A stretch of DNA of 42,926 nt, from assembly GCA_003222385.1 (NCBI GenBank), contig QHVV01000005.1, positions 1 to 42,926 on the forward strand, written 5' to 3'. Made by a program: the position numbers and the translations under genes. The notes below the pieces were generated by a model. It was given only the letters and a program-made list of their open reading frames with translations. It had not been told where the DNA came from and searched no databases. Positions 1 to 42,926 of the stretch are shown here, in pieces. Within the stretch, counting starts at the first letter, position 1. Every line of letters begins with the position of its first letter. The DNA comes from Acidobacteriota bacterium. Its GTDB lineage: Bacteria > Acidobacteriota > Thermoanaerobaculia > UBA5066 > Gp7-AA6.

Positions 1-271
1 CGAAGCGCGTCAACAGCCGCCGCGCGTTTTCCGGCACGACCGCAGCCTCGTAGTCCTCCCCGGCGAACTCGCGCACGGCGCCGAGCGTGTCGAACCAGAG
101 GATCGTCACGAACTCGACCCCCTCGGGGACGTCGCGGCGCAAGAGGTGCGCGCCTTCGAGACCCCCGATCCCGCGGCTCGATATGCCCGGCAGGATCTCG
201 GACTCGAGCAAGGCCTGGTAAGCGGTGGCGTTCTCGCGGGTCGTCCACCCGTGCCAGATCCGGCTGATCAC
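1..271 (-). CDS. Antibiotic biosynthesis monooxygenase-like protein (3' end cut by window edge)
   Basis: An open frame of 90 codons runs off the left edge. It starts at a GTG (271-269) that overlaps the topA TGA in a GTGA, so it is probably translationally coupled to topA. The product begins MISRIWHGWTT and contains AYQALLESEILPGI and VEFVTILWFD. These resemble the small ferredoxin-like ABM fold of quinol monooxygenase/heme-degrading relatives (usually about 100 aa), so nearly the whole protein is probably present. There is no signal peptide, so it should be cytoplasmic. The substrate cannot be told from the sequence. The family call rests on overall pattern only. Confidence 0.6.
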   Translation of the reverse strand, partial: MISRIWHGWTTRENATAYQALLESEILPGISSRGIGGLEGAHLLRRDVPEGVEFVTILWFDTLGAVREFAGEDYEAAVVPENARRLLTRF

Positions 272-2856
272 GCGCTCTTCCGCGCCCTCGCGCCGGGTTT
301 CGTCTTGCGAGCCAGCGGCTTCGCCTTCGCCGTCTTCTTCTCCGGCTTCGCCGCCGTTTCCAGGAACACTTCCTTCATCGGCGGGATCCGATCGGGAGGC
401 TCCTCGAACCCGCAGCCCGCCCGGTCGCACGCCAGAACCGATCCGCCCTTGCGCTCGCGCAGCAGGAGGTACGGGTTACCGCACTTCGGGCACGCGCGAG
501 GGATCGGCCGCGCGTTCAGCGAGAAGTCGCACGCGGGATAGTTCACGCAACCGTAGAACGGGCGGAACCGGCCGCGCCGCTCGACGATCGCGCCCCCGTC
601 CTTCGGACAGCGGACTCCCGTATCCTGCACGGGCTTCGGCGGCTTGTACTTGCACGCCGGATAGTTCGAGCAGGACACGTAGGCGCCATAGCGGCCGTGC
701 CGGCGCACGAGCGGGTTGCCGCAACGCGGGCACGTCTCCCCCGTCGGCTCGTCCGGCCGCGCCTCCGCCTTCCCCCGCTCCAGGACCACGTTGACGATGT
801 TGCGGCACCGCGGGTACGCCGTGCACCCCAGGAACGCCTTGCCGGCGCGGCTCTGCCGCAGCTTCATGGGAGATCCGCACTCTTCGCACGCGGTCGACTC
901 GATCTCGGCCGTGTCGATCGCGTCCTCGTCCGGGTCCGGGATGTGCACCGTGAACGTGCACGCGGGGTAGCCGCTGCACGCGATGAAGAGCCCGTTCCTG
1001 CCCATCCGCAGCTTCAGCTTCTTGCCGCACTGCGGACATTTCTCGGAGAGGTCGGCGGCGATCGGCAGGAAGTGGAGCAGCTCGCGGGCCTGGGCGAGCG
1101 GAATCCCGGCTTTGCCCGAGACCATCGCCCGGAGCGCGCGGTCCCGGTCGCGTGTGAACTTGTGGTCGAACTCCGCGAGAGCCTTCTGCCAGGAGATCTT
1201 CCCCTCTTCGACCTCGTCCAGACGCTCCTCCATCCGCGCCGTGTAACCGGTTTCGAAGAAGTCGTCGAAGTACGGGATCAGGAGCTCCAGCACCGTCCGG
1301 CCGAGAGCGGTCGGGATGAACCGGCGGTCTTTCTTCCGGACGTACTCGCGGTCCTCGAGCTTGCGGAGGATCTCCACGTACGTGGAGGGCCGGCCGATGC
1401 CGTTTTCCTCCAGGAACTTCACGAGCGACGCTTCGTTGTAGCGCGGCGGTGGCTGCGTTTCCTTCCGCTCCGGCTCGATCGCGACGAGCTTGAGCGTCTC
1501 GCCGGCCGTCAAGGGAGGCAGCTTCGCGCCGTCCTTCTCGGCGTCTTCGTCCTCTTCCGCGGAGACGCCGTAGACCGCGAGGTAACCGGGCGTCTTCAGC
1601 GTGGAACCGGACGCGCGGTAGAGAGCCTTGCCCGCCTCGATCTCCGCGCTGACCGTGTCGTACACGGCCGCGGCCATCTGCGAGCCGACGAACCGTTCCC
1701 AGATCAGGCGGTAGAGCTTCGCTTCGTCGGCCGAGAGGTGCCGCGAGACCTCGTCCGGCGGAAGTGCGAGGTCGGTCGGTCGGATCGCCTCGTGCGCGTC
1801 CTGGGTGTCGCGCTTTCCGCGAAAGAACCGGGCGGAGTCGGGCAGCACCTCGGATCCCGACCCGTAGCGACCGGCGATCAGCTCCCGCACGGCGGTCAGG
1901 GCGTCGTTCGATACGCGCGTCGAGTCGGTCCGCATGTACGTGATCAAACCGACGGTCCCGCGACCCGGGATCTCGCGCCCCTCGTAGAGGCGCTGCGCGA
2001 TCTGCATCGTCCGGCGCACGGCGAACCCGAGACGGCGCGCCGCGGCCTGCTGGAGCTGCGAGGTGATGAAAGGGGGCGGCGGGTTCTTGCGCCGCTCCGA
2101 GGTGTCCACTTTCGCGACCCGCCAGACGGCCCGCTCCGCCTCTTCGCGAACGCGTGCGGCCGAGGCTTCGGATTCGAGACGCGGATCGGTCCCGTCGAAC
2201 TTGAGCTTCTGCCCCTCGAACGAAACGAGCTTCGCCGGGAACGGCGGGGGTGCCCCGGCCTCGAGGTTGGCGTCGACCGTCCAGTACTCGACCGGGACGA
2301 ACGCCTCGATCTCGCTCTCGCGCTCGCAGATGATCCGCAGGGCGACCGTCTGGACGCGGCCGGCGGAGAGTCCGCGCCAGATTTTCTTCCAGAGGAGGTC
2401 GGACACCTCGTATCCCACGAGACGGTCGATGATCCGACGTGCCTGCTGCGCGTCGACGAGCCGGGAATCGATCTCGCCCGCGTCCTGCATCGCCGCGAGC
2501 ACGGCTTTCTTGGTGATCTCGTTGAACCGGACCCGCTGGAACCGCTTCCCCTTCATCGAAGAGCGGAGCGCCTCCCGGAGGTGCCACGAGATCGCCTCGC
2601 CTTCCCGGTCCGGATCGGCTGCGAGATAGACCGCGTCGGCCTTCGAAGCGGCGCGCTTCAGCTCCAGCAAGGTCTTTTCCTTGCCCTTGAGGACCTCGTA
2701 CGTCGGCTCGTAGGAGTGCTCGCGGTCGACGCCCAGCCCCTTCTTCGGAAGGTCCCGGACATGCCCGTAGGAAGCGAGCACACGGAAATCCTTGCCCAGG
2801 AATTTCTCCAGGGTTCGCGCCTTCGCAGGCGATTCGACGATGACGAGATTGCTCAT
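268..2856 (-). CDS. topA: DNA topoisomerase I (type IA)
   Basis: This 862-aa enzyme relaxes negative supercoils. The N-terminal Toprim domain opens MSNLVIVESPAKA and carries DPDREGEA at about 81-88. The catalytic tyrosine is Y307 in GLITYMRTDS. Five C-terminal zinc-ribbon repeats lie between about 607 and 835, each of the form CPxCG...CxxYPxC; the fourth has CPKDG in place of the second cysteine pair. A Lys/Arg/Ala-rich tail follows. The start at 2856 was chosen because Toprim homology begins there; in-frame ATGs at 2880 and 2898 would add a tail unlike the family. It lies downstream of dprA on the same strand with a 127-bp gap, the common dprA-topA arrangement, and its stop overlaps the next gene's start. 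Confidence 0.97.
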   Translation of the reverse strand: MSNLVIVESPAKARTLEKFLGKDFRVLASYGHVRDLPKKGLGVDREHSYEPTYEVLKGKEKTLLELKRAASKADAVYLAADPDREGEAISWHLREALRSSMKGKRFQRVRFNEITKKAVLAAMQDAGEIDSRLVDAQQARRIIDRLVGYEVSDLLWKKIWRGLSAGRVQTVALRIICERESEIEAFVPVEYWTVDANLEAGAPPPFPAKLVSFEGQKLKFDGTDPRLESEASAARVREEAERAVWRVAKVDTSERRKNPPPPFITSQLQQAAARRLGFAVRRTMQIAQRLYEGREIPGRGTVGLITYMRTDSTRVSNDALTAVRELIAGRYGSGSEVLPDSARFFRGKRDTQDAHEAIRPTDLALPPDEVSRHLSADEAKLYRLIWERFVGSQMAAAVYDTVSAEIEAGKALYRASGSTLKTPGYLAVYGVSAEEDEDAEKDGAKLPPLTAGETLKLVAIEPERKETQPPPRYNEASLVKFLEENGIGRPSTYVEILRKLEDREYVRKKDRRFIPTALGRTVLELLIPYFDDFFETGYTARMEERLDEVEEGKISWQKALAEFDHKFTRDRDRALRAMVSGKAGIPLAQARELLHFLPIAADLSEKCPQCGKKLKLRMGRNGLFIACSGYPACTFTVHIPDPDEDAIDTAEIESTACEECGSPMKLRQSRAGKAFLGCTAYPRCRNIVNVVLERGKAEARPDEPTGETCPRCGNPLVRRHGRYGAYVSCSNYPACKYKPPKPVQDTGVRCPKDGGAIVERRGRFRPFYGCVNYPACDFSLNARPIPRACPKCGNPYLLLRERKGGSVLACDRAGCGFEEPPDRIPPMKEVFLETAAKPEKKTAKAKPLARKTKPGARARKSA

Positions 2857-2983
2857 CGAGGGGCTCGGACGCTGCCACATCCGGCTTGCCGAGCGCAAAC
2901 CGGGGGGTCCGCACTCCTGGCAACAAGAACGTATTCCCGAGAGCGGTTAGCCAAGCGCGCTCTGCAGTTAGCGTGCGCGTCGC

Positions 2984-4093
2984 TCACCTTCGGACCACGC
3001 CGTAGCGGCCGGCGTCGCAGACGGCGAGCCCCGCGCCCTCCAGCTCGAAGAGACCGGCGAGAACGGTCGCCGCCGGAAGGTCGAGCGATTGGGCGAGCTC
3101 CTCGGCCGACAGCGACTCCTCGCGGCGAAGGGCATGGTACAGGCGGGCCGCTTCGGAGGAGAGCTCCGTCGACGGCTTCGATCGGGCAGCCACGAGCCCG
3201 GCGCGCGGGCCGACCGACGGAAAGAGCTCGGCGAGGACGTCCTCCGCGCCGCGGCACAGGATGGCGCCGTCTCGCAGGAGCTCGTGCGCGCCGACCGAGG
3301 TCTCCGAAAAGACGCTGCCCGGCACCGCGAAGACGTCGCGCCCGAAGTCGGCCGCGAGGCGCGCCGTGATCAACGACCCGCTCCGCCGCGAAGCCTCGAC
3401 CACGACGACCCCCGCCGCGAGCCCGGCGATGATCCGGTTGCGGATCGGGAAGTTCTGCGGCCGCGGCTCGGCGCCCGGAAGAAACTCCGAGAGAAGGAGA
3501 TCGGTCGCCGCCAGCGCTTCTTTCAAGCGCGCGTGCTCCGGGGGATAGTTGACGTCGAGGCCGCAGCCGAGAACGGCGATGGTTCCTCCGGACCCTTCCC
3601 GCGCGGCATCGTGCGCAGCCGCGTCGACGCCGCGAGCGAAGCCCGAGACGATCGTCACCCCCGCCTGGGAGAGCTCGCGCGCCAGCCGGGCGGCGACGTC
3701 CCGGCCGTAACGGGTCGCGTTGCGCGAGCCCACGACCGCCACGGCCGGCAGGTTCAACCTCTCCAGCCGGCCGACCGCGAACAGCAGGAACGGCGGGTCC
3801 GCGATCTCGGCGAGCAGGACGGGGTACTCCGGGTCGAACGCGGTGACGATCCGGAGGCCGGAAGCCTCGACCGACGCCGCCCATCGCTCGGCAGCCGCGT
3901 CCTCCGGGCCCGCGAGGACGGCGCGGGCCCTTCCGAGCGAGCCCAGGCGCTCGGAAAGGTCCCGTTCCGGCGTCGACAGCAGGGCGTCCAGGCCGCCCCG
4001 CTCACGCAGGACGGGCCATAGCCTCTGGGGGGTCAGGTCGCGGGATCTGGCCCAGGAAACCGCGGTCCGCCGCGCGAAGTGCATCCAAAGCAT
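2984..4093 (-). CDS. dprA: DNA-processing protein DprA
   Basis: A 369-aa DprA/Smf protein, which in transformable bacteria loads RecA on incoming single-stranded DNA. A short N-terminal helical region precedes a Rossmann-like core with AVVGSRNATRYG, SGFARGVDAAAH, PIRNRIIAGLAAG and GSLITARLAADFGR. A C-terminal winged-helix-like segment spans about 305-369 (SLSAEELAQSLDLPAATV). The start at ATG 4093 is preceded by GGGGAAAAT; ATG 4084 (MHFARR) is a possible alternative. It sits upstream of topA and points away from the TPR lipoprotein. Seeing dprA alone does not prove natural competence, because no pilus or com genes are in the window. Confidence 0.95.
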   Translation of the reverse strand: MLWMHFARRTAVSWARSRDLTPQRLWPVLRERGGLDALLSTPERDLSERLGSLGRARAVLAGPEDAAAERWAASVEASGLRIVTAFDPEYPVLLAEIADPPFLLFAVGRLERLNLPAVAVVGSRNATRYGRDVAARLARELSQAGVTIVSGFARGVDAAAHDAAREGSGGTIAVLGCGLDVNYPPEHARLKEALAATDLLLSEFLPGAEPRPQNFPIRNRIIAGLAAGVVVVEASRRSGSLITARLAADFGRDVFAVPGSVFSETSVGAHELLRDGAILCRGAEDVLAELFPSVGPRAGLVAARSKPSTELSSEAARLYHALRREESLSAEELAQSLDLPAATVLAGLFELEGAGLAVCDAGRYGVVRR

Positions 4094-4219
4094 ATTTTCC
4101 CCAACCCCGAGACCTCTCCCGAGCGCGAGAGTTTTCATGTTTTCTTGAGGATCTGGAGGAAGGTCCGGATTCGTCCAGGTGACGACGTCGAAATTTCCGG
4201 GGGCGCGAAAGGCCTTTCC

Positions 4220-4225
4220 TATAAT
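4220..4225 (+). promoter_or_regulatory. Candidate -10 element for the TPR/envelope cluster
   Basis: A perfect TATAAT lies 35 bp upstream of the TTG start at 4261, in the divergent gap to dprA. No good -35 hexamer is found 16-18 bp upstream, so the call rests on the -10 alone. Confidence 0.4.
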
Positions 4226-4260
4226 AGCCGCCCCCACCGGGGGGATTCGAGGATGCGAGG

Positions 4261-4551
4261 TTGAAGAAAGCTGCGCTGGTTCTCGGGGCCGCTCTCGTCG
4301 CGGCGGGGTGCTCGTCGTACGCCCGCACCGAGAAGGCGCAGACCCAGATCTCGTTCGGAAGCGTGGTTGCGCGCCGGGGCCTGTGGCGCGAGGCGGCCTT
4401 CCGGTTCGAGAAAGCCATCGAGAAGGAACCGAACAACGCCCGGGCGCACAACAACCTCGCGGTGGCGCTCGAGGCGGGAGGCGAGTTCGCCAAAGCGCTC
4501 GCCGAGTACAAGCGCGCCCTCGAGCTCGAGCAACTACGCGCGGTTCGCTGA
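4261..4551 (+). CDS. TPR-repeat lipoprotein, apparently frameshifted near its 3' end
   Basis: The frame starts TTG (SD-like GAGG just upstream) and encodes a lipoprotein signal: KK, a hydrophobic stretch, then lipobox VAAGC with Cys17. A tetratricopeptide unit follows (RGLWREAAFRFEKAIEKEP / NNARAHNNLAVALEAGGEF / AKALAEYKRALELE). The frame ends at 4551 after LEQLRAVR. A different frame from about 4540 encodes NYARFAEFYTSYTRTTG and stops at 4603, which is the kind of tail such proteins carry. The span 4261-4603 is out of frame by one base, so there is a one-base insertion, a small deletion or an assembly error around 4540-4550. It probably scaffolds the envelope proteins that follow. A TTG start is less certain than the fold. 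Confidence 0.72.
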   Translation: MKKAALVLGAALVAAGCSSYARTEKAQTQISFGSVVARRGLWREAAFRFEKAIEKEPNNARAHNNLAVALEAGGEFAKALAEYKRALELEQLRAVR

Positions 4552-4592
4552 GTTCTACACCTCCTACACCCGGACCACGGGAAAGGCCACCG

Positions 4593-5321
4593 GTGGCTCG
4601 TAGCGTCCGGCGCGGTTCGGGTCGCCTCGTTCGGGTGATCGCGCTCGCGCTCGTCTGCGCGCTCGCGGCCCTTCCGTCCTTCGCCGGCGTGGCGCAGGTC
4701 AAGCTGAAGCTGCCGTTGAAGCCGCGGCTGCCGCTGCGCGGAAACGAGAGGATCGCGCTCGCGCCGTTCGTGATCGCGACCGAGGCGGAAAAGGCGCGCG
4801 ACAAGCGGCTCCAGAACGTGGATCTCCAGGCGGAGTTCCAGCGCTTCCTGAAGAAGCAGATCGAAAAGAAAACGAAGCTCGAAATCGTTTCGGTCCCCCC
4901 CGAGCTCAAGCTGCCGACCCAGAATCTCTCGGAGCTCGGACGCTCGACCGAGTTCTGGCGGGCGCTCGGAGCGCAGACCGGCGCGGAGATCCTGGTCTCC
5001 GGCAGCCTGGAGTTCCGCGTCGAAGATCGCTCCGGCTACAAAACCGAGGAATACGTCTCCCCGATCGACAGCCGGACCTACTACCGGCAGGTCTACGTCG
5101 AACAGACCGGTTTCCTTTTCGACATCGTGTTCCTCGTCTTCGACGGCCGCTCGGGCGAGAAGATCCTTCAGGACGAGTTCAAGGACTTCCGGCAGACCGG
5201 CGGCCGCCGCGCCGACGAGTTGCAGGGTCTCTTCGAGAACCTGTTCTCTCTCGAGAACCAGATCCTGAACCTCTTCGTCGCCCGCGACCGGGACGCCGAG
5301 AGGTACCTCTTCACCGATTGA
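4593..5321 (+). CDS. Secreted periplasmic/outer-membrane protein of unknown function (CsgG-like region possible)
   Basis: A 242-aa product from GTG 4593, with GGGAAAGG about 6-12 bases upstream. The N-terminus is basic, followed by a hydrophobic core (LVRVIALALVCALAALP) and a likely cleavage after SFAG, so it is exported. The mature part has LAPFVIATEAEKARDKR, a Lys-rich amphipathic helix (LQAEFQRFLKKQIEKK), then GAEILVSGSLEFRVED and FDIVFLVFDGRSGEKI. The beta-alpha pattern with 'ILVSGSL' resembles CsgG/FlgO/LpoB-type lipoprotein-partner domains, but no diagnostic motif is present and I do not assign a function. It lies between the TPR lipoprotein and the Omp85-fusion gene on the same strand, suggesting a joint envelope role. 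Confidence 0.75.
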   Translation: MARSVRRGSGRLVRVIALALVCALAALPSFAGVAQVKLKLPLKPRLPLRGNERIALAPFVIATEAEKARDKRLQNVDLQAEFQRFLKKQIEKKTKLEIVSVPPELKLPTQNLSELGRSTEFWRALGAQTGAEILVSGSLEFRVEDRSGYKTEEYVSPIDSRTYYRQVYVEQTGFLFDIVFLVFDGRSGEKILQDEFKDFRQTGGRRADELQGLFENLFSLENQILNLFVARDRDAERYLFTD

Positions 5322-5378
5322 GCGAAACTTCCGACCCCATACTCTTTGATCCCCAGACCAATCGAGCAATTTCGTACC

Positions 5379-5413
5379 GTCATCCCGAGCGCCCGCGGCT
5401 CGAGGGATCCCGG
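5379..5413 (+). repeat. GTCATC-type intergenic repeat, copy 1 (degenerate)
   Basis: GTCATCCCGAGCGCC followed by a short imperfect hairpin (CCGAGC ... GCTCGAGG) and GGATCCCGG, ending just upstream of the Omp85-fusion start. It resembles the GTCATTC(C/T)GAGGAGCG elements near 19.4 and 42.4 kb. Confidence 0.4.
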
Positions 5414-5437
5414 AAGAGCTCCAGAAGGGCGTGCCAC

Positions 5438-8329
5438 ATGAAGAAGATCGCGATCGCGCTCACCTTCGTCTTCTGCGCCGCGGTTCCGGCTTCCGCGCAG
5501 TTCGGGAAGAACAAGATCGTCTACGACCGGTTCGACTGGAAGATCTATCGGTCGACCCATTTCAGCGTCTATTTCTACGAGTCGGAGCGGGCGGCGCTGC
5601 CCAAGGTGACCTCGTACGCCGAGAGCGCGTACGACGACATTTCGCGCGCCTTGAACTTCCAGATTCCGAAAGCGATCAACCTGATCTATTACGGCACCCA
5701 CTCGGACTTCGAGCAGACGAACACGCTCTTGAACTTCATTCCGGAAGGGGTGGGCGCGTTCTCGCTCCCGTCGCGCAACCGGATGGTGCTCCCCATCGAC
5801 CTCCCCGACGAGAAGCTCCAGCAGCTGATCGGGCACGAGCTCACCCACGTCTTCCAGTTCGAGATCCTGTTCGGCGGCAACTACATCCGGGCCGCCACCA
5901 CGAACGCGCCGCAGTGGTTCATGGAGGGAATGGCGTCCTACTTCGGCAACGACGAAGACAACAAGGACCGGATGGTGCTCCGCGACGCGGTCCTCGCCGA
6001 CCAGGTTCCGCAGATCGCCGAGAGCGGCAACGTCGCCGGTTTCTTCGCGTACCGGTTCGGCCACTCCGTCTTCGATTTCATCGAAGCGGAATGGGGGAAG
6101 GACGCGGTCCGCGACTTCATTTTCGAGTTCCGCAATCAGATCGGCGGAAACGTCGAGAAGGTAATCAAACGCGCCTTCAACGTTTCGGCGGAAGACTTCG
6201 ACGTCAAGTTCCGCCGTTTTCTCCGGCAGCGCTACCTGAAGATCCTGACCGAGAAGGGCGAGCCGATCGACTTCGGCGAACGCTTCAAGCTCGTCGAGGA
6301 GCCGTCCGCGGACCTGACGCCGCGGGCCTATCCCTCGGGTGACTTCGTCGCCGCGATGTCCACGTTGAAGAACGACGCGGACGTCGTGGTTCTTTCGACG
6401 TCCGACCGCAAGCTCTACCGCAACCTCACCCGGGGCTACACGACCCGGTACGAGTACATCGTCAGCCAGTGGCTGACGACGGGACCGCTCGGCGGCGGTG
6501 ACCTGGCGGTCTCGCCGGACGGCAACACCGTCGCGGTCTTCGCGCGGCGGGAGCGCGGCCGCGAGCTGCTCCTCCTGAACGCGCTCGACGGAGGGATCCG
6601 GGAACGCATCGAGATGCCGGGCCTCGACCAGCAGCTGAACCCGGCGTTTTCTCCGGACAACAACACCGTCGTCTTCCGAGCGCTGAAGGGAGGGCGCGCG
6701 GACATCTGGTCGTACTCACTCTCCGCGAAGACGCTCACGAACGTGACCGACGATGCCGCGTTCGATTTCGCGCCGGCCTACTCCCCCGACGGGAAGTGGA
6801 TCTACTACTCGTCCGTGCGCGGCACGAAGGCGAAGATCTTCCGCTTCGATCCCTCCGCGCCCGGTTCCAGGCAGCAGATCACGTACGGGGACTGGAACGA
6901 CGAGGACGTGTCGGTGACCCCCGACAGCAAGAGGATCTTTTTCACGTCGGACCGGGACGGCGGCATCTACAACGTCTACTCGATCAACCTGGAGACCGGC
7001 GAGACGAACCTCCACACGAACGTGGTCGCCGGGGCCTTCTCCCCCACGGTCTTCATCGGGAAGGACAACACGGAGAAGCTGGTCTTCTCGGCGTACTACA
7101 AGCGGCGCTTCACGCTCTACATCGCCGATTCGAAGAAGTCCGTCCGCCGGCTGCCGGAACTCGCCCCCGCGGTTTCCCCCGCCGGTCCCGAGTCCGAGAT
7201 GCCCTACCAGCCGGCGATCGAGGTCTCGGTCGATCCCGAGAAGATCAAGCCGCGCGCGAGCCGCAAACTCCAGCTCGAGGACGCGCAGGTTGTCGCGGGC
7301 GTCAACACGGACCAGACGTTCGTGTCCAACACGGTCCTCGTGTTCGGCGACAACCTCGGCGATCGCCGGCTGATCGCGCAGTTCCAGTCGCTCTCCTCGT
7401 TCACCAACTTCAACTTCATCTACTTCAACCTCACGCACCGGCTGCAGAAGGGGTTTTCTCTCTTCGACGACCGGACCTTCTTCCTCGGCTTCGACCAGAC
7501 GACCGGGAATTTCACGCGAAGCCGCCGGATCTACCGGCAGACCGGCGCGCTGGCGCTCGCGAGCTATCCACTGTCCCGGTATTACCGGGTCGAGGGGCAG
7601 GTCGGCTTCATCTCGCGATCCTTCGATTTCCCGTTCGTGATCACGAACAACGACGGGACCCAGGCGTTCTTCATCGAGAACCGGCAGGACAACTTCCCCA
7701 CGGGCGGGATCTCGTTCGTCGGAGACACGGTTTTGTACGAGGAGTGGGGGCCGCTTTCCGGCCGCCGGTTCGCGATCTCGTACTCCTATTCCCCCGACCT
7801 GAAGAGGGACAAGAACACGTTGGTCCCCGGACAGCACAATTCGAGCACGCTCTCCTCGGACGTCTCGCTCGACCTCCGCCACTACTTCAAGATCACCGCG
7901 CGGTCGCTCATCGCTTTTCGGTTCTTCGGCGCGCACTCGACCGGAAATTTCCCGAACATCTACTACTTCGGCGGACTCGACACTCTGCGCGGCCTCGATT
8001 TCCGCGAGCAGATCGGCAACACCATCGGCTATGCGAACCTGGAGTTCCGTTTTCCCCTGATCGACGTCCTGGCGCTTCCGATCGGCGCGTTCCGGAACAT
8101 CCGCGGCCAGATCTTCGTCGACGTCGGCGGCGCGGCCCTGAAGGACCAGAAGTTCGTGTTCTGGGACTCGCACGAGAAACAGCTGATCGACGGAAAGGCG
8201 TCGTACGGGATGGGCTTCCAGCTTTCGCTACTCGGCCTCGACCTCCACTGGGATTTTGCGAAACTCTGGGACTTCAAGAAAACGCTCTCGGGATTGAGAA
8301 CCTCCTTCTACATCGGCGCGCAGTTCTGA
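5438..8329 (+). CDS. Outer-membrane fusion protein: peptidase MA-like zincin, PD40 propeller, Omp85/BamA-like barrel
   Basis: A 963-aa protein starting MKKIAIALTFVF with a Sec signal cleaved near ASAQF. Residues about 25-270 look like a gluzincin peptidase: the zinc motif is H133-E-x-x-H137 (IGHELTHVFQ), with E163 in WFMEGMASYF as likely third ligand. Residues about 300-600 carry TolB/PD40-type propeller blades (LAVSPDGNTVAVF, PAFSPDNNTVVFR, PAYSPDGKWIYYS, VSVTPDSKRIFFT). From about 650 on it is beta-strand rich, contains FGGLDTLRG and GYANLEFRFPLIDV, and ends in FYIGAQF; this is typical of an Omp85/surface-antigen barrel with a C-terminal Phe. The parts suggest a barrel-anchored periplasmic protease or assembly factor. 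The start was chosen for the signal peptide. It follows the 242-aa gene by 116 bp. Confidence 0.88.
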   Translation: MKKIAIALTFVFCAAVPASAQFGKNKIVYDRFDWKIYRSTHFSVYFYESERAALPKVTSYAESAYDDISRALNFQIPKAINLIYYGTHSDFEQTNTLLNFIPEGVGAFSLPSRNRMVLPIDLPDEKLQQLIGHELTHVFQFEILFGGNYIRAATTNAPQWFMEGMASYFGNDEDNKDRMVLRDAVLADQVPQIAESGNVAGFFAYRFGHSVFDFIEAEWGKDAVRDFIFEFRNQIGGNVEKVIKRAFNVSAEDFDVKFRRFLRQRYLKILTEKGEPIDFGERFKLVEEPSADLTPRAYPSGDFVAAMSTLKNDADVVVLSTSDRKLYRNLTRGYTTRYEYIVSQWLTTGPLGGGDLAVSPDGNTVAVFARRERGRELLLLNALDGGIRERIEMPGLDQQLNPAFSPDNNTVVFRALKGGRADIWSYSLSAKTLTNVTDDAAFDFAPAYSPDGKWIYYSSVRGTKAKIFRFDPSAPGSRQQITYGDWNDEDVSVTPDSKRIFFTSDRDGGIYNVYSINLETGETNLHTNVVAGAFSPTVFIGKDNTEKLVFSAYYKRRFTLYIADSKKSVRRLPELAPAVSPAGPESEMPYQPAIEVSVDPEKIKPRASRKLQLEDAQVVAGVNTDQTFVSNTVLVFGDNLGDRRLIAQFQSLSSFTNFNFIYFNLTHRLQKGFSLFDDRTFFLGFDQTTGNFTRSRRIYRQTGALALASYPLSRYYRVEGQVGFISRSFDFPFVITNNDGTQAFFIENRQDNFPTGGISFVGDTVLYEEWGPLSGRRFAISYSYSPDLKRDKNTLVPGQHNSSTLSSDVSLDLRHYFKITARSLIAFRFFGAHSTGNFPNIYYFGGLDTLRGLDFREQIGNTIGYANLEFRFPLIDVLALPIGAFRNIRGQIFVDVGGAALKDQKFVFWDSHEKQLIDGKASYGMGFQLSLLGLDLHWDFAKLWDFKKTLSGLRTSFYIGAQF

Positions 8330-8333
8330 AAAT

Positions 8334-8387
8334 GGGGACAGACTTATTTTCCACTGACGGCCGGACCAGTTAAATAAGTCTGTCCCC
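8334..8387. repeat. GGGGACAG-type inverted repeat A (REP-like; possible bidirectional terminator)
   Basis: Perfect 16-bp arms, GGGGACAGACTTATTT (8334-8349) and its complement (8372-8387), flank a 22-nt loop with an inner ACTG/CAGT pairing. It fills the gap between two convergent genes, so it could end transcription from both sides. Confidence 0.8.
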
Positions 8388-9764
8388 TTATTCGAAATAG
8401 CCGTTCACGTCGATGATGACGTGGACGCTGCCGGAGATCTGGCCGGACCCGGCCGTCACGCTTCCCACCGCGTTGACGCCGGTCATCGCGTTGTTCGCGC
8501 GGGTCTGACCCGGCCGGTAGTTGATCGTCGACGTCGGCGGAGGCTCTCCCGGAGAAAGGACGACGTAGCCGAAGTCGTTCCCTCCCGTGACCGTCAGGTT
8601 CGAAGCGATCGCTCGGGCCGTCGCGGGCACGCCGCACGCGAGCGCGATCGGGAACACCCGCCGCGAGTGGGCCGCGAGAGCCGGACCTCCGGCGGGCCCG
8701 GTCGGGTTCCGGGTGTCCACGACCCGGCACGGAGGGAGCGTGAAGAACGCCATGCCTTCGGGAGAAGCCGACGGCTGGAGCGGCTGGACGGCGGGGAAAG
8801 GAAGGGTCCGGAGGTAGTCCGTCACCGCGAGCTTCGGGGTCTGATCGCAGCGGTAGATATCCTGCCCGCCGCATCCCGTGAAGAGCGCGTAGATGAAAGC
8901 ATGCGTGATCCGGAACGGGGCGAGCAGCGAGCTCTCGCCGCCCGCCTGGATCAGGAAATCGCGGATCCGGTCGCGCTGAGCGGCCTCCCCGATCACCTCG
9001 GAGCTCCACCCGAATTCGGTGACCCAGATCGGCTTGCCGCTGTTGCGGGGGTTGTACGTCTGCAGCGGATAGAGCTTGTTCCACCAGAGGCGGTTGGCCG
9101 CGTCGGCCGCGGTCCAGTCGTCGTGCGCGTTGGCGTGGACGGAAACGACGTCGACGAACGCCGACGCGTTGCCGTCGGGGTAGGTCGTGTTCTCGAGCTG
9201 CTGGAATATCTGGGCGGTGCGTGAGTTGGCTCCTCCCGAGAGAGCGGGTCCGACCAGGCGAACCGCGCCATCCGTCGATCGGATGATTCGCGCGGCCTCT
9301 ACGAGATAGTCGACATAGCGGGGAGAGGCGTTCAGGTCCGCGTCCCACCCCACGCCGTAGGTCGTGTTGGCGGTCAGGTCCGGCTCGTTCCAGATCTCGT
9401 AGGCCGCGACCCGTCCCTTCATGTGCAGGGCGACATGGCTCACAAAATCCTTCCAGAGCTCGATGTTCGCGGGACGCGCGGCGCCGTTCGTGCAGCCGCA
9501 CGCCCATTGCGGCGCGCCGCTCAGGATGTACAGGACCTGCTGTCCGTTCGCTCTTGCGCCGTCGACGATCGCGTCGGCCACGTTCCAGTCCCACTGTCCC
9601 GGGGCGGGCTCGACCGTGGACCAGTACGCGCCGGTCCGCACCCAGCCGACGTTCGCGGCGAGAGAGAGAGGTCCGCTCCCGTTCGTGCCGATCACGACGG
9701 GACGGGCGGCGAGAGCCGCTTGGGCGCAGGCGGCGAGCGCGAGACCGAGACCGATGCGCTTCAT
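8388..9764 (-). CDS. Secreted clan GH-A glycoside hydrolase with C-terminal accessory domain
   Basis: A 458-aa protein with a signal peptide (MKRIGLGLALAACAQAALA) and an AAGGAG Shine-Dalgarno sequence. The catalytic domain (about 22-325) looks like a (beta/alpha)8 retaining glycosidase: E127 in YEIWNEPDL fits the acid/base and E250 in IWVTEFGWSS the nucleophile, as in GH5/GH39-type enzymes. Substrate is unknown. The last 120 residues form a separate domain (PCRVVDTRNPTGPAGG ... SSTINYRPGQTRANNA-like ... VHVIIDVNGYFE), a pattern I associate with secreted proteins of acidobacteria and actinobacteria and suspect of surface or carbohydrate attachment. It is transcribed divergently from the phosphodiesterase-like gene and converges on the Omp85-fusion gene. 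Confidence 0.85.
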   Translation of the reverse strand: MKRIGLGLALAACAQAALAARPVVIGTNGSGPLSLAANVGWVRTGAYWSTVEPAPGQWDWNVADAIVDGARANGQQVLYILSGAPQWACGCTNGAARPANIELWKDFVSHVALHMKGRVAAYEIWNEPDLTANTTYGVGWDADLNASPRYVDYLVEAARIIRSTDGAVRLVGPALSGGANSRTAQIFQQLENTTYPDGNASAFVDVVSVHANAHDDWTAADAANRLWWNKLYPLQTYNPRNSGKPIWVTEFGWSSEVIGEAAQRDRIRDFLIQAGGESSLLAPFRITHAFIYALFTGCGGQDIYRCDQTPKLAVTDYLRTLPFPAVQPLQPSASPEGMAFFTLPPCRVVDTRNPTGPAGGPALAAHSRRVFPIALACGVPATARAIASNLTVTGGNDFGYVVLSPGEPPPTSTINYRPGQTRANNAMTGVNAVGSVTAGSGQISGSVHVIIDVNGYFE

Positions 9765-9855
9765 GGGGACGGGCTCCTTGGAGGGTCCAGGAGAGTCTGC
9801 AAGGACCGGAGCCCGCCGAGTATTCCCGCGACTGCGGACGCTCGAATCGGTGACG

Positions 9856-9861
9856 TACAAT
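9856..9861 (+). promoter_or_regulatory. Candidate -10 element, leaderless start of the phosphodiesterase-like gene
   Basis: TACAAT ends 9 bases before the GTG at 9871, and no Shine-Dalgarno sequence is present. A transcript from here would begin at or next to the start codon. No good -35 was found. Confidence 0.4.
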
Positions 9862-9870
9862 TTTCCCCGC

Positions 9871-10650
9871 GTGCCCCCCCGCAGCTCACTGGCAATCCGG
9901 GTGCTCGGCACCTACGGCGGATCCGCGCCCGGATACCGGATGACGACTTTCCTGATCGACGGCGAGACCGCGCTCGACGCGGGCGCTCTGACCGAGTCGC
10001 TGCCGCTCGCCGCGCAGCGCCGCATCCGCCGGGTCGCCCTGACGCACGCGCACTTCGACCACTTCGCCTCGCTCCCCTTCCTCGTCGCGAACCTCGCGGG
10101 TCGCGAGTCGGAGCCGCTCGAGGTGGCCGCTCCCGCGCCCGTCCTCTCCGCGCTGCGCGCGCACGTTTTCAACGACCTGACGTGGCCCGACTTCACGCGG
10201 CTCCCTTCGGCGGCGCGGCCCACGCTCAGATTCCGGAAGATTTCGGAGGCCCGGCCGTACCGCGCGGGCTCGGTGACGCTGATGCCCGTCCCGGTCCGCC
10301 ATCTCATTCCCGGTTTCGGCTACGTCGTATCGAAGCCGGGGCGCGCGGTCGTGTTCTCCGGAGACACGTGCCCGACCGAGAGGATCTGGGAAGTGGCTCG
10401 GCGGACCCGGAACCTGAAGGCGATCTTCCTGGAAGTGTCTTTCTCGGACACGCAGGCGGACGTGGCGCGCGACTCGTGCCACATGACGCCGCGTCTGGTC
10501 GCGGAAGAGCTCGCGAAGATGCCGCCGGACGTGCCGGTGTACCTGTACCACATGAAACCGCCGTCGCTCGCGCGCATCCGCCGCGAGATCGCCGCGCTCG
10601 AAGAGCCGCGGCTGAAGCTCCTGGAGTCCGAGCGCAGCTTTCGCTTCTGA
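9871..10650 (+). CDS. Metallo-beta-lactamase-fold protein, class II cyclic-nucleotide phosphodiesterase-like
   Basis: A 259-aa cytoplasmic protein. The metal motif is H59-A-H61-F-D63-H64 (LTHAHFDHFASL), followed by VFSGDTCPTERIW, where the Asp is a likely metal ligand, and LKAIFLEVSFSD. The last string, together with FNDLTWPDFTRLPS in the middle, matches the layout of class II 3',5'-cAMP phosphodiesterases (PDE1/CpdP) better than that of glyoxalase II or RNase Z. A role in hydrolysing a cyclic nucleotide or related phosphodiester is inferred. GTG 9871 is the only sensible start, since in-frame sequence upstream is the reverse complement of the glycosidase signal region. It is monocistronic and converges with the acetyltransferase-like gene. 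Confidence 0.8.
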   Translation: MPPRSSLAIRVLGTYGGSAPGYRMTTFLIDGETALDAGALTESLPLAAQRRIRRVALTHAHFDHFASLPFLVANLAGRESEPLEVAAPAPVLSALRAHVFNDLTWPDFTRLPSAARPTLRFRKISEARPYRAGSVTLMPVPVRHLIPGFGYVVSKPGRAVVFSGDTCPTERIWEVARRTRNLKAIFLEVSFSDTQADVARDSCHMTPRLVAEELAKMPPDVPVYLYHMKPPSLARIRREIAALEEPRLKLLESERSFRF

Positions 10651-10657
10651 GAATGTA

Positions 10658-10734
10658 GCGGGGACAGGTCTCACGGACCTGCACCCGCCTCCTTATTTCC
10701 CTCGCGGGGACAGGTCTGCGGGCCTGCACCCGCC
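10658..10734. repeat. GGGGACAG-type repeat B, two tandem hairpin units
   Basis: Two direct copies of a 31-32 bp unit (10658-10689 and 10704-10734), each reading GCGGGGACAGGTCT ... CCTGCACCCGCC. In each unit CAGGTC pairs with GACCTG (or GGCCTG), and the outer GCGGG pairs with CCCGC. The repeat lies between convergent genes and could act as a bidirectional terminator. Confidence 0.75.
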
Positions 10735-10745
10735 ACCGCCTCGAA

Positions 10746-11939
10746 TCAGATCCGCCGCGACCAGGCGAGGAGATCGACCGCGAGCGTTCCGGCCATGCGG
10801 CCGCGCGCCGAGTCGTTCTTGAGAAGATCTTCGCGCGGGCCAGCGAGATCCGCTTCCCGAACGAGCCAGGTTTCGCCTTCGTGCTCTTCGACTCGGAACG
10901 AAAGCCGCGCCGTCCGGCCGTCCGGGTAGAGCCGCTTCACTCCGAGAACGCGTCGGGCCGGTTCCGGAAAGACTTCTTCCTCGAAACCGGACTCCGCCGT
11001 CCCCGGCGGTGACAGCCGGAGGCGCCAGCCCTCTCCCGTTACGTCGGCAACGCCTTCCATCAGTTGCCGGTATCCCTCGGGACTCGCGATCGGGCGGAAC
11101 GCCTTCTCCGGGTCGGCGCTCACCGAGAGATACGCGGCAATGCTCGCGTCGGAGATCTCCGGCTGAGGGTCCCCCGCAATCGAAAACGCGCGGCGCAGGA
11201 CGTCCGCCTCGACTCCGAAGACGTCCGCGAGCTTCGTCGCGCGGTCGCCGGAGAGCGGGATCCGGGTCCGTGTGTGCAGGTCGTCCACCCGGACCTCGCC
11301 GCGCGCAAACGTGATGGTGCGCGACGCGTCGCGCCGCTGAACCGACACGTTGCCGAGGAATCTCGAGTCCGGCCGGAACGTGCGCCGCCAGTGGTCGAGG
11401 AACTCCTTCTCGGTGACGGGATCGCGGAAGATCTCGAGCGCGCGCGGCCCGACGGGAACGCCCGAAGAAAAGCGGACGCGCGTCCCCCGTTCGCTCTCCG
11501 TGGCCGACAGCCCGAGGACTTCGGTCTCGACCTCTCCCCCGCCGACCGGCACGAGCGCGGGCAACGGGAACCCGACGTCGGCGATCCACTCGTTGCGTCC
11601 GGTCGAAACGACGAGAGCGGCGTGGTCGAAGTCCTTCTCGACCCGGCCGAGCGCTTTCCGCGTCGCGAAGCCGAGCTCCGCAGCGAGCGCGTCGAAGGCG
11701 GCGACGCGGGCGTAGCAGGTCCCGCCGGTGCCGGCCTCGAGAAACTCGCGCCAGAACACGTCCGGCGTGCGCGGCTTCTCCGCAGGGTCCGCGACGTCCG
11801 CGTTCCGGACGATCTTGGACGCGGTCTCGAAAGGCACGCGCCGCAAGAATCGGAGAAAGAGCTTCTCCAGGAAGCCCGCCGACGGAGCTTCACCCGCGAG
11901 CTCGAGCGCGTCGAGGACGTCCCCGACCGGGAACGTCAC
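10746..11939 (-). CDS. Arylamine N-acetyltransferase-like protein with long C-terminal extension
   Basis: A 397-aa product whose first 130 residues keep the NAT Cys-His-Asp triad in order: C75 in TGGTCYARV, H106 in DHAALVV and D121 in WIADVGFP. The family's VPFET motif (here 35-39) is also present. NAT enzymes transfer acyl groups from acyl-CoA to amines; typical members are near 280 aa, so about 110 residues are extra and show no motif I recognise. The GTG start (11939) overlaps the crotonase stop in GTGA, so it is translationally coupled. It is the last gene of the proposed pdx operon. The true substrate, and whether it is a NAT in the strict sense, is open. Confidence 0.75.
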   Translation of the reverse strand: MTFPVGDVLDALELAGEAPSAGFLEKLFLRFLRRVPFETASKIVRNADVADPAEKPRTPDVFWREFLEAGTGGTCYARVAAFDALAAELGFATRKALGRVEKDFDHAALVVSTGRNEWIADVGFPLPALVPVGGGEVETEVLGLSATESERGTRVRFSSGVPVGPRALEIFRDPVTEKEFLDHWRRTFRPDSRFLGNVSVQRRDASRTITFARGEVRVDDLHTRTRIPLSGDRATKLADVFGVEADVLRRAFSIAGDPQPEISDASIAAYLSVSADPEKAFRPIASPEGYRQLMEGVADVTGEGWRLRLSPPGTAESGFEEEVFPEPARRVLGVKRLYPDGRTARLSFRVEEHEGETWLVREADLAGPREDLLKNDSARGRMAGTLAVDLLAWSRRI

Positions 11940-12700
11940 GCCTTTTTGGTCAGGCGGGCGACGAGAGCTTCGATCCGACGCCGCGCGTCGTCGGCGAACC
12001 AGAAGTCGAGGAAGGGATCCTCCGCACCCGCTCGATCGAAGCGGGCGAGCGTCTCCGCCCTCGCCCGACGCTTGATTTCGGCGTAGGCGGCGCGCGAGCG
12101 GCCGGCGAGCTGCCGGGCTCGGTCGAGGGAGGCTTCGAGGAGATCCGCCGCGGGGACGACGCGGTCGAGGAGTCCCGACTCGAGGGCCTGCATCCCGGAG
12201 ACGTTGTCCCCCGCGGCCGCCAGCCGCTCCGCGCCGCGGTCGCCCAGGAGGTGCCGGAAGATCTCGTATGCCGCGCGGGGGATCGGCACCCCGAGCGCGA
12301 CCTCCGACAGCCCGAACTCCCCGTTGCCTTCGGCCGCGATCCGTTCGTCGGCGGCGGACGCCAGGATCAGACCGCCCGCGATCGCGTGGCCCGGAAGCGC
12401 GGCGACGAGAGGCCCTTCGAACGTGAAGAGCTCGCGCAGGAGCGCGGTGAACTCGGCGAGGAACCGCTCCATCTCGGAGCGGCCGAAGCCGCTCACGATC
12501 GGAAGATCCCATCCCGCCGAGAAGATCGTTTGCGACGACGACGTCAGAACGAGGGCGCGCGCCCCGGCGTGCCCGGCGAGCGCGGCGCGCAGCTCCGCGA
12601 CCAGGACGGGCCCGATCGCGTTCGCACGAGGACGGTCGAGCGTCACGAGCGCGACGCCGCCGTCGCGGCTCTCGGACCGGACCGTTGCCGTCGCGCTCAG
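11936..12700 (-). CDS. Enoyl-CoA hydratase/isomerase (crotonase) family protein
   Basis: About 254 aa with the crotonase fold: VALVTLDRPRANAIG at the N-terminus, an oxyanion-hole segment (SAGWDLP), and GHAIAGGLILASAADERIA followed by FGLSEVALGVPIP. The usual GGxE is GGLIL here, so the first catalytic Glu of true hydratases is missing. The Glu in GLSEV is kept, which points to another crotonase activity such as isomerase or hydrolase. The start is uncertain: CTG at 12700 overlaps the pdxT stop as CTGA, matching the four-base overlaps of the neighbours, and no ATG or GTG lies upstream of the conserved core. It sits between pdxT and the NAT-like gene. Confidence 0.82.
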   Translation of the reverse strand: MSATATVRSESRDGGVALVTLDRPRANAIGPVLVAELRAALAGHAGARALVLTSSSQTIFSAGWDLPIVSGFGRSEMERFLAEFTALLRELFTFEGPLVAALPGHAIAGGLILASAADERIAAEGNGEFGLSEVALGVPIPRAAYEIFRHLLGDRGAERLAAAGDNVSGMQALESGLLDRVVPAADLLEASLDRARQLAGRSRAAYAEIKRRARAETLARFDRAGAEDPFLDFWFADDARRRIEALVARLTKKA

Positions 12701-13284
12701 GCCGTCCTCTGCGCGAGGCGGCGCGCTCCGAACGCGAGCTCGTGCACGGTCGTATCCGACGTCAGCTCCGGATGGAACGTCGCGGCGAAGACGTTCTCCT
12801 GCCGGACGAGCACGGGTTCTCCCCCGCGGGTCGCGAGCACCTCGACGCCCGGCCCGACGCGGCGGATCCTGGGCGCGCGGATGAACACGGCCGGAAGGGT
12901 TTTGCCGAATTCCGGCGCGTCGACCTCGCCCACGAACGAGTCGATCTGGCGGCCGTACGCGTTCCGCTCGACGGTGACATCGAGCAGACCCATCCCCTTC
13001 TGCGACGGGTGGGTGACCTCGCGGGCGAGCACGATCGCGCCGGCACACGTGCCGAGCACCGGCCGCCCGGTCGCCGCGAACCGCCGGATCGCGTCCTCCC
13101 ACGGCGCCGATTCGAAGAACTTCCAGAGGGTCGTCGACTCGCCGCCCGGAACGACGAGCCCGGCCGCGCGCTCGAGCTGCTCCGGCTTGCGAGCCTCGAA
13201 GGAGTCGAGCCCGATCTCGCGCAGCCGCCGGCCGTGCGCCGCGAAGTCGCCCTGCAGAGCGAGGACGGCGATCTTTCCGTTCAC
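12697..13284 (-). CDS. pdxT: Pyridoxal 5'-phosphate synthase glutaminase subunit PdxT
   Basis: A 195-aa class I glutamine amidotransferase that makes ammonia from glutamine for PdxS. It has [21 protein letters not shown], the nucleophile C80 in [10 protein letters not shown] and the His-Glu pair in [12 protein letters not shown], all as in YaaE/PdxT. The GTG start at 13284 overlaps the pdxS TGA (GTGA), giving the tight coupling expected for a 12:12 complex. Length matches the family. Confidence 0.97.
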
Positions 13285-14171
13285 CAGCCTCTCCCCTGCA
13301 TCCGCGCTTCCTCCGGCAGGCTCGCCGCCTCGATCCCTTTCATTCCGGTGCCGAGAGACTCCTCGGCCTCCACGAGCGCGTGCGCGTCCTGCCAGTGCGT
13401 CGTCGCCTTCACGATGGCGCGCGCGCGAAGGGCGGGATCGTCCGATTTGAAAATCCCGGAGCCGACGAAGATCGCCTCGGCGCCGAGCATCATGCACAGC
13501 GCGGCGTCGGCCGGCGTCGCGACCCCGCCCGCGGCGAAGTTCGGCACCGGCATCCGGCCGCTCTCGGCGACCTCCTCCACGAGCTCGAACGGCGCGGCCA
13601 GGCGCTTCGCTTCGCGCATCCGCTCGTCCCTGCTCATCAGGGTCAGGTTGCGGATGTCGCGATGGACTTCCCGAAGGTGTTTGACGGCGTGGACGATGTC
13701 GCCGGTGCCCGCCTCCCCTTTCGTCCGGATCATCGCGGCGCCTTCGCCGATCCGGCGCAGCGCCTCTCCCAGGTTCCGGCAGCCGCACACGAACGGCACC
13801 GTGAAATCGTGCTTGTAGACGTGGTTCTCCTCGTCGGCCGGCGTCAGGACCTCCGACTCGTCGATGAAGTCCACCTTCAGCGCCTCCAGGATCCGCGCCT
13901 CCGCCGAATGCCCGATCCGGCACTTCGCCATGACGGGGATCGAGACGGCCTCCTGAATCTCGCGGATCTTCGCGACCGGCGACATCCTTGCGACTCCCCC
14001 GTCCCGCCGGATGTCCGCCGGGACGCGCTCGAGCGCCATGACGGCCGCCGCACCGGCGGTTTCGGCGATGCGCGCCTGCTCCGCGTTGACGACGTCCATG
14101 ATGACGCCGCCCTTCAGCATCTCCGCGAGCCCCACCTTGACCCGATACGAATCGGAATCGCTTCGCTTCAT
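13281..14171 (-). CDS. pdxS: Pyridoxal 5'-phosphate synthase subunit PdxS
   Basis: A 296-aa TIM-barrel synthase that builds PLP from ribose 5-phosphate, glyceraldehyde 3-phosphate and PdxT-derived ammonia (the DXP-independent route). Key residues are D26 in [13 protein letters not shown], the Schiff-base lysine K83 in [11 protein letters not shown], the second active-site lysine in [12 protein letters not shown], and the phosphate loop [15 protein letters not shown] strong GGAGGAAAGG precedes the ATG. It starts 15 bp after the regulator gene on the same strand, so the two are probably co-transcribed. Confidence 0.98.
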
Positions 14172-14186
14172 GACCTTTCCTCCAAT

Positions 14187-15640
14187 TCAGACGACCGGCG
14201 CGGACTCGAGGACCGAGGCCCTCGCGCGCGTTTCTCGAACTGCTTCGGCGAGGAGAGCGACGCCGCGCTCGATCGATTCCCGCTCGACGCGGGAGACCGA
14301 GAGCCGCAGAGCTCCCCGATCTTCACCCTCTGGATCGAAGTCCGCTCCGGCCGACACCGCGACGCCCCGGGCCGCGGCGGCCTCCGCGACTCTCCGGCCG
14401 GACACTCCGGGCGGCAGGATCAGCCAGAAGATCGCGCTGCCCGGCCGCCCCGCCAGGAGAGATCCGGCAGATGTCTCCCGCGCGCGCCCGACATCTCTTT
14501 GCGCCGCGTCTCGACCTCGCTCGCCCTCGCGCGACGCGCTTCGCGGTCGAGGCCGGCGCGCAGGAACGACGCGATCGCGGCCTGCAGCGGGAGCGGAGTC
14601 TGGAAGTCGGCCGTGCGCTTGACGAGCGCGAGGCGCTCCACCACGGGTCGCGGCGCCGCGAGCCACCCGATCCGGAAGCCGGGCACGAGGTCCTTGGAAA
14701 GCGTGCCGAGCCAGACGACCTGTTCCGGCGCCCGCGCCGCGAGCGGAGTCAACCCGGACTCCGGCTCCTCGTAGCCGTCTTCGATCACGAGCGCGCCGGC
14801 GTCGATCGCGGCTTCCAGAATCTCCCGGCGCTTCTCCTCGGTGGCGGTGACGCCGGTCGGGTTCTGCCGCTCGGGCATGACGTAGACCACCTTCACGCGG
14901 CGCCCGCGCAAACCGGTGACGTCCGGGCCGTCCGGCGTCATCGGCATCGGGACGATCTCGACGCCCGCGAAACGCGCGAGCGCGAGCGCGCCCGGGTACG
15001 ACGGCGACTCCATCGCCACCGGATCGCGCGCGTCGGTGAACGTCCGGAAGACGAGGTCGAGTCCCTGCTGCGCCCCGCTGGTCACCAGGATCTCTTCGGG
15101 CGAGCGGGTCACGCCGCTCTCCGCCAGGCGGCGGGAGATCTCGACGCGGAGCTCGTCTAAGCCGAGCGGTGGAGCGTACTGCCACAGCTCGGGCCGCCGG
15201 CTCCAGGCTTCGGTCAGAGTCTGGGTGAAGCGCTCGAGCGGGAAAAATCTCTCGTCGGGAGTCAGCCGCGAGAAATCGGCGATCATCGGAGCGGAAACCG
15301 GCGGGGGAGCCGCGGCCGGGATCGCGGACGCCCGGCGCGAAACGAGCTCCGATGCATCGAAGCGCTTCGGGCGCCGCGCGTCGGCGCGGACGACGGTCCC
15401 GCTGCCGACGCGAGTCGAAGCGAAGCCCTCGTCTCGAAGGCGGCGATATGCAGCCTGGACGCTGCCGCGGTTGACTGCGAGCGCGCCCGCGACCTCCCGC
15501 GTCGTGGGAAGCCGCGCGCCAGCCGGGAAGAGACCGGTCTCGATGCGGGCAGCGAACGCCGCGAAGAGCTGCTCGGAGAGCGGCTCCCGGGAAGCGCGAT
15601 CGAGCGTCATCGACGTGATCTGATCCAATTGGTCTGCCAC
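14187..15640 (-). CDS. pdxR: MocR/PdxR-type regulator: GntR winged helix fused to aminotransferase domain (frameshifted)
   Basis: The N-terminal GntR helix-turn-helix (about 17-85, including RLPTTREVAGALAVNRGSV) is joined to a fold-type I aminotransferase domain. PLP-contact motifs are SGAQQGLDLV, NPTG, IEDGYEEP and the PLP lysine K316 in LGTLSKDLVPGFRIGW. The frame breaks around 14470-14490 in a GGGCGCGCGCGGG run. Past it another frame continues the family C-terminus (GSAIFWLILPPGVSG ... ALRLSVSR) to 14187. The total is one base short of a multiple of three, which fits one missing base. Position next to pdxST makes it a PdxR-like PLP sensor; the symbol is inferred from context. The GTG at 15640 fits a leaderless transcript; ATG 15610 is the alternative. 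Confidence 0.85.
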
Positions 15641-15651
15641 CGCGCCAATTG
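15625..15651 (-). promoter_or_regulatory. Candidate autoregulatory operator: two CCAATTG repeats
   Basis: CCAATTG occurs at 15625-15631 and 15645-15651, 20 bp apart (about two helical turns). The upstream copy overlaps the -10 element and the other lies just inside the coding start. Paired repeats at this spacing suit a dimeric MocR regulator. The binding role is inferred. Confidence 0.45.
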
Positions 15652-15677
15652 TATCGGTCCGTGCCGACCCGACTCAA
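15648..15677 (-). promoter_or_regulatory. Candidate promoter of the pdx operon
   Basis: On the minus strand TTGAGT (15677-15672), an 18-bp spacer and TACAAT (15653-15648) precede the GTG at 15640 by 7 bases, predicting a leaderless mRNA. Confidence 0.5.
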
Positions 15678-15704
15678 GAGTTTTCGACGTTATTGGTTGA
15701 TGGG

Positions 15705-15722
15705 AAAGGAGAAAAGTCCTTT
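15705..15722. terminator. Weak A/T-rich hairpin downstream of DUF507
   Basis: AAAGGA and TCCTTT are separated by a 6-base loop, 70 bp past the DUF507 stop on its strand. There is no U-run, so it is a weak terminator candidate only. Confidence 0.2.
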
Positions 15723-15790
15723 GGGCGGGATTTCGCAGAGCGGAGGCGGGGAAATGAGATAACGTCCTACTCCATCAGTAGTTTAACTCT

Positions 15791-16057
15791 TCAAGCACCG
15801 TGTTTCCTCAGCTCGTCGTCGAGGTTCCGGACGAAGAGGAATTCTTCGTCGCGACGCGAAACGTTCTTGCGCTTCGCGAGCGCGGTGCGAACCTTCTCCT
15901 CCATCGCGTCGAGCTCCTTGTACGCCTCCGTCAGGTCCCGCACGATCGCCCGGCGCACCGTTTCGTCGTCCGCCTTCTGAACGAGGTTCAGGTTGTCCTT
16001 CAGCTTCTTCGCGATGATGCGCGAAAGGTAGAGAACGCGGTCAGGCGAAGGCTTCAT
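15791..16057 (-). CDS. DUF507 family protein
   Basis: An 88-aa charged protein (MKPSPDRVLYLSRIIAKKL ... FVRNLDDELRKHGA). Its length, the 'RVLYLSRIIAKKL' opening and its helical, Lys/Glu-rich make-up match DUF507, a small family of unknown function known from acidobacteria, deltaproteobacteria and Aquificae. The ATG overlaps the stop of the transaldolase-like gene (ATGA), so the two are translationally coupled. There is no signal peptide or membrane segment. Confidence 0.82.
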   Translation of the reverse strand: MKPSPDRVLYLSRIIAKKLKDNLNLVQKADDETVRRAIVRDLTEAYKELDAMEEKVRTALAKRKNVSRRDEEFLFVRNLDDELRKHGA

Positions 16058-16677
16058 CTCTCTCGTCCGGCGAGGAGCTCGTCGGAGAGCGGATGGCGGA
16101 AGAGCTGCTCGATGACGGCCGTCGAAATCGCCGCGACGTCGGCGCCCATCAGCGCCGCGTCGAGCACGTGGATCGGGTTGCGCAGCTCCGCGACCACGAT
16201 CTGCGTCTGGAAGCCGTAGTTGTCGTACACGCGGATGATCTGCTCGACTAAATCCATGCCGATCGAGCCGACGTCGTCGAGCGCACCCACGGCCGGAGCG
16301 ACGTAGCTGACGTTCGATTTCGCCGCGATCAGCGCCTGCGCCGCGGAGTAACAGCCGGCGGCGCACACGGCGACCTGGTCCTGCGCGAGCAGCCGGGCGA
16401 CCCGCATGGCCTCGGGCTGCGCCGGAAGCTGCACGACGATGTCCTTCCCGAGCTTCGCGAGCTCGCGCGCCTCCTTGTACATGCCCTTCGCGTCGGTCGA
16501 GACCGGGCCGACGCAGACCGGACCGTCGGTCAGCGAAGAGAGCTCGCGGGCGGCGCGGCGATAGTCGACTCCGGCCTTCTCCGCGGCGGCCGCCGAGAGC
16601 CAGACGCCGTCGAGAAGGCCCCATTCGCGCACCTTTTTCGCCTCGTCGGCGACGGCGCTCTCGAGAAAAAACCGCAT
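16054..16677 (-). CDS. Transaldolase/fructose-6-phosphate aldolase-like protein lacking catalytic residues
   Basis: A 207-aa protein that aligns by eye along its length with small transaldolases (TalC/FSA): GLLDGV, GMYKEARELAKLGKDIVV, YVAPAVGALDDVGS, VYDNYGFQTQIVVAELRNP and HVLDAALMGADVAA. The Schiff-base lysine (K85 in E. coli FsaA, 'VVKVP') is Q83 here (IVVQLPAQ). The TTNPS substrate loop is WLSAA, and the first catalytic Asp of 'LDT' is Glu (FFLES). It is therefore probably not an aldolase of the usual mechanism and may have been recruited for binding or regulation. It is coupled to DUF507. A -10-like TAGAAT (16695-16690) 12 bases ahead of the ATG suggests a very short leader. Confidence 0.8.
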   Translation of the reverse strand: MRFFLESAVADEAKKVREWGLLDGVWLSAAAAEKAGVDYRRAARELSSLTDGPVCVGPVSTDAKGMYKEARELAKLGKDIVVQLPAQPEAMRVARLLAQDQVAVCAAGCYSAAQALIAAKSNVSYVAPAVGALDDVGSIGMDLVEQIIRVYDNYGFQTQIVVAELRNPIHVLDAALMGADVAAISTAVIEQLFRHPLSDELLAGRER

Positions 16678-16698
16678 GGGTGGCGCGGGATTCTATCC

Positions 16699-16770
16699 GG
16701 GGACAGACCCCGATTTTGACTCGTCTCTCGCGGAGAGAATCGCCCGAGAGCAAAATTGGGGTCTGTCCCC
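16699..16770. repeat. GGGGACAG-type inverted repeat C (REP-like)
   Basis: 20-bp arms (16699-16718 and 16751-16770; GGGGACAGACCCC at the outer end) with one mismatch surround a 32-nt core holding its own TCTCTC/GAGAGA hairpin. It lies between gyrA and the transaldolase-like gene. Confidence 0.8.
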
Positions 16771-16780
16771 TATTTAACGG

Positions 16781-19404
16781 CTATTCCTCGTCTTCCAAGA
16801 ACGGCGTCGACTCGCCTGCCCCTTTGGGTCTCGGACCCTGAGTCCCGCCGTCCGGCGCATCCGGCACCGGCAGTGTAGCCTGCGGCTCTTCGTCTCCGTC
16901 CTCCGGCTCGGCGAGCTTCGCGACCGCGACGACGGAGTCGCCCTCCTCCAGGTTGATCAGCTTGACGCCCTGCGCGGCGCGGCCGGTCTCCCGGATGTCC
17001 CTGACCTTGATCCGGATGAGCATCCCGCTCTGCGTGATCAGGAGGAGCTGGTCGGCGTCGGTGACCGACTTGATTCCGGCGACTGGACCGTTCTTTTCGG
17101 TGACTCTGATGTTGATGACGCCGGAGCCGCCGCGCGCCTGGAAGCGGTACTCGGACGCCTCGGATCTCTTGCCGTACCCCTTCTCGGTGACCGTGAGGAG
17201 GTGGCCGTGCTCTTCGACCACTTCCATCTCGACGACGTAGTCCCCCTCTTTCTTCAGGTCGATTCCCCAGACGCCGGTCGTGTCGCGTCCCGTGGAACGG
17301 ACGTCCTTCTCGGCGAATCGGATGCCCTGGCCGAGATGCGTGCCGATGAAGATCTGCCGGGTTCCGTCTGTGACGCGAACCGAAAGGAGCTCGTCCCCCT
17401 TCTCGATGTTGATCGCGATGATGCCCCCGGATCGGACGTTCGAGTACGCCGAGAGAGCCGTTTTCTTGACGAGCCCCTGCTTGGTCGCGAACACGAGGAA
17501 CCGGTCTTCCGGGAAATCCTTCGTCGAAGCCAGCGCGACGACACGCTCGTTTGGGTCGAGGTTCAGCAGGTTGACGATCGCCTTGCCGCGCGTGGCGGGA
17601 CCGAGCTGCGGGACCTCGTAGACCTTGATCCAGTGCATCCGGCCGCGCGAGGTGAACGCGAGGATGTACGCGTGCGTCGAGGCGACGAAGAGATGCTCGA
17701 CGACGTCCTCTTCCTTGCCTTGCCGCCGCGGCGTTGCGCTCGATAGAGCGACAGGGGAGAGCGCTTGATGTAACCGCCTCGGGAGACCGTGATCACCATG
17801 TCCTCTTCGACGATCAGGTCCTCGATGTCGATGTCGGAGGCTTCGGCGACGATCTCCGTGCGCCGTTCGTCGCCGAACTGCTTCTTCACCTCGGAGAGCT
17901 CGTCGACGATGATGTCGAGGACGAGCTTCTCGGAGCCGAGGATCTCGCGCAGCTTCGCGATCAGGGTCAGGACTTCCTTGAATTCGGCGACGATCTTTTC
18001 CCGCTCGAGGCCGGTCAGCCGCTGCAAGCGCATCTCGAGAATCGCCTGGGCCTGGACGTCGTCGAGGCGGACGATCTCCTCTTTCTTCCCCTTCGCCGGC
18101 TCGGGAAGCTTCATTCCGGTGAACTTCTCGAGTCCGGCGCGGCTCATCGAGATCTCCGCGATCAACCGCTCCTTCGCTTCTTTCGGATCCTTCGACGCGC
18201 GAATGATCTTGATCACGAGTTCGATGTTCGCCAGCGCGAGCGCCAGGCCGCGCAGGAGGTGGGCGCGCTCCTCCGCCTTCTTGAGGTCGAACTGGGTGCG
18301 CCGGATGACGACCGCCTGGCGATGGTCGATGAAGTACCGGAGCAGATCGACGAGCGGCAGGACCTTCGGCTGGTTGTCGACGATCGCGAGGAAGATGATC
18401 CCGAAAGTCGACTGCATCGGGGTGAGCGCGTAGAGCTGGTTCAGCACGACCTGGGCGTTCTCGCCGCGCTTCAGCTCGACCACGACGCGGATTCCCTCGC
18501 GGCTCGTCTCGTCGCGGAGATCCGCGATGCCTTCGATCTTCTTGTCGTTGACGAGCTCCGCGATCCGCTCGACCAGCTTCGCTTTGTTGACCTGGTAAGG
18601 GATCTCGGTGATGACGATCGACTCCTTTTCGCCGCGCGCCGCTTTCTCGATCTGGGCGCGCGCGCGGACCTGCACGATTCCGCGGCCGGTCTTGTAGGCC
18701 TCGCGGATTCCGTCGGCGCCGTGGATGAAAGCGGCGGTGGGGAAGTCGGGGCCCGGCAGCTTGCGCATCAGCTGCCCGAGCGACGCGTCGGGCCGCCGAA
18801 TGAGCTCGATCGTCGCATCGACGACCTCGCCCAGGTTGTGCGGAGGGATGTTGGTCGCCATGCCGACCGCGATTCCGGTCGAGCCGTTGACGAGTAGGTT
18901 CGGAAACTTCGACGGAAGGACCGTCGGCTCCCGGGTGGATCCGTCATAGTTGGGGACCCAATCCACCGTTTCCTTGTCGATGTCGTCGCCGAGCAGCTCC
19001 GCGGCGACCCGCGTCAGACGGATCTCGGTGTACCGCATCGCCGCCGCGCTGTCGCCGTCGATCGACCCGAAGTTGCCCTGACCGTCGACGAGCGGGTAAC
19101 GCATGGAGAAGTCCTGCGCCATGCGAACGATCGTGTCGTAGACCGGGGCCTCTCCGTGCGGGTGATAGTTGCCGAGCACGTACCCGACGGTCCGCGCGGA
19201 TTTCTTGTGCGGCTTGTTGTGGAGATTCCCCTGCTCCCACATGCCGTAGAGGGAGCGGCGGTGGACCGGCTTCAGGCCGTCGCGCACGTCGGGGAGAGCG
19301 CGGCCGATGATGACCGACATCGCGTAGTCGAGGTAGGACCGGCGGACTTCCTCCTCGATCGTGACGGGGATGCGTTCTTCGGGGGTTAAGAGGTTGCTGC
19401 TCAT
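16781..19404 (-). CDS. gyrA: DNA gyrase subunit A (single-base frameshift in this sequence)
   Basis: The cleavage subunit of gyrase; the intact protein would be about 874 aa. The winged-helix region holds the catalytic Y125 in [12 protein letters not shown]; the GyrA box QRRGGK marks it as gyrase rather than topoisomerase IV. Reading from ATG 19404 the frame leaves the family right after QRRGGKA near 17724. A second frame resumes with [20 protein letters not shown] and runs to 16781 with the beta-pinwheel and an acidic tail. The length is one base short, consistent with GGCAAGG having lost a G. Because the gene is essential, an assembly error is likely. The quinolone-determining segment is [10 protein letters not shown]. 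It follows gyrB by 86 bp. Confidence 0.96.
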
Positions 19405-19413
19405 TTCCTATTT

Positions 19414-19450
19414 GTCATTCCGAGGAGCGGAGCGACGAGAGCACCGAGCG
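19414..19450 (-). repeat. GTCATTC-type intergenic repeat, copy 2
   Basis: GTCATTCCGAGGAGCGGAGC followed by GACGAGAGCACCGAGCG, between gyrA and gyrB. It shares about 24 of its first 28 bases with the copy at 42421. Confidence 0.6.
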
Positions 19451-19490
19451 CCGTCTGCGGACGTAAGCTTGCGAACGGCCGCAGTTCGCG

Positions 19491-23064
<3,574 letters not shown>

Positions 23065-23098
23065 GATCGTTCCCGGTCGGACGACTGCCGGACGTGCC

Positions 23099-24211
23099 TC
23101 AAAGCCTCATCGGCATGACGACGTACAGATAACGCGATGCGCCGTCGATTCCGCCCTCGGGGGAGCAGAGGCACTGCGTGTTCTCGTCCTTCAGCTCCAG
23201 GCGGACGCTCTCGGTCTCCGCCTCGTCGAAGAAGTCGAGAAGGTATTGCGCGTTCAGCCCGATCGACAGCGGCTCTCCGTCGTAGCGGATGTCGAGCGTC
23301 TCGCTCCCCTCACCGAGCTCCTGGCTCGCGGACGCGATCGTCAAGAGATCTTTCTCGAACGAGAGGCGGACGCCGCGCGCCCGCTCCGGCGAGAAGAGCG
23401 CGACGCGTCGAATCGCGGACTGGCAGGTGATCCGCGGGACGATGGCGACCTTGTCGTTTCCCTTGCCGAGGATTTTTTCGTAGTCGGGAAAGTTGACGTC
23501 CAGGAGTCGCGCGATCAATTGCCGGCTGCCCACGCGAAAGAGGAGATGGTTTTCGGAGTGCCGGATCTCGAGATCGCCGCCCTCGCCCGCGTCCATTTTC
23601 AGGATTTCGGCGAGCGCTTTCTTCGGGATGAGAACGTTCGGCAGCGTTCCCTTTCCGTTCTCGCGCGCGAAATCGACCAGCGCCAGGCGGTGTCCGTCGG
23701 TCGCGACGAGCTCGAACTCCTTCCCTTTCTCCTTGAGCAGCGCGCCCATGAGCTGGAAGCGCGTCTCCTCCGACGAGACCGCGTACAAGACCTTACGGGT
23801 CAGTCGCTTCCAGTCATCGAGCGGGAACGTCATCCCGCCCTTTCCCTCGACTTTCGGGACGGTCGGATAGTCCTCGGCCGGCTGGGCGACCAGCCGGAAG
23901 TTCGAGCGCTCGCACGTCACGCCGAGGTAGTGGTTTTCCATCAGCTTCAGGCGGACGTCGGCCTCCGGAAGGTTGCGGATCAAGTCGAAGAGCTTGCGCG
24001 CCGGCACCGTCACGGAACCGGGGCGCGACACGCGCGCCTCCGCGGAAGAGAGCAGCGTCAGATCGAGGTCCGTCGACGTCAGATCCAGGTGTCCGTCGGA
24101 CGCTTTGAGCAGGATGTTGGAGAGGATCGGAATGGTGTTTTTCCTCTCGACGACGCCCTGCATGAGCGCAAGCTCGTTCAGAAAATCGCCCCGTTTGAGC
24201 GTCAATTCCAT
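23099..24211 (-). CDS. dnaN: DNA polymerase III sliding clamp (beta subunit)
   Basis: A 370-aa protein of three clamp repeats. Recognisable segments include VVERKNTIPILSNILLKAS, LVATDGHRLAL and the C-terminal YLYVVMPMRL, where the hydrophobic pocket for clamp-binding peptides lies. It forms the ring that tethers polymerase III. The ATG is preceded by a strong GGAGGTGG. It is separated from dnaA by 241 bp that may hold part of the origin. Confidence 0.98.
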   Translation of the reverse strand: MELTLKRGDFLNELALMQGVVERKNTIPILSNILLKASDGHLDLTSTDLDLTLLSSAEARVSRPGSVTVPARKLFDLIRNLPEADVRLKLMENHYLGVTCERSNFRLVAQPAEDYPTVPKVEGKGGMTFPLDDWKRLTRKVLYAVSSEETRFQLMGALLKEKGKEFELVATDGHRLALVDFARENGKGTLPNVLIPKKALAEILKMDAGEGGDLEIRHSENHLLFRVGSRQLIARLLDVNFPDYEKILGKGNDKVAIVPRITCQSAIRRVALFSPERARGVRLSFEKDLLTIASASQELGEGSETLDIRYDGEPLSIGLNAQYLLDFFDEAETESVRLELKDENTQCLCSPEGGIDGASRYLYVVMPMRL

Positions 24212-24452
24212 CGGGGAAACCCACCTCCGAATTGAGAGAAAAGTCTATCACATGTAATTGTCGTAACAGTGCTGTGGAGGAATCGCGCGACCTCGGAAAA
24301 AGGCCCGAAAAACGGGGCTGAAACGCTCGTCGCGCGCTTGCGCGCAGTTGTGCCCGGCGGTCCGAAACGGGGACTTGCCGAACGCCGCGAAACGCGCTCG
24401 AACCGATGCGGAAAAACGCGAAGAGGAAGAACGATGCGCGAAGGCGAACCGT
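24212..24452. other. dnaA-dnaN gap: possible second origin segment
   Basis: This stretch contains no gene. An A/T-richer segment at about 24229-24269 (by eye) is a candidate unwinding element or dnaN promoter. One TTTTCCGCA is present on the minus strand (24415-24407), the same 9-mer found twice upstream of dnaA. The rest is unremarkable. Confidence 0.4.
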
Positions 24453-25775
24453 CTAGCGGTAAGGCTGCTGAAACGCCTCGATCACCTTGCGGAAATCCGG
24501 GTCGTCCTCGACTAATTTCTCGATCTTCTCGACGGAGTGCATGACGGTCGAATGGTGCTTGTCGTTGAACAGCCTTCCGATTTCCGGATACGAAAGACCG
24601 GTCAGGCGCCGGCAGAGGTACATCGCGACCTGCCGGGGAAAAGCGATCGGCTTCGCGTTGGTCTTCGCCTTCAGGTCCGACACGCGCAGCCCGTAGTGCG
24701 AGGCCACGGTTTTGAGGATTTCCGAAGGAATTGCCCGGTTTTCCTCCCGCCCGAGGATGTCGCGCAACGTTTCGCGCGCGAGCTCGACCGAGACCGGCTT
24801 TCCGGTGAGCGACGAGAACGCCAGGACCCGGTTCAGGCGGCCTTCGAGCTCCCGGACGTTCGATCGAACGGTTCCCGCGATGAAGAGCGCGACGTCGTTC
24901 GGGATCTCCGTCTTTTCGGCCGCCGCTTTCTTCCGCAGGATCGCCACTTTCATCTCCAGGTCCGGTGGCTGGATGTCGGCGATCAGACCCCACTCGAACC
25001 GGGAGCGGAGGCGTTCTTCGAGCGTCGGGATCTCCTTCGGCAACGCGTCGGACGTCACCACGATCTGCTTCTGCGCGTCGTGAAGCGCATTGAACGTGTA
25101 GAAGAACTCCTCCTGCGTCGAGTCCTTTCCCGCGATGAACTGGATGTCGTCCATCAGCAGCACGTCGAGCTCGCGATAACGGCTCTTGAACTCGTGCATC
25201 TTCTCGAACCGAAGCGCGTTGATGAGCTCGTTCAGGAACCGTTCCGCGGAGAGGTACATCACGCGCGCGCCGGGAGAGCGGCGCACGACTTCGTGCGCGA
25301 TCGCGTGAACCAGGTGGGTCTTGCCGAGCCCGACTCCGCCGTAGAGAAAGAGCGGGTTATAGGAGCGGGACGGCGATTCCGCGACGGCTCGAGCCGCTGC
25401 GTGCGCGAATTGGTTCGAGGAGCCGACGACGAACGTGTCGAAGGTGAAGCGCGGGTTCAGCACGAGGCCGCGCGGCTCCCGAATGGCCGCCGGTGGCATC
25501 GGCGCCGCTGCGGGGACGTCGATCGACGCGGCCTGAAAGCGGAAATCGAGCTCGGGAAAGCCGGCCGCGGCCGCCTCCCGCGCGAGGAGATCTCCGTGTC
25601 GCGCCCGGATCCAGTCGGCGAACGCGGAGTTCGGAACCGAGACGGTCAACGCCGCCTTCGAGTCGCCGGCAGGCTCGAACGAGACCTGCCGGGTCGGGGC
25701 GAACCACGTCTTCAGCTCCTTCGGGTCGAGCTTCCCCTCGAGATTCCTGACGATCGAAGACCAGATCTCGGTCAT
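24453..25775 (-). CDS. dnaA: Chromosomal replication initiator DnaA
   Basis: A 440-aa AAA+ initiator. Domain I is residues 1 to about 80, with a short linker to about 100. Domain III carries Walker A GGVGLGKT (146-153) and Walker B LLMDD (206-210). The domain IV helix-turn-helix contains the signature FNDKHHSTVMHSVEKIEKL, where most bacteria have GRDHTTV. The ATG at 25775 was chosen because domain I homology starts there (MTEIWSSIVRNLEGKL). The 5' leader from the predicted promoter spans the three DnaA-box-like 9-mers, so autorepression is likely. Confidence 0.98.
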   Translation of the reverse strand: MTEIWSSIVRNLEGKLDPKELKTWFAPTRQVSFEPAGDSKAALTVSVPNSAFADWIRARHGDLLAREAAAAGFPELDFRFQAASIDVPAAAPMPPAAIREPRGLVLNPRFTFDTFVVGSSNQFAHAAARAVAESPSRSYNPLFLYGGVGLGKTHLVHAIAHEVVRRSPGARVMYLSAERFLNELINALRFEKMHEFKSRYRELDVLLMDDIQFIAGKDSTQEEFFYTFNALHDAQKQIVVTSDALPKEIPTLEERLRSRFEWGLIADIQPPDLEMKVAILRKKAAAEKTEIPNDVALFIAGTVRSNVRELEGRLNRVLAFSSLTGKPVSVELARETLRDILGREENRAIPSEILKTVASHYGLRVSDLKAKTNAKPIAFPRQVAMYLCRRLTGLSYPEIGRLFNDKHHSTVMHSVEKIEKLVEDDPDFRKVIEAFQQPYR

Positions 25776-25788
25776 GTCTGGACCCCGG

Positions 25789-25819
25789 TTTTCCGCAAGT
25801 TTTCCGCAGCTGTGGAAAG
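25789..25819. other. Candidate oriC: three DnaA-box-like 9-mers at 11-bp spacing
   Basis: TTTTCCGCA at 25789-25797 and 25800-25808 on the plus strand, and CTTTCCACA on the minus strand at 25819-25811; the boxes start exactly 11 bp apart. The last two form a near-palindrome centred on CAGCTG. The consensus box is TTATCCACA, so these are variants. Strand polarity of all flanking genes switches here. Confidence 0.55.
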
Positions 25820-25853
25820 CCTGTCGGCGAGCCGCTGCCGTGGAAGGCGGCGG

Positions 25854-25881
25854 AGTATACACCCCGCCGGCGGGCCGTCCA
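25854..25881 (-). promoter_or_regulatory. Candidate dnaA promoter
   Basis: On the minus strand TGGACG (25881-25876), a 16-bp spacer and TATACT (25859-25854). A start near 25847 would give a leader of about 70 nt containing the DnaA-box cluster. Confidence 0.45.
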
Positions 25882-25897
25882 TGCACTCCGCATCGGC

Positions 25898-25926
25898 TTG
25901 ACTTCTCGGACCCCCGCACCTAGCAT
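25898..25926 (+). promoter_or_regulatory. Candidate rpmH promoter
   Basis: TTGACT (25898-25903), a 17-bp spacer and TAGCAT (25921-25926). The -10 ends 12 bases before the rpmH ATG, so the mRNA leader would be about 5-6 nt with no Shine-Dalgarno sequence. Confidence 0.6.
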
Positions 25927-25938
25927 GGCGCGTTTTTT

Positions 25939-26073
25939 ATGAAGCGGACCTATCAACCCAACAACCGGCGGCGACGGCGCACTCACGGGTTCCTCGTGCG
26001 CATGCGGACCCGCTCGGGACGCGCGGTGATCTCCGCGCGGCGGCGCAAGGGACGCAAGAAGCTCTCGGTGTGA
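25939..26073 (+). CDS. rpmH: 50S ribosomal protein L34
   Basis: A 44-aa, extremely Arg/Lys-rich protein: [18 protein letters not shown] at the start and [10 protein letters not shown] at the end, the invariant L34 layout. It is part of the large ribosomal subunit. It is the first gene to the right of the origin, and its stop overlaps the rnpA start (GTGA), the classic rpmH-rnpA pair. Confidence 0.97.
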
Positions 26074-26501
26074 ACTCGGGCCCGGATCGCCGACGGGAGA
26101 CGTTCTCCCGCGACGACCGCCTTCGGAAACGACGGGAATTCGAAGAGTGCTACGCCTCCGGAGTGCGCGTCTCCGGGCGCCATCTCCAGCTTTTTCTGCT
26201 TCCGCCCTCGGGGACGGGGACGGCCTCCCGCGCGGCCTCCGCGGCGGCGACCGACCGCGCGCGGCTGGGGATCTCGGTCCCGCGCCGGGTCGGCGGAGCC
26301 GTCGTCCGCAACCGGGTGCGCCGGCGGATCCGGGAAATCTTCCGGCGGAGCCGGGAGCTCTTCGGCGGCCGGGGCGCGGACGTGGTCGTCAACGCGCGCC
26401 CGTCGGCTTCCGAGGCGACGTTTACGGAGCTGTCCGACGAGTACCGAACGCTCCTCGCGAAGAGCCTTTCCCGCCCCCCGCGGAATCGACGCTCCGGATG
26501 A
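26070..26501 (+). CDS. rnpA: Ribonuclease P protein component
   Basis: A 143-aa basic protein that assists the RNase P RNA in 5' tRNA maturation. The conserved RNR helix is seen in [28 protein letters not shown] precedes it and DVVVNARP follows. An Ala/Arg-rich insert (about 47-68) lengthens it beyond the usual 110-120 aa. The GTG start overlaps the rpmH stop and its own stop overlaps the yidD ATG. Confidence 0.94.
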
Positions 26502-26716
26502 GCGCGGGCGCCCGCGCCGCCTCTGCGGCCCTGCGTTTCTACAAGGCCGCAGTCTCGCCTTTCCTGCCGCGCGCCTGCCGGTACGAGCCGACCTGCTCGG
26601 TCTACGCCCGCGAGGCGATCGATCGCTACGGTTTCCGGCGGGGCGCCTGGCTCGCCCTTTCCCGGCTCGTCCGCTGCCACCCGTTCCGTCCGGGCGGGTT
26701 CGACCCGGTCCCGTGA
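26498..26716 (+). CDS. yidD: Membrane protein insertion efficiency factor YidD
   Basis: A 72-aa protein with the family pattern [36 protein letters not shown] and [13 protein letters not shown], including the three conserved Cys. It is membrane-associated through an amphipathic helix in other bacteria and helps YidC-dependent insertion. ATGA overlap with rnpA; yidC follows after 40 bp. Confidence 0.95.
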
Positions 26717-26756
26717 GCGCGGAAGCCTCCGGACGAATCGGGCGCGCGTAAACGAC

Positions 26757-28391
26757 GTGGAAAAACGCCTGCTGCTCGCGGCTCTCCTGTCTCTCGGGAT
26801 CCTCCTGCTCTGGGAGTGGATCGGGCCGCGACCGCCCCGGCGCGCGCCGCTGCCGGTTCCGACGCCGGGGGCCCTCGTCCTTCCGACCCCGGCGGCCTCT
26901 GCGGAGCCGTCTCCCTCTCCCGGAACCGTGCGGATCGCGGGAACGCAGGAGGGCCTGACGACACTCGAGAACGACGTCGCCCGGGCAACGTTCTCCAACC
27001 GCGGAGCGGTGTTGACGTCCTTCGTCCTGCTCAAACACACCGACGAGCAGAAGCGGCCCCTGGAGCTCGTCCGCAACCTGCCCGATCCGGCCGCGAAGCC
27101 GCTCGCCGTCGTTTTCCCGTCGAAACCGGACCTGACCCGGCTCTCTTCGAGTGCGCTGTACGCCGTCGAGTCGGGTCCCGGCCGGACCGTGCGTTTCCAG
27201 TACGGGGACGAGCGGCTGACGGTGACGAAAGAGGTGCGGCTCCTCGACGGATATCTCTTCGACGTTCGGGTTTCCGTGGCGGGTCCGGAGTTCGCGCTCT
27301 TAGTCGGGACGGGGCTGCGCAACCCGACGGTGAACGAGCGCGCGTCCCGTTACGTGATGCCGCCGACCGGCATCGCGAGCGTCGGCGGAGGGATCGAGCG
27401 CATCCCCGCCCGGAAGCTGGAGAGAGAGACCGCATTGCCGCTGCCGCCGAACGGGTTCGTGGGGATCGAGGACAACTATTTCCTGATGGCTCTGGTTCCG
27501 AAGCAGGCCGCGACGGCGAGGCTCTTCCCGGTGGCCCTGCCGGTCGCGTCGGGGGAGCCGGCGGCGAAGGCCGAGAAGCCCGAACCGATCGTCTCCGCCG
27601 GCGTGTCTTCCTCCGGGACGCTCGAGGCGCGCGCCTTCTTCGGACCCAAGGACGTCGCGATCCTGGAGAGCACCGGCCTCGGCCTCGAACGCACCGTCAA
27701 CTTCGGCTGGTTCGGGATCCTCGCGCGGCCGCTCCTGTGGCTCTTGAAGAAGGCGTACGCGTGGTCCGGGAACTTCGGGCTCGCGATCCTGCTCGTCACG
27801 CTCCTGATCCGGATCCTCCTCTTCCCGCTGATGCACAAGAGCTACGCCTCGATGAAGAAGATGCAGAAACTCGCGCCCAAGATGAACACCATCCGGGACC
27901 GCTACAAGAAGGCGAAGACCGACGCGGCGCAGCGCGCCAAGATGAACCAGGAGTTGATGGCGCTCTATCAGGCCGAGGGTTACAACCCGATGAGCGGCTG
28001 CTTTCCGGTGCTGCTGCAGCTCCCGATCCTCGTCGCGTTCTACAACGTGCTGTCGCGCGCAGTCGAGCTCCGCCACGCCCCGTTCGTGCTCTGGATTCAC
28101 GACCTCTCGGCCGTGGACCGCAGCTACCTGCTGCTCATCCTGATGATCGTCACGATGTACATCCAGCAGGCGATGACGCCTTCGACCGTCGACCCGATGC
28201 AGAAGAAGATCTTCATGGCGATGCCGCTGTTGTGGGGCTTCATGCTGAAGGACATGCCGTCCGGTCTCGTCCTCTACTGGCTCTTCTCGAACGTTCTGAC
28301 GATCCTCCAGCAGATGTTGATCAACCGGATGGGGCGGGACGACGACGCCGGAACGCGCAAGCCCGCACGCGTGAAGATGGCCAGGGCTTAG
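26757..28391 (+). CDS. yidC: Membrane protein insertase YidC
   Basis: A 544-aa inner-membrane insertase of the long Gram-negative type. The N-terminal anchor is RLLLAALLSLGILLLWEWIG, followed by a Pro-rich linker and a periplasmic beta domain (about 60-330). The five-helix insertase core has NFGLAILLVTLLIRILLFPL, a coiled cytoplasmic hairpin (KKMQKLAPKMNTIRDRYKKA) and NPMSGCFPVLLQLPI. The GTG start lacks a clear Shine-Dalgarno sequence. The long periplasmic domain supports an outer-membrane-bearing cell. Confidence 0.97.
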   Translation: MEKRLLLAALLSLGILLLWEWIGPRPPRRAPLPVPTPGALVLPTPAASAEPSPSPGTVRIAGTQEGLTTLENDVARATFSNRGAVLTSFVLLKHTDEQKRPLELVRNLPDPAAKPLAVVFPSKPDLTRLSSSALYAVESGPGRTVRFQYGDERLTVTKEVRLLDGYLFDVRVSVAGPEFALLVGTGLRNPTVNERASRYVMPPTGIASVGGGIERIPARKLERETALPLPPNGFVGIEDNYFLMALVPKQAATARLFPVALPVASGEPAAKAEKPEPIVSAGVSSSGTLEARAFFGPKDVAILESTGLGLERTVNFGWFGILARPLLWLLKKAYAWSGNFGLAILLVTLLIRILLFPLMHKSYASMKKMQKLAPKMNTIRDRYKKAKTDAAQRAKMNQELMALYQAEGYNPMSGCFPVLLQLPILVAFYNVLSRAVELRHAPFVLWIHDLSAVDRSYLLLILMIVTMYIQQAMTPSTVDPMQKKIFMAMPLLWGFMLKDMPSGLVLYWLFSNVLTILQQMLINRMGRDDDAGTRKPARVKMARA

Positions 28392-28415
28392 AGAGAAGCT
28401 CGAGGAGATGGAGCG

Positions 28416-29219
28416 ATGAGGTTCGAAGCGAAGACCGAAGCCGATGCCGTCGAGCAGGCCGCGCGCACCGCCGGCAAACCGGCAGGAGAAGTGCGCTACC
28501 GCGTCGTCCGCGACGAGAAATCGTTCTGGGGCGGCCGGATCGTGGAGATCGAGGTCGACGAACCCGCCGCCGGCGCGAAAGCCGTCGGACCACCCCCGAG
28601 CTTCACGCCAGCCAGCGCGACCGCGCCCGAAGTCGCCAGCGTTCCCGCGAACACGCCGGACGTCGAAGCCCTTGCGCCCGGTCGCGCTTCCGCGAACAGC
28701 GCCGGGGAAACCCGGGCGGCCGGCCGCGGGCCGCGTCCCCGCCGCGGGGAGCCGTCGCCGCTCGACGAAGAATCCTTCGCCGCCGTCGAGTCGACGCTTT
28801 CCGAGCTGCTGTCGGCGGCCGGGTTCTTAGTCGAGACCCGCCGCAAGAGCTCCCCCGACGAAATGGTGATCGAGCTCATCGGAGACGACGTCGAGCCGCT
28901 CCTCGCCAACAAAGGGGAGGGCTTGAACGGCCTCGAGGTCCTGACCGGCCGCATCGCGAGCCGCCGCCTGGAACATCCGGTGTATCCGCGGCTGGACGCG
29001 GAGGGCTTCCGCGCGCACCAGCGCGAGTCGCTCGAGGAGCTGGCCCATCGATCGGCCGAAGAGGTCAAGCGCACCCGCCGCGCGGCGCTGCTTCCTCCTC
29101 TCGCGCCCGGCGAACGGCGGCTCGTGCACCTCGCGCTCTCTTCCGATCCGGAGGTCGAGACGGAGAGCGAAGGCGAGGGCTATCTGAAAAGAGTCGCGGT
29201 CAAGCTCAAGTCGCTCTAG
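28416..29219 (+). CDS. jag: RNA-binding protein Jag/KhpB (Jag_N, KH, R3H)
   Basis: A 267-aa protein. The Jag-N domain (1-50) contains VRYRVVRDEKSFWGGRIVEI. A Pro/Ala-rich, low-complexity linker (about 52-115) is followed by a KH-II-like domain with MVIELIGDDVEPLLANKGE. A C-terminal R3H domain contains GERRLVHLAL (R-x3-H) and SEGEGYLKRVAVKL. Relatives regulate cell elongation and division through RNA binding. A GGAG lies ahead of the ATG. The yidC-jag-mnmE order is widely conserved. Confidence 0.94.
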   Translation: MRFEAKTEADAVEQAARTAGKPAGEVRYRVVRDEKSFWGGRIVEIEVDEPAAGAKAVGPPPSFTPASATAPEVASVPANTPDVEALAPGRASANSAGETRAAGRGPRPRRGEPSPLDEESFAAVESTLSELLSAAGFLVETRRKSSPDEMVIELIGDDVEPLLANKGEGLNGLEVLTGRIASRRLEHPVYPRLDAEGFRAHQRESLEELAHRSAEEVKRTRRAALLPPLAPGERRLVHLALSSDPEVETESEGEGYLKRVAVKLKSL

Positions 29220-29232
29220 GGACGGGTCGAGG

Positions 29233-30642
29233 GTGCGTCCCTCCGCCGAATCGCTTCTCGACACGATCGCCGCGCTGGCGACGCCGGTCGGCCGTTCCGC
29301 GATCGCGCTCGTGCGGATCTCAGGAGAGCGGTCGCGAGAGATCCTCTCCCGCCTGACGCGCGGGCTGCCGGATCCGATCGTGCCGCGCCGTCCGCATCTC
29401 GTGGATTTCACCGATCTCCGAGGCGAGACGGTCGACCGCGGGCTCGCCACACTCTTTCCGGCGCCGGCCTCTTTCACCGGCGAAGACGTGGCGGAGCTGT
29501 CGGTCCACGGAAGCCCGGTCGTGGTCGAAACGCTGCTTCGCGCGCTCATCGCCGCGGGCGCGCGGCCGGCGAGGCCCGGGGAGTTCACCGAGAGAGCGTT
29601 CCGTCTGGGAAAGATGGACCTCGTCCGCGCCGAGGCGATCCGGGACCTGATCGATTCGCGGACCGAAGCGGCGGCGCGCGCTTCGACCCGACGTCTGGAG
29701 GGCGCCCTGTCCTCGAGGCTGGCGCAGGCGCGGGAAGATCTGCTCGCCGCGGCGGCGAGCCTCGCCGCCACGATCGACTTCTCCGAAGACGTCGGGGAAG
29801 TGGTCGATCCGACCGTCCTCCTGCGTCTCACGTCCGCCCGCGACTCGCTCGCGCGCCTCGCCGCCACTTACGCCCGCGGCCGACTCCTCTCGGCCGGATG
29901 CCGCGTCGCGATCCTCGGTCGTCCGAATGCCGGGAAATCCACGCTCTTCAACGCTCTTCTCGGCACGGCGCGGGCGATCGTCACCGAAGTTCCGGGGACC
30001 ACCCGCGACACGATCGAGGCCACGATCGACGTCGCCGGGATCCCCGTCGACCTCGTCGATACCGCCGGGTTGCGCGACACGGATGACCGCGTCGAGAAGA
30101 TCGGGGTCGAACGCGCGCGCGAAGAGGGGAAGACCGCGGCCGCGATTCTCTACGTGTTCGACGCGTCGGCCGGCTGGCTCGTGGAAGACGGCGCGGCCCT
30201 GGCCGCGCTCGACGGAAAGCCGGTCGCCGTGGTCGCGAACAAGATCGATCGGCTGACCGAGCGCGAGCGCCAGGAGGGCTCCGGTCCGGGTCCGGTCGCC
30301 GGGTTCCTACCGGCCGGAAGCTCGCGGACGGCGCTCGCTCTCTGCGGCCTCGCCGCCGGCGCCGGGGCGAGCCTTCGGGCTCTCCTGGAAGAGACGATCG
30401 CGGCGGACGTGCCGGGGGAGACCGACTCGGAACTCCTCGCGTCGCTGCGGCAACTCGATCTGATCGAGCGCGCGCGCGACGCAGTCACCGATGCGCACGA
30501 CGCGCTCGCGCGGGGCGTTTCTCCGGAATATGCGGCCACGCACGTCGATTCCGGACTCGCGGCGCTCGCCGACGTCTTCGGCGAGACGACCCCGGAAGAC
30601 GTGCTGCACCGTATTTTTTCCACGTTCTGCATCGGAAAATGA
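29233..30642 (+). CDS. mnmE: tRNA modification GTPase MnmE
   Basis: A 469-aa G protein which, with MnmG, modifies U34 of certain tRNAs. The N-terminal folate-binding domain contains [11 protein letters not shown] and [16 protein letters not shown]. The G domain has G1 GRPNAGKST (229-237), [10 protein letters not shown] (276-285) and NKID. The C-terminal CIGK holds the conserved Cys. GTG start just after GGGTCGAGG; its TGA overlaps the mnmG ATG. Confidence 0.98.
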
Positions 30643-32516
30643 GCGGCGAGACGTTCGACGTGCTCGTCGTGGGCGCCGGCCACGCCGGATGCGAAGCGGC
30701 CCACGCCGCGGCGCGTATGGGACGGAAGACCGCGATCCTCTCGGGAGACCTTTCGGCGATCGCGCGGATGTCCTGCAACCCCGCGATCGGAGGCCTCGCG
30801 AAGGGCCAGCTCGTCAAGGAGGTCGACGCGCTCGGCGGCCTCATGGGCCGGCTCGCCGATGCCGCGGGAATCCAGTTCAAGATCCTCAATCGCTCACGCG
30901 GCCCGGCGGTGTGGGGCCCGCGCGCGCAATGCGACAAGGCGCTCTACTCGCGCCTCGCCGCGCAGGCCCTTTTCGACACGCCGAACCTCCGGCTCGTCGA
31001 AGGAATGGCGGAGAGCTTCCTGGAAGACGGAGGCCGGATCGCCGGAGTCGTGACGGGAGACGGAACGCGGCTCGCCGCCCGCGCGGTGATCGTGACGACC
31101 GGAACGTTTCTCCGCGGTCTCATGCACACCGGGCAGCGGCGGACGGAAGGGGGCCGCGTCGGGGAGGCGGCTTCCGTCGGTCTTTCCGCGGCGCTCGCGC
31201 GAACGGGGCTTTCGCTCGGACGCTTCAAGACCGGCACGCCTCCACGCGTCGAACGCGACACCGTGGACTACGATCTCTGCGAGCCGCAGCGCGGGGACGA
31301 TCCTCCCGTCCCGTTCTCCTTCCGCACCGTTGCGCTGCCTTCGCGTCAGGCGCTCTGCTGGCTGACCGGCACGAACGAGCGCGTCCACGACCTCATCCGA
31401 GCGAACCTCCACGCGAGCCCGATGTACTCCGGACGCATCGTCGGAATCGGACCGCGCTATTGCCCGTCCGTCGAAGACAAAGTCGTCAAGTTCGCCGACA
31501 AGCCGCGCCACTCGATCTTCCTGGAGCCGGAGGGATGGGACGCTCCCGAGATCTACATCAACGGGCTGTCGACGTCTTTGCCCGAACAAATCCAGCGCGC
31601 GATCCTCCGGGAGATCGACGGTCTCGCGCACGCGCGCATGATCCGGCCGGGCTACGCCGTCGAGTACGACTTCGCGTTTCCGGACCAGCTCCGGCCGACG
31701 CTCGAAGCGCGCGACGTTGCCGGACTCTTTCTGGCCGGCCAGATCAACGGCACTTCGGGATACGAAGAGGCGGCGGCGCAGGGGATCTGGGCGGGCATCA
31801 ACGCGGCGCTCGCGGTCCGCGGCGACGATCCCTTCGTGCTCGACCGGTCGGAAGCGTACGCGGCCGTCCTGGTCGACGACCTGACGACGAAGGGCCTCGA
31901 GGAACCGTACCGTCTCTTCACCTCGCGCGCGGAGCACCGACTGCTCCTGGGAGTGGACTCGGTCCTGCCGCGCCTCCTGCCGCACGCGCTGCGCCTGGGT
32001 CTCGTGTCGGCCGACGAGTATTCCGCGGCGATGCGGTCCGAGGAGCGGCTGCGCCGCGCGGAGTCGGATCTGAGGGAAGCGGAGATCCGTCCCGATCGCG
32101 AGACCCGCGAAGAGCTCGACAAGACGATCGGCATTCAGCTCGGAGAGCCGACGACACTCCATAAGTTACTGAAAAGACAGGACTTATCTGTCGAGCAGCT
32201 CATCTCTCTTGGCCCGGAAAGCCTCGGCACGCTCTCGCGCGAAGAGCGGTCGATCCTGGAGAGCCGCGTGCGCTACGAGGGCTACATCCGGCGGGAAACC
32301 GACCGCGTCGAGAGACTGAAGCCCCTCCTGGCTCGCGCGATTCCGGAGGACTTCGAGTACGCCTCGGTGCCCGGTCTCTCCCGTGAAGTGGTCCAGAGCT
32401 GCACCCGGAGGCGCCCGCGGACGCTCGGGGAAGCCGGCCGTCTTCCCGGAGTCACGCCCGCCGCGGTCGCGATAATCTGCGCGCATGTCGTCCGGTCCCG
32501 AACCTCTTCGGCCTGA
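30639..32516 (+). CDS. mnmG: tRNA uridine 5-carboxymethylaminomethyl modification enzyme MnmG
   Basis: A 625-aa FAD protein, the MnmE partner. The dinucleotide-binding motif is [18 protein letters not shown] at the N-terminus. Family strings [32 protein letters not shown] and [17 protein letters not shown], and the C-terminal helical domain ending [10 protein letters not shown], are present. The length matches the family. It is translationally coupled to mnmE (ATGA), and its last 32 bases overlap rsmG. Confidence 0.98.
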
Positions 32517-33114
32517 GGCATTTCGGGACCTTCTCCAGGAAAATCTCGCCGCCTTCGGGCTGGTCCTCGACGACGCGAAAACGTCGCGTCTCGCCCGATT
32601 CCTTTCGGAGCTCGACCGGTGGCGGCGAAGCACGAACCTGACGGGCCGCCTCTCTGCGGACGAGCTCGTGTCCCACGCCCTGGAGTCGGCGTTCGGCTCG
32701 CACCTCCTGCCGGCGCTCGGCACGGGCGTGGACATCGGAACGGGAGGCGGATTTCCGGGGGTTCCCCTGGCGGTCTGCCGGCCGGATCTGCGCTGGGTCT
32801 GGGTCGAGCCGAGAGAGCGAAGGACCGCTTTCCTCCGTCACGTCGCGAGAACGATTCCCGTCGAGAACGCCGAGGTGGTGAGCGGCCGCGTGGAGGACCT
32901 GTCCCGCGGCGCCTTCGACTTCGTGACGTCGCGCGGGCTGAAGCTCGACGGGGCGACGCTCGATCACCTCCTCAAGCCGGATGGGTTTCTTCTTCTCTGG
33001 ACGACCCGAGAGGATTGGGCGAAGACGCCACTCTCGGGTGGGTTCCGGCTGGAGCAGGCGGAGCCGATCCCGATGACCCGGCGTCGCGTGGTGGCCGTCT
33101 TTCGCAAGAGTTGA
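32485..33114 (+). CDS. rsmG: 16S rRNA (guanine-N7) methyltransferase RsmG
   Basis: A 209-aa SAM-dependent enzyme methylating G527 of 16S rRNA. The SAM loop is [16 protein letters not shown] (82-97), followed by [15 protein letters not shown] and TSRGLK. The ATG lies inside the end of mnmG; an in-frame alternative further down would cut into the helical N-terminus. A GATAAT 8 bases before the ATG might support a leaderless transcript, but it could equally be ordinary mnmG coding sequence. Confidence 0.95.
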
Positions 33115-33180
33115 GCCTCCTCGATCGAGCGTTCCACGTGGAACGCGTTGCGACGATCCACCTGACTGGGGAGGCTCAAC
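33110..33180. repeat. 11-bp inverted repeat flanking parS
   Basis: GTTGAGCCTCC (33110-33120) and its exact complement (33170-33180) enclose 49 bp containing the parS palindrome. The left arm contains the rsmG stop codon. It may fold as a terminator stem in RNA. Confidence 0.5.
33130..33145. other. parS centromere-like site 1
   Basis: CGTTCCACGTGGAACG, a perfect 16-bp palindrome differing from the consensus TGTTNCACGTGAAACA mainly in the outer positions. It sits in the gap just upstream of parA. Confidence 0.75.
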
Positions 33181-33181
33181 C

Positions 33182-33205
33182 GGGGAGAGGCTGAAGCCTG
33201 TCCCC
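33182..33205. repeat. GGGGACAG-related hairpin D
   Basis: GGGGAGAGGCT ... AGCCTGTCCCC with a two-base loop and one mismatch, between parS and parA. The CTGTCCCC end matches the other palindromes in this window. Confidence 0.55.
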
Positions 33206-33243
33206 AATCGAAGCAGTTTCCATTTGAGCGCGAAGGCTCCACA

Positions 33244-34020
33244 ATGCGAAAAGTGGGACGGGTGGTCGCAATTGCGAACCAGAAAGGGGGAGTGGGCAAG
33301 ACGACCACCGCGATCAATCTCGGCGCGGCGCTGGCCGCGTTCGACCGGAAAGTCCTCCTCGTCGATTTCGACCCCCAGGCGAACGCCACCTCCGGTCTGG
33401 GGCTGTCCGCCCAGAGGAACGGGGCCAACGCCTACGACGTTCTGCTCGGCGCGGATCCCGCGCTGGCGATTCTCCCGAGCGGATTCCCCAATTTTTCGGT
33501 GCTTCCGTCGGGACGCGACCTGGTCGGAGCGGAAGTCGAGCTGGTCGGCCAGGACGGCCGCGAACGGCGGCTCCGGGAGGCGATCGACCGGATCCGCCGC
33601 GATTTCGACTTCGTTTTCGTGGACTGCCCGCCGTCCCTCTCGCTCCTGACCTTGAACGGCTTGACCGCTGCCGATTCGGTCCTGATCCCCCTGCAGACCG
33701 AGTATTTCGCGCTCGAAGGGCTGAGCGAGCTGCTCGAGTCGATCGAGCGCGTTCGCCACGCGTTCCATCCCGATCTCGAGATCGAGGGGATTCTCCTGAC
33801 GCTGTACGATGAGAGAACGAACCTCGGCCGACAGGTGATGGAGGACATCCGTGCGCACTTCGGAAAACTGGTCTACGACACGGTGATTCCTCGCAACGTG
33901 AAGCTGGGAGAGGCCCCCTCGTTCGGCAAGCCGGTCCTGGCTTATGACGTCAAATCGAAAGGCGCGGAGGCCTATCTCGCTCTCGGACGAGAAGTTTTGA
34001 GGAGGAGGGAGGTTCGATGA
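33244..34020 (+). CDS. parA: Chromosome partitioning ATPase ParA
   Basis: A 258-aa deviant Walker-A ATPase (Soj/ParA). KGGVGKTT (14-21) contains the signature lysine, followed by LLVDFDPQANATSGLG and VFVDCPPSLSLLT. The short N-terminus without a DNA-binding extension marks the chromosomal type. It moves ParB-bound origins over the nucleoid. The ATG is the first codon before the Walker box. Its TGA overlaps the parB ATG. Confidence 0.97.
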   Translation: MRKVGRVVAIANQKGGVGKTTTAINLGAALAAFDRKVLLVDFDPQANATSGLGLSAQRNGANAYDVLLGADPALAILPSGFPNFSVLPSGRDLVGAEVELVGQDGRERRLREAIDRIRRDFDFVFVDCPPSLSLLTLNGLTAADSVLIPLQTEYFALEGLSELLESIERVRHAFHPDLEIEGILLTLYDERTNLGRQVMEDIRAHFGKLVYDTVIPRNVKLGEAPSFGKPVLAYDVKSKGAEAYLALGREVLRRREVR

Positions 34021-34865
34021 CCCAGAAGCAGGCCCTCGGGCGGGGTCTTTCGGCGCTCCTGCCGGGACGGGACGAGGTTCCACGTGAAACGGGGGCCCGG
34101 GAGGTCGAGATCGGCCACCTGGTCCCGAACCGGTTCCAGCCGCGCCGCGACTTTTCGGAGGCGGGTCTGGCCGAGCTCGCCGCCTCGATCCGCGAACAGG
34201 GGATCGTCCAGCCGATCGTGGTCACGCCTCGGGGCGAGAAGCTCGAGATCGTCGCCGGGGAGAGGCGGTGGCGCGCCGCCGCGATCGCCGGGTTGACGAA
34301 AGTGCCGGTCGTCCTGCGGGAGCGGCAGTCGGAGACCGACCTGCTCGAGGTCGCCCTCGTCGAGAACCTCCAGCGCGAGGACCTGAACCCGCTGGATGCG
34401 GCGGAGGCCTACGCCCGGCTGAAAGACGAGTTTCGCCTTTCGCACGACCGGATCGCGGACCGGGTCGGTAAGGATCGGACGACGATATCGAACGCGCTGA
34501 GGTTACTGAAACTGCCTTCGAGCGTCCGCGACCGGGTCCGTTCCGGCCTGCTGTCGGGAGGCCATGGCCGGGCTCTCGCGGCCCTGACTTCGGCGGACGA
34601 TCAGGAGCGGCTGGCGGAGGAGATCGTGCGCCGGGGGCTCTCGGTCCGGCAGACCGAAAAGCGCGTCGCGACTTTCGGAGGAGCGGATAAGCTTCGGAGA
34701 GAACGCCGCCGCGATCCGTTCACCCGGGACGCCGAGGAGAAGCTCTCCCGTCGGCTGCGCGCGCGCGTGCGGATCGTGCGCCGCCGCCGCGGAGGAAGGA
34801 TCGAGATCGCGTTCGGTTCGGAAGAAGAGCTCATGGGTCTCTACGAGCGGCTCGCGCGCGCCTGA
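34017..34865 (+). CDS. parB: Chromosome partitioning protein ParB
   Basis: A 282-aa ParB/Spo0J. The N-terminal LGRGLSALLPG is the ParA-contact segment. The CTPase motifs are GERRWRAA (81-88) and ENLQRED (116-122), and the helix-turn-helix that reads parS is LSHDRIADRVGKDRTTISNA (141-160). A C-terminal dimerisation region rich in Arg follows. The gene carries a parS site inside its own 5' end. Confidence 0.97.
   Translation: MTQKQALGRGLSALLPGRDEVPRETGAREVEIGHLVPNRFQPRRDFSEAGLAELAASIREQGIVQPIVVTPRGEKLEIVAGERRWRAAAIAGLTKVPVVLRERQSETDLLEVALVENLQREDLNPLDAAEAYARLKDEFRLSHDRIADRVGKDRTTISNALRLLKLPSSVRDRVRSGLLSGGHGRALAALTSADDQERLAEEIVRRGLSVRQTEKRVATFGGADKLRRERRRDPFTRDAEEKLSRRLRARVRIVRRRRGGRIEIAFGSEEELMGLYERLARA
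34076..34091. other. parS centromere-like site 2, inside parB
   Basis: GGTTCCACGTGAAACG: the core GTTCCACGTGAAAC matches the consensus GTTNCACGTGAAAC exactly. It lies 60 bp into parB. Confidence 0.85.
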
Positions 34866-34889
34866 AGGAGGGCGCGGCGGTCCGGAACG

Positions 34890-34908
34890 GTCGTCGTCGT
34901 CGTCGTCG
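34890..34908 (+). repeat. (GTC)6 trinucleotide repeat
   Basis: Six GTC units plus one base in the 82-bp gap between parB and the bactofilin gene. It could vary in length by slippage, but no known element is involved. Confidence 0.8.
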
Positions 34909-34947
34909 AAGGAATCAGGGCGGATCGAACCAGGAAGGAAGGGGTCA

Positions 34948-35343
34948 ATGAAAGGGAAGACGGAGGAAGCGACGTTGAACGGGTTTCTGGATCGTGGAAG
35001 CCACCTGAGCGGAGATCTCAAGTTCGAGGAGGCGTTCCGAATCGACGGAAAGTTCGAAGGAAAGATCACCGCCGGCAGTGAGCTCGTCGTAGGCGAAAAC
35101 GCCGACGTCGAAGCCGAGATCCACGTCGAGAGACTTTCGGTCAACGGCACTCTGCGGGGAACCGTCGTGGCGACCGACCGGATCGAGCTCCACCCGAAAG
35201 CTCGGGTCCTCGCCGACCTGACGACACCGGCGCTCGCGATCGAGGAAGGAGCGTTCTTCCAGGGCTCCTGCAAGATGGGACAGGAGGCGCCTTCGAACGT
35301 CGTCGGGATGCCGGCGCCGGCCGCCGGTGAGCGACGCATCTAA
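34948..35343 (+). CDS. Bactofilin family cytoskeletal protein
   Basis: A 131-aa protein whose core (about 15-110) is the bactofilin (DUF583) beta-helix: repeated short beta units such as GKFEGKITAGSELVVGENA, EAEIHVERLSVNGTLRGTV and LHPKARVLADLTTPALAIEEG. An N-terminal flexible segment precedes it and a Pro/Ala-rich tail follows. Bactofilins polymerise without nucleotide and scaffold cell-envelope or chromosome-segregation machinery; in Myxococcus such proteins work with ParABS. The location just after parAB fits that. A GGAAGGAAGG lies upstream of the ATG. Confidence 0.93.
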   Translation: MKGKTEEATLNGFLDRGSHLSGDLKFEEAFRIDGKFEGKITAGSELVVGENADVEAEIHVERLSVNGTLRGTVVATDRIELHPKARVLADLTTPALAIEEGAFFQGSCKMGQEAPSNVVGMPAPAAGERRI

Positions 35344-35452
35344 ACTATTGAAAATAAAGGTGTTATCAGGAAAATAAGCGGCACGACGCTCCGCCCGGTC
35401 CGGACTTCACTTTTCCCGGTTTTCGACCCGCGCGCTCGGAGCCGTGCGCGGT

Positions 35453-35481
35453 TTGACCACCCCTCGGGCGTGTGCTATTCA
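35453..35481 (+). promoter_or_regulatory. Candidate promoter of the atp cluster
   Basis: TTGACC (35453-35458), a 17-bp spacer and TATTCA (35476-35481) with an extended TGC just before it, about 90 bp upstream of the first atp gene. The 230-bp gap also holds an A/T-rich stretch (35344-35378) with no clear element. Confidence 0.45.
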
Positions 35482-35573
35482 TCCGCGCGCTCCGGCGCGG
35501 TCCGACGTCCGAAAAGCAGTCTTCGTTCTCTCCCGGTCCGATTCCCGAATCTCGAGGAAGGCACGCCAGCCCG

Positions 35574-36008
35574 ATGATCAAAGCTCCCGACGTGACGCTT
35601 CTCTACGTGATGTTCGCGTTCGTCGCGTCCTACGTGCTCCTGAAACGGTTTCTCTTCGGCCCTCTGGGCGCGATCCTGGCGGAGCGGGAACGGGAAGAGC
35701 GCGAAGCGTCCCAGATTCACCAGGAGAGCCTGAAGGAGCTCGAACGGACGATCGCCGAAGCCGAGCGCCGGCTGGCGGAGGCGCGGCGGGACGCCCTGCG
35801 GACCCGGGAAGGACTGCGCGCAGAGGGCCTGGCGAAGTTCGAAACCGAGCTCGCGCGGGCGAAGCAGTCGGCGGCAACCTTCATCGGGTCGGCGACCGGC
35901 GAGATCGGCTCCGAGGTTCAAAAAGCCGCGGCCGAGATTCCCACCCGCGCCCGGACGCTCGCCGTCCAGCTGGCGGAAAAAATCCTCGGACGGAAGCTCG
36001 CGGCGTGA
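35574..36008 (+). CDS. atpF': F0F1 ATP synthase subunit b'
   Basis: A 144-aa peripheral-stalk protein: one N-terminal membrane helix (VTLLYVMFAFVASYVLLKRF), the LFGPLGAIL turn, then a long charged helix (AEREREEREASQ ... AERRLAEARRDAL). It is the shorter of two b-type genes and is taken as b'. The ATG was chosen because the membrane helix starts right after it; GTG 35472 would add 34 residues unlike the family. The GTGA overlap couples it to the next gene. Confidence 0.85.
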   Translation: MIKAPDVTLLYVMFAFVASYVLLKRFLFGPLGAILAEREREEREASQIHQESLKELERTIAEAERRLAEARRDALRTREGLRAEGLAKFETELARAKQSAATFIGSATGEIGSEVQKAAAEIPTRARTLAVQLAEKILGRKLAA

Positions 36009-36625
36009 TCGTGCGGCTCTTGACCGCTTCGGACGCGCTCTCGCGTCCGGCCATTCGAGGACTGTTCGGCGCTTTTCCGCTCTCTCTAGCGCAGTCGGAG
36101 ACGGGCGAGCACGCCGCCACGTTCCTCGGTTTGCCGCTCTGGCTCTGGCAACTCGTCAACCTGGCCCTTTTTCTGGCTGTGATGCTGTATTTCGTGGCCC
36201 GCCCGCTCGCCGCGATGTTCCGGAAGCGGCAGCTGGAAGTCGAGGAGCGGTTGAAGGAAGCGAAAGCGCTGCGGGCCGAAGCGGCGCGGTTGGAGGCGCA
36301 GGTACGCGAGCGGATGGTCCGCCTCGACCAGGAAATCGCCGAGATCCGGGCTCGCGGGTCGGCGGAGGGTGAGGCCGAGCGCGAGGCGCTGTCGCAAAGG
36401 GCGGCCCGGGAAGCGGAACGCGTGCGGCGCGAGGCGGAGGAGGAGATCGGCCGGCGGCTGGCCGACGCAAAACAGGAGCTGTGTCGAACCGCCGCGGACC
36501 TCACGGCGGTCGCGGCACGCGAGATGCTCGCCGCGCAGATCGACGATCAGGATCGTCGGCGGCTGCTCGAGGAGAGCGTGGCGCGTCTCTCCGAGAAGAG
36601 CTCCGCGGGGAACGGCGGATCGTGA
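36005..36625 (+). CDS. atpF: F0F1 ATP synthase subunit b
   Basis: A 206-aa second stalk subunit. After about 45 N-terminal residues with a hydrophobic, possibly cleaved stretch (LFGAFPLSLAQ), a membrane helix (LWLWQLVNLALFLAVMLYFV) leads into the Arg/Glu/Ala-rich coiled coil typical of b. The extended N-terminus before the helix occurs in some acidobacterial and deltaproteobacterial b subunits. It starts GTG in GTGA with b' and ends GTGA with delta. GTG 36011 is another possible start. Confidence 0.87.
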   Translation: MIVRLLTASDALSRPAIRGLFGAFPLSLAQSETGEHAATFLGLPLWLWQLVNLALFLAVMLYFVARPLAAMFRKRQLEVEERLKEAKALRAEAARLEAQVRERMVRLDQEIAEIRARGSAEGEAEREALSQRAAREAERVRREAEEEIGRRLADAKQELCRTAADLTAVAAREMLAAQIDDQDRRRLLEESVARLSEKSSAGNGGS

Positions 36626-37152
36626 GCCGCTTCGCCCGACCCTACGCGCAGGCATTTCTCGAGACGGTTCCGGCGGGATACGACGTCGAAGGATTTCTGG
36701 CGGCGGCGGGGGCGATCGAGCGGGCTCTCGGCGAGGATTCGCGCCTCAAGACGTTCCTCACCGCGCCCTCGATCCCGATCGATGCGAAGCGGCGCGTCCT
36801 AGACGAGCTCTCGCGGCGCACCGGCGTCGACGAGGTCGGGCGGCGATTTCTCGCGCTCGTCCTCGACCGGCGGAGAATTGCGGCGTTAGACGAGATCCTT
36901 TCGGCCGTCCGGGCGGCGCGCGATCGAGCGTCCGGCGTCGTCGAGGCGCGGGTGACCGTCGCCGCGCCGCTGGACGACGCGGGAAAAGCCCGGATCGAGC
37001 AGGCGCTCGCGCGGCAGCTCGACCGGCGGGTGCGGATGAAGGTCGAGGTGGATCCGAAGATCCTGGCGGGTTTCGTGGCGAGGATCGGCAGCGAAATCTT
37101 CGATGCGTCCGCGGCGCGCGCGATCGAGAGGTTCCAAGAAGCTGTTGAGTAA
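36622..37152 (+). CDS. atpH: F0F1 ATP synthase subunit delta
   Basis: A 176-aa OSCP/delta subunit joining F1 to the stalk. Recognisable strings are RFARPYAQAFLETV at the N-terminus, FLALVLDRRRIAALDEI in the middle, and RVRMKVEVDPKILAGFVARI near the end. The GTG start overlaps the preceding stop. The following 85 bp before atpA hold a palindromic repeat. Confidence 0.92.
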   Translation: MSRFARPYAQAFLETVPAGYDVEGFLAAAGAIERALGEDSRLKTFLTAPSIPIDAKRRVLDELSRRTGVDEVGRRFLALVLDRRRIAALDEILSAVRAARDRASGVVEARVTVAAPLDDAGKARIEQALARQLDRRVRMKVEVDPKILAGFVARIGSEIFDASAARAIERFQEAVE

Positions 37153-37160
37153 CCACGCTT

Positions 37161-37227
37161 GGGGACATAACCTGCCCCCGGATGTACACGATGGTCGGGG
37201 ACAGGTTTTAACCTGCCCCCGGATGTA
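37161..37227. repeat. GGGGACAG-type repeat E inside the atp cluster
   Basis: Two partial copies sharing an exact 18-bp direct repeat, AACCTGCCCCCGGATGTA (37169-37186 and 37210-37227). The second copy is a near-perfect hairpin, GGGGACAGGTT..AACCTGCCCCC. It occupies nearly the whole atpH-atpA gap. Confidence 0.8.
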
Positions 37228-37237
37228 TGAGGACTAA

Positions 37238-38770
37238 ATGGAAATCAAAGCCGACGAAATCACCGAAATCCTGAAACGGCAGCTCGCGGGCTACGAGAAG
37301 TCGATCGACGTCGCCGAGATCGGCACGGTCCTGTCGGTCGGCGACGGTATCGCGCGCGTCTACGGCCTCGACAAGGCCATGGCCGGGGAGCTGCTCGACT
37401 TCGGTCACGACCTGTTCGGCCTGGCGCTCAACCTCGAGGAAGACAACGTCGGCGTGGTGCTCCTCGGGGAGTCGCGCGAGGTCTCGGAAGGCCAGGAGGT
37501 CCGGCGCACCGGCAAGATCATCCAGGTCCCCGTGGGCCCCGCGATGGTCGGGCGCGTCGTGGACGCCCTCGGACGGCCGATCGACGGCAAAGGCCCGATC
37601 ACGGCGGCCGATCACTATCCGATCGAGCGCACGGCTCCGGGCGTCGTCGACCGCCAGCCGGTCCGCGAGCCGGTGCAGACCGGCTTGAAGGCGATCGACG
37701 CGATGATCCCGATCGGCCGGGGACAGCGCGAGCTCGTCATCGGCGACCGGCAGACCGGCAAGACCGCGGTGGCGCTCGACACGATCATCAACCAGAAGGG
37801 GAAGGGGCTGATCTGCATCTACGTCGCGATCGGGCAGAAGAAGTCGACCGCCGCCCAGGTCGTCAAGACGCTCGAAGAGTACGGCGCGATGGAGCACACG
37901 ATCGTCGTCTCGGCGACCGCTTCGGATCCGGCACCCATGCAGTTCATCGCTCCCTACGCGGGTTGCGCGATGGGGGAGTTCTTCCTCTACAACAAGCAGC
38001 ACGCGCTGACGATCTACGACGACCTCTCGAAGCACGCCGCCTCGTACCGCGAGATCTCCCTCCTGCTGCGGCGGCCGCCGGGGCGGGAGGCGTATCCCGG
38101 CGACGTCTTCTACCTGCACTCGCGTCTGCTCGAGCGCGCGGCGAAGCTCTCGGACGCGAAAGGCGGGGGTTCTCTCACGTCGATCCCGATCATCGAGACA
38201 CAGGCCGGCGACGTGTCGGCCTACATCCCGACGAACGTCATCTCGATCACGGACGGGCAGATCTACCTGGAGTCGGACCTGTTCTATTCGGGCGTGCGGC
38301 CCGCCGTGAACGTGGGCCTCTCGGTCTCGCGCGTGGGCGGCAACGCGCAGATCAAGGCGATGAAGCAGGTCGCCGGCACCCTGCGCATCGACCTCGCGCA
38401 GTACCGCGAGCTCGCCGCGTTCGCGCAGTTCGGCTCGGACCTCGACAAGGCCACCCAGTCGCAGCTCGCGCGCGGACGGCGGCTCGTCGAGATCCTGAAG
38501 CAGCCGCAGTTCCAGCCGATGGCGGTCGAGCTGCAGATCGTCTCGATCTTCGCGGGAACACGCGGCTTTCTGGACTCGCTCCGCGTCGAGTCGGTCCTGC
38601 CCTTCGAGGCCGCGCTGCACGAGTTCATGAGGAAGGACCACGCCGACGTCCTGTCCGCGATCGTCAACACCGGGAAGCTCGAAAAGGCGACGGACGAGGC
38701 GCTGACGAGCGTCATCGGGGCCTTCAAGGAGCGCTTCGTGAAAGAGAACGCCGAGGCGGTCGCCGCGTAG
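37238..38770 (+). CDS. atpA: F0F1 ATP synthase subunit alpha
   Basis: A 510-aa non-catalytic hexamer subunit of F1. Walker A is GDRQTGKT (169-176); [40 protein letters not shown] and [19 protein letters not shown] are the standard alpha motifs, the last carrying the arginine finger. A GAGG lies ahead of the ATG. It follows atpH across the inserted repeat. Confidence 0.98.
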
Positions 38771-38791
38771 GCGTATTAGTACTCAGTTCTA

Positions 38792-41144
<2,353 letters not shown>

Positions 41145-41155
41145 AAAGTTCTTGC

Positions 41156-41179
41156 GGGGTCAGGTTTTAACCTGACCCC
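41156..41179. repeat. GGGGTCAG-type perfect palindrome F, possible terminator after atpD
   Basis: GGGGTCAGGTT-TT-AACCTGACCCC, 11-bp arms and a two-base centre, 11 bp past the atpD stop. There is no U-run. The same gap then leads into the MFS gene. Confidence 0.75.
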
Positions 41180-41194
41180 TCTTCGCTATTCCCA

Positions 41195-42388
41195 ATGACC
41201 CGCTGGCGCGCTCTCTTCCTTCTGGCTCTCGCGGAGCTCGCGGGGATGTCGCTCTGGTTCGGAGCTTCGGCGGCCGCACCGGCTCTCGCGGCGCGCTGGG
41301 GCCTCGCCGCCGCGGACGCGGGCCGCTTGACCCTCGCCGTCCAGCTCGGATTCGTCGCCGGGACGCTCGTCAGCGCGCTCGCGAACGTCTCGGACGTATT
41401 CGCTCCGCGGCGCGTCTTCGCGGCGTCGGCGCTTCTCGCGGCGATCGCGAACGCGGTGTTCGCTCTCGCGTCGTCCGGGCCGGGAGTCGGAATCGGGTTG
41501 CGCTTCGCGACTGGATTCTTCCTCGCCGGTGTCTATCCGCCCGGCATGAAGATGATGGCCACCTGGTTCCGCGAAGGGCGCGGAATGGCGCTCGGCGTCC
41601 TGATCGGGGCGCTCACGCTCGGCAAGGCTTCGCCGTATCTCGTCAACGCGATCGGCAGCGCCGACTGGCGAGTCAACCTGGTCGCGCTCTCGCTCATCGC
41701 AACCGTGGGCGGAGTGGTCGCCCTCTTCGTCGGCGAGGGACCTTTCTCGGCGGGCGCCGCTCCTTTCGACGCGCGGCAGATCGTCAAGGTGTTCGCGAAC
41801 CGCGGCGTGCGGCTGGCGAGCTTCGGGTACTTCGGGCACATGTGGGAGCTCTACGCCATGTGGACGTGGGTCCCGGTGATGATCCGCGCGAGCCTGGAGA
41901 CTCGGAACGCCTCGCACGGTCTCGCCGAGGTCGCGTCGTTCCTGGTGATCGGGGCGGGCGCCGTCGGCTGCGTCGCGGCGGGAGTCGCGGCCGACCGTTA
42001 CGGGCGAACCGCCGTCGCGTCCGCGGCGATGGCGGTCTCCGGCGCCTGCTGTCTCGCCGTGGGGTTCTTCTTCGGCGCGAGCGCGGCCGCGCTGCTCGCG
42101 ATCGCGGTGATCTGGGGCGCCTCGGTCGTGGCGGACTCTGCCCAGTTCTCGGCATGCGTGACGGAGCTCGCCGACCCGCGATATCTCGGGACGGCCCTGA
42201 CGCTCCAGATCTGCCTCGGGTTCCTCCTGACGACCGCCTCGATCGCTCTCGTCGGCTCGCTCAAGTCGACCCTCGGGTGGCGCTGGGCATTCGCCGCACT
42301 GGCTCCGGGACCCGCACTCGGCGTCGTCGCGATGCTGCGGCTGCGGTCGCTGCCGGAAGCCGTGCGGATCGCGCAGGGGAGAAGATGA
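41195..42388 (+). CDS. MFS transporter
   Basis: A 397-aa integral membrane protein with about 12 hydrophobic helices, for example RALFLLALAELAGMSLWFGA, VASFLVIGAGAVGCVAAGVA and AALLAIAVIWGASVVADSA. The loop AADRYGRTA matches the major-facilitator loop pattern between helices. The segment TGFFLAGVYPPGMKMMATWF resembles nitrate/nitrite-like or organic-solute members, but the substrate cannot be named. ATG 41195 follows the palindrome, so it may be transcribed separately from the atp genes. Confidence 0.88.
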   Translation: MTRWRALFLLALAELAGMSLWFGASAAAPALAARWGLAAADAGRLTLAVQLGFVAGTLVSALANVSDVFAPRRVFAASALLAAIANAVFALASSGPGVGIGLRFATGFFLAGVYPPGMKMMATWFREGRGMALGVLIGALTLGKASPYLVNAIGSADWRVNLVALSLIATVGGVVALFVGEGPFSAGAAPFDARQIVKVFANRGVRLASFGYFGHMWELYAMWTWVPVMIRASLETRNASHGLAEVASFLVIGAGAVGCVAAGVAADRYGRTAVASAAMAVSGACCLAVGFFFGASAAALLAIAVIWGASVVADSAQFSACVTELADPRYLGTALTLQICLGFLLTTASIALVGSLKSTLGWRWAFAALAPGPALGVVAMLRLRSLPEAVRIAQGRR

Positions 42389-42420
42389 GCGGCCGGGCGA
42401 CCAACCTCCTCACGCTCGCT

Positions 42421-42452
42421 GTCATTCTGAGGAGCGAAACGACGAAGAAACT
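42421..42452 (+). repeat. GTCATTC-type intergenic repeat, copy 3
   Basis: GTCATTCTGAGGAGCGAAAC followed by GACGAAGAAACT, downstream of the MFS gene. It matches the 19414 copy at about 24 of 28 positions. The rest of the gap to 42646 shows no recognisable element. Confidence 0.6.
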
Positions 42453-42646
42453 CCCGAAACTTTGCGGAACTCAGCCGGTCGCGGTCGCTCTCCTAATCGT
42501 ATCCCGGCAATAGAATGGATGGCTCGGATAGAGCTATGTGGCGGGGAGTCTTCTGTTTGCCTTCGTCGCCAGGCTGCCGGGTTGAACGCACCCAACCGTT
42601 CGGCGACTCTGCAGGACGACGCTCGGAATGAAATGAACAAGGAACA

Positions 42647-42926
42647 GTGAATTTCAAAATCTATCTTCGGCGCTTTGGAAAGCTAATCGCGCTTGAGAAG
42701 TTCAGCCGTACATCTCAGGGAATCTACTTCGTATCACCAAAGAGTCGAGACTACGTGTCGTATCACGAAGATGGGAAGTACTGGGTCCGATCGCAGGGGA
42801 AGCATTTCGTTAAGAAGATTCGGCAGCCCCTGTCCACTTTTGCCGGAATCGAGACCCTTTCAATGGGTAGGATAAATGTTTTCGGCCCGATGCCGAACGA
42901 CCGTAATGAGGCGGATGTCCTTCTAA
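42647..42926 (+). CDS. Unknown protein, 3' end beyond the window
   Basis: An open frame of 93 codons from GTG 42647, preceded by AAGGA at about 5 bases, continues past the window end. The product begins MNFKIYLRRFGKLIALEKFS and contains RDYVSYHEDGKYWVRSQGKH and GRINVFGPMP. There is no signal peptide; it is rich in Lys, Tyr and Phe, unlike the Ala/Arg-rich neighbours. By eye its G+C is clearly lower than that of the rest of the window, and codons such as AAA, TCA and CTA are common, which suggests horizontal acquisition. I recognise no family. Confidence 0.55.
   Translation, partial: MNFKIYLRRFGKLIALEKFSRTSQGIYFVSPKSRDYVSYHEDGKYWVRSQGKHFVKKIRQPLSTFAGIETLSMGRINVFGPMPNDRNEADVLL

Follow-up and report, generated by a model that had tools for sequence, protein, structure and literature searches.

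The window analysed here, a stretch of DNA of 42,926 nucleotides, carries on its minus strand a cluster in which gyrB and gyrA are followed by a gene for a transaldolase-like (beta/alpha)8 barrel and by a gene for a small DUF507-like protein (Table 1). The barrel gene runs from an ATG at 16677 to a TGA at 16054; the plus strand of 16054..16677 does not hold it. Its position right behind gyrA, as described in the initial annotation, was confirmed with a spacing of 103 nt (16678..16780). The inverted repeat located in this spacer (arms GGGGTCTGTCCCC) looks like a small dispersed repeat or a hairpin, its 13-mer occurring seven times in the 3.6 Mb assembly, with two close pairs, against none for the reversed control. 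The gyrA gene (19404..16781) is split into two frames in this assembly, the frameshift falling at the hinge that joins the topoisomerase portion to the C-terminal propeller (17500..17800, minus strand), and it is a single frame in the three nearest relatives read. Since gyrA is essential and the assembly is a draft, the split is more readily explained by an error of sequencing or assembly than by biology. Beyond the DUF507-like gene, the region 12697..15677 (minus strand) holds a GntR/aminotransferase (MocR-type) regulator, pdxS, and a gene presumed to be pdxT-like.

Table 1. Coordinates of the features of the gyrase locus in the window.
Feature	Positions	Strand	Basis
DUF507-like protein, 88 aa; start overlaps barrel stop (ATGA, 4 nt)	15791..16057	-	ORF, profile, model
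Putative pseudo-transaldolase (TalC/FSA-type barrel), 207 aa	16054..16677	-	ORF, profiles, alignment, model
Codon 83 (CAG, Gln), Schiff-base lysine site	16429..16431	-	ortholog comparison
Residues 62-78, helix 3 and following loop; K64, Y67, K68, R71, E72, K75, G77 and K78 each 17/17	16444..16494	-	ortholog comparison and model
Residues 26-30 (WLSAA), site of lost TTNPS loop	16588..16602	-	ortholog comparison
Codon 6, Glu where 95/95 outside the order have Asp	16660..16662	-	coordinates computed from start codon
Inverted repeat between gyrA and barrel gene (two 20-nt arms, 95% complementarity, 32-nt spacer)	16699..16770		
gyrA C-terminal part, separate frame in this assembly	16781..17638	-	ORF
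gyrA N-terminal part	17563..19404	-	ORF
gyrB	19491..21911	-	ORF

The proposal that this interval encodes a TalC/FSA-type protein was borne out, on the minus strand, by two profiles and by alignment. The window protein scored 101 bits (E 9e-29) against Pfam PF00923 (TAL_FSA), above the curated cut-off of 27, and 183.7 bits over residues 1-200 against NCBIfam TIGR00875, below that model's cut-off of 245.95 and thus short of an equivalog assignment. It aligned without gaps over residues 1-199 with the Thermotoga maritima transaldolase 1vpx (E 1e-51). An AlphaFold2 model built with 112 aligned sequences reached a pLDDT of 94.2 and was superposed on 1vpx with all 207 residues aligned (Z 33.5, rmsd 1.6, 38% identity); further transaldolase matches included 3r8r (Z 32.9) and Escherichia coli FSA 1l6w (Z 29.4). 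In the order to which the window's genome belongs, the tails of the barrel differ from those of TalC/FSA proteins: in family f1 (labels such as f1 and f2 are codes from the genome search) the protein has 207-209 aa and a shorter C-terminal tail, and 12 of the 13 f2 members terminate in GPRR(I/V/L)H, the remaining one in GTRRVH, a tail absent from the class members compared. The FSA/TalC enzymes are characterised by a decamer with helix swapping.

According to PMC13259622, mutation of Lys85 abolishes the activity of E. coli FSA, and roles are assigned to Gln59, Lys85, Thr109, Tyr131, Arg134, Ser166 and Lys168, in addition to Asp6 and Asn28. These numbers were transferred to the columns of the window protein by a shift of two after strand 3, which yields Glu57 (Gln59), Lys83 (Lys85), Thr107 (Thr109), Phe129 (Tyr131), Arg132 (Arg134), Ser164 (Ser166) and Arg166 (Lys168). 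Comparison was made between 17 orthologs of the order and 95 relatives outside it, the latter comprising 17 loci of the same class and 78 of the 80 loci kept from 171 relatives found (the remaining two are members of the order). Asp6, Asn28 and the seven shifted residues, together with Thr26 and Asn105, which we take to have active-site roles as well, are each present in 95/95 relatives outside the order. Within the order, T26, N28, E57, K83, N105, T107, F129, R132, S164 and R166 are altered in 13 to 17 of the 17 orthologs. The window protein has Glu, Trp, Ser, Gly, Gln and Cys at positions 6, 26, 28, 57, 83 and 105, and Ala, Ala, Ala, Glu and Arg at positions 107, 129, 132, 164 and 166. The reported replacement of the Schiff-base lysine by Gln (IVVQLP) therefore stands, Gln83 being encoded by CAG where the 95 relatives have Lys, and so do the loss of the TTNPS loop, replaced by LSAAA, and the exchange of the first Asp for Glu at position 6. 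The residues corresponding to Asn28 and to the phosphate-side Arg134 and Ser166 of FSA are also changed, Ser28, Ala132 and Glu164 standing where 95/95 relatives have Asn, Arg and Ser.

The view of Gln as a conserved signature at the lysine site did not hold in the order, where 15 of 17 orthologs carry Arg at position 83, with Gln confined to the window protein and Lys to a single ortholog (L115, genome G006, family f3). This f3 protein retains E57, K83, N105, F129, R132, S164 and R166, and has E6, S26 and P28. In f1 and f2, N105, T107 and R132 are gone in 16/16 proteins, S164 in 15/16 and E57 in 14/16. Codon 83 reads AAG in f3, CGG in both f1 sisters and CAG in the window gene, a series that suggests a stepwise change. 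The initial annotation had treated a lysine at this site in sister genomes as a sign of recent decay. Such a lysine does occur in G006, along with much of the pocket; recent decay of a single gene is not supported, and the retention in G006 would instead mean that the order lost catalysis step by step and that the f3 protein might still be active. The mean entropy of 12 pocket columns of our own choosing was 1.50 in the order vs 0.90 for all columns and 0.00 in the 95 relatives outside, and random column sets reached a value as high in 53 of 20000 draws. In a scan of 396 genomes across the phylum, 283 had a match; the six matching genomes of the order scored 349-400 bits and the next best 247. 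Lys and TTNP were present in all 24 loci read from the other 277 matching genomes, three of them from class genomes already counted. Altogether, we strongly infer from these comparisons that the barrel protein has lost aldol chemistry.

A displaced lysine in the pocket was also considered. The window protein has eight lysines (14, 15, 34, 64, 68, 75, 78 and 120), none of them in a strand of the model. Only K64, which belongs to the first turn of helix 3, appears to start near the catalytic face. Position 64 is variable outside the order (E in 49, D in 20 and K in nine of 95, with others in the rest).

The reading frame of the barrel gene is intact in 17/17 orthologs of the order, whose identities average 63% and drop to 48%. 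With a simple Nei-Gojobori script, dN/dS was 0.05-0.14 in eight close f2 pairs and 0.03-0.15 in seven pairs of canonical genes, and 0.22-0.52 in four pairs with f1 or f3 members, in which synonymous changes are less reliable. In four close f2 pairs, the barrel values of 0.05, 0.05, 0.14 and 0.10 compare with 0.08, 0.09, 0.10 and 0.18 for the C-terminal part of GyrA (GyrA_C). In three f1 pairs the barrel gave 0.21-0.31, GyrA_C 0.12-0.27, GyrB 0.17-0.19 and the MocR-type regulator 0.39 (one pair); the pair formed by the window and f3 gave 0.54 for the barrel, 0.26 for GyrA_C and 0.35 for GyrB. By this measure the barrel gene is constrained throughout; in f2 the constraint resembles that on gyrase, and in f1 and f3 it is weaker. 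The combination of lost catalytic residues with a frame and a sequence under purifying selection is that expected of a pseudoenzyme.

In addition to the residues lost, the order has gained a set of its own. Twenty-eight columns are conserved in at least 16 of 17 orthologs and in less than 70% of the relatives outside, and half of them (14/28) fall within residues 62-103. Taking only the columns that vary in the relatives outside, conservation in at least 16/17 is now reached by 7 of the 10 located in residues 62-78 vs 14 of 70 elsewhere (Fisher p 0.003, a guide only, as this segment was chosen after the list was seen); helix 4 alone (residues 86-103) gave a gain of 3/8 that was not significant (p 0.35). 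As a yardstick, 17 canonical members of the class (mean identity 69%) showed 15 such columns against the 28 of the order, and lacked the helix-3 cluster. The net charge of residues 62-78 is +2 in all 17 orthologs vs a mean of -1.8 in the 95 relatives outside. The intact frames, the constraint, the drifting active site and the newly invariant columns together support the earlier suggestion that the fold is under selection for something besides aldol chemistry.

Regarding the downstream gene, the 88-aa window protein scored 22.9 bits against Pfam PF04368, just under the cut-off of 24.7. A DUF507-like protein of 87-94 aa lies behind the barrel gene in 17/17 orthologous loci of the order, and the Pfam DUF507 profile matched all 17 proteins at E up to 1, with a best value of 2.2e-11. 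A six-frame search found DUF507 over the cut-off in 7/7 genomes of the order sampled, with one match in the window's genome, its location not given. In the order DUF507 is a single domain of 87-94 aa, whereas elsewhere in the phylum, among the matches listed, it mostly occurs as two tandem halves or one long gene. The best structural match of the model of the window protein was Aquifex aeolicus AaDUF507 (8t8k; 87 residues aligned, 21% identity), which is described in PMC10439177, at a Z of 6.6 that lies in the range of common helical arrangements. Histone-fold chains scored nearly as high, many of them at Z about 5-5.8; this resemblance of the model probably reflects just a shared short-long-short arrangement of helices, and a histone-fold reading is not claimed.

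The initial annotation had described the barrel gene as translationally coupled to DUF507. The ATGA overlap is present in the window, but the spacing is -4 nt in only 7 of 17 loci (all four of f1 and f3, and three of f2) and 4 to 138 nt in the other ten, with starts assigned here, so coupling is not the conserved trait. The distance matrices of barrel and DUF507 correlated at 0.87, and at 0.62 after removing the GyrA_C signal; none of 2000 permutations came as high. However, control proteins behaved similarly (GyrB 0.74, n 13; MocR 0.76, n 14; the N-terminal part of GyrA, GyrA_N, 0.57, n 15; PdxS 0.59, n 12), and within f2 the correlation with the barrel was 0.65 for DUF507, 0.71 for GyrB, 0.67 for MocR, 0.53 for GyrA_N and 0.13 for PdxS. 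Against these four controls, the distance-matrix test gave no signal of specific co-evolution between barrel and DUF507, and this line of argument was dropped.

The arrangement gyrA-barrel-DUF507 was found in 17 of the 19 genomes of the order examined; in the other two, the contig of G004 starts inside DUF507 and G018 shows neither gene. In 17 loci of the class belonging to eight families (f4, f6, f8, f10, f12, f13, f15 and f17), gyrA is followed by a canonical enzyme, at a distance of about 1 kb from the GyrA match in L136, and the DUF507 profile of the order had no match in any of the 17 genomes. This profile matched 34 of 148 genomes: 18 of the order, 15 of 18 from f7, and one f10 genome (G146) with a weak hit. 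The search scored part of the first-look candidates (34 per genome in most), so that weak homologs could be missed. All 15 f7 loci read (L144-L158), from 15 of the 18 f7 genomes by their DUF507 match, carry DUF507 and gyrA on one contig; DUF507 comes immediately after gyrA in 13, and the two genes are some 2-2.5 kb apart in two. None of the 15 has a barrel gene behind gyrA; the tie of DUF507 to gyrA is thus independent of the barrel. Three f7 loci (L159, L160 and L161) showed a different short transaldolase-like gene with the lysine (VKIP), away from gyrA. The gyrA neighbourhoods read in the class come from the order, from f7 and from the eight families listed above. Outside the class, a canonical enzyme adjoins gyrA in four loci read (L199, L201, L205 and L211), and in none of the 16 DUF507 loci read from other parts of the phylum was gyrA close by. 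The expectation that DUF507 always follows the barrel holds within the order; DUF507 is not a constant companion beyond it, standing next to gyrA without the barrel in f7 and away from gyrA in those 16 loci. Among the loci read, a degenerate barrel accompanied by DUF507 occurs in this order alone.

In a tree built from 59 of the 112 barrel sequences, including 25 of the 78 non-order sequences from the search for relatives, the barrel genes of the order formed one clade (SH-aLRT 100). Placing this clade within the class by the same tree was abandoned because of the long branch leading to it (0.23 + 0.49); that it descends from the gene of the class itself is consequently supported by synteny only. 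A GyrA tree of 45 of 52 loci, from which L116, L125, L127, L199, L201, L205 and L211 were excluded for their short GyrA piece, placed f10 as the nearest neighbour of the order, followed by f7 (96 and 95, quick SH-aLRT only), a topology under which DUF507 would have been lost in f10 or gained twice.

A second transaldolase of the longer classical type, with TSNPT and NVMVKIPGT, is encoded on another contig (C129) of the window's genome. PF00923 matches besides the gyrA-linked gene were found in 17 of 19 genomes of the order (in pieces in G010 and partial in G018), their catalytic residues having been read for the window's genome only, and G014 and G017 have a single match each. Such redundancy may have freed the barrel gene to change. 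It does not force loss, since the f10 genomes G029, G056 and G142 have both kinds of transaldolase and the gyrA-linked ones of G029 and G056 are canonical. Further along the locus, the MocR-type regulator follows in 14 of 17 loci of the order and pdxS in 12 of 17, some contigs ending early, and pdxS is also present in 4 of 5 f10 loci. The genes for PLP synthesis are long-standing neighbours of this cluster; a functional link to PLP synthesis was set aside, as L128 has neither regulator nor pdxS in its 12.5 kb stretch.

We favour, with moderate confidence, the reading that the barrel is a pseudo-transaldolase kept as a protein-binding scaffold, which would act through its outer surface around helix 3 and have DUF507 as its most likely partner. 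The basis is one order with 17 sequences, mostly from fragmented genomes, and single-chain models. The ancestor would have been a transaldolase of the TalC type with its gene behind gyrBA, which sister families within the class still have in canonical form. It would have lost the TTNPS loop and, in f1 and f2, also the Schiff-base lysine and the phosphate pocket, with a second transaldolase in the genome. The fold would have been retained through a binding role gained by the outside of the protein, that is, by the helix-3 residues. The helix-3 surface may have preceded the loss of the lysine, since one f3 ortholog, from one genome, has both the helix-3 residues and Lys83. The barrel is thus probably a non-catalytic binding protein and, judging from gene linkage, its most plausible partner is DUF507, the small helical protein whose gene comes next and in some loci overlaps.

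The main rival, which we consider unlikely, is a re-purposed pocket that binds or converts another small molecule, as a sensor or as an enzyme. In this fold, ligands usually bind at the barrel mouth, and f2 has uniform new residues there (D6, R83, D105 and S127 in 13/13, Q166 in 12/13, R28 in 11/13). These residues differ by family, however, with C105 in f1 against D105 in f2 and E/D164 in f1 against G/A/S in f2. The mean entropy of the f2 pocket (0.85) exceeds its column mean (0.67), 16 of 17 orthologs lack the phosphate-side Arg132, and order-wide invariance is densest around helix 3 instead of the pocket. There is a smaller chance that the protein is still an aldolase or transaldolase, either through K64 as a displaced lysine or in part of the clade only. 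K64 is invariant in the order, on the side of the active-site opening, and the f3 protein combines Lys83 with most substrate residues. The variability of position 64 outside the order argues against an active-site column, the substrate residues are lost from f1 and f2 to the extent given above, and the window's genome has another transaldolase.

That the gene is dying within the gyrase operon, or serves only as a leader translated ahead of DUF507, is scarcely credible: the second transaldolase, the absence of the barrel behind gyrA in the f7 loci read and the DUF507 overlap would allow it, but the 17 intact frames, f2 dN/dS values near those of the gyrase genes and the gained invariant residues contradict a neutral remnant, and an overlap confined to a minority of loci does not suit a leader. 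That barrel and DUF507 bind GyrA or GyrB as accessory proteins and tune supercoiling is hardly more probable. The constant position behind gyrA in the order, the Lys/Arg-rich invariant face and the place of DUF507 behind gyrA in f7 would fit, yet canonical transaldolase genes are also found behind gyrA, so the neighbourhood predates the change, and a gyrase link beyond gene order is putative.

The TalC-type transaldolases and FSA (TIGR00875; 1vpx, 3s0c, 1l6w) share the whole-length barrel and, in the 17 class loci, the place behind gyrA; the window protein differs from them in lacking the Schiff-base Lys, TTNPS, Glu57, Asn105, Thr107, Arg132 and Ser164, and in its new invariant helix-3 residues. 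The plant protein PDX1.2 is a pseudoenzyme on a metabolic barrel. As in PDX1.2, catalytic residues are lost and the fold appears to be kept under selection; unlike in that case, no catalytic FSA-type paralog for co-assembly was found in the window's genome. The sulfofructose transaldolase BmSF-TAL (8bc2 and 8bc3; Z 30.0 and 29.7 against the window model) has the same fold with a changed substrate, but by its PDB titles (Schiff-base complex) it is a Schiff-base enzyme, whereas the window protein has no lysine at that site. No earlier description of an inactive transaldolase associated with DUF507 was found in the open-access literature searched.

A bolder version of the scaffold reading, which we regard as doubtful, is a gyrase-operon module in which the Lys/Arg-rich face binds the single-domain DUF507 and the complex acts on gyrase, DNA or the neighbouring PLP synthase. 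If true, it would give DUF507 a functional context, and a binding surface would have been gained before the catalytic lysine was lost. Automatic annotation may label these genes as transaldolases, although the window's genome has an intact transaldolase elsewhere. The scaffold reading offers a testable partner hypothesis for DUF507, whose function is given as unknown in PMC10439177 (2023). Furthermore, the locus would present a transition from enzyme to scaffold with its stages visible: canonical enzymes in the sister families, a lysine-bearing protein in f3, proteins with Arg or Gln at that site in the families f1 and f2, and gyrA followed by DUF507 without the barrel in f7.
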